In this document: positions 1 through 64,000 of the stretch, one piece after another
How the letters are laid out: every line of letters starts with the position of its first letter
How positions within the stretch are numbered: the stretch's first letter is position 1
Source: Blautia sp.
GTDB taxonomy: Bacteria > Bacillota > Clostridia > Lachnospirales > Lachnospiraceae
Length of the DNA: 64,000 nt
Reading direction: 5' to 3'
Assembly: GCA_017515325.1 (NCBI GenBank)
Contig: JAFWGA010000008.1
Location: 1 to 64,000, forward strand
Notes under the pieces: model-generated
The model's database searches: none
Seen by the model: the letters and a program-made list of their open reading frames with translations, nothing else
What the model was told of the DNA's origin: nothing
Translations under genes and position numbers: made by a program

Positions 1-143
1 AACTTAGCCATATGACGCAGTATTCGTGAGCATATGCAAGGCGGAGGAAGGCGGCGATGCGGGCATCGCCAACTGACGACAACGCGGCAGATGCTTGCGA
101 AGACAAGTCAGAGGGCGGAGGAATTTAATTACAGGGCCTTATC
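1..143 (+). repeat. Left copy of a long inverted intergenic repeat
   Basis: Positions 1-143 match, in opposite orientation, positions 11367-11557. Shared blocks include the segment from AACTTAGCCATATGACGCAG through the TTAATTACAGGGCCT tail. The right copy carries about 50 extra bases (a CTAAACG hairpin) that are absent here. No open reading frame with coding character is present, although a short ORF with an ATG at position 34 crosses it. The copy may extend left beyond the window. Confidence 0.85.
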
Positions 144-169
144 GTTTGCGCATGAATTTACAGGTGAAT

Positions 170-250
170 CATACCGCTTGCAGCGGCGTAAATTCGGCAC
201 AGTAAAGCGAATCAAAATGAGGGCATTTTCCTCGTTTACTGCAATAACTT
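170..250 (+). repeat. Palindromic repeat of the CGTTTACT family, copy 1
   Basis: It contains GCAGCGGCGTAAATTCGGC followed by a hairpin related to GTAAACGAATCAAAATG / CATTTT..CGTTTAC. The same module is found near 920-1010, 17701 and 47580. This copy lies just 3' of the DUF2284 gene, which is read on the minus strand, so it could act as that gene's terminator. Confidence 0.6.
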
Positions 251-272
251 CGATCTGTTCCGGGTCAGACCT

Positions 273-806
273 TCACTCCAGCAGGAAACAGCTGGTATAG
301 GAGATTGTACCGGAGCCATAATAATATTTCATTCCGGAAATCTGGCATACCTGAGTGACCAACATACCATAGGCTTCCATCGATGAAAATCTCTTCTCCG
401 GAAAACGGCAGGGCAGATCCGGGTAACTGCAGACACTGCATCTGGTACAGGTTCCTGCCCCCAGAGAAAGCAGACCGGGATATAATGGCTGCAGAGCATC
501 ATGCAGCTGCAGGAAATGTTCCTTATGTGCCGCCTCTGTTTCCATCATGGTCTCAACATCAAACTCGTCCTCCAGCTCTCCCACGGTCTGAACCAGAATA
601 CCTGTTTGAAAAGCCATCACTCTCTCCCTGCACTCCTCGATCGTACCACAGGCCGGCGGGCAGCTCCAGTTTTTTCCATACATCCCGCAGGAATTCTTGG
701 CGCACATGTCACGGACATCCTTCATCAGAACAATATCCTGTGCTCTCAGATCGGCAACATGCGTAAAGCCTGCTGCCAAAGCCATCTGTTCTATCTTTCC
801 GTCCAT
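273..806 (-). CDS. DUF2284 cysteine-rich predicted metal-binding protein
   Basis: A 177-residue protein. It begins at the ATG at 806, preceded by GAGGAG; an upstream in-frame ATG at 914 lies in a repeat and is less likely. Cysteines cluster in CAKNSCGMYGKNWSCPPACG near residues 35-53 and CTRCSVCSYPDLPC near 120-134, the hallmark of the DUF2284 family, which is presumed to bind an Fe-S cluster or another metal. The function of the family is not established. Its neighbours to the right are a corrinoid protein and a methyl-THF:corrinoid methyltransferase on the same strand, so a redox or maturation role in corrinoid methyl transfer is possible, but this is inference from context only. Confidence 0.85.
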   Translation of the reverse strand: MDGKIEQMALAAGFTHVADLRAQDIVLMKDVRDMCAKNSCGMYGKNWSCPPACGTIEECRERVMAFQTGILVQTVGELEDEFDVETMMETEAAHKEHFLQLHDALQPLYPGLLSLGAGTCTRCSVCSYPDLPCRFPEKRFSSMEAYGMLVTQVCQISGMKYYYGSGTISYTSCFLLE

Positions 807-837
807 CTCAGACTCCTCACAAAAGCACTGAGCAGCA

Positions 838-905
838 GCCGTCAAAAAGGTAAAAAGAAACAGGGTAGAGGAAGGCTCAGCCGACTCTCTACCCTCTACG
901 TTACA
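838..905 (-). repeat. GGTAGAGG hairpin module (family III fragment)
   Basis: Read on the minus strand, GGTAGAG...GAGCCTTCCTCTACC forms a stem-loop followed by a T-rich stretch. The same GAGCCTTCCTCTACC module occurs at 2938-2965. It sits directly upstream of the DUF2284 start codon. Confidence 0.6.
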
Positions 906-919
906 TTTTAACATTTATA

Positions 920-956
920 GTAAACGAACAAAATGCCTGCATTTTGATTCGTTTAC
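920..956 (-). terminator. CGTTTACT-family hairpin, likely terminator of the corrinoid gene
   Basis: GTAAACGAA at 920-928 pairs with TTCGTTTAC at 948-956, and the inner arms AAAATGC/GCATTTT extend the stem. It lies 90 bases 3' of the corrinoid protein gene. The T-tract is poor, so termination is inferred from position and stem strength. It belongs to a repeat family also found at 170-250, 17701-17735 and 47580-47616. Confidence 0.55.
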
Positions 957-1046
957 TGCGCCGAATTTACGCCGCTGCAAATGGCATGCCTCCGCAGTAA
1001 ATTCGTGCGCATACTATATGCCTCCGCACAGGAACCTGCGGGAAAA

Positions 1047-1679
1047 TCAGGCAACTAGCTTCTTTGCCATCTCAGCGGCAGAAGCAGCATCCTCTGTATA
1101 GGCATCAGCACCGATCTCTTTTGCAAACTCAGCATTGATCGGAGCACCGCCGACCATGACCTTGATCTTATCACGGAACTCAGCTGCGTTCAGAGCTTCT
1201 ACCGTTGCCTTCATCGCAGGCATAGTAGTGGTCAGAAGGGCGGAAACACCGACAATCTTGGTATCCGGATTCTCGCGGACAGCTTCCACAAATTTCTCAG
1301 CCGGTACATCAACGCCAAGATCGATGACTTCGAAGCCGGCGCTCTCGATCATCATAACAACAAGGTTCTTGCCGATGTCATGAAGGTCACCTGCGACAGT
1401 CCCGATGATAGCCTTGCCTGCAGAGCCGCTGGCACCCTCTGCCAGATGGGGCTTCAGAACCTCGACACCCTTCTTCATGGCCTTGGCAGCAATCAGCATC
1501 TCAGGAACAAAAATCTCATTATTCTTGAATTTTTCACCGACAACGCCCATTGCAGCGATCATGGTGTTAAGAATCTTTAAGGCCTCCTCGCCTTCGTCAA
1601 GAGCGCCCTGTACGGCTGCGCCGATCAGCTTTGCCTTACCCTTAATTGTCAGTTCGGAAACTTCTTCAATCTTTGACAT
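1047..1679 (-). CDS. Corrinoid (B12-binding) methyltransferase shuttle protein
   Basis: A 210-residue protein with an N-terminal helical cap domain (residues 1-85) and a C-terminal B12-binding Rossmann domain. The cobalt-ligating motif GDLHDIGKNL puts the lower-ligand histidine at H100. It resembles MtbC/MttC/MtgC-type corrinoid proteins, which carry a methyl group on cobalt between a substrate methyltransferase and tetrahydrofolate. The next gene in the same direction is the matching methyl-THF:corrinoid methyltransferase. No substrate-specific methyltransferase (MttB/MtaB type) or reductive activator is visible in the window. The start is preceded by GGAGGAAAAAATT. The substrate cannot be predicted from this protein alone. 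Confidence 0.93.
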   Translation of the reverse strand: MSKIEEVSELTIKGKAKLIGAAVQGALDEGEEALKILNTMIAAMGVVGEKFKNNEIFVPEMLIAAKAMKKGVEVLKPHLAEGASGSAGKAIIGTVAGDLHDIGKNLVVMMIESAGFEVIDLGVDVPAEKFVEAVRENPDTKIVGVSALLTTTMPAMKATVEALNAAEFRDKIKVMVGGAPINAEFAKEIGADAYTEDAASAAEMAKKLVA

Positions 1680-1920
1680 AATTTTTTCCTCCGCTAAAAA
1701 ATATTTGATGATAAATAACGATAACCCTTTTCCTCCGGGTTAAAACAACCAAAGAACCGCTTCCGCAAACGATTCCCGGCCAGGATACCGCGATGCCCGC
1801 AGGCTGCCCCTCATCGACCGGTGATCCCTTCCTCCGGACGGCTAAGCGGCAAAACCGGCATCGCCTATAGCTAAACTATGGAAGCTCTTCTACCTGCCTG
1901 CCATAGGATAGACAACATGA
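1680..1920. other. Intergenic region between methyltransferase and corrinoid genes
   Basis: 240 bases separate the two genes that should work together. On the minus strand it carries short stems (for example CCTATAG..CTATGG near 1865-1905) and the ribosome binding site of the corrinoid gene. I see no convincing ORF, promoter or known riboswitch. Confidence 0.4.
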
Positions 1921-2736
1921 TTATTTTTTGATCGGTCCGATCAGGCCATCACGATAAGCGCCGATATATTCCATGCAGTAATCATCCATGCCCAGAAGAG
2001 CCTCTGTCGCATAGATCAGGCCAAGCATATCGCGGTTTGTCGGATCCAGAATCCCACTGTCAAGTCCGTAATTCATGGCCAGCACCATAAAGCCGGAATT
2101 TACCAGCTTCCTGACCGGAAGGTTGAAGGAAATATTGCTGATGGCTGCCGTGATATGGATGGTGGGATATTTCTCACGGACTGTCTTGATGACCTCAACA
2201 TTGGTGGCAATGCCATCCTCTGAAGTACAGAGCATTTCAACCAGAGGATCAATATGAATACGGCTCGGGTCAATATTGTATTCCTTCGCCTTTGCCATAA
2301 TCTTATCGAAAACCTTAAGCCTGTCAGCAGCATTCTTGGGAATACCGGTATCGTCACTTAAAAGAGCGATCACCTCCCAGGCCTTGTTCTCCGGCTGAGC
2401 CATGATCGGGAATATGGTATCGATCTTATTTCCCTCTCCGGAAACCGAGTTAAAGAGGCCGGGACGGCTGCAGAACTTGTAGGCCTCGGCAAGAACGTCT
2501 GTGCTGGGGCTGTCTACACTGATCGGGACATCGGTGACCTCTTCAATGCAGCCGATCATCCATTTCAGGGTCTCTACCTCGATCTCTTCCGGTACGGAGG
2601 CACAGCAGTCGATAAAGGTGGCATTTGCCTCTGCCTGCTTGATCGCGCGGTCCTTGATCGCCTGAGCATCTCTGTTCGCGATAGCTTCTGCCACAGAAGG
2701 AATGGAGCCATTAATCTTCTCGCCAATAATAATCAT
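1921..2736 (-). CDS. Methyltetrahydrofolate:corrinoid methyltransferase (pterin-binding family)
   Basis: A 271-residue single-domain protein of the dihydropteroate-synthase-like TIM-barrel family. It starts with MIIIGEKINGSIPSV and has the SVDSPSTDVLAEAY and FNSVSGE strand motifs typical of AcsE/MtgA/MtvA enzymes. It would transfer the methyl group between the corrinoid protein encoded just downstream and tetrahydrofolate in the cytoplasm. The start is preceded by CGGAGGATTTATACG. The length is normal for the family. Because the substrate methyltransferase is missing nearby, the methyl donor (methylamine, glycine betaine, aromatic O-methyl or other) is unknown. Confidence 0.92.
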   Translation of the reverse strand: MIIIGEKINGSIPSVAEAIANRDAQAIKDRAIKQAEANATFIDCCASVPEEIEVETLKWMIGCIEEVTDVPISVDSPSTDVLAEAYKFCSRPGLFNSVSGEGNKIDTIFPIMAQPENKAWEVIALLSDDTGIPKNAADRLKVFDKIMAKAKEYNIDPSRIHIDPLVEMLCTSEDGIATNVEVIKTVREKYPTIHITAAISNISFNLPVRKLVNSGFMVLAMNYGLDSGILDPTNRDMLGLIYATEALLGMDDYCMEYIGAYRDGLIGPIKK

Positions 2737-2937
2737 CGTATAAATCCTCCGATATATAGAATCATTCTTGTCAGAGTATTTTCTGTCATAACGGCTCAGT
2801 CATGATCTTCGCCTCAGCGGGGTGCTGACTGAACAATGATATTTTAGCAAATAACAAAGGAAAAGAAAATACTCGTTATGATGGATTGTTTTTCTCTTCT
2901 TCCTACACTTTGTAGGAAAAGGAGAGTCGCCTGCCAA

Positions 2938-3030
2938 TATGGTAGAGGAAGGCTCTGCCGCACCTCTACCCCCGGCGGGGCGCCGGTCACCGTCAGGTGA
3001 CATCCTCCTTTCGGCGCCCCTGCCATAAAA
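2938..3030 (-). repeat. Family III palindromic repeat, full copy
   Basis: On the minus strand it reads GGCAGGGGCGCCGAAAGGAGG, TCACCTGACGGTGACCGGCG, CCCGCCGGGGGTAGAGG and GAGCCTTCCTCTACC in order. A close copy lies at 28486-28552 and fragments at 22622-22680 and 838-905. In three of these places the repeat begins immediately after the T-tract of an intrinsic terminator. Confidence 0.75.
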
Positions 3031-3065
3031 CACACGGGCTGTCCATCATTCGGAACAGCCCGCGC
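3026..3065 (-). terminator. Intrinsic terminator of the membrane GH3 gene
   Basis: On the minus strand GGGCTGT (3061-3055) pairs with ACAGCCC (3042-3036), followed by GTGTGTTTTATGG. It lies about 40 bases after the GH3 stop codon and runs directly into the family III repeat. Confidence 0.7.
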
Positions 3066-3105
3066 TTTCAATCACTTCATTTCAGAAAAACAGTGCCGCT
3101 GCAGT

Positions 3106-6100
3106 TTATTCCGCCGCAGCCCTCTTTTTCTTGTTTTTCCCATGGACTGCCAGCAGGATGATCTCCAGAAGCAGCAGAGCCGCCGCGATAGCGCCGTCCG
3201 CGATCAGGAAGGTCTTTGTCATGTTATCCATGCCGCCGGCAGAAGAGACATCCTCATAAGCGCCGGAATTCACCTGCGTGTACATAATGTTCCTGACAGC
3301 ACGGCGAAGAGCCTTGACTGTCGTCGGATTTGTGGTATCTACACTGTTGGTGCTGGCTCTGCCGAAACCGAGCATCAGATCGCCGCCATTGCGGATGCAG
3401 GCCTCGGTGATCATGTAGCCATAGGAGCCGTCATAGTCGGTCTCTACCAGGCCAATGAAGCCCCACTCATCGCGAAGGACATTGTTCAGCAGATAGGGGT
3501 TCGAGCAGCTCGGAAGACTTCCGATCCAGTTGAAGGAACTCATGACTGCGATGGAAGTTCCTTCAAAATTCTTGACAGCCAGCTCAAAGGGCTTCAGATA
3601 AATCTCACGGATCGCCTGCTCATCCGCCCATGTCATCAGCACTGACAGACGGTTGATCTCCATATCATTCAGAGCAAAGTGCTTGATATAGGGATAGATG
3701 CCGTTCCTGGTGGCGCCATTGATCTCTGCGGCAGCAAGATAACCGCCAAGCACGCCATCCTCAGAGAAATACTCGAAGTTGCGGCCTGCGAAAGCGCTGC
3801 GGTGAGTATTCATGGCGGGTCCATACCAGCCAAAGTTATTGGCCTCCTTGTATTCCATGGACATCGCTTCGCCCATCTCCTCAAGGAGTTCTTTATTCCA
3901 GGTCTGAGCCATCAGAAGCTCTGCCGGATAAGCGGTTCCGTAGACACCGGTGATAAAGTTGCTCAGGCCGGCAGGTCCGTCACAGTCAGAGGTCGCCAGC
4001 TTGCCCACAGAATCCGCCGCAATGGTCTGCCAGCCGCCAAGGTTGACAACGTTTGCCATCTCCTCCACGCTCATCTGATTGATCAGGCTCTCCCACTTCT
4101 CATCGTCATAAGAAGCCCCTCTGAGCTCAGCCAGCTTCATGCTGCCTTCCGCGCCCTGGGTAGGCATCTCATCGCCCTCGTCTTTCGTAGGCCTGTAGGC
4201 AACGACGGTATTATTGGCGATAACCTGCTTGAGCTCCTCAGGAACTGCGTAGCTTTCCTCCTTCAGCGGGCCACAGGCTTCTTCATAGTTCTTGAACTGA
4301 TCCGCTCTGGACAGCTGGACAAAGTTCCCTCTGGAATAATCCTGGAACTGGTTGACAGCCGGGACCTGATCAGAGGATCTGCCCTCAGCATAGCTGATGT
4401 CCGCATCCACGGTAAAGGTCTCTGCCGCCAGCTCCGTATGGGAATCAGAACGAAGGGAAATGCTGTAATCACCTGCCTCAAGAATATATCCGCCGCCGGC
4501 GACCTTGAGTCCGGCGGAATCATAGGATGCCATATTCTCCTTGGGGATGGAGAAGGAAAGGGTCTCGGAGCTGCCCGGTTCAATAGCGCCGGTCTTGGCA
4601 AAATCGACCAGGTTAACAGAAGCCTTTTCAATGCCTCCGTTGGTGTAGGGCGGTGTAAAGTAAACCTCCACCACGTCCTTACCGGCTGTATCCCCGGTAT
4701 TGGTTACGGTCACATCGAAGGTCACGGCATCGCCTTCTGCACTGAAGTTCTCGATTTTCTGTTCAAAGCTGGTATAGCTTAAGCCATAGCCGAAGGGATA
4801 TTGTACATAGTCTTCGTAATTGATGAGGCCTTCGGCAGCTGCCGTCTCATAGAACTTATAGCCTACGTAGATTCCCTCTACATAGGAGGTGAAGCAGATA
4901 TTGCCGATGGCCGCCGCGTCATACTGCGTGATCAGAGCGTTCAGGTCATCCACATTGGTGTATCGGCGGTTGCCGATGGTATTGTAATACGGGGTCTTGG
5001 TCAGATCCTTGACAAAGGTATCCGCCGTGCGCCCGCTGGGATTAACGCTTCCGTTCAGGATCTCGCCGAGAGCCGCAAAGCCCGTATTGCCGGCGCCGGG
5101 TGCCAGAAGGACAGCTCCGATCTGCTCGTACTCATCCACCCAGCCAAGCTCCATGGCATTGTTGGCATTGATCACCACAATAACCTTGTCAAATTCGGAG
5201 CAGACCTTTTCCACCATCTGTTCTTCTGTCACAGACAGTTCCAGGTAGGACTCACCGGCTTCAAAATCATCATAGGAGCCATTGTTGGTATAGCTGGAGT
5301 TCATATAGGTGAAGTTCGCCGGCGCGGCAGCCAGACCAGCCTGATTGTAGGTGCCTGCAATAACAGCCGCCATATCGGTCGGAAGGTCCGCGTTCTCACC
5401 GCCGGAACGGGAGATCACAATGACTGCTGTATCGGAAAACTCCTTGGCAGATGCCATAAGATCATCAGTGTAAACATCCACAGTGGGCTCCGGGAGAGTC
5501 CAGTCCTGCTCGTTCATGCTGATGGTAGGACGGTCGGTACGGTAATCGGTATAGATCTTCGAGAGTTCCTCATTGGTGGTATATCCGGCATCCTTCAGGG
5601 AGCCAAGAATACCGACAGCGCTTGAGGCGTCAGAGGAGCCCGACCCGGTTCCGCCGAAAATGGGGTTGGTGGATGCCCAGCCAAATACATTCAGGTTCTT
5701 GACATCCGAGGCGACAGGAAGCAGGCCATTGTTCTTCAGGAGAACAATGCCTTCCTCTCCGACTTTTTTGATTACTTCCTTACTTTTTGTGATGGTTTCT
5801 TCCGTAAGCTCTACCTTGGATCCGTTCAGGAAGGTAGCTACGTTCGTCTTCATCGGTCCCCAGCAGATCGCGTTGACCACAATGGCAACGGTGGCTATAA
5901 AAGCGATCAGAGTCTGAAGACGGAGGAAAGCACGACTTCCTTTCTTGGCCATCAGTCCGGCGAAAAGCAAGACCAGGATCAGTATCGCAGCCGCTGCCAG
6001 GATAATATAGACATAGGTGGACAGCTGCTGCAGGTACGAGGTCAGGTCTGCCTCGCTGACTCCCATATTATACAGGAATGGCCCAACGAGCTTCTGAATC

Positions 6101-6111
6101 ATTTCCAGCAT
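3106..6111 (-). CDS. Membrane-anchored GH3 glycosidase with permuted domain order
   Basis: 1001 residues from the ATG at 6111 (RBS AGAGGAAA); a longer in-frame ORF reaches 6321 but lacks an RBS. Two N-terminal membrane segments (about 30-53 and 63-83) and one near the C-terminus (about 968-990) with a KNKKKR tail flank the enzyme. The GH3 C-domain (starting EGIVLLKNNGLLPV, about 110) comes first, then a fibronectin-III-like domain (about 520-590), and the TIM barrel comes last, with the likely nucleophile Asp near 892 in GLVETDYDG. This swapped order is known for some rumen and gut clostridial beta-glucosidases. It probably cleaves beta-linked (oligo)glucosides at the outer face of the membrane. 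The divergent neighbour is a second, secreted GH3. Confidence 0.92.
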   Translation of the reverse strand: MLEMIQKLVGPFLYNMGVSEADLTSYLQQLSTYVYIILAAAAILILVLLFAGLMAKKGSRAFLRLQTLIAFIATVAIVVNAICWGPMKTNVATFLNGSKVELTEETITKSKEVIKKVGEEGIVLLKNNGLLPVASDVKNLNVFGWASTNPIFGGTGSGSSDASSAVGILGSLKDAGYTTNEELSKIYTDYRTDRPTISMNEQDWTLPEPTVDVYTDDLMASAKEFSDTAVIVISRSGGENADLPTDMAAVIAGTYNQAGLAAAPANFTYMNSSYTNNGSYDDFEAGESYLELSVTEEQMVEKVCSEFDKVIVVINANNAMELGWVDEYEQIGAVLLAPGAGNTGFAALGEILNGSVNPSGRTADTFVKDLTKTPYYNTIGNRRYTNVDDLNALITQYDAAAIGNICFTSYVEGIYVGYKFYETAAAEGLINYEDYVQYPFGYGLSYTSFEQKIENFSAEGDAVTFDVTVTNTGDTAGKDVVEVYFTPPYTNGGIEKASVNLVDFAKTGAIEPGSSETLSFSIPKENMASYDSAGLKVAGGGYILEAGDYSISLRSDSHTELAAETFTVDADISYAEGRSSDQVPAVNQFQDYSRGNFVQLSRADQFKNYEEACGPLKEESYAVPEELKQVIANNTVVAYRPTKDEGDEMPTQGAEGSMKLAELRGASYDDEKWESLINQMSVEEMANVVNLGGWQTIAADSVGKLATSDCDGPAGLSNFITGVYGTAYPAELLMAQTWNKELLEEMGEAMSMEYKEANNFGWYGPAMNTHRSAFAGRNFEYFSEDGVLGGYLAAAEINGATRNGIYPYIKHFALNDMEINRLSVLMTWADEQAIREIYLKPFELAVKNFEGTSIAVMSSFNWIGSLPSCSNPYLLNNVLRDEWGFIGLVETDYDGSYGYMITEACIRNGGDLMLGFGRASTNSVDTTNPTTVKALRRAVRNIMYTQVNSGAYEDVSSAGGMDNMTKTFLIADGAIAAALLLLEIILLAVHGKNKKKRAAAE

Positions 6112-6311
6112 ACGTTTTCCTCTGCTTTCTGTAAAACTCCCGGCCGGGGCACCAGGCTGAATCCCCTCCGGGGCCATTATGTGACGGTGTCCGATCCCCT
6201 CCGCCCAACAGTACCTGGCTGGTTTCCGGACAAACAGCATACGCACGGATCTACTGCGGACAGTCAGTGGCTGAGAGCAGATTTCCGGGCAATGCCGGCC
6301 TACCGCTATTA

Positions 6312-6340
6312 AAAGTAACATACCAGTCTCAGGATGTCAA
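6312..6340 (-). promoter_or_regulatory. Probable promoter for the membrane GH3 gene
   Basis: On the minus strand TTGACA (6340-6335), 17-base spacer, TACTTT (6317-6312). The -35 is perfect and the -10 weak. It would give a leader of roughly 195 bases. Confidence 0.5.
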
Positions 6341-6375
6341 TATGCATTCCCGTCACAAATCCGGTCAGGCATGGC

Positions 6376-6404
6376 TTGACAAGGAATGCAATGTACATTA
6401 TACT
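6376..6404 (+). promoter_or_regulatory. Sigma-A promoter of the secreted GH3 gene
   Basis: TTGACA at 6376-6381, 17 bases, TATACT at 6399-6404. It lies about 130 bases before the start codon at 6532 and about 35 bases from the oppositely directed promoter, so the two GH3 genes may share regulation. Confidence 0.8.
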
Positions 6405-6531
6405 TAAAAAACCAATTGGGGTTTTGTTGTGTTTTGTGTAATTTGTTTATCTTTCAACCGTAAATCACTAAAAGCAAGGGTATCCTGACCGGGCCGGGTC
6501 TCCCCTCCTGGTCAGAGAGAAAGGAGAGAAA

Positions 6532-9393
6532 ATGAAAGCACGCAGATATGGCGCGATTTTGTTGTCTGCTGTTATGGTCACCATGTCCATAGCCTCTGTC
6601 AGCGTACTGGCGGAAGATAACCCCTATGCTAATCCTTATGCGGAGCCTGCTGCCGAGAGTGCAGACGCGGACAATCCCTATGCCAATCCTTATGCAGAGC
6701 CCGCAGGCGACAGCGCGGATTCCGACAATCCCTATGCCAACCCCTATGCAGAACCCGCAGGCGACAGCGCGGATTCCGACAATCCCTACGCCAACCCCTA
6801 TGCGGAGCCTGCCGGAGATGACAATCCCTATGCCAATCCCTACGCGGCACCTGCCGAAGGAGAGGATGCGGACAATCCCTATGCCAACCCCTACGCAGCT
6901 CCTGCCGAGGGTGAGGATGCGGACAATCCTTATGCCAACCCCTACGCAGCTCCTGCCGAGGGCGAGGGAGAAGCCACCGACAATCCCTATGCCAACCCCT
7001 ATGCCGATCCTAATGCTGAAGCCGCAGAAGGAGCAGAGGCTGAAGCTGCAGCTTCAGAGGAATATATGCCTGAGCCAGGCGAGGATGCAAAATATACCGT
7101 CACCAAGACAGATGACGGCTGGCTCCTCATCGAGAACGAGGATGGCGATACTCTGGGGCTTTCCACCTACTCCGGCATAAAGATCATAGAGGACGAGGGC
7201 TATGCCTTCAAGGATCTGAACGGCAACGGTGAGCTGGATGCCTATGAGGATTGGCGCCTTTCCAGTGAAGAACGTGCGACCGACCTGGTGGATCAGATGA
7301 GCGGCGCCGAACTGGCCGCTGTTCTTTCCCATGGCGGCTGGGGCGACTTCACCACAGAGCCTCTGGCTGAGGATGACGGCTCCTATACCTTCCTGAAAAA
7401 TGGCGGCCGCGGCGGTGTCACCCGCCAGATCCGCCAGGGCGGCGGCGCCCATGCCAAGTGGGCCAATGCCATCCAGGCTGCAGCCGAGAGCTGCTTCTAT
7501 GGTATTCCTGCCATGATCTCCATCGACCCGGCCAACATCTCAGGCCTGATCGAAAGCCTTTCCCTGGCATCTACCATGAATCCGGAGCTGGCTGCCGAGA
7601 TCGGCAAGGAAACCGCCAAACAGTACCGTGCTGCCGGCGTTACCGCCCTGCTTGGACCGCAGGTCGACATCGCTTCTCCTGTCATGAACCGTGCAGGCGG
7701 CACCTACGGCGAGGATCCCAAGCTGACTCTGGATATCGCGACAGCTTATGTCAACGCCATGCAGTCCTCCTACGGGGAAGACGGCACTGACCTTGGCTGG
7801 GGCGATGAGTCTGTATTCTGCTTTACCAAGCATTTTGCAGGCGCAGGCGCTACCGAAGCAGGACGTGACGACCACAGCAAGGGCGGACGTTATGCCATTT
7901 TCCCGGGCGACAATTTCGAAGCCCATCTCATCACCTATTTTGACGGCGTCTTCAACCTTCCCGGCGAGACCAAATCCTCCGGTATTATGACCGAATACGC
8001 AGTCAACGTCGACGGCGAAGGTGCCCCCACCTATGGTGGAGAATGGGCCGGCGCTTACAATCCCTATCTCTATGGTATGCTGAACGAGGCCGGCTATGAC
8101 AGCCTCATCATCACCGACTGGGGTACCCAGGGCGACTTTGGCGCAGGTGATGCCACCGGTACCTGGGGCAGCGAGGGCATGACGGTCGGTGAACGCATGG
8201 CTCTTCAGTGGAAGCAGGGTGCAAACCTCCTCGGCGGAAACGGCAACTTTGATGCCATTGCCGAGGCCTATGGCCTTCTTTCGGACGAGCTGGGCGAGGA
8301 TGGTGCCAAGGAGCTTCTTGGCAAAGCGGCTAAGCGCTTCTTCCTGGTTATGCTGGATCTGAACATGTTCGATCAGCCCTATTGTGATTCCGCATATGCA
8401 GATGAGATCGTATTCAGCGAGTCCTCTGAGGCTTATGGCCTTGAGACCCAGAAGCAGTCCGTCGTCATGATCAAGAACGATGGTGCCCTTACCGGTGAAG
8501 CTGCTGCCGAGAAGCCTACGGTCTACATCCCCTATGTATACAGCACCGGCTTCAGCGTAGCCTGGATGAACGGTATCAATCAGGGCGAGCCCAGCTGGAA
8601 GCCTGGCATGGATCTGGATATCATGGGCAAGTATTTCAATGTCGTGACAGATACTCCTACGGATGACGGCGTCGAAAGAGCCTCCGAAGAAGATATCGCG
8701 GCCTGCGATTACATCCTGGTCGGCATGACAGCGCCCTACAGCATCTCCTACGATTCTCACACCACATCTGTCTGGACCACCTACGAAGCCGAGGTCGCTT
8801 CAGGCGCAATGGAAGAGTGCGATGAGGTCTGGTATCCTGTTTCCCTGCAGTATCCGGAATACACAGCAGAAGCCGCCAGAGAGGTATCCATCTCCGGTCT
8901 TACCCTCGAGGACGGCACCAAGGAAAATCGTTCCTACAAGGGCAATGTGGCTCCCGCCGATGCCAACTATGGCCATCTGGAAGCTCTCGAGTATGCCGCT
9001 TCTGTAGCAGGAGATGTTCCCGTCGTTGTTTCCATGGTTATGGCCCGTCCGATGATCTGGACTGAGGTTGAGCCTCTGGCTGATGCCATCCTGGTCTGCT
9101 ATAACAACCAGTACAATGATGTCGTCGCCCAGATCCTCACTGGCGAGACAGAGCCCTCCGGCCTGCTTGTTTTCCAGCAGCCCGCCAGCATGGAAGTGGT
9201 AGAAGGACAGCTTGAGGACCTGCCGCGTGATATGGAATGCTACGTCGATGCCGCCGGCAATGCCTATGATTTTGCCTTCGGCATGAACTTCTCGGGCGTG
9301 ATCGATGATGAGCGTACCGCCACCTACTCTGCGGATCCGATCAGCAAGGTAGAGACCTTTGACTACGCCGCCTATGCAGAGGCCAACAGATAA
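6532..9393 (+). CDS. Secreted GH3 glycosidase with tandem NPYANPY repeats
   Basis: 953 residues (RBS AAGGAG). A signal peptide ends near residue 27 (VSVLA). Residues 29-160 hold eight copies of DNPYANPYA(E/A/D)P separated by acidic Ala/Gly/Ser linkers. The GH3 barrel follows (about 215-600), introduced by a calcium-loop-like DLNGNGELDAYEDW and containing KHFAGAG and the likely nucleophile Asp529 in LIITDWG. The GH3 C-domain (about 630-930) ends the protein. No membrane anchor, LPxTG motif or SLH domain is seen, so the repeats may provide wall or surface attachment, which is inference. It probably hydrolyses beta-glucosides outside the cell, together with the divergently encoded membrane GH3 and the GH1 enzyme at 16203. 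Confidence 0.92.
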   Translation: MKARRYGAILLSAVMVTMSIASVSVLAEDNPYANPYAEPAAESADADNPYANPYAEPAGDSADSDNPYANPYAEPAGDSADSDNPYANPYAEPAGDDNPYANPYAAPAEGEDADNPYANPYAAPAEGEDADNPYANPYAAPAEGEGEATDNPYANPYADPNAEAAEGAEAEAAASEEYMPEPGEDAKYTVTKTDDGWLLIENEDGDTLGLSTYSGIKIIEDEGYAFKDLNGNGELDAYEDWRLSSEERATDLVDQMSGAELAAVLSHGGWGDFTTEPLAEDDGSYTFLKNGGRGGVTRQIRQGGGAHAKWANAIQAAAESCFYGIPAMISIDPANISGLIESLSLASTMNPELAAEIGKETAKQYRAAGVTALLGPQVDIASPVMNRAGGTYGEDPKLTLDIATAYVNAMQSSYGEDGTDLGWGDESVFCFTKHFAGAGATEAGRDDHSKGGRYAIFPGDNFEAHLITYFDGVFNLPGETKSSGIMTEYAVNVDGEGAPTYGGEWAGAYNPYLYGMLNEAGYDSLIITDWGTQGDFGAGDATGTWGSEGMTVGERMALQWKQGANLLGGNGNFDAIAEAYGLLSDELGEDGAKELLGKAAKRFFLVMLDLNMFDQPYCDSAYADEIVFSESSEAYGLETQKQSVVMIKNDGALTGEAAAEKPTVYIPYVYSTGFSVAWMNGINQGEPSWKPGMDLDIMGKYFNVVTDTPTDDGVERASEEDIAACDYILVGMTAPYSISYDSHTTSVWTTYEAEVASGAMEECDEVWYPVSLQYPEYTAEAAREVSISGLTLEDGTKENRSYKGNVAPADANYGHLEALEYAASVAGDVPVVVSMVMARPMIWTEVEPLADAILVCYNNQYNDVVAQILTGETEPSGLLVFQQPASMEVVEGQLEDLPRDMECYVDAAGNAYDFAFGMNFSGVIDDERTATYSADPISKVETFDYAAYAEANR

Positions 9394-9426
9394 TCACTCT
9401 GCCATAATAAAACCCCAATGTCAGAA

Positions 9427-9468
9427 GCGCCCGGCAGGAAAAGCCTTTTTCCTGCCGGGCGCATTTTG
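9427..9468 (+). terminator. Intrinsic terminator after the secreted GH3
   Basis: GCGCCCGGCAGGAAA pairs with TTTCCTGCCGGGCGC (9427-9462), followed by ATTTTGTT. The stem is almost perfect, and it lies between convergent genes. Confidence 0.85.
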
Positions 9469-9479
9469 TTCGTAACCTA

Positions 9480-9776
9480 TCAGTCGCCTGATCCCCCATG
9501 GCTGCCTTTTTTTCTGAATTCCTGCGGAATTTTTATTTCCGTCCCCCTTGTCGGATCACCATACATGATAGCACCGCAGCGAACGCATTTCATACAGAAA
9601 CGGCAGTTCTCCATCTTCCAGACCGGCCGTTCTGCCACCATGCTGATAGCGTCATAGTCACAGCGTTCCTTACATACTCCACAGCCGATACAGGTATCGA
9701 TGACGTAATAATGATTTTGGGGATGACTCTCGTAATCCAGCGAGATCACGCTGTTGACAAGAAAAGCTTTTTCCAT
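9480..9776 (-). CDS. Two-cluster ferredoxin-like 4Fe-4S protein
   Basis: 98 residues from an ATG preceded by GGGAGGAGAAATGAC. Two clusters are visible: CIGCGVCKERC near residues 29-39 and CRFCMKCVRC near 58-67. The second has a tight CxxCxxCxxC spacing. The N-terminus, with FLVNSVISLDYESHP, lies ahead of the first cluster. It is probably a small electron carrier or an oxidoreductase subunit in the cytoplasm. It lies 113 bases after the ACT-MBL gene in the same direction and could be co-transcribed with it. The partner oxidoreductase is not identifiable from the sequence. Confidence 0.85.
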   Translation of the reverse strand: MEKAFLVNSVISLDYESHPQNHYYVIDTCIGCGVCKERCDYDAISMVAERPVWKMENCRFCMKCVRCGAIMYGDPTRGTEIKIPQEFRKKGSHGGSGD

Positions 9777-9889
9777 GTCATTTCTCCTCCCATGAGTTGT
9801 ATTTGCAGTACCTGTTCAGTCATTTCAACCGTCCATCCATCCGATAGGAAAGGGGTCTGCACAGCTACCTGGCGCAAAACGCCGAGTCG

Positions 9890-11317
9890 CTATGGTTCTA
9901 CAACCGGGCCATGGCCGGGGCAGATCGTATATCCCCGGAATTTATCCAGGACCAGACTTCTGGTGGCTCTGGCCAGGGAAGAATCCTCATCCACCCGGGT
10001 CATCAGATAAGGCGCCAGTATATTAAAGGCTCTCTGTTCCTCAGAAAATCCCTTGATATTGACATAGATATCTCCGGTAAAGACCAGCTTCAGTTCCGGA
10101 CAGGCTATAACCGTTTCCCCACGGACATGTCCGCCGGAGCCTTCATAAACCTTCCATTCCTTCTCTGCAAAGTGCAAAGTACCGATCCTGGACAAAAGCT
10201 TTTCATCCTTTTTCACCCCTACCACCGTACATCTCGAAAGATCCGGCGGACTATACCTGGTAATGATTTTACTGATCAGGCAATAGGGCTGATGCATGAC
10301 ATTTTGTTCCCGGTAATTTGGCTTTTTTCGCCACTCATCATAGAAATTATCCAGGCAGCTCTGGCTCATGTAGGCTGCGTCGGTCAACTCCATCAGGCCC
10401 GTGTGGTCAATATCGGCATGGGTGAGCATGATGCTTTTCTTCCTGCTGTCAAAATCCGGGAACAGATCCCACAGAATGAAGAGCATCTCATTCTTATAAC
10501 AGGAAAAACCACTGTCAATCAACAAGAGCTCATCCTGGTATTCCAGAATATAGGTGTTGCTCCCACAGGGAGGTTCAATGATATGAAGCCGGACCTCCTC
10601 GTCCAGCTGTCGGCAGGAAAGGCTGACTTTGAAATTCTCACCCTTGTGATCCTGGATAAACTGAGCAAAACGCCGGATATAGTCGAAGGTTTTCAGATAA
10701 GAATCATTACCTTCATCCAGCATCTGCATGATTCGGTTTGACTGCACCAGGATCTGTTCTGTTTCCTCCTGATTCAATCCCAAAAGCTTCCTCATCTCAT
10801 GGGCAAAGGTCTCGTAAAAAACAGTCCCGTCAAAGGAGCGGTCTGTCACCTCATAATCGGCTATATGTACTGTGCAAAAGGCGGACAGCTCAGCCATCAG
10901 CTCATCCAGAAGCTCCTGCCGGCTGATAAACAGGCCAAGGCGTATGCGTTGGATGAAGGAAGTGCGCTGTCGGTAGTTGACAAAGGAAATATTGACATGG
11001 TGGCAGCTGATCACATCAAGAACAGGCATCAATGCGCCAACTCCATCATCCAGCTCCAGATCTAAAAGAACCACCTGGGTCTCTTCATCCTTCCAGCCGA
11101 GATAACCGGAGCTCTCGAAATCACATCGGATTCTGTCCAGCTGCTCCTTGTCCCCGGACACCTCAAAAAAGACCGTATTGTCGTCTATTCCCTTGTTGTA
11201 ATTCAATCTGCTGATGCTCCCGCCATTCACGGCGATGATCTCACAGGCCTTTTTCAATGAGCCCTCCTGATTGGGCAGGCGGGTAATATAGTTTTCTCTC
11301 ATGTCCCTTTTTCTCAT
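9890..11317 (-). CDS. ACT-ACT-metallo-beta-lactamase fusion hydrolase
   Basis: 475 residues; a second ATG at 11302 (AAAGGGAC just upstream) is an alternative start. Residues about 6-80 and 90-165 look like two ACT ligand-binding domains (the first begins YITRLPNQEGSLKKACEIIA). A helical linker follows (about 165-240), then an MBL-fold domain (about 250-475) with THADIDHTG, GGHVRGE, FTGD and CPGHG metal-site motifs. The first metal motif is HxDxDH instead of HxHxDH, as in flavodiiron-like and some other MBL subfamilies. ACT domains usually sense amino acids, so this may be an amino-acid-gated hydrolase or oxygen/NO reductase relative. The adjacent ferredoxin supports a redox connection but does not prove one. 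Confidence 0.8.
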   Translation of the reverse strand: MRKRDMRENYITRLPNQEGSLKKACEIIAVNGGSISRLNYNKGIDDNTVFFEVSGDKEQLDRIRCDFESSGYLGWKDEETQVVLLDLELDDGVGALMPVLDVISCHHVNISFVNYRQRTSFIQRIRLGLFISRQELLDELMAELSAFCTVHIADYEVTDRSFDGTVFYETFAHEMRKLLGLNQEETEQILVQSNRIMQMLDEGNDSYLKTFDYIRRFAQFIQDHKGENFKVSLSCRQLDEEVRLHIIEPPCGSNTYILEYQDELLLIDSGFSCYKNEMLFILWDLFPDFDSRKKSIMLTHADIDHTGLMELTDAAYMSQSCLDNFYDEWRKKPNYREQNVMHQPYCLISKIITRYSPPDLSRCTVVGVKKDEKLLSRIGTLHFAEKEWKVYEGSGGHVRGETVIACPELKLVFTGDIYVNIKGFSEEQRAFNILAPYLMTRVDEDSSLARATRSLVLDKFRGYTICPGHGPVVEP

Positions 11318-11366
11318 TCGGATAATCTACCAGCCACTGCGTTCTTCCTGACCAGGCTTTGACTTT

Positions 11367-11557
11367 AGGCCCTGTAATTAAATTCCTCCGCCCTCTGACT
11401 TGTCTTCGCAAGCATCTGCCGCGTTGGTCTCGTCTTCCGACTCGGTCGGCGCTAAACGAGTGCCACCGGCACTCAGCGCCGTCAGTTGGCGATGCCCGCA
11501 TCGCCGCCTTCCTCCGCCTTGCATATGCTTACGAATACTGCGTCATATGGCTAAGTT
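11367..11557 (-). repeat. Right copy of the inverted intergenic repeat
   Basis: Reverse-complement match to 1-143, interrupted by about 50 extra bases that contain a CTAAACG hairpin (11448-11480). Together the copies bracket 11 kb. It lies between the stop of the oligopeptide-binding protein gene and the start of the ACT-MBL gene. Confidence 0.85.
11448..11480 (+). repeat. CTAAACG hairpin unit, copy A (family I)
   Basis: GGCG-CTAAACG-AGTGCC-ACC-GGCACT-CAG-CGCC: a two-part stem (GGCG/CGCC and AGTGCC/GGCACT) with an asymmetric internal loop CTAAACG/CAG. Two further units with different but still complementary stems lie at 28049-28081 and 28086-28118. Confidence 0.75.
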
Positions 11558-11563
11558 ATTTAA

Positions 11564-11578
11564 TTACAGTGCCTTAGC
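11564..11578 (+). repeat. TAATTACAGTGCC motif (family V)
   Basis: A short repeated word also found near 130-145, 11369-11385 (reverse), 44212-44228 and 55042-55056. It abuts the 3' end of the peptide-binding protein gene. Confidence 0.5.
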
Positions 11579-11579
11579 G

Positions 11580-13841
11580 TCAGTTCATCTCTATATTTTC
11601 AATTTCAGCATACCAGTTATAGAATGTGGTGATATCCGGAGTCACAGTATCAATGTTGACTCTCTCCGTGCTGAAAATGATAGCGTTCTGCCTCTGGTAA
11701 ACAGGGATCTCACAGGCCCAGTCGATAATAATATCCAGGCAGGCCTTGTACATCGCCTTACGGAATTCCTGATCTGTAGACATCCTGGCCTCCAGGATCA
11801 TTTCATCAAGTTCTTCATCCTCGATCTGATAATGGTAAGCAGATCCGCCAGGCTCTGCTCCTCCGTTCGCTATATCAGAATAATAGACCTGATACATATC
11901 CGGGTCGACTGTTGCCTGCCATGCGGCACACCACATATCAACCTGATGAGCCTCCAGTCCTGTCCACAGGTCAGAGGAATTGGTCAGGTCAGTAACGATC
12001 AGGTTGATCCCAAGCCCGGCCAGAGCCTCCTTTGCCAGGGTAAGTATCATAAAGGACGGGTGGTCGCCGGTGCCGTCTCCGGGAATCTGGACCTCGTACT
12101 CAAGCTTCGCACCATCAGGAGCCTCGGTCACCTTACCATCCTCTACGGTATAGCCTGCGGCTTCAAAGAAGCCAAGAGCAGCCTCCTTTGCAGCAACATA
12201 TCTGTCATCTGCGCTCATGTCAGAGGTATAGATCGGATTTCCATCTACATCTGTAGAGAAGGCGATCTCATAGTCATCATCAGTGGGCTGAGGCGCAGCC
12301 CAGGAGGTATTGGAAATAGGATAATTTATGACTGATGCTCTTTCCCCATAATACGAATCAATTGCCACGTCACGGTAAACTGAGAAAATCGTCGCAAAAG
12401 CACGGCGCAGGCATTTGGAAGCGTCAGAGGAAGGGTCTCCTCCCACACATACATTATGGGAATTGATACCGATATATCCATAGCCAAGATTATCCACGGT
12501 ACTCGTGGTTATCACATCACCATCCAGCTCTCCGCCATTAGCCTGCTCTACCGCGTCTACGGTATCAGAGCTGAAGGAAGGGTCTGTAATGTCTATTGTG
12601 CCTGTTATTACATTATTCAGTTTATCTGTATCCTGTACTTCGCGGAAATTCAGATACCTGGTTTTCGGTTCACCAAGGAAATAATTTTCGTTTGCTTCAT
12701 AATTGATAACGCCATTTTCATACTTGACGAATTTATAGGGGCCGGCACCAAGAGGCCTGGTCGTTTTGGCACGTATTCCTGAAAGGTCTCCCTTTACAAA
12801 TCCGAAGGAATCATTCTCATAATCGAACAATGACGGGTCGCCATAGTAATGCAGCGGGGCAATCTCAAAGGTCAGCTGATATATCATAGTAGCATCTACC
12901 TGTGTAGCGACAACGCGGAGTTTGTTGTCATCCAGCTTCTGGATACCGGAAATACTGGAGGCAGAATCTCCTGTCTCTATACCTACCGTGTAAGCATCAT
13001 AATCCTCCATCAGGTCTGCAAGGCTCGAGCCTGCCGACTCCGTAGAGACCAGTGTGCTGATATCTCCCTCATAGGCTTCCACCATCGTGTTCCAGAAATC
13101 CATTGCAGTAGCTTCCGCAGGAAGATCAAACCCCCAGTTGGCAGCACAGGCAGCGACCGTATCATCAGCTTCGTTGTATCCTGCGCCCTTGCAGTAGTCA
13201 ACTATTTCCTGGGCAAAGGCTTCTGCAGCAGTATTGAGGTCTGTCCAGAAGGCTGACTGCTGATCCTCGGTCCATAATGAAAAATCTGTATTATCTTCCC
13301 CGGCTGCCACCAGAAGGTTGAACAGCGTATCCATACCTGAACGATATTCCTCAAGACCTTCGATAGGCTGTGAGAAGAGTGTGGCAGATCCGTCATAAGT
13401 CGGGTCACACAGAACATACATGTTAAAAATAACATCATCAATGGTCATCGGTTCACCATCAGAGAATACAATGTCATCGCGGAGGGTAAAATCATAGTAC
13501 ACGGTTCCGTCTTCATTCTCAGTCACTTCACAGTCTGCCGGACCATAATATGTATAATCCGTCCCGTTGTAATTGATCGTTTCTCCTTCAATTCCCTTGT
13601 AGATGATCGCACCGACACGGTCACTGTTAAGCAGCGTGGTCTGCGTCATAAGCTCTGCTTCCCTGTCATAAGCAGTCTCCGCAAAAAACGGCGAAAATTT
13701 GCTGTTGAACGGGGAATAGCCGACCACCAAAGGTGTATCCCCGGCGCTCTTGCTCTGTGCATAAGCAGGAGCCGCTGCTCCTGTACTCACCGTCATTACC
13801 GCCGTAAGCAGCAGTGCCAACCATTTTTGTCTTTTTTTCAT
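11580..13841 (-). CDS. Extracellular oligopeptide-binding protein (SBP_bac_5 family)
   Basis: 753 residues, start preceded by GGAGGT. A signal peptide ends near residue 28 (APAYA). There is no lipobox cysteine, although Gram-positive solute-binding proteins are normally lipoproteins. The body shows family 5 features: LVVGYSPFNSKFSPFF at the start of the mature protein, TLRDDIVFSDGEPMTIDDV near 145 and RPLGAGPYKFVKYENG near 385. It is long for the family (usually 500-600). No permease or ATPase genes lie next to it, so it is an orphan binding protein, possibly feeding a transporter elsewhere. Downstream in context are an M3 oligoendopeptidase and a phospho-beta-glucosidase on the same strand. 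Confidence 0.9.
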   Translation of the reverse strand: MKKRQKWLALLLTAVMTVSTGAAAPAYAQSKSAGDTPLVVGYSPFNSKFSPFFAETAYDREAELMTQTTLLNSDRVGAIIYKGIEGETINYNGTDYTYYGPADCEVTENEDGTVYYDFTLRDDIVFSDGEPMTIDDVIFNMYVLCDPTYDGSATLFSQPIEGLEEYRSGMDTLFNLLVAAGEDNTDFSLWTEDQQSAFWTDLNTAAEAFAQEIVDYCKGAGYNEADDTVAACAANWGFDLPAEATAMDFWNTMVEAYEGDISTLVSTESAGSSLADLMEDYDAYTVGIETGDSASSISGIQKLDDNKLRVVATQVDATMIYQLTFEIAPLHYYGDPSLFDYENDSFGFVKGDLSGIRAKTTRPLGAGPYKFVKYENGVINYEANENYFLGEPKTRYLNFREVQDTDKLNNVITGTIDITDPSFSSDTVDAVEQANGGELDGDVITTSTVDNLGYGYIGINSHNVCVGGDPSSDASKCLRRAFATIFSVYRDVAIDSYYGERASVINYPISNTSWAAPQPTDDDYEIAFSTDVDGNPIYTSDMSADDRYVAAKEAALGFFEAAGYTVEDGKVTEAPDGAKLEYEVQIPGDGTGDHPSFMILTLAKEALAGLGINLIVTDLTNSSDLWTGLEAHQVDMWCAAWQATVDPDMYQVYYSDIANGGAEPGGSAYHYQIEDEELDEMILEARMSTDQEFRKAMYKACLDIIIDWACEIPVYQRQNAIIFSTERVNIDTVTPDITTFYNWYAEIENIEMN

Positions 13842-13900
13842 GTCGAACCTCCAGACTTTGTGTTGTGTAATGAAATCATTAAAAAATCATAAGCAATTCC

Positions 13901-13929
13901 AGTATACATAATAAATGCAAAAAAGACAA
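13901..13929 (-). promoter_or_regulatory. Promoter of the oligopeptide-binding protein gene
   Basis: On the minus strand TTGTCT (13929-13924), 17 bases, TATACT (13906-13901), about 55 bases before the start codon. It lies just at the 3' end of the preceding membrane protein gene. Confidence 0.65.
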
Positions 13930-13931
13930 AT

Positions 13932-14486
13932 CTATTCTTTTTTCCAGGACAGCTTCCTGTCCAGGATCAGGCTGACCAGAAAGCAGGCAAATCCCGCCAT
14001 AAACGAAAGCCTCAGTATCACGCCTCCGGTCCCTTTCACACTTCCTGATCCATGCAGGCAGGAAAGAATCCAGCTCAGGCTTCCGGCAGCTGTTCCAAGC
14101 AGAGCTCCTGTCATTTTGCGTTTTGCCGCATAGACGGTTTTTTCATACTGGTACTTCCGAAGTCTGGGGCCGTATCGCAGCATCGATACCAGAGACCAGC
14201 ATAGAAGAAGTCCCTCGATCAATGACAAGGCATAAGGGATCAGCAGGAAAGCATTCCCCTCCATCCCGGTGTCGGAAAAGCAGCCCGCAACGACCAGCAG
14301 CGCGGAGGCCAGAGCAGAAGCCAGAAGCATGCTCATACAATTTCTGCGATATTCGGCAGCAGACACGCTGCATACCATATACTCTCCACGATAGACATAT
14401 TCTCTCTCATTTTGCAGGGTAAAATTATCCAGATGCTTCCATTTTCGGGGAGCCTGCCTGTTTTTTTCGTTATCCGAATGGTTCAT
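13932..14486 (-). CDS. Small membrane protein of unknown function
   Basis: 184 residues. A charged N-terminus (residues 1-48) is followed by about four hydrophobic segments, near 52-70, 77-100, 128-145 and 155-172, with a KKE end. I do not recognise the family. It starts 16 bases after the M3 peptidase gene stop, so it is probably the last gene of a GH1-M3 peptidase-membrane protein operon. The ribosome binding site is weak (GGACAAGAATT). It could be a small accessory or stress membrane protein; nothing in the sequence decides this. Confidence 0.75.
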   Translation of the reverse strand: MNHSDNEKNRQAPRKWKHLDNFTLQNEREYVYRGEYMVCSVSAAEYRRNCMSMLLASALASALLVVAGCFSDTGMEGNAFLLIPYALSLIEGLLLCWSLVSMLRYGPRLRKYQYEKTVYAAKRKMTGALLGTAAGSLSWILSCLHGSGSVKGTGGVILRLSFMAGFACFLVSLILDRKLSWKKE

Positions 14487-14502
14487 AATTCTTGTCCGTC
14501 TG

Positions 14503-16173
14503 TCAGAGATTCTTTTCCAGTCCGGCTGTCACGTGTCTGATGCATCCGTCCTCAAATGGATTATTAAGGCCGGCATCTTCGATCAAGGCGGTAAAAAACT
14601 TCGAGGCTGACAGCCTGCAAAGCTTCATGTAGCTTTCCCATGCCCCCTTGTAGTCCCGATCCATCCAGCTTTTATACTGCAGGGCATCCACCGAAGCGAT
14701 ACAATAATCAATATAATACAGAGGAAGATTAAATATGTGATGCTGCTTCTGCCAGAATCTACCCTGTTCAAAACAGGAATTACCGGAATAATCCATATGG
14801 GGCCTGTACTGCCGCTCAAGGTCGCGCCATACTTCATTTCTGGCTGCAGGTGAAAGTCCCGGATTACTGTAGATAATATCCTGAAATTCGTCGACCATAG
14901 TACCATATGGCACAAAGATCACCGAATCCTCAAAGTGCATCTTCACATAGTCATCCGCCCGGTCGCCGAAAAAATAATCCATCCATGGTTCGGTGAAAAA
15001 CTCCATGGACATTGAGTGGGTTTCCGCTGTCTCCATCGTAATGTCCGAATGCTCCCTTATGGGATCCTGCCCTGACAGGTATCCCTGAAATGCATGTCCG
15101 CACTCATGAGTGATCACGTCCACATCGCCGTTGGTTCCGTTGAAATTCGCAAAAATGAACGGAGCATGGTAATCCGGAAGATAAGTCATATAACCGCCGG
15201 TCTTTTTCTTTTTCCTTCCCAATACATCAAAGAGCTCATTCTCGCACATGAAGTCCATGAATTCACCGGTCTGTACGGAGAGCTCCCGGTACATCCTCCG
15301 ACCCGCGTCCAGAATATCAGACGGTGTTCCCAAAGGAACCGGATTCCCCTGTGCAAAGAAAACTCCTTCATCATAGTAATGGAGCGACGAAAGACCGAGG
15401 CGGGTCCGACGGCGCTCATGCAGCATTTCGGCAAAGGGAACCAGGTCACGTCTGACCTGTCCGCGAAAGCTCTCGATCATATCCCTGTCGTAATCGTTCC
15501 GCCGCATCCTGTCATAACCCAGTGGCAGATAATTGTCATACCCTATCTTCTCCGCCTGCCTCGTCCGGTTTTTGACCAGTCTGTCATAGATATCTTCAAT
15601 CTCTTCCTGGTTTTCCACAAAAAATGCGGTATATTTTTCCCAGGCTGCTTTGCGGACATCCCGCTCTCTATGACAGAGATAAGGAGACATCAGTGACAGA
15701 TTCAGTATCTCGCCATCCCAGGGAATCTGTGCTGATGCAAGTATCTTGTTATAGCGGGTAGTGAGAGTATTTTCTTCCTGCATCAGATCGACCAGCTCAG
15801 GTTTTACGGAACGCATGGCCAGTTCCATGTTTTTAAAGGCGACAGGACCGATTTTCGCTTCAAGCCAGGGACGGAATCTGGAATGAAACAGTTTTTTCTG
15901 ATATTCTACTACGAGATTCTCATATACCGGCATGTATTTATCATAATAATCTTTTTCCCTGCTATAGAATTCATCAGTCACATCGATATTCTGCCGGATC
16001 TCTGCTATGGTAAAAAGTGTCGAAACATGATCCGTAAGCTTATAGTATTTCTGGTGGACAGCGAACTGCTCTTCTCCACTTTCTGCCGCATCGAATTCCT
16101 GCATAAGCCTGTCAAAGTCTTCAGACAGTTTCTCTATATCCACACGGGTGTAAGGCATTTCCGAGAATTTCAT
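14503..16173 (-). CDS. M3-family oligoendopeptidase
   Basis: 556 residues from the ATG at 16173 (MKFSEMPYTR, the usual start of this family). AAGGAG lies 15 bases upstream, and a TTG at 16206 overlapping the previous stop is a possible alternative start. The zinc motif HECGH is near residue 370, and the FNGTNGDVDVITHECGHAFQ context is characteristic of M3B oligoendopeptidases, with the third ligand Glu in the following helix (TMETAETHS). It is a cytoplasmic zinc peptidase that would degrade imported peptides. This fits the nearby oligopeptide-binding protein. It directly follows the GH1 gene, with overlapping or near-overlapping ends. Confidence 0.93.
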   Translation of the reverse strand: MKFSEMPYTRVDIEKLSEDFDRLMQEFDAAESGEEQFAVHQKYYKLTDHVSTLFTIAEIRQNIDVTDEFYSREKDYYDKYMPVYENLVVEYQKKLFHSRFRPWLEAKIGPVAFKNMELAMRSVKPELVDLMQEENTLTTRYNKILASAQIPWDGEILNLSLMSPYLCHRERDVRKAAWEKYTAFFVENQEEIEDIYDRLVKNRTRQAEKIGYDNYLPLGYDRMRRNDYDRDMIESFRGQVRRDLVPFAEMLHERRRTRLGLSSLHYYDEGVFFAQGNPVPLGTPSDILDAGRRMYRELSVQTGEFMDFMCENELFDVLGRKKKKTGGYMTYLPDYHAPFIFANFNGTNGDVDVITHECGHAFQGYLSGQDPIREHSDITMETAETHSMSMEFFTEPWMDYFFGDRADDYVKMHFEDSVIFVPYGTMVDEFQDIIYSNPGLSPAARNEVWRDLERQYRPHMDYSGNSCFEQGRFWQKQHHIFNLPLYYIDYCIASVDALQYKSWMDRDYKGAWESYMKLCRLSASKFFTALIEDAGLNNPFEDGCIRHVTAGLEKNL

Positions 16174-16202
16174 ATTTTTCGTTTTATTCTCCTTCCATAA
16201 AC

Positions 16203-17669
<1,467 letters not shown>

Positions 17670-17700
17670 TCACGATATGCGGCGTTTTTCCATTCCGCAT

Positions 17701-17735
17701 GAAACGCATCAAAATGCAAGCATTTTGTTCGTTTC
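17701..17735 (-). terminator. CGTTTACT-family hairpin 3' of the Rrf2 gene
   Basis: GAAACG and CAAAATGC (17701-17717) pair with GCATTTTG and CGTTTC (17720-17735). It is followed by the same tail (ATTGTATCGTATCC) that follows the copy at 47580. It lies between the Rrf2 stop and the GH1 start, so it may end the Rrf2 transcript. Confidence 0.55.
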
Positions 17736-17766
17736 CTGTCATTGTATCGTATCCCATGCACAATGG

Positions 17767-18171
17767 CTAATCTTTTTTTATCAGATCACTGATGTGTCTG
17801 CTGTAGAAAAAATCATGGGTAAGTTTATCATACTCTGCCCACAAAGGAAGGGTTTCGCATTCTTCTGCCCTCGGACAGGGCGCCGCGCCCTGGGCGAGGC
17901 AGGCGACTGTTGCCAGGGATCCTTCCATCAGCTCGATGATCTCCCCAACGCTATATTCCTCCGGCTTCCGGCAGAGCTTATAACCTCCGCCTTTGCCACT
18001 GGCTCCCATGAGCAGGCCTCCTGCAACCATATCCTTCACGATAATCTCAAGATATTTTTTTGAAAGCCCTTGCCTGGCAGCCACATCCTTCAAGGGAATG
18101 TAGCCTCCGTTGTCATGTTCTGCAAGGTCAATCATGACGCGGACCGCATATCGTCCTTTTGTTGAAATCAT
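17767..18171 (-). CDS. Rrf2/IscR-type transcriptional regulator with three cysteines
   Basis: 134 residues. The N-terminal winged helix starts MISTKGRYAVRVMIDLA, with the recognition helix LSKKYLEIIVKDMVAGG. The regulatory segment contains C91, C99 and C105, resembling the Fe-S cluster cysteines of IscR. It is divergent from the cysteine desulfurase-NifU-sulfhydrylase-cysteine synthase operon. Related regulators either sense Fe-S status (IscR) or cysteine supply with cysteine synthase (CymR); here both target types are in one operon. Palindromes CCTACTATATAATAGG over its own -10 and AACCTAT..ATAGGTT over the operon's -35 suggest it represses both directions. Confidence 0.9.
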   Translation of the reverse strand: MISTKGRYAVRVMIDLAEHDNGGYIPLKDVAARQGLSKKYLEIIVKDMVAGGLLMGASGKGGGYKLCRKPEEYSVGEIIELMEGSLATVACLAQGAAPCPRAEECETLPLWAEYDKLTHDFFYSRHISDLIKKD

Positions 18172-18197
18172 AGCTACGCCGCCTTTCTCTCTTTTTG

Positions 18198-18229
18198 CCT
18201 ATTATATAGTAGGTGAGTAGGCATATCAA
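18198..18229 (-). promoter_or_regulatory. Rrf2 gene promoter with overlapping operator
   Basis: On the minus strand TTGATA (18229-18224), 17 bases, TATAAT (18206-18201). A palindrome CCTACTATATAATAGG (18213-18198) covers the -10, consistent with autoregulation. Confidence 0.8.
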
Positions 18230-18247
18230 GCTATTTCTGTTTTTTTT

Positions 18248-18290
18248 CGACCTGTGCAGTGGCTGTAAGTATCGGTCGCTGCACAGGTCG
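18248..18290. repeat. Perfect 12-bp inverted repeat between the divergent promoters
   Basis: CGACCTGTGCAG (18248-18259) and CTGCACAGGTCG (18279-18290) are perfect inverted repeats around a 19-base loop. A run of T's lies on the left and AGTTTTCT on the right. Its role is unknown: it could be a hairpin in a leader or terminator, or a binding site. Confidence 0.7.
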
Positions 18291-18387
18291 AGTTTTCTCA
18301 TATACGCAGTGCACTTAGAGGATCCATGCTGAAAGCGCAGGATCAGGTTGGCGTAGCACCGTATAAACTACGAAAAATAAATTTAAA

Positions 18388-18422
18388 AACCTATTGACAC
18401 GATAGGTTAATGGTATTATAAT
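18388..18422 (+). promoter_or_regulatory. Promoter and Rrf2-type operator of the Fe-S/cysteine operon
   Basis: TTGACA at 18394-18399, 17 bases, TATAAT at 18417-18422. AACCTAT (18388-18394) and ATAGGTT (18402-18408) form a perfect inverted repeat centred on the -35. The half-site matches the palindrome at the Rrf2 promoter. Confidence 0.85.
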
Positions 18423-18493
18423 CCCTGTCAACAAACAGAAAGGAAATGACTGTTCGGTCAGTATTCCTGTCAGGCTGCGAAAGGATAAACTTT

Positions 18494-19678
18494 ATGATAT
18501 ATGCAGATAACGCCGCCACAACCAAAATGAGTGAATCGGCCATCCATACAATGACAACCCTGTTAAACGAAAGCTGGGGAAATCCCTCCAGTCTGTACCT
18601 GCACGGGCAAAAGGCCAAAGAGGTCCTTGAAAAAGCCCGGGAGGAGATTGCCGCTGTCATCGGCGCCCAGCCCCGTGAGATCACCTTCACCTCCGGCGGC
18701 AGCGAAGCTGACAATCAGGCGATTCTTTCTGCCGCAGAGTCAGGCCGGCTAAAAGGGAAAAGGCATATCATATCCACTGCCTTTGAACATCATGCGGTTT
18801 TGCACACTCTGAATAAGCTGAAAAAACAGGGCTTTGATATCACCCTGCTTGATGTTCATGAAAATGGAATCATTCTTCCTTCCGAGGTGAAGGAAGCGAT
18901 CCGGGAGGATACCTGTCTGGTAACCATCATGTATGCCAATAATGAGATCGGTACCATTCAACCTATCAGGGAGATCGGAGCGATCTGCCGGGAGAGAAAT
19001 GTACTGTTTCACACCGATGCTGTCCAGGCCATCGGGCATATCCCGGTAAATGTCGGGGAAGACAATATTGACATGCTGTCTTCCTCCGCCCATAAATTTC
19101 ACGGACCCAAGGGGGTCGGTTTCCTCTACAGTAGAAAAGGAATCCGGCTTTCCAACCTGATTGAAGGCGGCGCGCAGGAGCGCGGAAAACGCGCCGGAAC
19201 AGAGAATGTTCCTGGCATCGGCGCGATGGCGGCAGCACTGAAGGAGGCCAATGCGAATATGGCCGAAAACGCTGCCCATATGATTCAGATGCGGGACAAG
19301 CTGATCGAAGGTCTCAGGCAAATCCCACATTCAGCCCTCAACGGAGATGAACATCAAAGGCTGCCAGGGAATGTGAACTTCTGCTTCGAAGGCATTGAGG
19401 GCGAGTCCCTGCTGCTTCTTCTGGACGACAAGGGTATCCAGGCATCTTCCGGAAGTGCATGTACGTCAGGGTCTCTGGATCCAAGCCATGTTCTTCTGGC
19501 TATCGGCAGAGTCCATGATGTTGCCCATGGTTCCCTCCGTTTAAGCATCGGGGAGGATATCACCCAGGCTGAGGTGGATGAGATCATCCGGTCGGTAACA
19601 GAGGTAGTAACCTATCTGCGCAGCTTCTCCCCCATCTGGCGGGACCTGATGGCTGGGAAAAAGGAATTTATTCTATAA
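18494..19678 (+). CDS. Cysteine desulfurase (NifS/IscS family)
   Basis: 394 residues from the ATG at 18494 (AAAGGAT, 8 bases upstream), starting MIYADNAATTKMSES. An in-frame ATG at 18446 has an RBS too close to be usable. The PLP-binding lysine is in SSAHKFHGPKGVGF and the catalytic loop cysteine in SSGSACTSGSLDPSHVLLAIG, as in group I desulfurases. It takes sulfur from cysteine for Fe-S cluster assembly on the NifU-like scaffold encoded next. It is the first gene of a four-gene operon controlled by the Rrf2-type operator. Confidence 0.95.
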   Translation: MIYADNAATTKMSESAIHTMTTLLNESWGNPSSLYLHGQKAKEVLEKAREEIAAVIGAQPREITFTSGGSEADNQAILSAAESGRLKGKRHIISTAFEHHAVLHTLNKLKKQGFDITLLDVHENGIILPSEVKEAIREDTCLVTIMYANNEIGTIQPIREIGAICRERNVLFHTDAVQAIGHIPVNVGEDNIDMLSSSAHKFHGPKGVGFLYSRKGIRLSNLIEGGAQERGKRAGTENVPGIGAMAAALKEANANMAENAAHMIQMRDKLIEGLRQIPHSALNGDEHQRLPGNVNFCFEGIEGESLLLLLDDKGIQASSGSACTSGSLDPSHVLLAIGRVHDVAHGSLRLSIGEDITQAEVDEIIRSVTEVVTYLRSFSPIWRDLMAGKKEFIL

Positions 19679-19690
19679 GAGGTGAGTATT

Positions 19691-20095
19691 ATGGCGTTAT
19701 ATAGTGAAAAGGTAATGGATCATTTCCGCAATCCCCGAAATGTAGGGGTGATAGAGGATGCCAACGGGATTGGGGAGGTTGGCAATGCCAAGTGTGGAGA
19801 TATCATGAAAATGTACCTGAAAATCGAGGACGATATCATACGGGACGTAAAATTTGAGACCTTTGGCTGCGGCAGCGCAATCGCCTCCAGTTCAATGGCA
19901 ACAGAGCTGATCAAGGGAAAGCCCGTCGCAGACGCCATGAAGCTGACCAACAAGGCCGTTGCCGAAGCTCTTGACGGACTGCCGGATTACAAGATGCATT
20001 GCAGTGTTCTGGCGGAAGAAGCGATTCAGTCTGCCCTGGAGGATTATGAAAAAAGGAAAGCCCGGTCAGCCGGTGCCGGCAGCAGCAATTCCTGA
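19691..20095 (+). CDS. NifU/IscU-like Fe-S scaffold protein
   Basis: 134 residues from the ATG at 19691 (AGAGGTGAG upstream). The three cluster-ligand cysteines are in GNAKCGD, FGCGSAIASS and MHCSVLAEEA. It is an N-terminal-type scaffold only, without the C-terminal NifU thioredoxin-like domain. It starts 12 bases after the desulfurase, the usual pairing in Firmicutes that lack the full ISC system. Confidence 0.95.
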   Translation: MALYSEKVMDHFRNPRNVGVIEDANGIGEVGNAKCGDIMKMYLKIEDDIIRDVKFETFGCGSAIASSSMATELIKGKPVADAMKLTNKAVAEALDGLPDYKMHCSVLAEEAIQSALEDYEKRKARSAGAGSSNS

Positions 20096-20159
20096 AGGCT
20101 CTGCCGTTTTATGCTGACAATGACTGAAGGATAGAATATACGATAAGGAGAGTATGAAA

Positions 20160-21446
20160 ATGAACGAATTCAGATTTGAGACCCTGCAGCTCCATGTTGG
20201 CCAGGAAGAAGCCGATCCGGCTACAGATGCCCGTGCCGTTCCCATCTACCAGACGACATCCTACGTCTTTCACAACAGCCGGCACGCAGCAGACCGATTC
20301 GGCCTTGCCGATGCGGGCAATATCTATGGCCGGCTGACCAATTCCACACAGGATGTGCTGGAGAAGCGGCTGGCAGCTCTGGAAGGCGGCAGCGCCGCTC
20401 TGGCTTTAGCCTCCGGCGCGGCAGCGATCACCTACACCATTGAGGCGCTGGCGGCAAACGGCGGTCACATCGTTGCCCAGAAAACCATCTATGGCGGCAG
20501 CTACAATCTGCTCTCCCACACCCTTCCCCAATATGGTATCACAACTACCTTCGTCGATGCTCATGATCTTCAGGAGGTGGAGGCGGCCATTCAGGAAAAC
20601 ACCCGGGCGATCTATCTGGAAACTCTTGGAAATCCTAACAGTGACATCCCGGACATCGACGCCATTGCGCAGATTGCTCATAAGCATGGACTGCCTTTGG
20701 TCATTGACAATACCTTCGGCACTCCGTTTCTCATTCGCCCGATTGAGCATGGGGCGGACATTGTCGTTCACTCGGCTACGAAATTTATCGGTGGACATGG
20801 TACAACACTTGGTGGTATTATAGTGGAGTCCGGTCGATTCGACTGGAAAGCCAGCGGAAAATATCCGAATATTGCAGAACCCAATCCAAGCTATCACGGG
20901 ATTTCATTCTATGACGCTGTTGGCCCCGCTGCCTTTGTGACCTATATCCGGGCAATCCTGCTTCGGGATACCGGCGCAACGATCTCTCCCTTTAATGCCT
21001 TCCTGCTTCTGCAGGGTGTGGAGACTCTCTCCCTTCGTCTGGAAAGGCATGCTTTTAACACCCAAAAGGTTGTAGAATATCTGGCAAAGCATCCACAGGT
21101 TGATAAGGTCAATCATCCGTCTCTTCCGGACCATCCCGATCATGCCCTGTATCAGAAATATTTCCCGCATGGCGGTGCATCTATCTTCACCTTTGAGATC
21201 AAAGGCGGCCAGGCAGAGGCCTGGAAATTCATTGATAATCTGAAGATCTTCTCTCTGCTCGCCAATGTGGCGGATGTCAAGAGTCTGGTGATCCATCCGG
21301 CCTCCACGACTCATTCCCAGCTGTCTGAAGAAGAACTCCTGGATCAGGGCATCAAGCCAAATACCATCCGTCTCTCGATCGGCACGGAGCATATCGATGA
21401 CATTCTGGCAGACCTTGAAAACGGATTCAGCAATTCCGGCAGATAA
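20160..21446 (+). CDS. O-acetylhomoserine sulfhydrylase (MetY-type, PLP)
   Basis: 428 residues from the second ATG at 20160, chosen because AAGGAG is 9 bases upstream (only 3 from the ATG at 20154). It belongs to the Cys/Met metabolism PLP family: RFETLQLHVGQE at the start, HSATKFIGGHGTTLGG with the PLP lysine near residue 205, and IHPASTTHSQLSEEE near 380, which is typical of MetY/Cgs enzymes. It would make homocysteine from O-acetylhomoserine and sulfide. It is third in the operon with the desulfurase, scaffold and cysteine synthase. Confidence 0.94.
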   Translation: MNEFRFETLQLHVGQEEADPATDARAVPIYQTTSYVFHNSRHAADRFGLADAGNIYGRLTNSTQDVLEKRLAALEGGSAALALASGAAAITYTIEALAANGGHIVAQKTIYGGSYNLLSHTLPQYGITTTFVDAHDLQEVEAAIQENTRAIYLETLGNPNSDIPDIDAIAQIAHKHGLPLVIDNTFGTPFLIRPIEHGADIVVHSATKFIGGHGTTLGGIIVESGRFDWKASGKYPNIAEPNPSYHGISFYDAVGPAAFVTYIRAILLRDTGATISPFNAFLLLQGVETLSLRLERHAFNTQKVVEYLAKHPQVDKVNHPSLPDHPDHALYQKYFPHGGASIFTFEIKGGQAEAWKFIDNLKIFSLLANVADVKSLVIHPASTTHSQLSEEELLDQGIKPNTIRLSIGTEHIDDILADLENGFSNSGR

Positions 21447-21570
21447 TCCGGCCTTTTGCCCATTTCCTGTCAGAGATGCCTGGATTATCATTCGCTTGCT
21501 GTGTCGGCTTTACCGTTGCAAAAGCGGCATGATTCCGCAGTAAAATATACAGAAAGAAGGATATACCATC

Positions 21571-22503
21571 ATGTCAGCAATCTATAAGGGAACCTGTGAT
21601 CTGATCGGAAACACACCTCTGGTCGAGGTGGTAAACATCGAAAAGGAGCTTGGGCTTGAAGCGACGGTCCTTGTGAAGCTGGAATATTTTAACCCTGCCG
21701 GAAGTGTCAAGGATCGTATTGCCAAAGCCATGATAGAAGATGCGGAAGAGAAAGGGCTGCTGAAGGAGGGATCTGTCATCATTGAACCGACCTCCGGCAA
21801 TACCGGTATCGGTCTTGCTTCCATCGCGGCTTCAAAGGGCTACCGTATTATTCTGACCATGCCTGAGACGATGAGTGTCGAACGGCGGAATATCCTGAAG
21901 GCCTATGGTGCCGAGCTGGTTCTGACGGAGGGAGCCAAAGGTATGAAGGGGGCGATCGCCAAGGCGGAGGAGCTTTCCAAAGAGATTCCGAACAGCTTTA
22001 TCCCCGGCCAGTTCGTAAATCCCGCCAACCCGGCATGCCACAAGGCAACGACAGGTCCTGAAATCTGGAGAGATACGGACGGAAAGGTTGACATCTTTAT
22101 AGCCGGAGTCGGCACCGGCGGTACCTTAACCGGAGTGGGAGAATACCTCAAGGAACAGAATCCCCAGATCAGGATAGTGGCTCTTGAGCCGGAGGATTCC
22201 CCCGTTCTCTCTGAAGGCAGAAGCGGCGCCCACAAGATTCAAGGCATCGGAGCGGGCTTTGTCCCGGATGTTCTGAATACCAAGGTCTACGACGAGGTAT
22301 TTAAGGCTTCCGGCCAGGATGCCTTCGCCGCATCAAAGCTTCTCGCCAAAAAGGAGGGGATATCGACCGGCATTTCCTCCGGAGCCGCCCTTCACGGAGC
22401 GATTACCCTCGCCAAACGCCCGGAGAATAAAGGCAAGGTTATCGTTGCACTGCTGCCGGACAGCGGCGACAGATACTATTCAACGGCACTGTTTACCGAG
22501 TAA
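21571..22503 (+). CDS. cysK: Cysteine synthase A
   Basis: 310 residues, RBS AAGAAGGA. The PLP lysine is in NPAGSVKDRIA near residue 43, the substrate loop is TSGNTGIGLA, and the phosphate-binding glycine loop is GTGGTLTGVG. It condenses O-acetylserine with sulfide. In Bacillus the CysK protein also acts as corepressor partner of the Rrf2 regulator CymR, so its presence beside an Rrf2 gene could be regulatory as well as catalytic. It is the last gene of the operon, 124 bases after metY. Confidence 0.95.
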   Translation: MSAIYKGTCDLIGNTPLVEVVNIEKELGLEATVLVKLEYFNPAGSVKDRIAKAMIEDAEEKGLLKEGSVIIEPTSGNTGIGLASIAASKGYRIILTMPETMSVERRNILKAYGAELVLTEGAKGMKGAIAKAEELSKEIPNSFIPGQFVNPANPACHKATTGPEIWRDTDGKVDIFIAGVGTGGTLTGVGEYLKEQNPQIRIVALEPEDSPVLSEGRSGAHKIQGIGAGFVPDVLNTKVYDEVFKASGQDAFAASKLLAKKEGISTGISSGAALHGAITLAKRPENKGKVIVALLPDSGDRYYSTALFTE

Positions 22504-22539
22504 AGAAGCTTTTTCTGTTCTGCAGGACATAGAATAAAC

Positions 22540-22567
22540 TTGACAAAAGCTTTCAATTGAGTAGAAT
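22540..22567 (+). promoter_or_regulatory. Promoter of the guaA-pyrG operon
   Basis: TTGACA at 22540-22545, 16 bases, TAGAAT at 22562-22567. The predicted transcript start (about 22574) falls just before an intrinsic terminator hairpin. Confidence 0.8.
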
Positions 22568-22576
22568 ATCACATAG

Positions 22577-22626
22577 AAAGACAAGGACGTCTTGGAAGTT
22601 ATTTCCAGGCGTCCTTGTCTTTTTTT
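22577..22626 (+). promoter_or_regulatory. Leader attenuator (terminator hairpin) before guaA
   Basis: AAAGACAAGGACG pairs with CGTCCTTGTCTTT around an inner CTTGGAAGTTATTTCCAGG hairpin, then seven T's. The sequence, AAAG-CAAGG-CGTCTTGGAAG core included, is nearly repeated at 28437-28485 before the ammonium transporter. Because it starts within a few bases of the transcript start, it should abort transcription unless antiterminated. Confidence 0.75.
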
Positions 22627-22680
22627 ATGGCAGGGGCACCGTCTACCCTATTGGCATGGCAGGGGCGCCATCCGGAACGG
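22622..22680 (+). repeat. Family III repeat fragment after the guaA attenuator
   Basis: TATGGCAGGGGCACCG and GGCATGGCAGGGGCGCCA follow directly on the terminator T-tract, matching the start of the full copies at 2938-3030 (minus) and 28486-28552. Confidence 0.55.
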
Positions 22681-22770
22681 CAACGGTTCCGTTACGGGAC
22701 TCGGTCAGGGTCCTGCCCTGTGTTCTGGGGGATATTGTACCGGATATTTCTGACTGCTGGGAGGACATTC

Positions 22771-24306
22771 ATGGAGAAAATACTGGTTCTGGATTTCGGT
22801 GGACAGTATAATCAGCTGATCGCACGAAGGGTGAGGGAGCACCACGTCTATGCCGAGATCAGATCATACAATCGGATTGCACCGGACGAGATCAAGGATG
22901 AGGGGTATAAAGGGATTATTTTTACAGGCGGACCAAACAGTGTCTTTGATCCTGCTTCCCCGCATTATGATCCTCTTGTACTGGATCTGGGAATACCGAT
23001 TCTGGGGATCTGCTACGGAGATCAGCTTATGGCGTTCATGGCTGGTGGAAAAGTGTCTTCTGCTGAAAGCGCCAGCGAGTATGGCAAGACCGTCCTGACG
23101 GTCCTGGAACATACGCTTTTTGATGGAGTTCCGAAAGAGAGTATCTGTTGGATGAGTCATACGGACCATGTCAGCGAGGTACCATCCGGATTCGGAACGA
23201 TTGCTGTTACATCGCACTGCCCCTGCGCCGCAATGGGGGACGATAAGAGGAAACTGTACGGCGTACAGTTCCATCCGGAGGTAACGCATACGGAATATGG
23301 AAAGCGTATCATCGGAAATTTCCTTTTTTCTGTATGTGGATGTAGGGGGGACTGGAAGATGGAAGACTATGCGGACCGCATGATCGCGCGGTATCGGGAA
23401 CAGCTTTCCGGAAAAACTGTGCTGCTGGCACTTTCCGGAGGAGTGGATTCCGCCGTGGCCGGCCTTCTTCTGCACCGGGCAATCGGACAAAACCTGGTCT
23501 GTGTTTTTGTCGATCACGGTCTCCTGCGGAAAGGCGAGGGAGATTATGTGGAGCAGACTTTTCGGAAAAAACTGGGTGTCAACATGATACGGGTGAATGC
23601 AGGAGAGCGCTTTCTGCGAAAGCTGGCGGGAGTGACTGACCCGGAGGGGAAGCGCAGGATCATCGGCGAGGAGTTTATCCGTGTCTTTGAAGAAGAAGCC
23701 GGTCGGATTGGCCATGTCTATACATTGGCACAGGGAACCATCTATCCGGATGTGATTGAGAGCGGCAGCGGCAATTCGGCTGTTATCAAGAGCCATCACA
23801 ATGTCGGAGGGCTGCCCGATGTGGTTTCCTTTGAGGCCATCGTCGAACCTCTGAGGGATCTTTTCAAGGATGAGGTCCGCCATATGGGAATGTCGTTGGG
23901 GCTTCCGGAGGAGCTGGTGTGGCGTCAGCCCTTCCCTGGTCCGGGGCTTGCCGTCCGTGTGATCGGAGAAGTCACAGAGGAGAAACTGTCTATTCTCCGG
24001 GAAGCCGATGCTGTATTCAGCGAAGAGGTGACAGCGGGAACCAGGACAGGCTACAGACCGGATCAGTATTTTGCGGTACTGACAGATACCCGTAGTGTCG
24101 GTGTCAAGGGGGATGCCCGGACCTACGGATATACTGTTGCGCTCCGGGCTGTTTCCACAGATGATTTCATGACGGCGGAATGGACCAGACTGTCATTTGA
24201 TATCCTTGAAAAAGCAGGAAGCCGCATCACCAATGAGGTATCAGGTGTATCCAGGGTTGTGTATGATATCACATCAAAACCGCCCGGAACAGTGGAGTGG
24301 GAATGA
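22771..24306 (+). CDS. guaA: GMP synthase, glutamine-hydrolysing
   Basis: 511 residues from the ATG at 22771 (GGGAGG, 7 bases upstream). The class I amidotransferase domain (1-190) has the nucleophile in GICYGDQLM near C78 and [10 protein letters not shown]. The ATP pyrophosphatase P-loop [10 protein letters not shown] is near 223. The C-terminal dimerisation domain ends [10 protein letters not shown]. It converts XMP to GMP. It sits one base ahead of pyrG in an operon behind the same leader type as the ammonium transporter, suggesting control by nitrogen or glutamine state. Whether a second guaA exists elsewhere is not knowable here. Confidence 0.96.
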
Positions 24307-24307
24307 T

Positions 24308-25921
24308 ATGACAAAATATATTTTTGTGACCGGAGGCGTGGTCTCCGGCCTGGGAAAAGGTGTCACGGCTGCTTCCCTCGGAAGACTGTTAAAGGCCAGA
24401 GGCCTGAGGGTGACGGCTCAGAAGCTTGATCCGTATATCAATATCGATCCCGGGACGATGAGCCCGTATCAGCACGGGGAAGTGTACGTGACTGAGGACG
24501 GGGCAGAGACGGACCTGGATCTTGGGCACTATGAGCGGTTCATAGATGAGGATCTGACAAAGTATTCCAATCTCACGTCCGGAAAGGTATATTGGAATGT
24601 GCTGAACAAAGAACGGCAGGGCGCTTATTTAGGCTCGACAGTGCAGGTCATACCGCATATTACGAATGAGATTAAGGACTTTATCTATGGAGCCGGAAAG
24701 GCATCAGGCGCCGATGTGGTTATTACTGAGATCGGCGGAACCATCGGAGACATTGAGTCACAGCCCTTTTTAGAGGCTGTCAGACAGATTTCGCTTGAGA
24801 TTGGCAGGGAGAACAGCCTGTTTATCCATGTGACGCTGGTGCCATATCTTTACGGCTCCAATGAACACAAATCCAAACCGACTCAGCACTCGGTGAAGGA
24901 ACTGCAGGGGATGGGTATCGTGCCGAACATCATCGTGCTCAGATGCAATGAACCGCTGGAGGAGAGTATTTTCCGGAAGATTTCCATGTTCTGCAATGTC
25001 AAGGAAGACTGCGTGATCGAGAACCGGACACTGGAAAACCTTTATGAAGCTCCGTTGATGTTGGAGAAATCAAATTTTTCCGGCGTTGTCTGCCGTGAAC
25101 TGGGCATTGATGCCGCACTGCCTGATCTTTCGGAGTGGAGACGGCTGGTCGGGGCAATTTCTTCCCGCAACAAGGAAGTAACCATCGGACTTGTCGGCAA
25201 ATATGTCCAGCTGCACGACGCTTATCTCTCCGTTGTGGAAGCCCTGACACACGCCGGATTTGTGCACGGTACGCATATCCGGATTGAGTGGATTGATTCC
25301 GAAGAGCTGGACGAGAATCACTGTGACGAGAAACTGTCCGGAGTTTCCGGGATCATTGTGCCCGGCGGTTTCGGGGACAGGGGGATAGACGGGATGATCC
25401 TGGCCGCGGAATATGCAAGGAAAAATGGGATTCCTTTCTTCGGCATCTGCCTGGGCATGCAGATCGCGGTGATTGAATTTGCCAGGAACGTGGCCGGCAT
25501 AGCGGATGCCTGTTCCGGAGAGCTCCAACATGCGGTCGGACATAAAGTCATTGATTTTATGCCTGGTCAGTCTGAAAAAACAGACAAGGGCGGGACGCTC
25601 AGGCTGGGAAGCTATCCCTGCTGCATTCTTCCCGGAAGTCTGATGGAAGCATGCTACGGTGTGCTCAGGGTCAACGAACGGCACAGACACAGGTATGAGT
25701 TCAACAATGATTACAGACAGGTTCTGACTGACGCAGGACTGACAATCTCAGGGACCTCTCCCGACAATCTGCTCGTGGAGACGGTTGAGATCGAGGAACA
25801 TCCCTTTTACCTTGGAGTACAGTATCATCCCGAGTTCAAATCCCGGCCGAACAGGCCTCATCCCATCTTCAGGGAATTCGTCAGGGCGGCACTTGAAAAC
25901 AGGGAAGGGCACAGGAAATGA
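24308..25921 (+). CDS. pyrG: CTP synthase
   Basis: 537 residues, starting [19 protein letters not shown] one base after the guaA stop. An in-frame start at 24197 lies inside guaA and is unlikely. The synthetase domain (1-265) has the P-loop [10 protein letters not shown] and [20 protein letters not shown]; the amidotransferase domain (about 290-530) has the nucleophile in GICLGMQ and [13 protein letters not shown]. It makes CTP from UTP and glutamine. Translational coupling to guaA is likely, since no separate spacer RBS exists. Confidence 0.96.
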
Positions 25922-26188
25922 AGGCAGGCTCTTTCTGCTGTCTGCTTTGTGGGCAAACTGATGGAAATATTGTCTTTATCTAAGTTGCCTATTTGCATTA
26001 ACATGTGTATAATCATACATATCGGGATTTCCTTTCTGATAGGTTCTTTCATCTGGATGGATGTAAGCCTGATCATATTGGAAATCCTTTTTTTGCAATG
26101 GGAAAATGAAACGTCGGCACCAGGGGGAGTCTCGGGAACTCACGGGAGAACTCATCGCAGCAGGAAGAACGAACAGGGGAGGACGAGC
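25922..26188. other. Intergenic region before the macro-domain gene
   Basis: 267 bases. A run-on reading frame crosses it, but it has no RBS and unusual hydrophobic composition, so it is not called as coding. No clear promoter or terminator was found. Confidence 0.4.
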
Positions 26189-27262
26189 ATGCCATTCCAG
26201 ATTATCCGAAATGACATAACGAAGGTGAAAGCAGATGCGATTGTGAATACGGCGAATCCGCATCCGATCATCGGCAGCGGTACTGACAGTGCCATCCATA
26301 AGGCGGCAGGGCTCGAACTTCTTAATGCACGAAAGAAGATTGGTGATATTCCCCCAGGGTCTGCTGTCAGTACGCCTGCATTCAATCTGCCTGCGAGGTA
26401 TGTTATCCATACGGTTGGTCCTTCATGGGTAGATGGAAAACATGGGGAGGAAAGGGTGCTGCGCAGGGCTTATGATTCTGCACTGAACCTGGCGGATCAG
26501 CTTGGATGCAGGTCGGTGGCATTTCCGCTTATGGCCGCGGGGAGCTACGGATTCCCCCGTGACCTGGCGCTTTCCATTGCCATATCTGCATTCACGGACT
26601 TTCTGATGGATCATGACATGACCGTCTACCTTGTCCTGTTTAATGGGAAGGCCTTCTCGCTGGCGTCCTCCCTGTTTTCTGACCTGAAAAGCTACATTGA
26701 CGACAATTATGTTGAGGAACAGACTCAGAAGGAGTATGGCTCCAGCTCTAAACAGCGTTGGTGGCAGAAGAGCCTTGCATCACCGAAAGAATATGATCTT
26801 TACAAAGAAGGTCCCTCTTGTGGGAATGCCAGTAAAGCACCTCGGAGGCCTGCAGCTTCAGCTAAACCGTTACTGGCCGGGAGCCTTAAGGAGCTGCTTG
26901 GGCAGAGCGAGAGCACCTTCTCTGAATATCTTCTGGACATCCTGAAGGAGCGCAGCGGGAAGGACTCTGAGGTGTATAAACGTGCTGAGATCAGTAAGCA
27001 GCTTTTCAGCAAGATGCTTTCAAACAAATATTATCAGCCGACTAAGAACACGGTGATCCAGTTGGCAATCGGCCTGCAGCTGGATGTGAACCAGACCCAG
27101 AGGCTGCTGGAGAAAGCTGGCTATACCCTGACACGCAGCAGCAAGGTGGATCTTGTGGTACAGTATTACATTGAGCGGAAGGTGTACAATGTCAAGTTCA
27201 TAAATCTGGCTTTGGAGGACTGCGGTCTTCCGCTTTTGAAGACCGGCATGCCGAGGCCGTGA
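26189..27262 (+). CDS. Macro-domain protein with C-terminal helix-turn-helix-like region
   Basis: 357 residues from the ATG at 26189 (GGGAGG, 8 bases upstream); a longer in-frame ORF begins at 25949 without support. Residues 1-165 are a macro domain (IIRNDITKVKADAIVNTANP at the start, GSGTDSAIHKAAG, PLMAAGSYGFPRD), which binds ADP-ribose or related nucleotides. A low-complexity linker follows. Residues about 225-355 form an all-helical region with an XRE-like look (RAEISKQLFSKMLSNKYYQP, TKNTVIQLAIGLQLDVNQTQ). It lies 85 bases before a von Willebrand A protein. The pair may be a nucleotide- or ADP-ribose-responsive stress module, but the function is not established. Confidence 0.85.
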   Translation: MPFQIIRNDITKVKADAIVNTANPHPIIGSGTDSAIHKAAGLELLNARKKIGDIPPGSAVSTPAFNLPARYVIHTVGPSWVDGKHGEERVLRRAYDSALNLADQLGCRSVAFPLMAAGSYGFPRDLALSIAISAFTDFLMDHDMTVYLVLFNGKAFSLASSLFSDLKSYIDDNYVEEQTQKEYGSSSKQRWWQKSLASPKEYDLYKEGPSCGNASKAPRRPAASAKPLLAGSLKELLGQSESTFSEYLLDILKERSGKDSEVYKRAEISKQLFSKMLSNKYYQPTKNTVIQLAIGLQLDVNQTQRLLEKAGYTLTRSSKVDLVVQYYIERKVYNVKFINLALEDCGLPLLKTGMPRP

Positions 27263-27347
27263 GCTGAAAAAAGTCAACGGCCAGTTGACCGAATCTCCTT
27301 CTGAGTTTGTTACACTCCAGGTAACAAATTCGAAAGGGGATTTTATT

Positions 27348-27992
27348 ATGAACGGAAATCTTACGGAAATCGTATTTATCCTTGACAGGAGCGGATCCAT
27401 GGCGGGACTGGAGGACGATACGATCGGGGGCTTCAACGCCATGGTGGAAAAGCAGAAGAAGGAACCGGGGGAGGCAGTTCTCTCCGCCGTGCTGTTCAGC
27501 GATGACAATACTGTAATTTATGACCGGGCGGATATCCGGAAGGTGGAGCCGCTGACGGACAGACAGTATTTCGTGGGAGGCTGCACGGCACTCCTGGATG
27601 CTATCGGAGGTGCGGTTCACCACATCGGAAACGTTCACAAGTACGCCAGGAAGGAAGACAGGCCGGCGAAGACGGTTTTTGTTATCACAACAGACGGCAT
27701 GGAGAATGCCAGCCGCCGTTACAGCTATTCCAAGGTACAGCGGATGGTAAAGCGGCAGCAGGAAAAATATGGCTGGGAGTTCCTTTTCCTTGGTGCGAAC
27801 ATGGACGCAATCTCTGTGGCGAGGAGTTTTGGCATCCGGAAAGACCGCGCTGTAAGGTATGCATGTGACAGTGCAGGGACAAGCCTGAATTTTGAGGTCG
27901 CCGGCAAGGCTATCGCAAGGGTGCGAAGCGGACAGGAAATCAAAGAAGACTGGTGCGCGGAAATCAAAGAAGACTACAGAAAGAGGGGGTAA
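27348..27992 (+). CDS. von Willebrand factor A domain protein
   Basis: 214 residues from the ATG at 27348 (AAAGGGGA upstream). The metal-ion-dependent adhesion site is intact: DRSGSM near residue 14, Thr in GGCTALLDA near 88, and TTDGMEN near 115. There is no signal peptide or membrane segment, so it is an intracellular VWA protein, the type found with MoxR ATPases or stress modules. It is probably co-transcribed with the macro-domain protein. No AAA+ ATPase partner is present. Confidence 0.88.
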   Translation: MNGNLTEIVFILDRSGSMAGLEDDTIGGFNAMVEKQKKEPGEAVLSAVLFSDDNTVIYDRADIRKVEPLTDRQYFVGGCTALLDAIGGAVHHIGNVHKYARKEDRPAKTVFVITTDGMENASRRYSYSKVQRMVKRQQEKYGWEFLFLGANMDAISVARSFGIRKDRAVRYACDSAGTSLNFEVAGKAIARVRSGQEIKEDWCAEIKEDYRKRG

Positions 27993-28048
27993 GTGGTATT
28001 GTTCCGCGTAAGCGGTCTCGTCGTCCGGGTCTCGCCTCCGGCTTGGTC

Positions 28049-28118
28049 GGTTCTAAACGATGCCCACCGGGCATCAGAACCGGTCGTTGCTAAACGCCTG
28101 CCACTGGCACGCAGCAAC
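28049..28118 (+). repeat. CTAAACG hairpin units, copies B and C (family I)
   Basis: Unit B (28049-28081) is GGTT-CTAAACG-ATGCCC-ACC-GGGCAT-CAG-AACC. Unit C (28086-28118) is GTTG-CTAAACG-CCTGCC-ACT-GGCACG-CAG-CAAC. Both keep the internal loop CTAAACG/CAG while the outer stems differ but still pair; unit C has one mismatch in the inner stem. Copy A is at 11448. Confidence 0.8.
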
Positions 28119-28211
28119 CCACATCATGCTCATATAGGGGTGTACAATAAAGCCTCGTCCCCACTGGCAAGCAGGCTTGCCGTGGGAACAGGCTTTTTGC
28201 ACTGGAATCAT
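28119..28211 (+). repeat. Terminator-like repeat, family II copy 1
   Basis: CATGCTCATATAGGGG, AATAAAGCC and the stem CCCACTGGCAAGC / GCTTGCCGTGGG, then GGCTTTTTGCACTGGAATCA. It is nearly identical to 45097-45188 and related to 39299-39400 (reverse). It ends exactly where a truncated acetyltransferase begins. Confidence 0.8.
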
Positions 28212-28212
28212 A

Positions 28213-28364
28213 TAGTTACGATTAGAGGAGACGAGGAAAGCAACATTCATGCGCGGCACTTGTATGAGCGTTTAGGGTTTACGCAACTCGGCACCATTCC
28301 TGGAGGCTTTCGTATGAAGGATGGACATTATGAAAATATCTGCCCTTATTATCATGAACTGTAG
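28213..28364 (+). pseudogene. GNAT acetyltransferase C-terminal remnant
   Basis: About 48 codons read GDEESNIHARHLYERLGFTQ followed by LGTIPGGFRMKDGHYENICP and a YYHEL stop, the C-terminal end of a GNAT acetyltransferase. The N-terminal two thirds, including the usual acetyl-CoA motif, are missing. The coding remnant abuts a family II repeat, which probably replaced the upstream part. The reading frame continues upstream through repeat DNA without meaning. Confidence 0.75.
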
Positions 28365-28398
28365 TTCAATCCCAGGTTGTCAATTTGAGTAAAAATAC

Positions 28399-28427
28399 TT
28401 GACAGAACAAAAGCACTGTTATAGAAT
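28399..28427 (+). promoter_or_regulatory. Promoter of the ammonium transporter gene
   Basis: TTGACA at 28399-28404, 17 bases, TAGAAT at 28422-28427, the same -10 variant as at guaA. The transcript start (about 28434) is immediately before the attenuator. Confidence 0.8.
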
Positions 28428-28436
28428 GCTATCCTA

Positions 28437-28485
28437 TAAAGGCAAGGGCGTCTTGGAAGCAATTCCAAGGCGCTTTTTCTTTTTC
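28437..28485 (+). promoter_or_regulatory. Leader attenuator before the ammonium transporter
   Basis: GCGTCTTGGAAGCAATTCCA with AGGCGC forms a strong GCG-CTTGGAA-loop GCAA-TTCCAAG-CGC hairpin, followed by TTTTTCTTTTT. It shares the AAAG-CAAGG-CGTCTTGGAAG core with the guaA leader, 5.9 kb upstream. Confidence 0.75.
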
Positions 28486-28552
28486 AGGGCTGCCGTAAGG
28501 AGAGTTCACCTGACGGTGACCGGCAGCCCGCCAGGGGTAGAGGCATTACCCT
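28486..28552 (+). repeat. Family III palindromic repeat, second full copy
   Basis: CAGGGCTGCCGTAAGGAGAG, TTCACCTGACGGTGACCGGC and AGCCCGCCAGGGGTAGAGGC follow the attenuator T-tract. The outer GGGCTGCCG/CGGCAGCCC stem differs from GGCGCCG/CGGCGCC in the 2938-3030 copy but is still complementary. Confidence 0.75.
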
Positions 28553-28648
28553 GTTTAAAGTCATTCCACAATGGCGTGGTTAGCTGGTGTGGAATGGCTT
28601 TTTTTGTTACCTGCTGGCAATGGGTTTGAAAGAAAGGGAGGAACAGTT

Positions 28649-30421
28649 ATGACACAGGAAATAATGAAAGCATTGGATGGTGAGATTTTTGCGGTATGGT
28701 TCCTGATCGGTGCCGCATTTGTTTTCTGGATGCAGGCGGGCTTTGCCATGTGCGAGGCCGGATTTACCAGAGCGAAAAATGCGGGCAACATCATCATGAA
28801 GAACCTGATGGACTTCTGTATCGGAACGGTGATGTGGTTTATCTGTGGCGCTTCTCTGATGCTCGGCCCGAACATCATGAAGGGCTTTGCGGGAGGCTTC
28901 AGTTTTGACGTGTTTACCAACTATGGAAGCTTCAATTACTCTGCCTTTGTATTCAATCTGGTGTTTTGCGCCACGACGGCAACGATCGTATCTGGCTCCA
29001 TGGCGGAGCGGACGAAGTTCTCCAGCTACTGTATCTATTCTGCGGTCATTTCTGCTGTGATTTATCCGATCGAGGCTCACTGGACCTGGGGCGGCGGGTT
29101 TCTGGCACAGTGGGGCTTCCATGATTATGCAGGTTCCAACTGTATCCACATGGTCGGAGGCATCTGTGCTTTTATCGGAGCCTGGATGCTTGGACCCAGG
29201 ATTGGAAAGTTTGAGAAAGACAGGATGGGAAAGATCAGTAAGGTAAATGCATTCCCTGGCCATAACCTGGTTATCGCCGCGCTGGGCGTATTCATTCTCT
29301 GGCTTGGCTGGTATGGATTTAACGGGGCAGCCGCGACAGATGTGCCCACGATGGGATCTGTCTTCCTGACGACTACGGTAGCACCATCAGTAGCAACGGT
29401 CGTATGTATGATTTTTACCTGGATCAGATATGGAAAACCGGATGTTTCCCTGTGCCTGAACGCTTCCCTTGCAGGGCTCGTTGCCATTACAGCCCCCTGT
29501 GATGTGGCGGACTGTGCAGGAGCGGCCGTCATAGGCGCTGTTTCCGGTTTGCTGGTTGTGTTTGGGGTGTGGTTCAACGATCATGTCACTCATGTGGATG
29601 ACCCTGTTGGCGCGGTAGCTGTCCATATGCTTAACGGGATCTGGGGAACGATTGCCGTCGGTCTGTTCGCGACATCGAGCGCGCCTGGCTTTGCTGTCGC
29701 TGGTATCCGTGAAGGACTGTTTTATGGCGGAGGTGTTCAGCAGCTGGGCATGCAGCTTGGCGGCATGCTTATCACTGCGGCCTGGACAGTCGTCACAATC
29801 TGGATCGCATTTACGATTATCCGTGTCACCATAGGACTCAGGGTAACGGAGGAAGAGGAACTGATGGGACTCGATTCAACAGAACATGGGCTTCCGTCTG
29901 CGTATGCTGGTTTCTCCATTATGGATATTTCGACTACGATGATGATGAGTGTCAACGAAAATACGAACCTGGGAACAGACCGTTATGAAGAAGCTTCTGA
30001 GGCAAAGCGCAACGCTGCCGTTCCGGTAATCCGTACCGACGGGGCAGGCATTCCGGTTTTAGATACGGGTATCTCGAAGGTGGTCATTATTGCGAAGCTT
30101 TCCAGATATGATGCTCTTAAACGGGCCATGAACGATCTGGGTGTTACCGGCATGACGGTGACACAGGTGATGGGATGCGGCATTGAGAAGGGCGCCGGCG
30201 AGCGGTACCGTGGTGTTGAGATTGATGCCACACTTTTGCCTAAAGTCAAGCTTGAGGTTGTTGTCAGCTCTATTCCTGTGGATGATGTGATAGCCGCTGC
30301 GAAGAAGACATTGTATACGGGACATATTGGAGACGGGAAGATATTTGTTTATCCAGTGAACCGGGTTGTGAAAATCCGTACAGGAGAAGAAGGCTTTGCC
30401 GCTTTGCAGGATGTAGAGTAA
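28649..30421 (+). CDS. amt: Ammonium transporter fused to a PII signalling domain
   Basis: 590 residues from the ATG at 28649 (AAGGGAGG, 7 bases upstream). Residues 1-410 are an Amt/MEP channel with about 11 membrane segments (MCEAGFTRAKNAGNI, HWTWGGGFLAQWGFHDYAGS and HMVGGICAF motifs). After a linker, residues about 475-588 form a PII (GlnB/GlnK) domain with the KLSRYDALKRAMNDLGVTGM strand-helix, a T-loop containing RYRGVE, LLPKVKLEVVV and the TGHIGDGKIFV B-loop. Channel and regulator are usually separate genes; fusion fixes the stoichiometry and suggests built-in gating by ATP/ADP and 2-oxoglutarate. The attenuated leader suggests nitrogen control. Confidence 0.95.
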   Translation: MTQEIMKALDGEIFAVWFLIGAAFVFWMQAGFAMCEAGFTRAKNAGNIIMKNLMDFCIGTVMWFICGASLMLGPNIMKGFAGGFSFDVFTNYGSFNYSAFVFNLVFCATTATIVSGSMAERTKFSSYCIYSAVISAVIYPIEAHWTWGGGFLAQWGFHDYAGSNCIHMVGGICAFIGAWMLGPRIGKFEKDRMGKISKVNAFPGHNLVIAALGVFILWLGWYGFNGAAATDVPTMGSVFLTTTVAPSVATVVCMIFTWIRYGKPDVSLCLNASLAGLVAITAPCDVADCAGAAVIGAVSGLLVVFGVWFNDHVTHVDDPVGAVAVHMLNGIWGTIAVGLFATSSAPGFAVAGIREGLFYGGGVQQLGMQLGGMLITAAWTVVTIWIAFTIIRVTIGLRVTEEEELMGLDSTEHGLPSAYAGFSIMDISTTMMMSVNENTNLGTDRYEEASEAKRNAAVPVIRTDGAGIPVLDTGISKVVIIAKLSRYDALKRAMNDLGVTGMTVTQVMGCGIEKGAGERYRGVEIDATLLPKVKLEVVVSSIPVDDVIAAAKKTLYTGHIGDGKIFVYPVNRVVKIRTGEEGFAALQDVE

Positions 30422-30502
30422 CCTTGAGGTTTGCACCTGCCTGATGGCATTGGAAGTAACTTAGAAAACAGGAGCAGGGATCATGAAGAAAAGGAGGCCG
30501 AC

Positions 30503-33075
30503 ATGGCGGCGTTTGAACGAATTCTGTCCGGGATTCCGGAAATGGATAAGGCTCTTGATAATATAAGGCTGGGGGATAACGTCGTATGGCGTGTCTCCAG
30601 CCTTGATGAATTTCACCTCTTTGTCGACCCGTATCTGGAGCAGGCCATAAAGGATCACCGCAATATCATCTATGTCCGTTTTGCGTCCCACCCTCCCATC
30701 ACGGAGGAACGTCCGGAGATCAAGACGGTACACATTGAACTGTCTCACAGGTTCGAGACATTCTCGGTGGCCATTCACAATCTGATCGCTGAGGAAGGAT
30801 TTGACGCATTCTATGTTTTCGACTGTCTTTCCGAACTGCCGACAGCCTGGGCTACGGATCTTATGATGGGTAATTTTTTCCGTGTGACCTGCCCATTCCT
30901 GTTCCGGTTGGACACAGTCGCTTTCTTTCCGCTGATCAGGGGCAGGCACTCATTGGCTTCGACAGCGAGAATTCAGGATACGACCCAGCTTTTCCTGGAT
31001 GTCTATTCGGAGGGAAAAGCAGTTTATGTGCGTCCGGAAAAGGTGTGGAACCGAGAATCTGAGACCATGTTCCTGCCGCATCTGTATAATCCGGAGAATG
31101 GTTCGTTCAAACCGCTGTTGGATGGGATTCGCGCGAGCCGGTTCTACCAGGTGATGAATCGACAGCAGCGGCCAGGCAGTGAGCAGAGCACAGATTCCTG
31201 GGACAGGTTTTTCAACCTGACGAGGCAGCTGCATGAGGCCGGGATGGATGTGTCTGATTCCTGCGACCGGATGTGCAGGATCATGATGACCCGTGATGAG
31301 AAGATGCGGGCGATGATCCGGGAACAGTTTAAACCGGAGGATTATTTCTACGTACGTGACCACATGATCGGAACCGGAATGATCGGAGGAAAAGCCTGTG
31401 GAATGCTTCTTGCCCGCAAGATTATCGAAAATACCCGGCCGGATCTGTACGACGTGATGGAGCCGCATGATTCCTGGTTCATCGGTTCAGACGTCTATTA
31501 CTCATACATTGTTGAGAACGGATTCTGGGATCTTCGGGTACGCCAGCGCACGGAGGAAGAGTATTTTTCCCTGGCAGAAACCTTTTCGCAGAAACTCCTT
31601 TCAGGAAGATTTTCTGGTAATATGGAAAAACGGTTCAGCTTTCTTCTGGAATACTATGGGCAGGATCCGATCATCGTCAGGTCCAGCAGTATCCTGGAGG
31701 ATGGGTTTGGCAATGCGTTCGCGGGAAAATACGAGTCCGTATTCTGTGCGAATACTGGAACATTCGAAGAAAGGCTACAGGAATTTGAAGATGCCATCCG
31801 CAAGGTATATGCCAGTTCGATGAGTCTTTCCGCACTGGATTACCGGAAGCGCCGGAATCTGGCAGGCCGTGACGAGCAGATGGCGCTTCTGGTGCAGCGT
31901 GTGTCCGGTTCCCACTATGATCAGTATTACATGCCATGTGCGGCAGGCGTCGGTTACTCCTACAGCCCTTACCGCTTCCTGAAAAGTCTGGATCCGGAAG
32001 CCGGGATGCTTCGTCTCGTTATGGGGCTTGGCACCTGTGCCGTCGACAGAACAGAGGGCTCCTATCCCCGCCTGGTGAATCTTGACAGACCTGAAGCCAT
32101 GACGGCAACCACAATTGCTGAAAAGCACGAATTTTCCCAACGGAAGCTGGAGGTCATTAATAAAGAAAAGAAAGGACTTGAACAGATCACCCTGGATCAG
32201 ATCGAAGACAGGCTGCCCGGTTTTCTGGGCAAAGCGCTGCTGGAGCACGATTATGAGGTGGAGCAGCGGCTTCGTGAACTGGGCAGAAACCAATCTGTCA
32301 GATTTATATCATGCAAAGGCCTGGTCAGTAACCGGCATATGATGGAACAGTTTAAAGAGATGATGCAGGTGATCCAGAATGCTTATCAGCAGCCGGTTGA
32401 TATCGAATTTACCCTGAACCTGGATGGGACAGGGGAGTACATGATTAATCTGCTGCAATGCCGTCCGCTGCAGGTCTTTCTGGATACAGGGGAGGTCTTC
32501 CTTCGGATGCGCTGCCCACTGAGCGGATTCTGATGTCATTGGAAGGCGCTTCTATGGGACTGTCGAGGGAAGTACCGCTGGATCTGATCGTATATGTGGA
32601 TCCGGTTGCCTACTATAATCTGCCCTACAACGAAAAGAACAGTATAGCGAAAGCGGTGGGAAGCGTTAACTGGAAATTCCGCGGATCCGGGAAGCACATG
32701 ATGCTGATTGTTCCTGGAAGAATCGGCACCTCTTCACAGGAACTTGGCGTTCCGACTACCTTTGCCGACATCAGTGAATTTGAGGTCATCTGCGAAGTGG
32801 CCGAATCCAGTGCAGGCTATAACCCGGAACTGTCCTACGGCAGTCACATCTTTCAGGATCTTGTAGAGGCTCAGATTCTCTACACGGCTGTATTTGAGGG
32901 GAAACAGACAAAGGAATATCATCCGGAAAAACTGACAAAACTCCCAAACCTGTTAACGGAATTGTTTCCTGAGCTTGAAAAGCTGCATGAGGTGATCCGG
33001 ATTCTGGATGTAAGCGGAAAGGAATGTACAGTGTATCATGATCTGAAGCATGAGCGGCTCCTTGTCACGATTTGA
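30503..33075 (+). pseudogene. PEP/pyruvate-binding-domain protein with an internal frameshift
   Basis: From the ATG at 30503 (AAAGGAGG, 5 bases upstream) the frame runs to a stop at 32531. The homologous continuation (LPSDALPTERILMSLEGASM onward) is in the -1 frame and runs to 33075, giving about 857 residues if joined near 32490-32510. The N-terminal 200 residues resemble a KaiC-like fold without a visible Walker A (MDKALDNIRLGDNVVWRVSS). The middle (about 300-560) is a PPDK/PEP-synthase N-terminal ATP-grasp domain (IIVRSSSILEDGFGNAFAGKYESV). No slippery heptamer is obvious, so a one-base deletion or sequencing error is most likely. The function of the family is unknown. It follows amt directly. 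Confidence 0.8.
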
Positions 33076-33102
33076 TTTTCAAAGGGGATGGAGCGAATGG
33101 GA

Positions 33103-33135
33103 AGCTGGCTGGAGAAATCCGGCTGGCTTTTTTTT
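33103..33135 (+). terminator. Intrinsic terminator after the PEP/pyruvate-binding gene
   Basis: AGCTGGCTGG pairs (with G-U wobbles) with CCGGCTGGCT, followed by eight T's, 28 bases after the stop codon at 33075. Confidence 0.75.
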
Positions 33136-33258
33136 ACTCTGTTCAGATGCTGCCGTATTTGTTATACTGGACTAAGGATAAATCTGTCTGAGTCATTTGC
33201 AGGTTCCTGTATTGTGTATAACCTGGAAAAATGAAGAGGGTGTTGAAAGGAGAAGGCC

Positions 33259-33414
33259 ATGTTACATGAATTCAGTTTTAAGTCGTTTAATGAGCAGGAT
33301 GAGGTTCAGGGATGGGTTTATGAAATGAGTGGACACTTTTGTGATACATCAGTCCAAAGGCATTGTCTTTTGGTTTTCCAATGTTTATTCCATTTTCTGA
33401 TGTGGGAAATATGA
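33259..33414 (+). pseudogene. Remnant start of an alpha/beta hydrolase
   Basis: An ATG with a good RBS (AAAGGAGAAGG) opens MLHEFSFKSFNEQDEVQGWV, which looks like the first residues of a monoacylglycerol-lipase-like hydrolase. After about 21 residues the similarity stops and the frame ends at 33414. It is probably a truncated gene left after the deletion that joined it to the flavodoxin gene. Confidence 0.5.
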
Positions 33415-33440
33415 TCTTATTACGAGGAGATCAAAAGAGT

Positions 33441-33905
33441 ATGACTATATTGATTTATGATCAGGACACTACGCTTAGTGATCCCATAAAAGGAAAATAT
33501 GATCGGGTTATATATGCCGATGGCAGGTATGCTCCCTGTCAGGGCTGCTTTAAGTGCTGGACAAAAAATCCTGCGACATGTGTAATGACGGATTCCCTGC
33601 ACGAGATGTGCAGGATACTGGGACAGGCTGATGATCTGGTGATAGTAACGGAGAACTGGTATGGTGGTTACAGCCCGGCTGTAAAAAATCTGTTGGATCG
33701 TTCAATCGGATTGTCAACTCCGATGAGCACTTACAGAGGGAAACAGATGCACCATACGCTTCGTTATGGTAAACATGACAGCTTAAGGGTTCATGTCATC
33801 GGGGACGTGAGTGACAGGGAAAAAGAAACATGGAAGCTCATGGTACAAAGAAATGCCATCAATTGGGGTTATTCTGCCTATGAGGTGAGTTTTAAGACCA
33901 TCTGA
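33441..33905 (+). CDS. Flavodoxin-fold NAD(P)H-dependent FMN reductase
   Basis: 154 residues from the ATG at 33441 (AGGAG upstream). It has the CQGCFKCW cysteine pair and TENWYGGYSPAVKNLLDRSI flavin loop of the NADPH-dependent FMN reductase/WrbA-like family. It lacks the usual N-terminal GSxR phosphate loop, since the protein begins directly with MTILIYDQDTTLSD, so it may be a shortened member. It is the first of three related flavodoxin-like genes in a row (33441, 33928, 34767). The physiological electron acceptor is unknown. Confidence 0.8.
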   Translation: MTILIYDQDTTLSDPIKGKYDRVIYADGRYAPCQGCFKCWTKNPATCVMTDSLHEMCRILGQADDLVIVTENWYGGYSPAVKNLLDRSIGLSTPMSTYRGKQMHHTLRYGKHDSLRVHVIGDVSDREKETWKLMVQRNAINWGYSAYEVSFKTI

Positions 33906-33927
33906 ATGACAGGGAGGAAATTGGCTT

Positions 33928-34671
33928 ATGAAAACGGTATTTATAGATTGCAGTCCTAAAAAAAAGCTGAGTGCCTCCGGATTCATTATGGGCGTTACCA
34001 GCGTATTTGTTCGGGGGATAAAAAAGAAGGAAAAACTGATAACCATTGCGGATCATGAACGGATTACAGGTGAGATTTCAGATGCAGATACGGTGGTTTT
34101 TTCCATGCCGCTTTATGTGGATGGAGTTCCGTCACATCTGCTTCCTTTTCTCAAGAAGATGGAAAGGTTCTGTCATGATCATAACAAAGACATTAATGTT
34201 TATGTTATAGCAAACAACGGCTTTATAGAAGGAAAGCAGAATGAACCCTTGATGCAGGTTATGGAGAATTTCTGCGAACGGAGCGGGATAAAATGGTGTG
34301 GCGGTCTCGGCATCGGCGGCGGAGTAATGATGAATGTTATGCGTATTCTCCTTGTGGTGTTTCTGGGAATTGCATTATTGCGTACACTTCTGTCCGGGAT
34401 AAGCGAAGGAACATTTTTTCAGGCATGGCCTTGGGTCATATATGGAAAACAGATTCTGGAGATTCTGGTTCTGGGATGCGGCGTAATCATATTCGATATA
34501 TGGCTTGCGGTCTGTATCAACAGAAAAAAAGAATATGGCAAGCATTATACACGGATCATGCTGCCATCGTTTCTATTCATTATCTGTACAGATATTTTTT
34601 TTACAGTAATATCAGTGATCCAGGGCGGTATATTCAAAGGCTGGTTATCAAAGAAAGAACCGACATTGTGA
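33928..34671 (+). CDS. Flavodoxin-like protein with C-terminal membrane segments
   Basis: 247 residues, RBS GGGAGGAAATTGGCTT. Residues 1-130 are flavodoxin-like (VFIDCSPKKKLSASGFIMGV at the start, VFSMPLYVDGVPSHLLPFL in the middle). Residues about 135-235 contain three hydrophobic stretches (near 137-155, 175-195 and 208-230), an unusual addition that should place the reductase at the membrane. It starts 22 bases after the preceding flavodoxin gene. The function is unknown; it may pass electrons from NAD(P)H to a membrane acceptor. Confidence 0.75.
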   Translation: MKTVFIDCSPKKKLSASGFIMGVTSVFVRGIKKKEKLITIADHERITGEISDADTVVFSMPLYVDGVPSHLLPFLKKMERFCHDHNKDINVYVIANNGFIEGKQNEPLMQVMENFCERSGIKWCGGLGIGGGVMMNVMRILLVVFLGIALLRTLLSGISEGTFFQAWPWVIYGKQILEILVLGCGVIIFDIWLAVCINRKKEYGKHYTRIMLPSFLFIICTDIFFTVISVIQGGIFKGWLSKKEPTL

Positions 34672-34766
34672 AAGACCATATCTTCATTATGGCTTATTAG
34701 GCCCCATCCCAGATACCATTGAAACAATAATATCTTCCGGGATAAAGCACAATGGAGTATTATAAT

Positions 34767-35243
34767 ATGAAAGCATTGATTATTAATTGCAGTCCTGTCC
34801 GTACCGGAGCAGCCGCTGAAATAGTTCAGCTGGTTTCAGAACAGTTATCAAACAGGTATAGTGTTAAAAGTATCTGCATAGACGATTATTCGTTTGCGTT
34901 CTGTAGAGGGTGTCGCTTATGTCACAATACAGCGAAGTGTGTAATGAGGGATGCAAAAGTCATCGAAAATATAATAGACGAATATGATCAGGCGAATATT
35001 ATTGTATCTGTCTCTCCGTCATATTGGGCTGATATACCCGGGCAGTTTAAAGCATTTATCGATAGATGTACTCCATGGTGTAATACACATGAGCCACATG
35101 CAGCGATTAAGCCTGGAAAGAAGGGGTATGCTATTGCTTTGAGAACCGGACCGAATATGCCGGAATGTGAGAGAATTATCGGAAGTATTGAGCATTTTTA
35201 CGGACATTTGGAGAAACAACCACTGCTTCAACGTGGTCGGTGA
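34767..35243 (+). CDS. NADPH-dependent FMN reductase family protein
   Basis: 158 residues from the ATG at 34767. It begins MKALIINCSPVRTGAAAEIV with the flavin phosphate loop, then FCRGCRLCHNTAKCVMRDA and VSPSYWADIPGQFKAFIDR, as in iron-sulfur flavoprotein-like reductases. The C-terminus (EKQPLLQRGR) looks abrupt, and the next 100 bases remain open in another frame, so a frameshift near the end is possible but unproven. Confidence 0.78.
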   Translation: MKALIINCSPVRTGAAAEIVQLVSEQLSNRYSVKSICIDDYSFAFCRGCRLCHNTAKCVMRDAKVIENIIDEYDQANIIVSVSPSYWADIPGQFKAFIDRCTPWCNTHEPHAAIKPGKKGYAIALRTGPNMPECERIIGSIEHFYGHLEKQPLLQRGR

Positions 35244-35312
35244 CTGTGTGTTTGACTTCTGTTTTTATTTTGTCCGCGTTGAACGTGATGACGAATTTGG
35301 AAGGATGATAGC

Positions 35313-36179
35313 ATGGGTTTGAAAATAGCTTTGCTTCAATTGCTGCCGAAAGGCACTCTTTCAGGACAGCTGAAAAAAGGAAAAGCCGCTTGCATGCAGG
35401 CAAAGGAAATGGGGGCTGACATTGCACTGTTTCCGGAAATGTGGAGTGATGGGTATACTTTGCCACAGGATCACCTGGAGCTGGAGGCACTATCGATAGA
35501 TGTTGACAGCCAATTTGTACAATCCTTCAGAAACATCGCCTGCCAACTTCAGATGGCCATTGGAATTACTTTCCTTGAGAAACATGATCCCAAACCGTTC
35601 AATTCTATAATATTATTTGACAGGAATGGTATGGAACGGCTGCACTACTCAAAAGTCCATACCTGTGATTTTGATGCGGAGAAGGTTCTTTCTTCCGGGG
35701 ATGATTTTTATGTTGTGGATCTGGATATCGGAAGAGATACGGTTAAGGTCGGCTCAATGATTTGCTTTGATCGGGAGTTTCCGGAGAGCGCACGGATTTT
35801 GATGCTCAAAGGGGCAGAAGTGATTCTGGCACCCAACGCCTGTCCCATGGAAATCAACAGGCTGTCAGCCCTTCGTACCAGAGCGTATGAGAACATGCTT
35901 GCCATAGCCACTTGCAACTATCCGAAGGGGCAACCAGACTGCAACGGCCATTCCACTGTTTTCGACGGGGTTGCATGGCTTGAAGATGAACCGGGAGTAC
36001 GGGATATGTGTATTTTTGAAGCGCCGGAGGAAGAAGGCGTTTATCTGGCAGAGATTGACATGGATTTGTTGCGAAACTATCGAGAACATGAGGTTATGGG
36101 GAACAAGTACCGTCACCCTGACAAATACGGAATTCTGATCGGTTATGCTAAAAGAGCTGAAGGACATGAAAAACGGTAA
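35313..36179 (+). CDS. Carbon-nitrogen hydrolase (nitrilase superfamily)
   Basis: 288 residues, RBS GGAAGGATGATAGC. The Glu-Lys-Cys triad is visible: E in LFPEMWSDGY near residue 43, K in HYSKVHTCDF near 113 and C in SMICFDREFPES near 150. It is cytoplasmic and would hydrolyse an amide, carbamoyl or nitrile C-N bond. The family includes omega-amidase and N-carbamoylputrescine amidase-like enzymes, and the substrate cannot be assigned here. No obvious operon partner, though it lies 69 bases after a flavin reductase. Confidence 0.88.
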   Translation: MGLKIALLQLLPKGTLSGQLKKGKAACMQAKEMGADIALFPEMWSDGYTLPQDHLELEALSIDVDSQFVQSFRNIACQLQMAIGITFLEKHDPKPFNSIILFDRNGMERLHYSKVHTCDFDAEKVLSSGDDFYVVDLDIGRDTVKVGSMICFDREFPESARILMLKGAEVILAPNACPMEINRLSALRTRAYENMLAIATCNYPKGQPDCNGHSTVFDGVAWLEDEPGVRDMCIFEAPEEEGVYLAEIDMDLLRNYREHEVMGNKYRHPDKYGILIGYAKRAEGHEKR

Positions 36180-36287
36180 AAATACCAGACCCGAATATAA
36201 TCCATCCAATTGCTGTAAACGGCCAGAATGTATGGGATATTCTGAAACTGACCGTAGAGGAGGTGCAGGGCAACAGGCGCTGAACAT

Positions 36288-36440
36288 GAAGATATGTTTG
36301 TGCGCAGCGACGGGTACTTGACAGCATGGATGATGTATCAGTTGAGAGGTGACGAAGTGGCCGTGAAGGTTTTTATCGGGGAGGATGCCGAGATCCTTCA
36401 TAACGAGAACTGGCAGGATGTATTTCATCAGTTACAATAA
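36288..36440 (+). pseudogene. C-terminal remnant of an alpha/beta hydrolase
   Basis: About 50 codons read EDMFVRSDGYLTAWMMYQLR, GDEVAVKVFIGEDAEILHNE and NWQDVFHQLQ then stop, resembling the C-terminal end of a secreted or cytoplasmic alpha/beta hydrolase. Nothing upstream in frame continues the domain. It belongs to the block of decayed genes. Confidence 0.55.
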
Positions 36441-36446
36441 AACACA

Positions 36447-36486
36447 GCTCCCGGTCACCGGAAATCATAATCCGATGATCGGGAGC
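36447..36486 (+). terminator. Hairpin GCTCCCG/CGGGAGC
   Basis: GCTCCCG (36447-36453) pairs with CGGGAGC (36480-36486), followed by GTTGCGTTT. It lies right after the hydrolase remnant and was probably its terminator. Confidence 0.5.
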
Positions 36487-36502
36487 GTTGCGTTTACCCG
36501 GC

Positions 36503-36770
36503 TCAGTCCTCAAAGGTGGAGCCGTTTTTGAAGGTGAAGGTCAGGCGACCATCCGAGTAGGCCGTGGCATAGTCCGGCAGGCCGCACCAGAGCTTTTCGC
36601 TGATGGTTGTGACCTCGCCGTCCTGTTGTTTCAGTTACCGGAGGAAGTCCTCCATCGTACTGCGCGGTCCCGGATATCGCTGATCTGCTGTGTTACCGCA
36701 TCCTTCTTGGCCTCGGCTTCCTTGAACTTCTGGCTGAGGGAATCGAAGCGTTGATTGTTCTCGAAAGCCT
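36503..36770 (-). pseudogene. C-terminal remnant of a serine site-specific recombinase
   Basis: On the minus strand the translation gives a coiled-coil stretch (NNQRFDSLSQKFKEAEAKKD), then in another frame MEDFLR, an in-frame stop, LKQQDGEVTTISEKLWCGLP and YSDGRLTFTFKNGS with a stop at 36503. This matches the C-terminal end of large serine recombinases (TnpX/resolvase type) of conjugative transposons. At least one frameshift and one nonsense codon are present. It is direct evidence that a mobile element once inserted here. Confidence 0.65.
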
Positions 36771-36785
36771 TATTTGATATCAGGT

Positions 36786-38822
36786 TTATCCTTCTACGAC
36801 AGAGAGGATGCGCTCTGTGAACTGTGCGATATCACCGGTCATCTGCTCATCCAGCGCGGTACGATTTTCCTGCTGTCTGGCGAGAGCGGCCTCAAGTTCG
36901 GAGATCTCAGCGGCAAAATCGTCATCCTCAGTTTTTTCCATGAGGCCATGCATGAGAGTCCACAGGTTTTCGCCGTCAAAACGGATCATATCTTCACCCC
37001 AGGTGCCCACAGCCTTATTGAACATCTTGTCCAGCATGTAGTCGTAGGTTTCCCGGCTGAAGCTGTATGCATACCAGTTATAATCCACGGAGGTCAGGCA
37101 ATCTTCCAGTGCCGTAATCACATTGCCTTCCCTGAGCGCCGCGATAGCTGCCTCCAATGCTTCGATATTGACGTTTGTCTGCTCAAAGGGGAACACGGTG
37201 TTGTCCTCCCAATCGAAGGCTGTGGTAGCGGCGACGATATCCTTAAAGAGCGGCTGGGTGGCGGCGTCCAGCGCAAGACCCTCCTCACGGAGAGAGGCAG
37301 CGGCTTCGACGTCGTTGTTTTCCAGGGCGGAGGCATAATCCGAGTTCAGAGCGGCGATTTTCCCGTCGAGAGCAGCTGCAGCCTGCAGGTAAGAGTCAAT
37401 ATCCGCGCTGCCTTCATAGATTTCACTCATCACCTGAAAGCGGTTGGAGAAGTTCATCGGCCGGGCTGCCAGTGAATCCAGGCTCAGCGCATATTGTCTG
37501 AACAACTCGATGGTCTTCGCCCAGGCGGCTTCGTCCACGCCAAGAATCACATTGTCCATGGTGGAGTGATAGGCAGGACCATGATAGATGGATTCAGGCT
37601 CGGCATGGGAAGCGACGATGGCGGGAACGCCCGCGCGAACATAGCCGAAGTCCTCTGTCCAGCAAGTGGTGGGAGATTTGGCCTCGAAGCCGTAGGAACC
37701 GTCGGCATAGACTGGTGTCCCGATCATGGCAGCGAAATCCTCAACCTCATAGGTCGCGGCGGCGGCAAAAGCGGTGTGCCCCTGCACGGGATACATGCCG
37801 TCGATATTCAACACCACAAAGCCGGTGTCAGCCCACTCGGGATGAGTCTGGGTGATCTCGGCGTAAGCGCCGGCAGACCAGTCATATTCCGTGTCTGCGT
37901 GACCCCATTCCTCTGCGCCATGGGCGACAAAACGGATCGTCTTATCCGGCGTATAGCCGCTGTTGACCAGCTCGCGGGCAATCGAGAGCATCGTGCCGAC
38001 GCCTGAGGCATCGTCAAAGAATGAGTGGTAATAGCCGTCATAGTGGGCAAAGAAGTAGATGACCTCGTCCGTCGCACCGGGGATTTCACCCCAGATGTTC
38101 TGGCTCTGGCCGTCGTGGGTGACCACGCTGTCCACATCGAGAATCACCTTCGCCTCGCCGCCGTTTTCCTCCGCGAGCCTGCGCAGGATGGCTGCGCTGT
38201 TCTGACTCAGGGCAAAGGCCGGAACGTCGTCCGGGCCACAGTAATCCTGGGAACCGATGGTGTCTGCGTCATAGTAAGCGTAGCCGGATACATTGCAGAC
38301 CAGGGAACACAAAGCCCCATGAAGGTGGGCTTCATATGCGGGAATCTCCACCCACCAGTCCTCTGCCTGGTCAATGTCAAAAAGTACGACCTTGCCCTCG
38401 ACGTCGAGCCCCTCGTACTCCTCGGCAGTGCCTCTGCCTACGTAAACCACAGAGACTTCCTGCATGTCGCAGGTCAGATTCGTTGCGAATCCGCCAAGGG
38501 GGAAAAACTGCTGCTCGCCATCGGCGTCGGTGTAATATACGCGGGCGCGGTTGAAGGTCCAGTTGTCCACGGTAAAGGGATCGACTGTCACGTTCTGCAG
38601 GCCGATGTCTTTCATGGTCTGTTCGATGAACGCGGCTGCCTGCTTCTCGGCAGGAGAGCCACTGGAGCGGTTGCCGACATCCGAGTTATCACCCATGTCG
38701 GCGATGGTCTGGGTCACGGTGCGGGCAAAGTCGACAGCATCGGGAGACACGGCGTTCCCGGCAAAAGCGACGCTATTTGTGCCGACCAGAAGAAAAAGAA
38801 ACAGGGTAAGGAATTTTTTCAT
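36786..38822 (-). CDS. Secreted M28-family zinc aminopeptidase
   Basis: 678 residues from the ATG at 38822 (TTAGGAGGTGG). A signal peptide ends near residue 21 (SVAFA). A protease-associated domain is inserted (about 95-205: VYVGRGTAEEYEGLDVEGKV). The M28 core has AHYDGYYHSFFDDASGVG (His and bridging Asp), AEEWG (catalytic Glu), NIDGM and YHSTMD (His) zinc motifs. The C-terminal 200 residues are helical, acidic and of unknown role. It probably removes N-terminal amino acids from peptides outside the cell. The long structured leader with terminator upstream may control it. Confidence 0.9.
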   Translation of the reverse strand: MKKFLTLFLFLLVGTNSVAFAGNAVSPDAVDFARTVTQTIADMGDNSDVGNRSSGSPAEKQAAAFIEQTMKDIGLQNVTVDPFTVDNWTFNRARVYYTDADGEQQFFPLGGFATNLTCDMQEVSVVYVGRGTAEEYEGLDVEGKVVLFDIDQAEDWWVEIPAYEAHLHGALCSLVCNVSGYAYYDADTIGSQDYCGPDDVPAFALSQNSAAILRRLAEENGGEAKVILDVDSVVTHDGQSQNIWGEIPGATDEVIYFFAHYDGYYHSFFDDASGVGTMLSIARELVNSGYTPDKTIRFVAHGAEEWGHADTEYDWSAGAYAEITQTHPEWADTGFVVLNIDGMYPVQGHTAFAAAATYEVEDFAAMIGTPVYADGSYGFEAKSPTTCWTEDFGYVRAGVPAIVASHAEPESIYHGPAYHSTMDNVILGVDEAAWAKTIELFRQYALSLDSLAARPMNFSNRFQVMSEIYEGSADIDSYLQAAAALDGKIAALNSDYASALENNDVEAAASLREEGLALDAATQPLFKDIVAATTAFDWEDNTVFPFEQTNVNIEALEAAIAALREGNVITALEDCLTSVDYNWYAYSFSRETYDYMLDKMFNKAVGTWGEDMIRFDGENLWTLMHGLMEKTEDDDFAAEISELEAALARQQENRTALDEQMTGDIAQFTERILSVVEG

Positions 38823-38880
38823 GGGATTCCACCTCCTAATTTTAATCTGTCGCAGGCTGGCTGGGTAAACAAAATGGGAT

Positions 38881-38917
38881 AAAAAAAAGAGTGATGCACA
38901 CGCATCACCCCGCTCTT
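38881..38917 (-). terminator. Intrinsic terminator upstream of the M28 gene
   Basis: On the minus strand GAGCGGGGTGATGC and GCATCACTC form a stem with loop GTGT, followed by eight T's. It ends about 60 bases before the M28 start codon, with the same direction. Confidence 0.8.
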
Positions 38918-39244
38918 TCAAAAGATATCCGAATGATATCTATTAAACAGATATTGAGATAAGGATCAGAGTCTATACAGTAAAGGACTTACTTTTACTA
39001 CTCTTATTGACCATCTCACCAGGATGTGCGTCTAAACACGGTGAAACTGAGCTTTTAACTCAATCAATAAAATGCAGCGAAAGCTGCGTGCGAGTTTATA
39101 CCCCGCATCGGCATTTGACCCCGGCTGTCCGTTCGGCCTTTGCTCATTGCGCACGGTCGTGTGCTGAATCGTCACGACTGCTCTTAGAGGAGGGGGTCTG
39201 TCATTTACCCGGAATGACTCTCTATTCATTCCTTATCTGCGACG
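38918..39244 (-). ncRNA. Candidate structured RNA or long leader ahead of the M28 gene
   Basis: A perfect promoter on one side and an intrinsic terminator on the other delimit about 360 bases of minus-strand transcript. It contains several stems, among them GGAATGA/TCATTCC, GTCGTG/CACGAC, GCAGC-TTTC-GCTGC and GATATC/GATATC. It has no convincing ORF. I cannot match it to a known class: T-box, cobalamin, c-di-GMP, c-di-AMP, tmRNA and RNase P signatures are not seen. It is either an independent small RNA or an attenuator for the peptidase gene. Confidence 0.55.
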
Positions 39245-39250
39245 AATGGG

Positions 39251-39279
39251 ATTATATAGCGAATCGATATGCTTGTCAA
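39251..39279 (-). promoter_or_regulatory. Perfect sigma-A promoter for the candidate RNA
   Basis: On the minus strand TTGACA (39279-39274), 17 bases, TATAAT (39256-39251). Both boxes are consensus, the strongest promoter seen in the window. Confidence 0.8.
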
Positions 39280-39298
39280 GTAAGGATTGCCACGTAAA

Positions 39299-39400
39299 TA
39301 AATAACTCCAGTGCAAAAAGCATGTTCCCACGGCGAGCTTGCTCGCCGGTGGGGTCAATGCTTGAATGCATGCCTCAATATGAGCATGGAATGGTGCGGC
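39299..39400 (-). repeat. Terminator-like repeat, family II copy 3
   Basis: In reverse it reads CATGCTCATATTGAGG ... CCCCACCGGCGAGC / GCTCGCCGTGGG ... CATGCTTTTTGCACTGGAGT, a diverged copy of 28119-28211. Stem positions change in pairs (CAAGC/GCTTG to CGAGC/GCTCG). Confidence 0.7.
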
Positions 39401-39543
39401 AGCACCATGGGAATGCGAATATGGGGGAGGATTGTGGAAACGCGCAGCGCGAAACAATCCGTAACCGTGAAGCGCGCCTTCACCGATGCCTCATCGTGGT
39501 AAGGCTATGTGCAGCGGACCTCGTTTTTGTATTTTTGGTTGCA

Positions 39544-39595
39544 CTGCCAGACGGTCCGCGCGGCGGATGTGACTGTCTGGCAGGTTGTTTTTGTG
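39544..39595 (+). terminator. Hairpin CTGCCAGAC/GTCTGGCAG with T-rich tail
   Basis: CTGCCAGAC (39544-39552) pairs with GTCTGGCAG (39575-39583), followed by GTTGTTTTTG. No intact gene precedes it, so it may be left from a lost gene. Confidence 0.5.
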
Positions 39596-39657
39596 CATGT
39601 TTACAGATAGTATCTTGAAAAAGCGAGCCGTGATGAGTACAATATTAGACGGCGACT

Positions 39658-39867
39658 TTGCCAACGCTTCTGGAAGTTTTCCGATCATTGATCGGTAACG
39701 GTGCTACTGTTGTTGTGATAGAACATGACCTTGATGTGATCAGGAATGCAGATTATGTCATCGATATGGGTCCTGGCGGTGGTGAGGAAGGCGGAAGGAT
39801 AGTAGCCGGCGGAACGCCTGACGAGATAAAAGAATGCAGCGATAGCGTTACGGGAAAGTTTCTATGA
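39658..39867 (+). pseudogene. C-terminal remnant of a UvrA-like ABC ATPase
   Basis: About 65 codons ([60 protein letters not shown]) match the C-terminal ATPase end of UvrA or a UvrA paralogue: the D-loop histidine region and the terminal GP-GG signature are clear. The signature motif, Walker B and the rest of the protein are absent. It is a decayed gene. Confidence 0.75.
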
Positions 39868-39892
39868 TCAGCAGGATCTGAAGGGAGTGAAA

Positions 39893-40435
39893 ATGCGTCT
39901 ATATCATACTGGACCGGAGATCATAATGGATCCGGACATCACGATTGGAAGGAAGAATGCTGATTTTGGACAGGGCTTTTACCTGACTGATGATCTGGAC
40001 TTTACCAGACGCTGGGCCCGGGAACGAACCCCGTATGTGAATATCTACGAGCTGGATGAGGATGACCTGGTTATTCGCAGGTTTTTCCGTAATACGGATT
40101 GGTTCAGGTACATCTTTCAGAACCGTCGTGGCCTGGCGGACAGGATTACTGCTGATGTAATCATAGGCCCGATTGCCAACGATACGATCTACGATACCTT
40201 CGGGATTATTACAAGCGGCCTGCTGAAGGATGAGGATGCGATAAAGCTTCTGCTGATAGGGCCACAGTATACGCAGATCGTGTTGAAGACAGAGCGGGCT
40301 GTGAAAAACCTCCGATGGATTTCGGCAGAAGTTCTGAACGCTGGCGAAATCATCAAATATCGAGAAATTGTTACAGCTGAAGAGGAAGCATATCAGAAGC
40401 TGTTTTCTGAAGAAGTGGAACGGTTACAGCCGTAA
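39893..40435 (+). CDS. DUF3990 protein, ADP-ribosyltransferase-like
   Basis: 180 residues from the ATG at 39893 (GGGAG upstream; GTG at 39887 is possible). It starts MRLYHTGPEIIMDPDITIGR and has DFGQGFYLTDDLDFTRRWA, the conserved core of DUF3990. That family shares the H-Y pattern of ADP-ribosyltransferase folds. An enzymatic or toxin-like role is an inference from the fold. Such genes often have a small DUF3791-type partner, and none is seen here. It begins 25 bases after the UvrA remnant and is surrounded by pseudogenes, yet remains intact. Confidence 0.75.
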   Translation: MRLYHTGPEIIMDPDITIGRKNADFGQGFYLTDDLDFTRRWARERTPYVNIYELDEDDLVIRRFFRNTDWFRYIFQNRRGLADRITADVIIGPIANDTIYDTFGIITSGLLKDEDAIKLLLIGPQYTQIVLKTERAVKNLRWISAEVLNAGEIIKYREIVTAEEEAYQKLFSEEVERLQP

Positions 40436-40588
40436 GATCTTCTGTAAACAAACCGATGCATCGGCCACATGACAGGGAAACCGGTTAATGAATCATAACG
40501 GAATGTGTCTGGATGGTACATGATGGCAGCCGGATTGAACCCTGATCTGCCCTTACAGAAATCTGATCGTGGGAACGGAGAAAACGGA

Positions 40589-41005
40589 AAAATTCTAGAT
40601 CTTCTGTATCACGGGCCGAGAAATGACCTTCCGGAAGGATACGCTCCAAAGGGTGTTATCAAGCTGCTGAACGATCACGCGGATGAACTACTCTGCGTGC
40701 GGGGCAACTGTGAGGCGGAAGTGGATCAGATGGTACTGCGTTTTCCTGTAATGGCTGAATATGCCTTGCTGTCTCTCGGATATCACATGATCTATATGAC
40801 GCATGGACATCACGCCAATGAGCAGAATCCGCCACTGCTAAAACCAGGAGATTATCTTTTGTGTGGCCATACGCATGTTCCAAAATGCATGGAGCATGAT
40901 TATTTCACATACCTGAACCCGGGATCGATCTCCATTCCGAAAGAAGATTCACCACGCAGCGATATGATTTTTGATGAAAAGAGCTTTGGCGTCTCTTCCC
41001 TGTGA
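40589..41005 (+). pseudogene. N-terminally truncated YfcE-type phosphodiesterase
   Basis: The frame reads LLYHGPRNDLPEGYAPKGVI then VRGNCEAEVDQM, MTHGHHANEQ, LLCGHTHVPK and NPGSISIPK, the C-terminal three quarters of a YfcE/MJ0936 metallophosphoesterase. The first about 35 residues, carrying the essential DxH metal ligands, are missing. The open frame extends to 40505 in unrelated sequence. It probably makes no active enzyme. Confidence 0.75.
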
Positions 41006-41024
41006 GGAAGAGGCGCCTTTTTTT
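40988..41024 (+). terminator. Intrinsic terminator of the yfcE remnant
   Basis: GGCGTCTCTTCC pairs with GGAAGAGGCGCC, followed by seven T's. The stem overlaps the stop codon. Confidence 0.8.
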
Positions 41025-41191
41025 GGAATTTGGATGACTGAGGCAGTCAGAGAGCTCTATGCTGCTGAAATATGTGTTGAAAAATCCAGATGATCGAATA
41101 TAATCTGATATGTATCATTGTGTCCAGGAACGGGAGCTGTATATGGATCTGAAATCACGGAACAACTCTGGATAAGGAGGATGTACTACCG

Positions 41192-41757
41192 TTGAACCTG
41201 ACTATGAACCGTTTCCCTGGCGGGAATTACACATCAACCTTCCGATGGGAGGACTCTGTGGGACCAAAGGACAGACGCCCCCGGCGGGCGGAAGTTGCCT
41301 GGCAATGCATTGAAACGAATCAGTTCGGACTGAATGAATTCGCAGACTGGTCGAGGCTGAACGGTTCAGATGTCATGATGACCGTGAACCTGGCAACCCG
41401 CGGCGTGCTGGAGGCTATGGACTGTGTCGAGTACTGCAACCTGGAGGGGGGAACTTACTGGTCCGATCTGCGCCGCAGCCACGGTTATGAAAAGCCTCAC
41501 GATTACAAATACTGGTGCCTGTCCAACGAGATCGACGGGCCTTGGCAGGTAGGGCAGAATACCGGCGCGGTTTCAAGGATAAATATGCCGTGAAAGAGGC
41601 TGTCATTCTCTCTCATCCGGATCCTAAAGCCACGAACACGGAAGACGAGCCGGATCATGTCCGGCCTTACGCCGGTGAAGCATCCCTGGAGGATGGTCTT
41701 TTGTGCGCCAGACTGAAACCTCTTTCCTGGAATGTCCTCCGTTTTAAACCGTGCTGA
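41192..41757 (+). pseudogene. Internally deleted GH51 alpha-L-arabinofuranosidase
   Basis: The first part (MNRFPGGNYTSTFRWEDSVG, NQFGLNEFADWSRLNG, VNLATRGVLEAMDCVEYCNL and WCLSNEIDGPWQVG) matches the catalytic barrel up to the acid/base Glu motif. It then jumps near 41570, in another frame, to HPDPKATNTEDEPDHVRPYA and PLSWNVLRFKPC, the C-terminal beta-domain end. About 250 central residues, including the nucleophile, are missing, as is the N-terminus. The gene is dead. No paralogue is visible in the window. Confidence 0.8.
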
Positions 41758-41903
41758 CCGGCTTTGTCTGATAAAGAGTAAGATGGGTGATAGAAATGAA
41801 AACACTCTGACGTCTTGGCCGCGGCAAAAGCGGCAGATATTCACGGGGATATTCTCACGATGCCGGAGGGGTATGATTCAAACGAAGTGGAAGGAGAAGC
41901 CGA

Positions 41904-42635
41904 ATGAAAATGGATACAAATACCGCAGATATCATCGCATCTTGTGGAGCACAGGTGATTCCAATGAATGAGGACACCTGGAGGATCGAAGATGGTGAGG
42001 TGCGTTTTTTTCTGCTGAAAGGAACGGAAAAAGCACTTTTGATCGATACAGGGATGACGATCCGGCAGCCGAAAGAGATCGCCTCCGCACTGACCGACCT
42101 TCCGGTTATGCTGCTGAACACCCACGCCGATCGGGATCATATAGGCGGCAATGATCAGTTTGAATCCTTTTATATGAACCCTGCAGATGAAGCGCAATAC
42201 AGTGCTTCCGGGAAGGGCGGCCGGATAATCCCTGTCCGGGACGGTGATGAAATCGACCTTGGTAATCGGAAGCTGAGGATCATTCATCTTCCCGGGCATA
42301 CTCCCGGGAGCATAGCAGTGCTGGATGTCAGCCGCCGTGTGCTGCTCAGCGGCGATCCAATCCAGGAGCATGGCAGGATCTTCATGTTCGGGGAACACCG
42401 GAACCTGGAGGATTATATCAGAAGCCTCGAGAAGCTGGAAACGATGGTTGGCAGCTTCGATGAAATCTGGCCTTCCCATGCGGATCTTCCGATTTTCCCT
42501 GACTGTATCTCGAGACTTTGTGAAGCGGCTGAAAGGATTCTGGGTAAGGAAGTCCAGGGGCATGAAGCAGAGCTCTTTGGGAAGAAGATCCTGGTCTATG
42601 ATATGGGATTCACGACCTTCCTGTGTGACGAATGA
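41904..42635 (+). CDS. MBL-fold metallo-hydrolase
   Basis: 243 residues, RBS AAGGAG. Metal motifs HADRDHIGG near residue 73 (HxDxDH form), PGHTPGS near 131, SGDPIQE near 150 and a terminal HADLPIF. It is a compact glyoxalase II/quinol-hydrolase-like domain with no extra regions. The substrate is unknown. It is intact although both flanking genes are decayed or hypothetical. Confidence 0.85.
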   Translation: MKMDTNTADIIASCGAQVIPMNEDTWRIEDGEVRFFLLKGTEKALLIDTGMTIRQPKEIASALTDLPVMLLNTHADRDHIGGNDQFESFYMNPADEAQYSASGKGGRIIPVRDGDEIDLGNRKLRIIHLPGHTPGSIAVLDVSRRVLLSGDPIQEHGRIFMFGEHRNLEDYIRSLEKLETMVGSFDEIWPSHADLPIFPDCISRLCEAAERILGKEVQGHEAELFGKKILVYDMGFTTFLCDE

Positions 42636-42758
42636 AGGGCAGGAATATCAGTCAGACGTGTGGGCGAGGTGTTTTATGGGCCCCCCGTAACTGGCGGATG
42701 ATACATGCAAGAGGTGGAGCCGGCTGCAGACCGGTCAGGACTGATGGAAAGAAGGGGT

Positions 42759-43427
42759 ATGTGGAAGATGGACAGAAAAGGGAACCGAAAACTGATAAAC
42801 TGGCTCGGCCTGACAGGCGTTATTGCATTTCTGTCTTACCTGGCAGCGGTAGTCTTCTCACCGATGGCATATCCGGGGTATAACTGGATGGCGCAGGCAG
42901 TCAGCGACCTTTCCGCTGAAAGCGCACCGTCAAGGATGCTTTGGAATCAGCTGGCGGCGCTGTATGGAAAATGCAGCCTGGTGAGTGTAACCTGTGTTTC
43001 CGTTTTCGTTTCCGAGAAGATGATATCCACCAGGCTGTTCCGAATTGGTGTATACTTGTTTGCGGTTATGAACTGGATTTCAGGAGTGGGATATACGATG
43101 TTTCCACTCGTTGACAGTGGGAAGGAAATCGCCTCATTTCAGGAAGTGATGCATATGCTTGTTACTCTGCTTGTGGTTCTGCTGTCGATCATCTCTTTGA
43201 TTCTTCTGATTATTGCCGGCTTCAGAAAAGGAGGTCTGCGGGGGATTGGATTTCTGGCTGCAGCAGCCCTGTGCATGATGATGGTTGGCGCAATAGGACA
43301 GGGTGCTGCTCCTCCCCGGTATTTTGGCATTGTGGAGCGGTTCAGTGTATTTGCTGCCGTTGGTTTCAATGCAGTACTTGGCATTTGTCTGTTTGACGGA
43401 TTTGGTGAGGCGAAGGATCAGGCGTAG
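42759..43427 (+). CDS. DUF998-type membrane protein
   Basis: 222 residues from the ATG at 42759; upstream in-frame ATGs at 42705 and 42744 cannot be excluded. Six hydrophobic segments are visible, with SPMAYPGYNWMAQAVSDLSA after the first, the signature region of DUF998 proteins. The function is unknown. No neighbouring gene suggests a role. Confidence 0.75.
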   Translation: MWKMDRKGNRKLINWLGLTGVIAFLSYLAAVVFSPMAYPGYNWMAQAVSDLSAESAPSRMLWNQLAALYGKCSLVSVTCVSVFVSEKMISTRLFRIGVYLFAVMNWISGVGYTMFPLVDSGKEIASFQEVMHMLVTLLVVLLSIISLILLIIAGFRKGGLRGIGFLAAAALCMMMVGAIGQGAAPPRYFGIVERFSVFAAVGFNAVLGICLFDGFGEAKDQA

Positions 43428-43493
43428 ACGGATCAGGAAATGAGGGCTACGAAGGAAAATTCAGGTCGAGGATGAGAGGTAAAGAGGCTGAAA

Positions 43494-43721
43494 ATGAATA
43501 AAGAGATCGAATACAGTGCGCAGGCCAGAACAAATCCGGTTTTTCTGACTGCGAAAACGGCGGTTTGCCTGATGGCTGAGATTATTTCCGGGATGTGTCA
43601 TAACGGAATCATAGTTACCGGACTGCAGGAGTTTGATTACGATCTTAGTGGCAATTTTTCCGGGTTGGATCATAGCGGCTTTCCTCTTTCCATGATCATA
43701 CAAGGGCAAAAGCTGGCATAA
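43494..43721 (+). CDS. Possible small protein of unknown function
   Basis: 75 codons with an acceptable RBS (GAGGTAAAGAGGCTGAAA). I do not recognise it. The middle (VFLTAKTAVCLMAEIISGMC) could be amphipathic or membrane-associated. It may be a spurious frame or a remnant. The rest of the 43428-43926 gap holds only the promoter for the next gene. Confidence 0.3.
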   Translation: MNKEIEYSAQARTNPVFLTAKTAVCLMAEIISGMCHNGIIVTGLQEFDYDLSGNFSGLDHSGFPLSMIIQGQKLA

Positions 43722-43807
43722 AAAGATGCAAGCTGCCGGATTCCGGACGGCCGTTTTTCAGAGCGACAGTCTGCAGCTAAGAAGAAATGCAATTTCTATT
43801 TTTTCTC

Positions 43808-43836
43808 TTGACAGATGTGGTCCCCGCGTGTACAAT
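43808..43836 (+). promoter_or_regulatory. Promoter of the XRE regulator gene
   Basis: TTGACA at 43808-43813, 17 bases, TACAAT at 43831-43836, about 90 bases before the start codon. Confidence 0.75.
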
Positions 43837-43926
43837 GAAGTTTACTTTAACGCCACCGTTTCTTTCTTTGAACATGATGAAGGCTATCGTCTTTTTGATC
43901 AGGTTTTGTGAGAGGAGGATGGTACG

Positions 43927-44262
43927 ATGTACGCGCAAACTGCATATCCAGTTATTAATTTGGCGGAGACCGGACGTTGCATTGAGCAGCAGCGCCGGCA
44001 GGCCGGACTGACTGTGCGGGACCTGCAAGCCTATTTCGGGTTTGAGCACCCGCAGGCCATATACAAGTGGCAGCATGGCGAGTGCCTGCCCACAGTGGAC
44101 AACCTGCTTGCCCTGGCCAGGCTTCTGCGGGTATCCATGGAAGACCTCCTGGTATATGAGGACCAGGGGGTCTCTCTTTTTTTATGGGGATTTTTAAAGC
44201 AGTTTATTGACTATAATTACGGTGCCTTACGATTTTTTCTTGTTAAAGATGGAGGATATTGA
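43927..44262 (+). CDS. XRE-family helix-turn-helix protein
   Basis: 111 codons, RBS GAGAGGAGGATGGTACG. Residues 15-75 are an XRE-type HTH (NLAETGRCIEQQRRQAGLTV, FEHPQAIYKWQHGECLPTVD, NLLALARLLRVSMEDLLVYE). An intrinsic terminator (44143-44183) overlaps codons 73-86. The reading frame after it (LFLWGFLKQFIDYNYGALRF) looks like run-on, so the functional protein may once have ended near residue 77. It could regulate the phosphatase gene that overlaps its end, or be a remnant of a mobile element. Confidence 0.75.
   Translation: MYAQTAYPVINLAETGRCIEQQRRQAGLTVRDLQAYFGFEHPQAIYKWQHGECLPTVDNLLALARLLRVSMEDLLVYEDQGVSLFLWGFLKQFIDYNYGALRFFLVKDGGY
44143..44183 (+). terminator. Intrinsic terminator within the 3' end of the XRE gene
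   Basis: GACCTCCTGG (44143-44152) pairs with CCAGGGGGTC (44163-44172), followed by TCTCTTTTTTT. It overlaps the coding frame. Confidence 0.75.
44212..44228 (+). repeat. TATAATTACGGTGCC motif (family V)
   Basis: TATAATTACGGTGCCTTA, a near copy of the words at 11564 and 55042. It lies 43 bases before the phosphatase start and includes a TATAAT box, so it may be part of a promoter. Confidence 0.45.
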
Positions 44263-44270
44263 CCTTTACA

Positions 44271-45044
44271 ATGGTAAAAGAATACAAGAGAACAGAGATG
44301 AATCCAGTAAGAAGAGTAAGATTTAAACACATTTATAATTTCAGAGATCTTGGGGGATATCAGGCAGAGGCAGAAAGGATCACTGCGTGGAACCGACTTT
44401 ACCGATGCGACTGTCCCAATAATCTGGATGCAGATGAATGGCAGATCTTTCGTGATCTGGGTATTAAAACACTGATAGATCTTCGGAGCACTTATGAAGT
44501 TTCCGAAAATCCTGTCCATAATCCGGATGATTTTCGTTATGTCGACTGTCATTTTTTCCATGAGGAGGAAAGCGTGGATCTGACCGGAGAGGCAGGAAAG
44601 AGTTTTCTTCAGAGCTTAAGTATAGATTACCGGGTGATGGCGCAAAACGCGCAGCATCGAATTGCGCTTATTTTTCAGGCGATCCTTGAAAGCCTTAAGG
44701 AGGGGAATATTGTGTTCTTCTGTACGGCAGGAAAGGATCGAACAGGCATCATCGCGGCAGAAATCCTGCGGATATGCGGCGTATCGGATGAAGACATTAT
44801 CGCGGATTATGCTGTCACAGAGATTTACAATGAGAAATATATACAAGCGCGGCTTGCTGCCCTCCCCAGGGAAATACTGAACCAGCTATCACCGGAGACG
44901 ATGGCCAGGGCGACAGCCTCTAAACCGGAAACCATGCGTGCGTATCTGGCCTGGTCAAAAGAATCCGGGTTTCCTTCGATGCTCCATTCCCATGGGTTTA
45001 CTTACGAAATGCAGGCCAGGCTGAAAGAGCTTCTTTTGCGATAA
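44271..45044 (+). CDS. Tyrosine-protein phosphatase (Y_phosphatase3 type)
   Basis: 257 residues from the ATG at 44271 (GGAGG 14 bases upstream; ATG at 44298 is an alternative). The N-terminal FKHIYNFRDLGGYQAE is the family signature. The active site FCTAGKDRTGIIAAEIL contains the CX5R P-loop near residue 153. Such enzymes dephosphorylate phosphotyrosine or phosphoinositide-like substrates. The gene overlaps or closely follows the XRE gene. It is convergent with the secreted flavin reductase, separated by a repeat-type terminator. Confidence 0.88.
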   Translation: MVKEYKRTEMNPVRRVRFKHIYNFRDLGGYQAEAERITAWNRLYRCDCPNNLDADEWQIFRDLGIKTLIDLRSTYEVSENPVHNPDDFRYVDCHFFHEEESVDLTGEAGKSFLQSLSIDYRVMAQNAQHRIALIFQAILESLKEGNIVFFCTAGKDRTGIIAAEILRICGVSDEDIIADYAVTEIYNEKYIQARLAALPREILNQLSPETMARATASKPETMRAYLAWSKESGFPSMLHSHGFTYEMQARLKELLLR

Positions 45045-45076
45045 GGAGATCAGTTTTTCCGGCTTTTTAGCTTGCG

Positions 45077-45190
45077 TTGCTGAACGCGGGCAACCAACTT
45101 CATGCTCATACAGGGGCGTACAATAAAGCCTGTTCCCACTGGCAAGCAAGCTTGCCGTGGGAACAGGCTTTTTGTGCTGGAATCATTTTG
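45077..45190. terminator. Family I/II repeat serving as bidirectional terminator
   Basis: A degenerate CTGAACG unit (45077) is followed by CATGCTCATACAGGGG, AATAAAGCCTG, the stem TTCCCACTGGCAAGC / GCTTGCCGTGGGAA and CAGGCTTTTTGTGCTGGAAT. The A-run and T-run on either side of the AAGCCTG/CAGGCTT stem allow termination from both convergent genes. It is about 90% identical to 28119-28211. Confidence 0.75.
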
Positions 45191-47324
45191 CAGCGTTTGC
45201 ACCCGCCAGACGTCCGGACGTCAGCGCCCAGCCCTGTGCGCAGCCGCCATAGGTGACATATGCTTTGCCGGACTCATTCAGAGTTCCCAGTGAATCATTT
45301 CCTACGATATAGACGTTTTCTACCGGTGTGCCATCCTCCTTCAGAAGATGCATCTGGGTGTCTATGTCCAGGCCGCCGCAGGTGCTGTATACATAGGCAG
45401 CGCCCTTGATACAGTAGATTTTGCCTTCTGTCTGTCCGTGCAGGTCCTGCAGATTGATCCGGACGCCGATCTGATCGCCAAGATCTTCCAGAGAATCAGC
45501 GATGAAAACATCATTGAACTGTGCTCCCATCTCCATGATCTGGTCCAGATTCTCAACCGGTGTGCCTTCCTCATAGCTGCCACCCTGTCCGAAGAACATG
45601 GGCATATTGAAGGAGATCAGGCCATTCTCCCTGATGCTGTTGTACTCCTCCTCGTTGATCAGCACGTAATAGTTGGCGCCGGCTTCCCAGGCGTTAAAGG
45701 CTATGCCAAGGCCATTGTAGTTGGGATCAAAGGCATTACCCTCAGAGTCGATGAACTGATAGTTCAGATCCAGAACCAGGCTGGTCAGAATACTTTTGTC
45801 ATCGTTGCTGTAATCATCTGAACGGATGATGGTGTCAAGCTGAGCGATGTGATCTTCAACCGCTACGTCTTCATTGAAGAGGGCGCCGCCAAGCTCCAGC
45901 CCCTCCCGGATGGCAAAACCGTCACACTGCGTCATGCCCTTTGTGTGCCAGACCGCGCCGGTGTACTTCTGGGTCATCTCAGCATTGCCGATATAACCGC
46001 CGGCTGCGATAATGACATCATCTGCGTAGATCTCATACATGGTTCCGTCATAATACTGTGCTTCGACACCGACTACTTTCCCATCCTCGTCCTTGATCAG
46101 CTTTGTCGCCGTGAGCTCGGTCATATAATCATTCTTCTCGTTCAGAGCCTTGGCCGCTTCCATGGAATTGACATAGGCAATATCCTTTGAGGTAAAGGTC
46201 TTGTCGGAATACATGGTCCAAAGCTTCCAGCCATGGGGATCATAGAAGGCAAACATGTTGTCCATAAAGAGGAAATCCCAGTTATCCTCCAGCCATCCCA
46301 GGGTTGCGCCGGACTCATCAATAAAGAGCTTCACGATCTCTTCCTTTGCGTCGCCGTCTGTGTACTCCATCCAGGCTTCGAGGAGTTCATCAGGATCGAC
46401 AAAGTCCTCGCCGGCATTTGCCTCGACCTGACGGGCTGGGTTGACAGCCAAAGGCCCGGCTGTATTGGTGCCGTTTCCGCCAATCTTGGCTGCTGTCTCA
46501 ATACCAAAGACCGTCGCGCCGTTTTCTGCCGCGCTCAGGTAAGCCGCCACGCCGGAGCTTCCCAGTCCTACGATGGCCACATCGTAATCCTCCAGGACGA
46601 CAGTATCGGAGCTCTTCTCAATGTCAGTATACCATTCTGCGGAATTGCCTCCGTTCTCGTCTATCACCTTGGCTATGATGGCTCTGGCTGCATTGCTGGA
46701 TACCGTTGCGCCGCTGATGGCATCCACGGAAAGACTTTGGCTTTCGATCACACGCGGGAAGAAATTCTCTTCTACTGTGGCGTACTGGGGGCTGTATTCG
46801 TCCTCATCCGCCTGCGTGGCAGAGCCTGCGCAGACCGTTTCAATCTTTGTGATGGCGTTGTCCTCGAAGGTTACGGCCAGCTCCATCTCCTTCATGACGC
46901 CAAAAGAGGGGGTTTTGGCCTGATAGGTACCATCTGCGACAGCTGCCTTTTCTGTACCTTCATCAGTCCCGCCGGCTGCCTCGGCCAGTGCTTTGCCGAC
47001 CGCCACACGGACAGCCTCACTGGTGATGGTGGCGCCGGCGACACCGTCGATCTCAGCTCCCTGGCTGTCCATCACCTGTGTCGTCAGCTCCTCCAAAGCT
47101 GCTCCGCCGATGGTCGGGGTCTCCTCGGGGCCATCGATCACGACCGATTCGATACCGGTCTCACCGACTGTCACCTCAGCCTTCAGTGTCCCCATGCCGG
47201 TCGCCTCTCCGGTATAGGTTCCGGGTGTATATGTCTCCTGGGCACTGACAGCTCCTGCCAAGGCTGTTGCCAGAATAAGTCCCAGACAGGAAAGTATTGC
47301 TGCTGTTTTCTTCATAAGCTTCAC
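45183..47324 (-). CDS. Secreted flavin reductase with two FMN-binding domains and FAD domain
   Basis: 713 residues from a GTG at 47324 (AAAGGA, 8 bases upstream); ATG at 47315 is the alternative. A signal peptide ends near residue 28 (AVSA). Two FMN_bind domains (about 35-115 and 130-220) carry the flavinylation motifs GVAGATITS and AISGATVSS, where ApbE attaches FMN through a Thr/Ser. An FAD-binding fumarate-reductase-type domain (about 245-713) begins DVAIVGLGSSGVAAYLSAAE. This is the extracellular reductase architecture used for anaerobic respiration on fumarate, urocanate or other organic acceptors; the acceptor is not predictable. No ApbE or membrane electron donor gene lies nearby. Confidence 0.92.
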   Translation of the reverse strand: MKLMKKTAAILSCLGLILATALAGAVSAQETYTPGTYTGEATGMGTLKAEVTVGETGIESVVIDGPEETPTIGGAALEELTTQVMDSQGAEIDGVAGATITSEAVRVAVGKALAEAAGGTDEGTEKAAVADGTYQAKTPSFGVMKEMELAVTFEDNAITKIETVCAGSATQADEDEYSPQYATVEENFFPRVIESQSLSVDAISGATVSSNAARAIIAKVIDENGGNSAEWYTDIEKSSDTVVLEDYDVAIVGLGSSGVAAYLSAAENGATVFGIETAAKIGGNGTNTAGPLAVNPARQVEANAGEDFVDPDELLEAWMEYTDGDAKEEIVKLFIDESGATLGWLEDNWDFLFMDNMFAFYDPHGWKLWTMYSDKTFTSKDIAYVNSMEAAKALNEKNDYMTELTATKLIKDEDGKVVGVEAQYYDGTMYEIYADDVIIAAGGYIGNAEMTQKYTGAVWHTKGMTQCDGFAIREGLELGGALFNEDVAVEDHIAQLDTIIRSDDYSNDDKSILTSLVLDLNYQFIDSEGNAFDPNYNGLGIAFNAWEAGANYYVLINEEEYNSIRENGLISFNMPMFFGQGGSYEEGTPVENLDQIMEMGAQFNDVFIADSLEDLGDQIGVRINLQDLHGQTEGKIYCIKGAAYVYSTCGGLDIDTQMHLLKEDGTPVENVYIVGNDSLGTLNESGKAYVTYGGCAQGWALTSGRLAGANAAK

Positions 47325-47579
47325 TCATTTCATCCTTTCTTAAAAAAACTGGTAACTGCTCAGTCCTGTATTCCTTCACAGTTACAAAAACGGCTCATAC
47401 TGTCACTTGTGCAAAGTACAAGCTGGTTCGAGCTGCTGATGGGGAGAGTTGCTGTGCGGAGACTACGTCGTTCAGGAGGCAGCCATTCCACAGGCGATTT
47501 CGGTGCAGACTGCAGAGATTTCAAAGGCACCGGAATTTACAGCGGAATCGTGCAGCGTTCGCGACGAAAAATCGGTGCT

Positions 47580-47616
47580 GTAAACGAATCAAAACGAAAA
47601 GAGTCTGTTCGTTTAC
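47580..47616 (-). terminator. CGTTTACT-family hairpin 3' of recQ
   Basis: GTAAACGAA (47580-47588) pairs with TTCGTTTAC (47608-47616). It sits 40 bases after the recQ stop codon. The flanking sequence TATTGTATCATATCC repeats that of the 17701 copy. Confidence 0.55.
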
Positions 47617-47657
47617 TATAAGTATATTGTATCATATCCTATGCAGAATAGCCAATC

Positions 47658-49979
47658 CTATTTGGCCGGATGGCTGATAAAGTGCTCGACTATCAGCTTT
47701 TGGATTGCCTCTGGATACAGTACGATCTGATAGGGCTTCCCATCCTTGGATACGCGGCTTTCCATCAATATTCCCAGTTGAAGTCCCTCCTGAGAGGGGA
47801 GCCTGCGGGTCCGGCCATTTTCCGTCACCTCTTTTAAGAGGTTTCTTTCCATCAAAAAGCTGGTGATATCCTTTGTCTGAACCGCTTTTACCTGGGCCTC
47901 ATCTCTCAGCTCATTGAGCATACCCACGATTTCTGACACAGAGCAGCTGTCGGCATAGACAAAGCCTGAAGCCTGATCCGGCGTCAGGAGGAAAGCCTTT
48001 TTCTTAGCCCGGCTTTGTTCACTGAGCATCTCAGCTGTTTCCGTCACGATTTTTTCTTTGTTCCCGGATGTGCGCTCATCCTCCCTGCCATCCCACTGCG
48101 CTGTCCCCAGGCTCAAGGCCTGCATAGGGTGGTCTGCCTTGAATTCCTGTATTAGCTGAAGAAATCTGCCTCCGTATTTTTCATTTTTTACCTTTCCTAC
48201 ACCGGAGACCTGCAGCATTTGCCAGTCAGAATCCGGGGCTTTGACACACATATCCACCAATGTCTTATCCGCAAAAATAATATAAGGGGGAAGGTTTTCT
48301 TCCCTGGCGATTTGTGTCCTGAGCTCCCGCAGCTCTTCGAAGAGCCTGTAGCCCCAGGAGGTCAGGTTATCTGTCTGCCTGGCCTTGCGTGAAACCTGAG
48401 GTTCTCCAGTCTCTATGACCTGGTTTTCGGGAAGGCGCAGGCTGACAGTGGCATTCCCCTTAGCCAGGTCCCTGGCTCGAGGGCCAAATCTCACCACACT
48501 GTAACGATCCTGAGTCAGATGTAAAAACCCTTCCTGGGCCATCTGCCGGATCAGATCCCTCAGCATGTTTTCCTTGATATCCCTGATACTGCCATAGGAC
48601 TGCCAGGAAAAGGCGTTGATTTCCTGTAATCTGGCACGCTTTGCTCCTATCAGGGCACCGGTTATGATGGCAACCCCGAACCGCTGCCCCGCCTCCTGGA
48701 CGCATCGAAGAATCTGGATGGCCTGGGCTGTCATATCCTTTTCCACAAAGCTTTGGCTGCAATTGCGGCAGTTTCCACAGGGAGTCGTCGATTTCTCTCC
48801 GAAATATCTCAGGATTGTGTTCCTCAGGCAGTCTGTCGTTCTGCAATAGTTTTCCATGATCCGCAGACGATGCTGATCCCGTTCTTTGATCATCTCAATG
48901 TCTTCCGGGTTCACCTGTGAAAAGTCCTTTTTTTCCAGAAGATAACGGTCAATGACAAGATCCTGGCCAGAGAAAAGCAGGACACAGGAGGCACTTTCTC
49001 CGTCACGCCCCGCCCTGCCGGCTTCCTGATAATAGTTTTCCATGCTCTGGGGCATATTATAGTGGATGACAAAGCGGACATTGGACTTGTCTATCCCCAT
49101 TCCAAAGGCATTGGTTGCCAGCATAACCAAAGTCCGGTCATAAACAAAATCATCCTGACTCTCTTTCCTGTCTGTCACCGGCATTCCGGCGTGGTAGCGG
49201 GAGACCTTTATTCCTTTGCTTTTCAAAAGCGCATACAGGTCATCCACATTTTTCCGGGTGGCGCAGTAAACGATCCCGCTTTCTGTGCCATGATCCCTCA
49301 GGTATTTCAGGACATACTCATCCTTCTTTACCCCGGTTTCCACGTCAAAATACAGATTCGGCCGGTCAAAACCGGTGGTAAGGATCAAGGGATCCTTCAG
49401 ACTCAGCATGCATCGTATGTCTTCCTTTACCTCGGCTGTAGCCGTGGCTGTAAAAGCGCTGATTACCGGACGGGTATCCAGTCGGCCGATAAAATCGATG
49501 ATCTTCAGGTAGCTTCGGCGAAAATCCTGTCCCCACTGGGAGATACAGTGGGCTTCGTCTACTGTCACCATGGAAATACCAGCTGAAGAGGAAAAGTCCA
49601 TAAAATCATAGCTTTCCAGACGCTCCGGCGCAACATAGATGATTTTGTAGGTACCCAGCTGTGCCAGCCTCAGCGCCCGTCTGATCTGGTTTTCGCTCAG
49701 GGAACTGTTGATATAGGCAGCGTGGATTCCTGCCGCATTCAAGGCTTTTACCTGATCCTGCATCAGGGAGATCAAAGGAGAGATGACCAGTGTGATTCCC
49801 GGAAGCAGCAAGGCGGGCACCTGATAGCAGATGGATTTGCCTGCTCCCGTGGGCATCACGGCCAGGACATCCCGTCCGGATAAAATCGCATCGATGACCT
49901 GCTTTTGCCCTGGGCGGAATTCGTCATAACCAAATGTCTGCTTTAAAATCTGTTTCGCTGTCATGCTTTGCTCACCCAT
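47658..49979 (-). CDS. recQ: ATP-dependent DNA helicase RecQ
   Basis: 773 residues; the start overlaps the end of the ABC ATPase gene by 8 bases. Motif I is MPTGAGKSICYQ near 43, DEAHCISQWGQDFR near 141, FTATAT near 172 and QEAGRAGRDG near 325. The zinc-binding cysteines are in YCRTTDCL and CGNCRNCSQ near 380-405. Then come the winged-helix RQC region and an HRDC domain (about 530-605). A further about 150 residues after the HRDC form an extra C-terminal region typical of longer Firmicute RecQ proteins. It unwinds recombination and repair intermediates. Its linkage to the corrinoid importer is probably incidental. Confidence 0.95.
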   Translation of the reverse strand: MGEQSMTAKQILKQTFGYDEFRPGQKQVIDAILSGRDVLAVMPTGAGKSICYQVPALLLPGITLVISPLISLMQDQVKALNAAGIHAAYINSSLSENQIRRALRLAQLGTYKIIYVAPERLESYDFMDFSSSAGISMVTVDEAHCISQWGQDFRRSYLKIIDFIGRLDTRPVISAFTATATAEVKEDIRCMLSLKDPLILTTGFDRPNLYFDVETGVKKDEYVLKYLRDHGTESGIVYCATRKNVDDLYALLKSKGIKVSRYHAGMPVTDRKESQDDFVYDRTLVMLATNAFGMGIDKSNVRFVIHYNMPQSMENYYQEAGRAGRDGESASCVLLFSGQDLVIDRYLLEKKDFSQVNPEDIEMIKERDQHRLRIMENYCRTTDCLRNTILRYFGEKSTTPCGNCRNCSQSFVEKDMTAQAIQILRCVQEAGQRFGVAIITGALIGAKRARLQEINAFSWQSYGSIRDIKENMLRDLIRQMAQEGFLHLTQDRYSVVRFGPRARDLAKGNATVSLRLPENQVIETGEPQVSRKARQTDNLTSWGYRLFEELRELRTQIAREENLPPYIIFADKTLVDMCVKAPDSDWQMLQVSGVGKVKNEKYGGRFLQLIQEFKADHPMQALSLGTAQWDGREDERTSGNKEKIVTETAEMLSEQSRAKKKAFLLTPDQASGFVYADSCSVSEIVGMLNELRDEAQVKAVQTKDITSFLMERNLLKEVTENGRTRRLPSQEGLQLGILMESRVSKDGKPYQIVLYPEAIQKLIVEHFISHPAK

Positions 49980-50727
49980 GATTTCCTATTCCGATTACCA
50001 GTTCTCCATTGTGCTCAATGACACGAATGGCTGTGTCGAATGCTTCATTCAGTATCTCAGGACAGAGTATCTTTGCAGGGGAACCGCAAGCAAATAAAGA
50101 GCCGGCCTTCATGACAAGGATGTCGTCGCAGTATTTCGCGGCAAGATTCAGATCGTGCAGCGTAATAATGACCATGCCGTTGAATTCCCGCAGCATCTCC
50201 ATCAATTCCACCCGATAGCGTATGTCCAGATGGTTGGTTGGCTCATCCAGAATGATGACTTCAGGGTGCTGCACCAGACAGCGGGCAATCATCACACGTT
50301 GACGCTCGCCGCCGCTGAGGGTATGAATGCGCCGGTTCCTCATCTCCCACAGCCGGGTCTTCTGAAGAATCTGCTCAGTGATCGCATCGTCTTCCTGTCC
50401 GTAGGGCATCATCACTTTTTTATAGGGATAGCGGCCAGACTGGACGATCTCACATACCCGCAGATCCGCCTCCGGATAGTCCTGCATCATTACCGCTACG
50501 TGTCGGGCATATTCTCTGCCGGGGTAGGCTTCCAGGGGACGGTCATTCACCCGGATATGCCCCTTTGCCGGGTAGTGCCGATAAATGTGCCGCAGCAGGG
50601 TGGTTTTGCCGCATCCATTGGGACCGATGATGCCGTAAATCCTTTTACCCTCAAAGACTACGCTGATGCCGGTCAGGATGCGCTTGCTTCCTGCGGAATA
50701 GCTAAGATCATTCACCTCAATGCGCAT
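49972..50727 (-). CDS. Corrinoid/iron-type ABC transporter ATPase
   Basis: 251 residues. Walker A GPNGCGKTTLLRHIY near 37, signature LSGGERQRVMIARCL near 137, Walker B VIILDEPTNHLD near 157 and H-loop TLHDLNLAAKY. It is a FecE/BtuD/FhuC-like subunit. It overlaps the permease gene by 11 bases. Because the operon begins with a cobalamin riboswitch, it most likely powers B12 (corrinoid) uptake and not siderophore uptake. Confidence 0.93.
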   Translation of the reverse strand: MRIEVNDLSYSAGSKRILTGISVVFEGKRIYGIIGPNGCGKTTLLRHIYRHYPAKGHIRVNDRPLEAYPGREYARHVAVMMQDYPEADLRVCEIVQSGRYPYKKVMMPYGQEDDAITEQILQKTRLWEMRNRRIHTLSGGERQRVMIARCLVQHPEVIILDEPTNHLDIRYRVELMEMLREFNGMVIITLHDLNLAAKYCDDILVMKAGSLFACGSPAKILCPEILNEAFDTAIRVIEHNGELVIGIGNHG

Positions 50728-51733
50728 GATAGACCCTCCGAATCATAAGTATGAATACCGGCGCGCCGATGAAAGCGGTCATCACGCCGATGGGCATCTC
50801 CTGCGGCGCGAATGCTGTGCGGGCTACAGCGTCTGCCAGGGTCAGAAAGCAGCCACCCGCCAGCGCAGAGGATAAGACCAGATATCTGTGGGACGCATCG
50901 ACGGTGCGACGCATGATGTGCGGGATGATAAGGCCTACGAAGCCTACCAGCCCGGCCACTGCCACCACCACCGATACCGCGAAGGCGGAGACAAGGGTCA
51001 GTACCAGCTGTATCGCCCGGACATTCATGCCCGACTGCGCTGCTACATCCTGCCCCAGCAGCAGCAGATCCAACTCCTTTTCCAGACATCGGCACAAAAC
51101 CAGAACTATTGTCAGCGCGATCAGTGCCATCCGGACGTCGCCCCAGCTGCTTCCGGAGAAGGAGCCGGTCAGCCAGTATTGCGCCGACCGGGCCTGGGCT
51201 TCGTTTCGGGAACAGTATATGATGAAAGTGGTCGCCGCCTGAAAGAAAGCCGAAACGCCCATGCCCGTAAGCACCAGCCTGATGGGACTGGTACTCTTCC
51301 CCTGCAGCGCTACGACCAGCGAGATGGCGGCGAAGCTGCCGACGAAGGCGGAGAATACCACGTGGCCCGCTGGCAGAATTCCGAACCAATGGAACACGAT
51401 TGCTCCCGCTGCGCCAGCACTGGCTCCGGAGGATACACCCAACACGTAGGGCTCCGCCAGGGGATTGCCCGTCAACGTCTGCATCAGTATACCCACGACG
51501 CTCAACACCGCCCCGGCCAGTACGGTCAGACAGATTCGTGGTAACCGCACCTGCACGACCAGGTTGTACAGGTTTTTGTTTTCCGCCTCGCGGCCTGTGA
51601 TAAAGGCCTTCAGGCTGCCCAGCACTTCGCCGGAATCCAGAGACACCGTGCCAAAAAACAGTGCGGCGAAGGCAGATCCCGTCAACAACAGGAGCAGCCC
51701 AAGGCAAATCCATCGCTTTATTTTCTTCTTCAT
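50717..51733 (-). CDS. FecCD/BtuC-family ABC permease
   Basis: 338 residues from the ATG at 51733 (MKKKIKRWICLGLLL); an in-frame start at 51826 lies upstream of an intercistronic hairpin. About ten membrane segments. LAEPYVLGVSSGASAGA and GLVGFVGLIIPHIMRRTVDA are the conserved BtuC/FecCD motifs. There is no good RBS, and a terminator-like hairpin ends eight bases before the ATG, so expression relative to the binding protein is probably low. It would form the membrane channel of the B12 importer. Confidence 0.92.
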   Translation of the reverse strand: MKKKIKRWICLGLLLLLTGSAFAALFFGTVSLDSGEVLGSLKAFITGREAENKNLYNLVVQVRLPRICLTVLAGAVLSVVGILMQTLTGNPLAEPYVLGVSSGASAGAAGAIVFHWFGILPAGHVVFSAFVGSFAAISLVVALQGKSTSPIRLVLTGMGVSAFFQAATTFIIYCSRNEAQARSAQYWLTGSFSGSSWGDVRMALIALTIVLVLCRCLEKELDLLLLGQDVAAQSGMNVRAIQLVLTLVSAFAVSVVVAVAGLVGFVGLIIPHIMRRTVDASHRYLVLSSALAGGCFLTLADAVARTAFAPQEMPIGVMTAFIGAPVFILMIRRVYHAH

Positions 51734-51740
51734 GGGAATG

Positions 51741-51769
51741 AAAAAAAGCCCGCGGGGTTTCCGCAGGCT
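51741..51769 (-). terminator. Intercistronic terminator between binding protein and permease
   Basis: On the minus strand AGCCTGCGG pairs with CCGCGGGCT (loop AAACC), followed by seven T's. It lies between the stop of the solute-binding gene (51783) and the permease start (51733), so it should cut read-through. Confidence 0.8.
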
Positions 51770-51782
51770 ATGAGCAGTTGGT

Positions 51783-52760
51783 TTAAGCAGCTTCTTCCAG
51801 TGCCACGCCGTGGATCTCCTCGGCAAGACGTACCAGCGCGTCTACGCTGCGCACGCCGGGAGTGATCTCGGACAGGCGTACCCGCACGAAGCTGCCGTTC
51901 TTCACGGCGTCCAGATCGGCCAGAGCAGGATTGCTTTTCAGATTCTCCACCTTGGCGTCGAAGTCGTCAGTGTTGCGGATGGAGGTGGAATAGTCGCAGA
52001 TGATGATGTATTGGGGATTTTCGGCCAGCACGGTCTCCCAGCCGGCATAGTCCCAGGTCTTGTCCACGCCCTTGCCGGACAGGATGTTGTTCGCACCGAT
52101 GAGCTTCAGCAGGTTGGTGGTGTAGCCTTCGAAAGCGGTGTAGATCTGGTCGTCTTCATCGGTGGAATCGTAGATAAAGCAGCTGACCTCGTCAAGACCT
52201 TCAAGCTTTACCTGCACCTCGGCCAGCTTTTCCTTTTCGGCGGCCACATAGGCTTCGGCGTCACTCTGGACATCGAAGATCTTGCCGTACATCAGTAAAT
52301 CATCAAACAGGGTGTCCAGCGTGGCGTCGGTGCGCAGCATGGACTCCGGTACGAAGATGGGCACATTCTGGGCTGCGATATCCTCAGCAGGAATGGCACG
52401 CTGGGTGAAGGGCACAGCCCAGCCGGTGGTAAAGTCGGGTTCGGCAGCCATGAACACCTCATAAGCGGGCCATTTCTCGGCCAGCACGGGAACCCTGGCG
52501 TATTCCTCGGCCAGGGGTTCGTAGATCTCCTCCTCCAGGAAGGCGGTACCGGCCATCTTGTCGGCAAGGCCCAGGGCCAGCATCATTTCGGTGGTTGCCT
52601 GTGACATAGATATGGCCTTCGCTGGGGCGGCATCGACGCTGAAATCAAAGTCGCTACCGTTCAGGTTCTGGCTCCATGTGACAGGGTACTGGTCTGCCGC
52701 CATTGCGGTAACGGGCAGTGTCAGCAGGCACACTAGCAGTAGGGATACAAGTTTTTTCAT
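51783..52760 (-). CDS. Corrinoid-binding protein of the ABC importer (BtuF-like)
   Basis: 325 residues. The signal peptide ends near 22 (VTAMA) without a usable lipobox cysteine, so the protein would be secreted or held by another means. A helical-backbone periplasmic-binding fold is indicated by RVPVLAEKWPAYEVFMAAEP and NPQYIIICDYSTSIRNTDDF. It is the first gene after the cobalamin riboswitch, followed by permease and ATPase, which makes B12 or another corrinoid the likely ligand. The start is preceded by AAAAGGAGGAACCCC. Confidence 0.9.
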   Translation of the reverse strand: MKKLVSLLLVCLLTLPVTAMAADQYPVTWSQNLNGSDFDFSVDAAPAKAISMSQATTEMMLALGLADKMAGTAFLEEEIYEPLAEEYARVPVLAEKWPAYEVFMAAEPDFTTGWAVPFTQRAIPAEDIAAQNVPIFVPESMLRTDATLDTLFDDLLMYGKIFDVQSDAEAYVAAEKEKLAEVQVKLEGLDEVSCFIYDSTDEDDQIYTAFEGYTTNLLKLIGANNILSGKGVDKTWDYAGWETVLAENPQYIIICDYSTSIRNTDDFDAKVENLKSNPALADLDAVKNGSFVRVRLSEITPGVRSVDALVRLAEEIHGVALEEAA

Positions 52761-52814
52761 GGGGTTCCTCCTTTTTCACCGGAAAGCGCGGTGATTGTAA
52801 TGGAAAGCTGCGCC

Positions 52815-53005
52815 ATACGGCGCGACCTCATGCGAATGTGTTCTGGCTCATGCTTCATCGCTTGGCTTCGCCTTCCCGACCTTTCAACAGGCCAGTGACC
52901 GGCAGTTTTCCTGCCATGAAACCTCGCTCGGCAAATACAGCAACGCCCTTGCGCGGGAATCTCACCCGTCTTCCTGGTGCAATCATGCACCAAAATCCGC
53001 GTCAG
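52815..53005 (-). promoter_or_regulatory. Cobalamin riboswitch
   Basis: On the minus strand the order is GGTGCATGATTGCACCAGGA, CGGGTGAGATTCCCG, a GCTGTA segment, GCGAGGTTTCATGGCAGG, the B12 box CCGGTCACTGGCC and GGGAAGGCGAAGCCAAGCGA, then GAGCCAGAA. These match the conserved blocks of AdoCbl riboswitches. It precedes the BtuF-like gene by about 55 bases and would switch the importer off when B12 is plentiful. Confidence 0.93.
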
Positions 53006-53071
53006 TCATTCAGCTTCTGTTAAAATATATCAGGTATGATAAGTGATGTCAAGGTTGACAACCCTGTCAGA

Positions 53072-53233
53072 GAGTCAAGGGGACGGTTCTCACTGACTCT
53101 CCCTTTTTCATTCATTATGTGTTATATTAAGAGAGTCAAGGGGACGGTTCTCACTGGCTCTTTTCACAGAGTCATGGGCGAGTCAAGGGGACGGTTCTCA
53201 CTGGGTGAGTCAAGGGGACCGTCCCCTTGACTC
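53072..53233 (+). repeat. GAGTCAAGGGGACGGTTCTC repeat cluster (REP-like)
   Basis: Four copies of GAGTCAAGGGGAC at 53072, 53133, 53180 and 53207. The last is a perfect palindrome whose right arm is GTCCCCTTGACTC. This word resembles the REP elements that many bacteria carry alongside RAYT transposases. No transposase is seen here. Spacing is irregular, so it is not CRISPR. It lies between the B12 riboswitch and a nitroreductase. Confidence 0.85.
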
Positions 53234-53261
53234 CATTTTATGACATGGAGGTAATAGGAAA

Positions 53262-53837
53262 ATGCCGTTTTTGGATCTTGTAAAGAAAAACAGAAGCTAC
53301 CGTGGCTATGATCACAGCAGAAAGGTCACGAAGGAGGAGCTTCTCGCCATGGTAGAAGCCGCTCGTCTTTGCCCTTCCAGTGTGAATGTGCAGCCATTAA
53401 AGTATTATCTTGCTTATGAAGAGGGCATCGTAGCTGACATTCAGTCTGAAACGAAGTGGGCGAAGGGACTGCCGGATCTGATGCTGCCACATCCGGGCAA
53501 GGAACCGACCGCTTTCATCGTTATATGCCAGGATACGCAAATTGATGCCAATCTGTCCCGCTTTCAGAGGGATGTGGGTATCGTAGCGCAAACGATGCTG
53601 CTTGCGGCTGTGGAGATGGGGCTGGGAGGCTGCATGATCGGCAACTTTAATGCCGGGACACTGCATGATGCGATAGGACTTGCCGAACCAATCAAACCAT
53701 TATTGGTAGTAGCGGTCGGTAAACCGGATGAGGAAATCATCCTGACCGATGTAAAGGATGGAAAGACCGGATATTACAGGGATGAGAAAGACCGCCATTA
53801 TGTACCAAAGCGAGCGGTGGAGGATCTGATTCTATGA
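53262..53837 (+). CDS. Nitroreductase family protein
   Basis: 191 residues, RBS GGAGGTAATAGGAAA. FMN-contacting residues are in KKNRSYRGYD near 9-18 and ARLCPSSVNVQPLKYYLAY near 34-53, with VEMGLGGCMIGNF near 120. It is a small, single-domain flavin oxidoreductase of the SagB/nitroreductase class, cytoplasmic. Its stop codon overlaps the start of the next gene (ATGATGA), so the two are translationally coupled. Confidence 0.9.
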   Translation: MPFLDLVKKNRSYRGYDHSRKVTKEELLAMVEAARLCPSSVNVQPLKYYLAYEEGIVADIQSETKWAKGLPDLMLPHPGKEPTAFIVICQDTQIDANLSRFQRDVGIVAQTMLLAAVEMGLGGCMIGNFNAGTLHDAIGLAEPIKPLLVVAVGKPDEEIILTDVKDGKTGYYRDEKDRHYVPKRAVEDLIL

Positions 53838-54913
53838 TGATCAGAAAATCGACAATATCCGATCTTGAAGCCATTGCAAAGCTGTATGATAAAATTCACA
53901 TGGCGGAGGAAAACGGCCTGCAGACTATCGGCTGGGTAAGGAATGTCTATCCGACACGGAAAACGGCGGAGGATTCCATCCGCCGCGGTGACATGTTTGT
54001 ACTGGAGGACGGAGGCATTTTAGGATCCGCCATCATCAACCAGATCCAGGTAGACGCTTATGAAGGCGCAGGCTGGGAGTATGAGACCGATAAGGTCTGT
54101 GTGCTTCACACACTGGTGATCGATCCTGGAGCAGCCGGGAAAGGGTATGGGAGAAGCTTTGTTGAATTCTACGAACAATGGGCTTTAGAACATGGCTTGC
54201 CGGAGTTTCGCCTTGACACAAATGCCAGGAACATGGTGGCACGGGCAATGTATAAAAAACTGGGGTATACACAGATCGGAATCGTACCGACAGTTTTCAA
54301 CGGGATAGAAGATGTTGACCTGGTGCTGTTGGAAAAGAATCTGGATCATGGAGGAAAGGAAAGAGAAATGACCTTGTATGATGGAAGACCCGAAAATGTA
54401 GCAGACCGCCTTCCCAGGGAGGTACGCACTTACGATTTCCTGGATTCACTTCACATTCCCTATCAGCGTACCGATCATGAACGTGCCGACAATATGGAAG
54501 CGTGTAATGAAATCGATGCCGTGCTGGGCGTGATCATCTGTAAGAACCTTTTTCTTTGCAACCGACAGAAAACAAAATACTATCTTTTGATGATGCCGGG
54601 GGATAAAAAGTTCAAGACAAAAGAATTGTCACAACAGATCAATTCTGCCCGCCTTTCTTTTGCAGAGCCTGATGCCATGCTGAAATACCTGGATATTGAA
54701 CCGGGCGCAGTCAGCATCATGGGACTGATGAACGACAGGGACAGAGTGGTTCAGCTTTTGATCGATGAGGATGTATTGCGGGATGAGTACATAGGCTGCC
54801 ACCCCTGTGTATGTACAAGCAGCCTGAAGATCAGGACGGAAGATGTGATAAAGAAGTTTTTACCGGCTACAGACCATGAGTACATGACGGTGCATCTGGT
54901 AGGAGAAGACTGA
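53834..54913 (+). CDS. GNAT acetyltransferase fused to ProX-type tRNA deacylase
   Basis: 359 residues. Residues 1-170 are a GNAT acetyltransferase (acetyl-CoA loop VIDPGAAGKGYGRSFVEFYE near 95-114, MYKKLGYTQIG near 139-149). Residues about 178-359 are a YbaK/ProX-like aminoacyl-tRNA editing domain (TLYDGRPENVADR..., DAVLGVIICKNLF, SFAEPDAMLKYLDIEPGAVS). ProX/PrdX proteins hydrolyse mischarged Ala-tRNA(Pro). The junction carries a strong internal RBS (GGAGGAAAGGAAAGAGAA) before the in-frame ATG at 54368, so the deacylase could also be made alone; this also hints at a recent fusion of two neighbouring genes. Confidence 0.88.
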   Translation: MMIRKSTISDLEAIAKLYDKIHMAEENGLQTIGWVRNVYPTRKTAEDSIRRGDMFVLEDGGILGSAIINQIQVDAYEGAGWEYETDKVCVLHTLVIDPGAAGKGYGRSFVEFYEQWALEHGLPEFRLDTNARNMVARAMYKKLGYTQIGIVPTVFNGIEDVDLVLLEKNLDHGGKEREMTLYDGRPENVADRLPREVRTYDFLDSLHIPYQRTDHERADNMEACNEIDAVLGVIICKNLFLCNRQKTKYYLLMMPGDKKFKTKELSQQINSARLSFAEPDAMLKYLDIEPGAVSIMGLMNDRDRVVQLLIDEDVLRDEYIGCHPCVCTSSLKIRTEDVIKKFLPATDHEYMTVHLVGED

Positions 54914-55041
54914 TCGGCTTAAAAAACGATATGACAGAGGAATGCAGCCATGAGGAAAGTGCCGATTGTCAAAAAAAGAATTTAAAGAAAAGATAGAGAA
55001 ATCTGACGATCTATGTTATTATGTCTCAAATTATAGTTTGC

Positions 55042-55056
55042 TATAATTACAGTGCC
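55042..55056 (+). repeat. TATAATTACAGTGCC motif (family V) with extended -10
   Basis: TTTGCTATAATTACAGTGCC. The TGCTATAAT (55039-55047) fits an extended -10 box and could start transcription of the giant transporter gene 60 bases downstream. No clear -35 is seen. Confidence 0.45.
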
Positions 55057-55106
55057 TAACTGTTCCCCTTTCAGAAGCACGCTTGCCGTGCAGAGGAGTG
55101 AGTAAA

Positions 55107-58100
55107 ATGAAGGAACAAACATCTGCTGCCAATGATGCGGTCAAAATCCAGCCTTATCTTTCACCACTGGCGGTTTGGGCTTTATCGGTTGGCTCAGCCA
55201 TAGGCTGGGGCTCCCTTGTTGTCACCAGCAGCTCCTATCTCTCCCAGGCAGGGCCAATGGGTTCTATCCTTGGTCTGCTGATCGGATTTGCCATGATGCT
55301 GATGGTGTCCAATCATTATCATTTTCTGGCAAACCGTTATCCGGGTACAGGAGGTCTGTACAATTACGTGAAGAACCTTTTCGGCTATGACCTCGCCTTC
55401 CTGATCTCCTGGTTCATGTTTTTGATCTACATCGCTATCTTTTGGGCTAACGCCACCAGCATCCCTCTGTTTGCACGGTATTTTATGCAGGCAGTATTTA
55501 AAAAAGGATATCTCTTCACGGTCTTTGGCTATGAGGTCTATTTGGGGGAAGCACTGGTGACTCTGGCAGTGATGTGGCTTGTCGGTTTGCTGTGTATAAA
55601 GAGCAAAAAAGCGACGGCCCGGATCATGGTGGCAATGGTGCTGATCTTCACCATTGGCATTACCTTCTGCTTCGTTGCGGCCATGTCAGGGCACAGTCGC
55701 TCAGGGATGACGATGAGTCCGGCCTTTCTCCCGGATAAGAGCGTTTTACGGCAGATTGTCCGCATCGCCTTTATCTCGCCCTGGGCTTTTATTGGATTTG
55801 AAACCGTGTCCCATTCCGCTGCAGAATATAAATTCAAGCACAGCAATATGTTCCGAGTCCTTGTCATTTCTGCGGCCGTCACCACCGCCTTGTACGTTTT
55901 TGTGATCCTTCTGAGTGTCTCCGCTTATCCGGAGGGCTGCTCAGGCTGGTTCGATTATATCAGCCGGTTAGACGAATTTGAGGGAATCGCAGGACTTCCG
56001 GCCTTTTACGCGGCATACTACTATCTCGGTCATGCCGGTGTCAATATTCTGATGGCATCCTTGCTGTCACTGGTTCTTACCAGCCTGATCGGTATGCTGC
56101 GTGCCTTGAGCCGCCTGTGCTATGCCGTAGCGCAGGACGGTATTCTGCCTGGACGTTTTGCCAAGCTCAATGAGAAACAGATCCCTGTCCATGCCATCCT
56201 TCTGGTGCTGCTTGTCTCTCTGCCCATACCCTTCCTGGGAAGAACGGCGATCGGATGGATCGTGGATGCCACCACATTTGGCGCCACTATTATCTACAGC
56301 TTTGTTTCTGTAGCCGTATTTAAGGCCTCGGGCCAGGAAGGCAGCAAAAAGGACCGGATCATCAGCGGATTCTGTCTGTTCATTTTGGTTGCCTTTGCAG
56401 TATTCCTGGTTTTCCCGAGCTTTTTTTCCGACTATACAATCGCAACGGAAACATATGTGCTTATGGCGTTCTGGTCCTTTCTTGGGGTACTGTATTTCAA
56501 TTCGGTCATCCGCAAGGATACTGACAGAAAATTCGGTAAAGCTATCATTGTCTGGCTTTCCCTCCTTGTCTTTATCGTTCTGATGGCAATGACCTGGGCG
56601 GAGAGGTTAAATGAAAGCAGAGAAAACGCCATCATAGCGGAAATCTCCGCTTACATGGACGGCATGGCTGAAGCCGGAATAATCGAACAGGACAAAGAGG
56701 AATTTCTTGCGGTACAGCTTAAGCGGCTTCATAATGCAGACGATCTCAGTGTCTCAATGATCGTCGGTCTGTTCGGCTTGTCCCTGATTGTCATGCTGGT
56801 GAATCATCTTTCTATGCAAAGATGGGAGAAGAAGGCTAACGAGGAGCGCGATGAGGCCCGGACTGTTGCCCTTACTGATCCGTTGACAGGAGTAAAAAGC
56901 AAGCATGCTTTTCTTTTGAAGCAGCAGGAGATCGATGCGGCCATTGAAGCTGGGACAGAAGATGAGTTTGCCGTTGTGGTCTGTGATGTAAACGGCCTGA
57001 AGGTCATTAATGATACACTTGGACACAAGGCGGGGGATGAATATATTCGCAGCGCAAGTAAGACGATATGCGATATTTTTCAGCACAGTCCGGTTTATCG
57101 TACTGGCGGGGATGAGTTCGTTGCGATTCTTCGCGGGCGCGATTATCTGATCAGGAAGGAATTGGTCCTGGCTCTGCATGACCGTTCCGTGTCTCATATC
57201 AGTACAAAAGAGGTTGTCATCTCGGGCGGTTTCTCAGATTACAGACCCGGAGAGGACAAGAGCTTTCATGATGCGTTTGAACGGGCAGACGCGTTGATGT
57301 ATGAAGAAAAGAAATTGCTGAAGGGCATGGGCGCTGTCTCACGGGAAGATGCAGAGGTGGCTGCCAAGCCCATATTCCCGACAGATGAAGACGAAGAGAT
57401 CATGAACCTGAAGCGTCACATTCTGATTGTGGAGGATCAGCATATCAATCAGATGATCCTGGGAACTATGCTCGAGGATATCTATGAGATACTGTATGCC
57501 TCTGACGGAATTGAGGCATTAGAGCATGTCAAAACCCATAAAGATGATCTGGCTATGGTGCTGCTGGATCTGCAGATGCCGCAAATGAGCGGGATGGAAG
57601 TCCTGAAGGTGATGAAGGAAGAGGAAGAGCTCAAGGGAATACCGGTCATTGTCATGACAGCTGACCAGAGCGCCGAGGTAGACTGTCTTAAGATCGGAGC
57701 CATTGACTTTATTCCCAAACCTTATCCTTCCGCTGAAATCGTTCAGACCCGTGTCAACCGGTGTATCGAGCTGAGTGAAAAGCGCAATATTATCCAGTCC
57801 ACAGAACGCGACAGTCTGACGAACCTGCTTAATCTCGACTACTTCCTTCGCTATGTCCGGATGTATGATCAGCACTATCATGATATGCCGATGGATGCCA
57901 TTATATTGGATGTCAATCATTTCCATATGTTGAATGAACGCTATGGGAAGCCGTATGGCGATAGTGTGCTCTCCCGCATCGGAAAGCGGGTCCGCCAGAT
58001 TTCCCGTGAGATTGGCGGGGTATGCTGCCGTCGCGGAGCGGATACTTTCTTCATTTACTGTCCGCATAAGGATGACTATGAGAGCATACTGGATAAGGTA

Positions 58101-59492
58101 TTGGAAGGCCTTGTTGATGAAGAAGTGTCGAAGAACCGGGTTCGCCTCCGCATGGGTGTGTATTCCCAGGTGGATAAATCGCTGCAGATCGAGCGTCGCT
58201 TTGACTATGCAAAGATCGCTGCCAATACAGTGAAAAACGGCTATCGGAAGGCTGTCGGCATCTATGACACAAAGATGCATGAGGCAGAGCTTTACCGGGA
58301 ACGCCTCTTGGAGGACTTCAAGCCTTCACTGGAGAGCAATCATTTCATGGTATATTTTCAGCCCAAGTATGATATCCTTCCCGATAAACCCGTACTGGCA
58401 AGCGCGGAGGCATTGGTGCGCTGGAATCATCCTGAACTGGGCATGATCAGTCCGGGAGTGTTCATTCCACTGCTTGAGGACAATGGTCTGATCCTGGATC
58501 TTGATCAGTTCGTATGGCGTGAATCGGCAGCGAGAATACGCTACTGGAAAGAACGCTTCGGCATTTCCGTTCCGGTGTCGGTGAATGTATCCCGCATTGA
58601 TATGCTGACGCCGAATCTGAAGAGCATTTTTAAGGAGATCCTGGAGGAGAACCATCTCAGCCCGGACGATCTGATGCTCGAGATTACGGAGTCTGCCTAT
58701 ACCGGCGATTCTGACCAGGTGATTACCACAGCCAAGGAGCTGCGTGGTATGGGGATGGGCTTCCGTATCGAGATGGACGATTTTGGCACAGGCTATTCGT
58801 CTCTTGGCATGCTGTCTCACCTGCCCATCGATGCGCTGAAGCTGGATATGAGCTTTATTCGCAATGCCTTTGGTGAGCATAGGGATGTGCGGATGATCGA
58901 ACTGATTATCGATATTGCGGATTATCTGCATGTGCCGGTTGTGGCTGAAGGCGTCGAAACACAGGAACAGTATCTGGTTCTGAAGGCAATGGGCTGCGAA
59001 TACGTACAAGGCTATTATTTCTCAAAACCGGTGTCACCTGAAGAATTTGACCGTTTCATTGCAGAACGGGCAGAGGTTAAGTATGAGATGACGCCAATAA
59101 CAAGAAAGACCTATATGAGTATCTCTAAAGCACTGACCAGCGATTTCGAGAGCATTTTCTATGTGGATGTCGCCACGGACTTCTATCTCGAATTCTTTAC
59201 CGGCAGGGAAGGAGATCTCGAAATCCGACCGGGTGGAACCGATTTCTTTAAGGAAGCACGGGAGAAACTGCTGGAAGGGGTGAATGAGACTGATGTGGTC
59301 AAGCTCAGAGAAGCGACCAGTAAAGCAAACCTGATTCACCTGGCTGAACAGGAAGAAGCCATCCGACTGTCATTTGACAAGCTGAAAAATGGCGTACCGG
59401 TTCCTTATTCCCTACAGACCATACGGACGAGGGAAAGTGATCATCATCACCTTGTCATAGGCGTGAGACAGGAAGACGATCATCTGGGATAA
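55107..59492 (+). CDS. APC permease fused to GGDEF-REC-GGDEF-EAL-PAS signalling domains
   Basis: 1461 residues from the ATG at 55107 (AGAGGAGTGAGTAAA). Residues 15-500 form a complete amino-acid permease (about 12 membrane segments; SAIGWGSLVVTSSSYLSQAG, PWAFIGFETVSHSAAEYKF). An extracytoplasmic loop and another membrane segment (about 548-566) follow. GGDEF-1 (586-745) has intact RTGGDEF at 665-671. The receiver domain (770-885) has phospho-acceptor D821 and K871. GGDEF-2 (900-1055) is degenerate (RGADT at 976-980). The EAL domain (1065-1320) keeps EALVRW, NVSRID, DDFGTGYSS, KLD and EGVE, so it should hydrolyse c-di-GMP. A PAS-like domain ends the protein (1330-1461). It probably couples amino-acid transport or binding to c-di-GMP turnover, which is inference. 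Confidence 0.93.
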   Translation: MKEQTSAANDAVKIQPYLSPLAVWALSVGSAIGWGSLVVTSSSYLSQAGPMGSILGLLIGFAMMLMVSNHYHFLANRYPGTGGLYNYVKNLFGYDLAFLISWFMFLIYIAIFWANATSIPLFARYFMQAVFKKGYLFTVFGYEVYLGEALVTLAVMWLVGLLCIKSKKATARIMVAMVLIFTIGITFCFVAAMSGHSRSGMTMSPAFLPDKSVLRQIVRIAFISPWAFIGFETVSHSAAEYKFKHSNMFRVLVISAAVTTALYVFVILLSVSAYPEGCSGWFDYISRLDEFEGIAGLPAFYAAYYYLGHAGVNILMASLLSLVLTSLIGMLRALSRLCYAVAQDGILPGRFAKLNEKQIPVHAILLVLLVSLPIPFLGRTAIGWIVDATTFGATIIYSFVSVAVFKASGQEGSKKDRIISGFCLFILVAFAVFLVFPSFFSDYTIATETYVLMAFWSFLGVLYFNSVIRKDTDRKFGKAIIVWLSLLVFIVLMAMTWAERLNESRENAIIAEISAYMDGMAEAGIIEQDKEEFLAVQLKRLHNADDLSVSMIVGLFGLSLIVMLVNHLSMQRWEKKANEERDEARTVALTDPLTGVKSKHAFLLKQQEIDAAIEAGTEDEFAVVVCDVNGLKVINDTLGHKAGDEYIRSASKTICDIFQHSPVYRTGGDEFVAILRGRDYLIRKELVLALHDRSVSHISTKEVVISGGFSDYRPGEDKSFHDAFERADALMYEEKKLLKGMGAVSREDAEVAAKPIFPTDEDEEIMNLKRHILIVEDQHINQMILGTMLEDIYEILYASDGIEALEHVKTHKDDLAMVLLDLQMPQMSGMEVLKVMKEEEELKGIPVIVMTADQSAEVDCLKIGAIDFIPKPYPSAEIVQTRVNRCIELSEKRNIIQSTERDSLTNLLNLDYFLRYVRMYDQHYHDMPMDAIILDVNHFHMLNERYGKPYGDSVLSRIGKRVRQISREIGGVCCRRGADTFFIYCPHKDDYESILDKVLEGLVDEEVSKNRVRLRMGVYSQVDKSLQIERRFDYAKIAANTVKNGYRKAVGIYDTKMHEAELYRERLLEDFKPSLESNHFMVYFQPKYDILPDKPVLASAEALVRWNHPELGMISPGVFIPLLEDNGLILDLDQFVWRESAARIRYWKERFGISVPVSVNVSRIDMLTPNLKSIFKEILEENHLSPDDLMLEITESAYTGDSDQVITTAKELRGMGMGFRIEMDDFGTGYSSLGMLSHLPIDALKLDMSFIRNAFGEHRDVRMIELIIDIADYLHVPVVAEGVETQEQYLVLKAMGCEYVQGYYFSKPVSPEEFDRFIAERAEVKYEMTPITRKTYMSISKALTSDFESIFYVDVATDFYLEFFTGREGDLEIRPGGTDFFKEAREKLLEGVNETDVVKLREATSKANLIHLAEQEEAIRLSFDKLKNGVPVPYSLQTIRTRESDHHHLVIGVRQEDDHLG

Positions 59493-59626
59493 AGGCATAA
59501 AGCGCTGCTGATCGTGGCTAGTGGAAAAACGATGGGTTTGTCTGAATCATCCATGTTGTAAAAAGGGCATACCTGGTTTATACTGTAAACTGTCAGGGGA
59601 AACTTTAAAAATCCAGTTACAATGAT

Positions 59627-59670
59627 AAGGCATTGGGATTCGGTGGTTCCGTACCCTATGCCTTTTTCTT
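59627..59670 (+). terminator. Terminator or attenuator between the two giant transporter genes
   Basis: AAGGCATTGGG (59627-59637) pairs with CCCTATGCCTT (59654-59664, one mismatch), followed by TTTTCTTT. The T-tract runs into the RBS of the next gene. It is 135 bases after the first stop and 15 before the second start, so it can both end one transcript and limit the other. Confidence 0.7.
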
Positions 59671-59684
59671 TGGGGAGACGAAAC

Positions 59685-62600
59685 ATGGAAAAACAAACTG
59701 CAGGTGTGGCAAAAGCATTGGATCGATATCTAAATCCTGTGGACGTATGGTCGATGGCGTTCGGGTGCATGGTTGGCTGGGGGGTCTTTGCCATGCCGGG
59801 AACGACCTTTCTCCCGGTTGCCGGCCCGGCCGGAACCCTGATCTCCATGTTGCTGGGGATGGCATTCATGCTGATCATCGGGGAAAATTTTTCTTTTCTG
59901 ATGGGGCGGTCTGCCATGACAGGGGGCGCTTATTCCTATACCAAGGAGGCATTTGGCCGGGATCATGCCTTCCTGTGCTCCTGGTATCTTTGTCTGTCCT
60001 ACCTGACCATTGTGTTTCTGAACGGTACAGCCTTGTTTATCATTGTACGGACACTGTTTGCCGACATTGCGCAGAAAGGATTCCATTATTCTGTGGCAGG
60101 AAACACCATATACCTGGGAGAGACGTTGGTATCCGTTTTGGTGCTGGCATCTGTAGGAATTATGTTTGTGCTGGCTAAACCGATGCTTCAACGTCTCCAT
60201 ACCGTTCTGGCGCTGATCCTGTTCGGCGGTATTGTCATTACCGGCGTCTTTTGCCTGCCCCACGCTGCCGCAAGTGGTGAACTGAGTTCCTTTGGCATTC
60301 AAGGACTGAACAGGGGATATGCGGTTCTCAGCCTGGTTATTATGGCACCGTGGGCATTCGTTGGCTTTGAGGTAACAACATTTGATACGGCTCACTTCAG
60401 ATTCCCGATCAAGAGATCCAAAAGAATCATTTTTACTTCCATTGTGGCAGCGACAGTCGCCTATGTTTCCATGACGTTCGTCAGCATTTGCTCGGTGCCC
60501 GACGGTTTTCCGACCTGGCAGGCCTATGTGGAAGGACTGGATGGACTGAGAGGCATTGCTTCCGTACCGACTTTTTTTGCGGTCAAGTCCATCATGGGTA
60601 CTGCGGGTCTGGTTATTATGACGATTACGGCTATTGCGGCTATACTGACCGGGATCATCGGCGGCTTTCGGGCCACAACCCGTGTACTGGCCACTATGGC
60701 AGAGGACAGGATTCTGTCTGAAAAGTTTCAAAACACCACCTACAGTATCGTATTTATTCTGGTTCTGTCCATACTCCTTTCTCTGCTGGGAAGGAACACA
60801 TTGATCTGGTTCGTAGACCTGACATCTCTGGGCGCAATTATCGGGTTTGGGTATTGCTCGGCGGCTGCTTACAAGCTGGCCAAGGCCGAGGGCGACAAGA
60901 AGACGACAGTAACCGGGTTGCTGGGGGCGCTCATTTCGGTGATATTTCTCATTGTGCAGCTTGTTCCCCGGCTGGGAGCTCTGGATGCTATGGCAAGCGA
61001 AGCTTTCCTGCTGCTGGCATTCTGGTGTCTGCTTGGATTTGTATTCTATTGGAGGACAGTTACCAAAAGTAAGTTGACGGAGTACAGTGGGATGTCCACC
61101 TCGGGAACCGCTATGTTTGCCTTGCTTGTCTATTCTGCTCTGATGTGGTTTGTCAAGCGGCTTGGTACGGCGGAAAGTATTCTGCAGGTAAAGCAGATGC
61201 TTGTCTGGGGCGGGATCATCCTGATCGTGATGATATTCGTCGGCCTTGCCATCATGCTCTATATTCAGGATATCGTAAGGCAGAAGCATGAGGTGGTGGA
61301 ACGGGAGAAGATCCACGCGGTGGAGAGCAGTCTGGCAAAGAGCCGGTTTCTTTTTAATATGTCGCATGATATCCGCACCCCGATGAACGCAATCATTGGT
61401 TACACCGTTCTGGCGCGGAGGGAGGAGAGCATCACAAAAATCCGCGAATATCTTGACAAGATTGAAAGCTCCAGCCAGCATCTTCTTGCCCTGATCAATG
61501 ATATCCTGGAAATGAGCCGTATTGAAAGCGGGACGATCGAACTGGAATTTCTTCCCATCGATCTTCAGGCTTTATTCGACAGTATCCGAGACCTGTTTTC
61601 GGAACAGATGAAGCAGAAGAAGATGGATTTCCAGGTTCATACCAGCCAGGTACAGAACCGATATGTCTGGTGCGACAGGAAAAACCTGAATCGGGTGCTG
61701 CTGAATATCCTCAGTAATGCCTATAAGTTTACCCCGGAAGGGGGACAGGTTACCGCTTCACTCTTTGAAGTCGGCAGTGGGGAAAGCGGATACGGTTCCT
61801 ATGAGATCAGGGTACAGGACAACGGAATCGGCATGTCCAGGGAATTTACCGAGAAGATTTTCACTGCCTTTGAACGGGAGCGCACTTCTACCGTCAGCGG
61901 TGTGGAAGGAACCGGACTGGGGATGTCGATCACCAAGAGCATTGTCGACCTGATGGGCGGAACCATTGAGGTGTTCACGGCACCGGGAACCGGCACGACT
62001 ATTGTCATCCGCCTGAAGCTGAAAATCGCCGAAGAGAAGGACGTAACGAAGGATCAGCAGGGGACAGAGACAACAGACAACAGCCAGGAGGCGCAGGAAG
62101 ACGTTTCTATGGACTTCACCGGCAAACGGCTGCTTTTGGTTGAGGACAACCTGATCAACATGGAAATTGCCGAGATGATTCTCTCGGATGCCGGCTTCAC
62201 GGTGGAAACCGCTGAGAACGGCAAAATCGCGCTGGATAAGGTTTCCTCTTCCGAGCCAGGCTACTATGACGCTGTCCTGATGGACATTCAGATGCCGGAA
62301 ATGGACGGCTATGAAGCGACCAGGGCAATTCGTGCCTTACCTAACGCAGACCTGGCCAATATACCGATCCTGGCGATGACAGCGAATGCTTTTAAAGAGG
62401 ATGAGATCGCTGTTCTGGAAGCAGGCATGCAGGCGCATATCGCCAAGCCGGTGGATGTGGATCTGCTGATGAAGACGCTGGCCACAGTGCTTCAAGAGAG
62501 TCATGGATATCGAACATTTTACATAGAGAAGGGAAAGGGCAGCCCTTTGCTGCTGCTCCACGGAAACGGAGAGGACAGTAGTTATTTCCATGGCCAGATT

Positions 62601-63182
62601 GATGCGTTCGCCCAACAATATCACGTGTTTGCGATGGATACGCGGGGCCACGGAAAAACACCAAGGGGAACCATGCCTTTTACGATCCGTCAGTTTGCGG
62701 AAGATCTGCGTTTTTTTATGGATAAGCATCAAATTGAGAGAGCCCATATACTTGGATTTTCTGATGGGGGGAACATTGCCATGATCTTCGCAATGAGATA
62801 TCCGGAGCGGGTGGACCGTCTGATCCTGAACGGCGCTAATCTCAATGCAGGCGGCGTAAAAAGGACCACGCAGATTCCCATTGAGATTGGCTATAGAATA
62901 GCCTGCAGATTTTCCGGGAAGAATGATTCTGCCAGACGGAAGGCAGAGCTGCTGGGGCTGATGGTAAATGATCCGGATGTTGCTCCGGCAGAGCTGGCTG
63001 CAATAGAGGCCAGGACGCTTGTCCTGGCCGGGACAAATGACATGATAAAAGAAAAGCATACCCGCTTAATCGCGGCAAGTATTCCCAACGCAGAACTGAC
63101 ATTCATCAAAGGAAACCATTTTATAGCAGATCAGCATCCCGAAGCATTCAACAGGGCAGTACTGGAGTTTCTGGAAAAATAG
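59685..63182 (+). CDS. APC permease fused to hybrid histidine kinase and alpha/beta hydrolase
   Basis: 1165 residues from the ATG at 59685 (GGGGAG). Residues 10-530 form an APC permease ([37 protein letters not shown]), homologous in layout to the preceding gene. HisKA (545-615) has [11 protein letters not shown] with H561; the HATPase (660-780) has N-box N677 and [14 protein letters not shown]; the receiver (815-930) has D867 and K921. Residues 940-1165 are an alpha/beta hydrolase with nucleophile S1026 (GFSDGGN), D1119 and H1145, all catalytic residues present. The hydrolase is joined right after the receiver domain without a linker. I infer a transporter-sensor kinase whose receiver could gate the hydrolase. 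The substrates are unknown. Confidence 0.93.
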
Positions 63183-63223
63183 AGATTACCGGTCAGTGCT
63201 TTATGCTGCGTAGTGACTGTTTC

Positions 63224-63252
63224 TTGACTTTTGCAGGGGTGAAGTGTAGAAT
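63224..63252 (+). promoter_or_regulatory. Promoter of the HPrK-like gene
   Basis: TTGACT at 63224-63229, 17 bases, TAGAAT at 63247-63252. It lies 180 bases before the next start codon; the leader includes a repeat-like stretch (CGGAACAATCCGTAG). Confidence 0.7.
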
Positions 63253-63433
63253 ATTGGCACAATTAGGAATAGATGCACTTTTGAGGATTGAACTGTAAAA
63301 GGAGTCTGTGCCGGTCTCGGAACTGCGAAGCGCGGAACAATCCGTAGAAATCATTTTTGCAGTATAATCAAATATGGTTGAACAGTTCCAATTCGTGCGT
63401 ATATTATGATACAGGAGACTGGCTAAGTATGTA

Positions 63434-64000
63434 ATGAAAGCGCAAAGAGTGAACTTTACAATCTCCCTTGCTGACGTCCCCGTCTGTATTTCCTGCCGCT
63501 ATCAGGAGAACAAAGCCTTCCTGCAGGATTATCTGACGGATCGCAGGCCTCTGTTCACTGTCAGTCCGACAGACCAGGATATCCGTCGGATGCAGGAGGA
63601 CTTTGACCGGATGGATGAAGCGGACGGAATCCCAAAGCAGCAGAGAACAGAAAGGCTTCTGGAGAACAATGCCATTCACGCCCTGCTGGCTGAAAAGCTG
63701 GTGGAATACGGGGTGCTGCTGATGCATGGGTCTGCACTGTGTATGGACGGACAGGGGATTATCTTCACCGGCAAAAGCGGTACGGGCAAAAGCACTCATG
63801 CCAGACTTTGGCGGGAGGCTTTTGGCAGCCGGGTGTGGATGATCAATGATGATAAACCCTTGATCCGGCTCGCAGATGGCAAGGCTGTGGTTTATGGTTC
63901 TCCCTGGGACGGAAAACATCATCTTAGCCGTAATGCCTGCGCCCCGTTGAAGGCCATCGTGAGCCTGCACCGGGACAGGAACAACCGCATTGAGCCGATG
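63434..64000 (+). CDS. HPr-kinase-like P-loop protein, partial at the window end
   Basis: At least 189 codons without stop, continuing past the right edge. It begins MKAQRVNFTISLADVPVCIS and carries a P-loop FTGKSGTGKSTHARLWREAF near residues 111-130 and a following INDDKPLIRL Asp pair near 139-148. This is the pattern of HprK/P-like kinases of the type often found beside PqqD-containing or RiPP-like gene sets. The C-terminal half is missing, so phosphorylase/kinase motifs cannot be judged. No downstream genes are visible. The RBS is not optimal (AGGAGA, about 15 bases upstream). Confidence 0.75.
   Translation, partial: MKAQRVNFTISLADVPVCISCRYQENKAFLQDYLTDRRPLFTVSPTDQDIRRMQEDFDRMDEADGIPKQQRTERLLENNAIHALLAEKLVEYGVLLMHGSALCMDGQGIIFTGKSGTGKSTHARLWREAFGSRVWMINDDKPLIRLADGKAVVYGSPWDGKHHLSRNACAPLKAIVSLHRDRNNRIEPM

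Follow-up and report, generated by a model that had tools for sequence, protein, structure and literature searches.

The open reading frame (ORF) at 59685–63182 of a Blautia sp. draft contig (JAFWGA010000008.1, the first 64,000 nt of which are the window analysed here) joins an APC-type amino-acid permease domain, a hybrid histidine kinase with a receiver, and an alpha/beta hydrolase. We consider it probable that a conserved, transporter-derived receptor has here been joined privately to an unrelated hydrolase, which would most likely be a passenger and not a phospho-controlled output. The preliminary description of this DNA had proposed a permease fold attached to a hybrid kinase in one polypeptide, whose output would be the hydrolase; the first half of the proposal stands, the arrangement being kept in relatives, and the second does not.

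The open reading frame and its surroundings

In the ORF list, the frame runs from 59622 to 63182; the ATG at 59685 is a better start than the beginning of the frame, because a GGGGAG motif precedes it. The parts of the gene are:

59685..63182, plus strand: ORF of 1165 aa with permease, HisKA, HATPase, receiver (REC), and alpha/beta hydrolase
59730..60968, plus strand: APC-type permease domain (AA_permease_2) with 12 hydrophobic segments and the TM1 motif GCMVGWGVF
61098..61253, plus strand: hydrophobic segments 13 and 14 (from hydropathy), running directly into the kinase
61335..61532, plus strand: HisKA with H561 (Pfam)
61674..62024, plus strand: HATPase_c with N and G boxes (Pfam)
62133..62480, plus strand: receiver domain with D867 (Pfam)
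62526..63182, plus strand: body of the alpha/beta hydrolase with S1026, D1119, and H1145, a stand-alone gene in relatives

Pfam, applied to 59685–63179, places AA_permease_2 at residues 16–428 (E 2.9e-15), HisKA at 551–616 (5e-19), HATPase_c at 664–780 (7.4e-26), Response_reg at 817–932 (E 1.3e-23), Abhydrolase_1 at 954–1051 (8.9e-28), and Abhydrolase_6 at 955–1158 (9.6e-14), in agreement with the one-frame domain set that had been claimed. H561 and D867 lie at the positions previously given for them, an N box and two G boxes can be recognised, and the full Ser-Asp-His triad is confirmed as S1026, D1119, and H1145. The ORF thereby has what marks a hybrid kinase, namely the HisKA histidine, the N and G boxes of HATPase_c, and the receiver aspartate; a pattern search for the first of the G boxes succeeds in the window ORF and not in the kinases of genomes G036 and G031. 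The hydrolase domain has an HGNG motif in addition to its triad, the three columns of which are invariant in the alignment with stand-alone relatives.

As in APC-family proteins, the AA_permease_2 match covers the whole domain, with 12 transmembrane (TM) segments and the TM1 glycine motif. Plain hydropathy counts 14 hydrophobic segments before the kinase, 12 inside the permease and two further, and segments 13 and 14 adjoin the HisKA helices directly: residues 429–550 yield no additional Pfam domain, and hence no recognisable linker, at E ≤ 0.001. At the same threshold, AA_permease_2 is the only Pfam match before HisKA; the SLC5 and STAC domains by which another class of transporter-fused kinases is recognised are not among the Pfam matches.

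The following features lie elsewhere in the window:

39108–39159, minus strand: SpF59 sRNA (Rfam)
39303–39470, plus strand: Clostridiales-1 RNA (Rfam)
52838–52974, minus strand: cobalamin riboswitch (Rfam)
55107..59492, plus strand: neighbouring gene for permease, GGDEF, REC, GGDEF, and EAL domains, its permease belonging to the same clade as that of the ORF
59627..59667, plus strand: terminator-like hairpin and T-run between this neighbouring gene and the ORF (fold z-score only -1.3)

The minus-strand gene set that follows the riboswitch presumably encodes a binding protein, a permease, and an ATPase. The region 40505–41593 is likely to consist of remnants, a metallophosphoesterase match beginning there at profile position 47 of 154, and includes a short frame that we take to resemble an arabinofuranosidase fragment. 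A GNAT acetyltransferase and a tRNA-editing domain share one ORF at 53834–54913, with a purine-rich stretch and an ATG inside; in the 64 same-genus genomes, 47 of which (including its own) match at E ≤ 1e-20, no other row spans both halves.

Kinase and hydrolase genes in related genomes

Relatives of the kinase were sought in 98 genomes, including its own, with seven candidates scored per genome. Among the matches listed, the closest is that of G036 (85%, query residues 1–939, open frame of 958 aa), and the others comprise G049 (84% identical, divided between two contigs), G032 (80% identical, query residues 1–956, open frame of 968 aa), and G031 (67% identical, open frame of 965 aa). Read as ORFs, the kinases measure 951 aa in both G036 and G032 and 929 aa in G031; all of these frames stop soon after the receiver, as does the G049 kinase piece. 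Pfam finds permease, HisKA, HATPase, and receiver domains and no hydrolase in the G036, G032, and G031 proteins. The kinases of G036, G032, and G049 carry a tail of about ten residues past the end of the similarity, which is absent from the window ORF.

The hydrolase was searched for in the 64 same-genus genomes at E ≤ 1e-30 and was found in 10 of them, including its own (11 rows); among the matches listed, the 10 non-window rows, from nine genomes, are separate frames of 232–290 aa. Kinase and hydrolase are both present in G036, G032, and G049, on different contigs, and G031 has no hydrolase at E ≤ 1e-30. A query consisting of receiver and hydrolase was then compared with 392 genomes of the order (five candidates scored per genome), 229 of which matched at E ≤ 1e-20, and among the matches listed the window alone has both domains in one uninterrupted frame. 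In this search, the 14 closest other hydrolase rows among the matches listed (48–71%) lie in frames of 227–296 aa. Some weaker rows fall in longer frames (498 aa in G408, 366 aa in G069) without a receiver match, and those of G273 and G231 extend upstream of the hydrolase, but across a stop codon. The preliminary description had suggested looking for the receiver–hydrolase junction in other genomes, and none was seen among the matches listed from the 64 genus and 392 order genomes. It had also named homologues that end after the receiver, with the hydrolase encoded separately, as the sign of an accidental fusion, and this, as far as the data go, is the pattern found.

Fusions that are conserved do come to light in such searches. 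The window holds an ammonium transporter (Amt) fused to P-II in one ORF (28571–30421), which served as a positive control: with the linker and P-II as the query, the P-II part was recovered in open frames of 506–642 aa in 41 other genomes of the genus, the Amt portion being deduced from frame length. Conserved fusions are therefore visible to the search method, and no other instance of the kinase–hydrolase fusion appeared among the matches listed.

The nearest relative among the matches listed is G036 for the kinase and G032 for the hydrolase, and the two parts therefore appear to have separate histories and not to have travelled together. Compared with NCBIfam, the hydrolase is closest to models for 3-oxoadipate enol-lactonase, a PHA depolymerase, and RutD, although all 25 models shown fall far below their cut-offs. 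It shares its domain and triad with stand-alone alpha/beta hydrolases of the PcaD/RutD type, from which the window arrangement differs in that the relatives have the hydrolase as a separate gene (232–290 aa in the genus, 227–296 aa in the 14 closest rows of the order). By the Nei-Gojobori method, the hydrolase has a pairwise dN/dS of 0.114 when compared with G032, and the kinase one of 0.136 when compared with G036; this is a point against the private-join reading, although the ratios mostly reflect the time before the join.

Evidence of an ancestral adjacency of the two genes was considered in a 46-nt stretch that lies before the window kinase and again ahead of G032's stand-alone hydrolase (local BLAST, 85%; the genome search gave no match in G032 among the matches listed). 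It was rejected because the stretch is terminator-like and also occurs between two other genes in G036. Stretches resembling the 59627–59667 hairpin are found at two places in G036 as well as before the G032 stand-alone hydrolase. Downstream of the ORF, a DNA comparison of nine genomes gave no shared gene order: the longest matches are pieces in G049 (65–74%), whose contigs carry neither the kinase nor the hydrolase of that genome, and the remaining ones are shorter than 160 nt, many of them from two dispersed repeats. After the hydrolase, at 63322–63379, lies a dispersed repeat of about 50 nt with many copies in its own genome and in G032 and no Rfam match at the gathering threshold. A stretch of about 80 nt on the same contig beyond the window (65325–65422, L142), situated in the frame 64505–65767, has many similar places in G036.

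The junction and its possible origins

Two features define the join:

62488..62504, plus strand: break point, from DNA similarity to sister kinases and stand-alone hydrolases
62503..62526, plus strand: the hydrolase's own ATG (62503) and first codons (MDIEHFT, followed by TAG), shifted by one base relative to the frame of the hydrolase body

Similarity to the three closest sister kinases stops at 62488–62493, and similarity to the closest stand-alone hydrolases starts at 62500–62504. The counterparts of the N-terminal MDIEHFT are MDIEHFF in G032 and MDIKHFY in G036, and residues 940–945 of the fused protein, HGYRTF, are the hydrolase start codons (MDIEHF) read out of frame, a point absent from the preliminary description. 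In an alignment of 19 loci (the window and 18 relatives), the distance from the start to the EKG motif is 24 nt in 15 of the 18 stand-alone relatives and 21 (L136), 27 (L164), and 54 nt (L140) in the others, a multiple of three in all 18; in the window it is 23 nt. The kinase frame thus enters the hydrolase only through a one-base offset. This anatomy, with a start codon one base out of frame, argues for a private frameshift fusion, which may be either a recent mutation or a sequencing or assembly error. In the proposed sequence of events, the join would have deleted the kinase stop codon and its short tail and set the hydrolase start alongside, and a one-base length difference just within the hydrolase gene would then have brought the kinase frame into line with that of the hydrolase.

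The best explanation leaves room for the join to be real and the offset a sequencing error, a real possibility that we lean slightly against. The kinase and hydrolase genes would then overlap in the cell, with the hydrolase beginning at 62503 and the kinase reading on, in a different frame, to a stop within the hydrolase gene. The offset coincides with a T-run (62517–62520) that has four T in the window and is longer in G036 (five), G049 (six), and G032 (seven); the hydrolase start codon is kept, with a purine stretch before it; and the third frame, which is the alternative continuation, closes at 62579–62581, as is usual for overlapping genes. Four T are nevertheless a short run, most genes of the window look intact by eye, so that the error rate seems low, and a scan for ribosome-binding-site patterns is silent here, flagging neither the kinase–hydrolase nor the acetyltransferase–tRNA-editing junction. 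An assembly chimera, in which kinase and hydrolase genes lie apart in the cell, seems unlikely to us: the assembly is a draft (68 contigs, completeness 87.7%) and probably a metagenome bin, kinase and hydrolase are on separate contigs in G036, G032, and G049, and the second private join, of the acetyltransferase and the tRNA-editing domain, lies about 5 kb upstream of the ORF, but both domains are whole at the kinase–hydrolase join, which is rare for a random chimera.

Against a privately joined, unrelated hydrolase, it can be said that the join falls between two complete domains with the triad intact, as in a useful fusion, and the comparison set has one genome per species, so that the fusion could be fixed in this one. 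A true four-part enzyme, fixed in the species and with receiver phosphorylation controlling the attached hydrolase, would account for the open frame, for the position of the join between whole domains, and for the intact catalytic residues of kinase, receiver, and hydrolase. We nonetheless regard it as very unlikely, given that no second example occurs among the matches listed from the 64 genus or 392 order genomes, that none of 34 scanned permease-receptor relatives has a hydrolase match at E ≤ 1e-5, that the junction has a frame offset, and that the two parts have different nearest relatives. The transport-gated enzyme suggested by the preliminary description fares no better, the sister frames stopping soon after the receiver and the junction being offset by one base. 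A more far-reaching idea is that, at a very early stage and by way of a frameshift, the kinase has captured the hydrolase as a phospho-controlled, permease-gated output, the APC fold having turned receptor once and then been shuffled among kinases, c-di-GMP cyclases and phosphodiesterases, and HD proteins in Clostridia and Selenomonadaceae; we hold this to be a long shot. No description of a receiver–hydrolase output turned up in the literature searched, a weak absence. If a private accident is the correct reading, it shows how the striking architecture of a protein known from one draft genome may depend on a single nucleotide.

A probable family of APC-type permease receptors

The permease–kinase portion of the ORF belongs to a wider set of fusions. 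In the draft genome itself, all three AA_permease_2 domains found are parts of signalling fusions: the window has two of them, and contig 30 the third. Permease ORFs longer than 700 aa amount to 28 distinct frames, including the two of the window, in 11 of the 64 genus genomes, and Pfam was applied to 25 of the 26 outside the window (all except L179). Fourteen are kinase types with one or two receivers, one of them with PAS (no receiver shows in L174, which is truncated at a contig end); five have GGDEF as their sole output (L167 being truncated in the same way); and six have GGDEF, receiver, and EAL (with L169, L171, L181, and L184 likewise truncated). None of the 25 has a hydrolase at E ≤ 1e-5, nor do nine further proteins from other genera or named records (L205–L211, L039, and L094; for L205 and L206 the scan covered one ORF each, and it left out L212 and L213). 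These nine add HD as well as HATPase without a HisKA match (L205, L206), and the named Selenomonadaceae record L039 is a permease–kinase–receiver protein. In L210 (209–2698, G390), the permease is joined to an HD domain (HD_5), another type of output. L205 (G477) and L206 (G805), from another family of the phylum, are tandem pairs of permease-fused genes, the scanned member of which has HATPase.

A midpoint-rooted tree was built from 45 permease domains, 27 fused and 18 labelled stand-alone (the fused L184, without its N-terminus, was dropped). The 27 fused rows and L201, the frame of which is cut by a contig end, fall on one branch (support 99/93), several stand-alone branches being long; because of L201, the formal one-clade count is two changes, not one. 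Within the fused branch, the permease of the window ORF groups with those of the G036, G032, and G031 kinases. A family profile made from 15 fused permease domains was compared with the 392 order genomes (four candidates scored per genome): its best 14 matches, three in its own genome and eleven in ten others, are in frames of 826–1481 aa, and are followed by a gap in E-value from 2.6e-142 to 5e-111, the next match being in a frame of 535 aa and those after it of stand-alone lengths, with four weaker matches (G191, G345, G203, and G440) again in frames of 754–897 aa. Among 398 phylum genomes (three candidates each), G104, G477 (two), and G805 (two) lie above the gap. The sequences thus suggest that APC-type permease domains fused to kinase–receiver, GGDEF, GGDEF–EAL, and HD modules belong to one clade. 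Its profile matches solved APC transporters (CAT1, GkApcT, AdiC type), best CAT1 at 7e-22, from which the clade differs in being fused to signalling domains and in forming a group separate from the genus's sampled stand-alone permeases; the window permease sequence alone, compared with solved structures, gave nothing at E ≤ 0.001.

Since the TM1 glycine motif and a PWAFVGFE segment are retained, the permease domain probably still binds an amino-acid-like ligand. In the mechanism we propose, the APC-fold domain, with its 12 TM and two linking TM segments, would bind such a ligand, and the resulting conformational change would travel via TM14 into the dimerisation helices of the kinase, whereupon H561 would phosphorylate D867 and then a partner. 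Transporter-fused kinases are already known from the SLC5/STAC proteins CbrA, CrbS, and RpuS (PMC13022988, PMC9100948) and from Ks-Amt5 (PMC5764959). As in the window ORF, the SLC5/STAC kinases have the transporter N-terminal to the kinase and some are hybrids with a receiver (PMC13022988, PMC9100948). The window transporter, however, is AA_permease_2 and not SLC5, has no STAC or PAS match in Pfam, shows 12 + 2 hydrophobic segments instead of the 13 TM of those kinases, and belongs to a clade that also precedes GGDEF, EAL, and HD outputs. Ks-Amt5 resembles the ORF in that an uptake-transporter fold serves as receptor for an attached kinase and a transducer of the HAMP type is lacking; it is reported to bind ammonium without translocating it (PMC5764959). 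It has the Amt fold, whereas the window ORF has the APC fold, for which transport is only putative. The SLC5 domain of CbrA takes up histidine (PMC13022988) and is reportedly not required for perceiving the signal, which may be sensed in the cytoplasm (PMC9100948). By analogy, the APC domain of the window ORF could likewise be dispensable for sensing, and our confidence in the best explanation is slightly lower because of the CbrA precedent.

The literature searched, mostly without subscription journals, did not describe a class of APC-permease kinases or cyclases; the absence is a weak one, and the transporter-fold sensor kinase family looks undescribed. In this draft genome, the amino-acid-permease fold was found only in signalling proteins, placed before two-component and c-di-GMP outputs. 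If confirmed, the family would add to SLC5 and Amt a third fold in which transport can be compared directly with sensing, and its members would be candidate nutrient receptors of the bacteria with APC-permease fusions.
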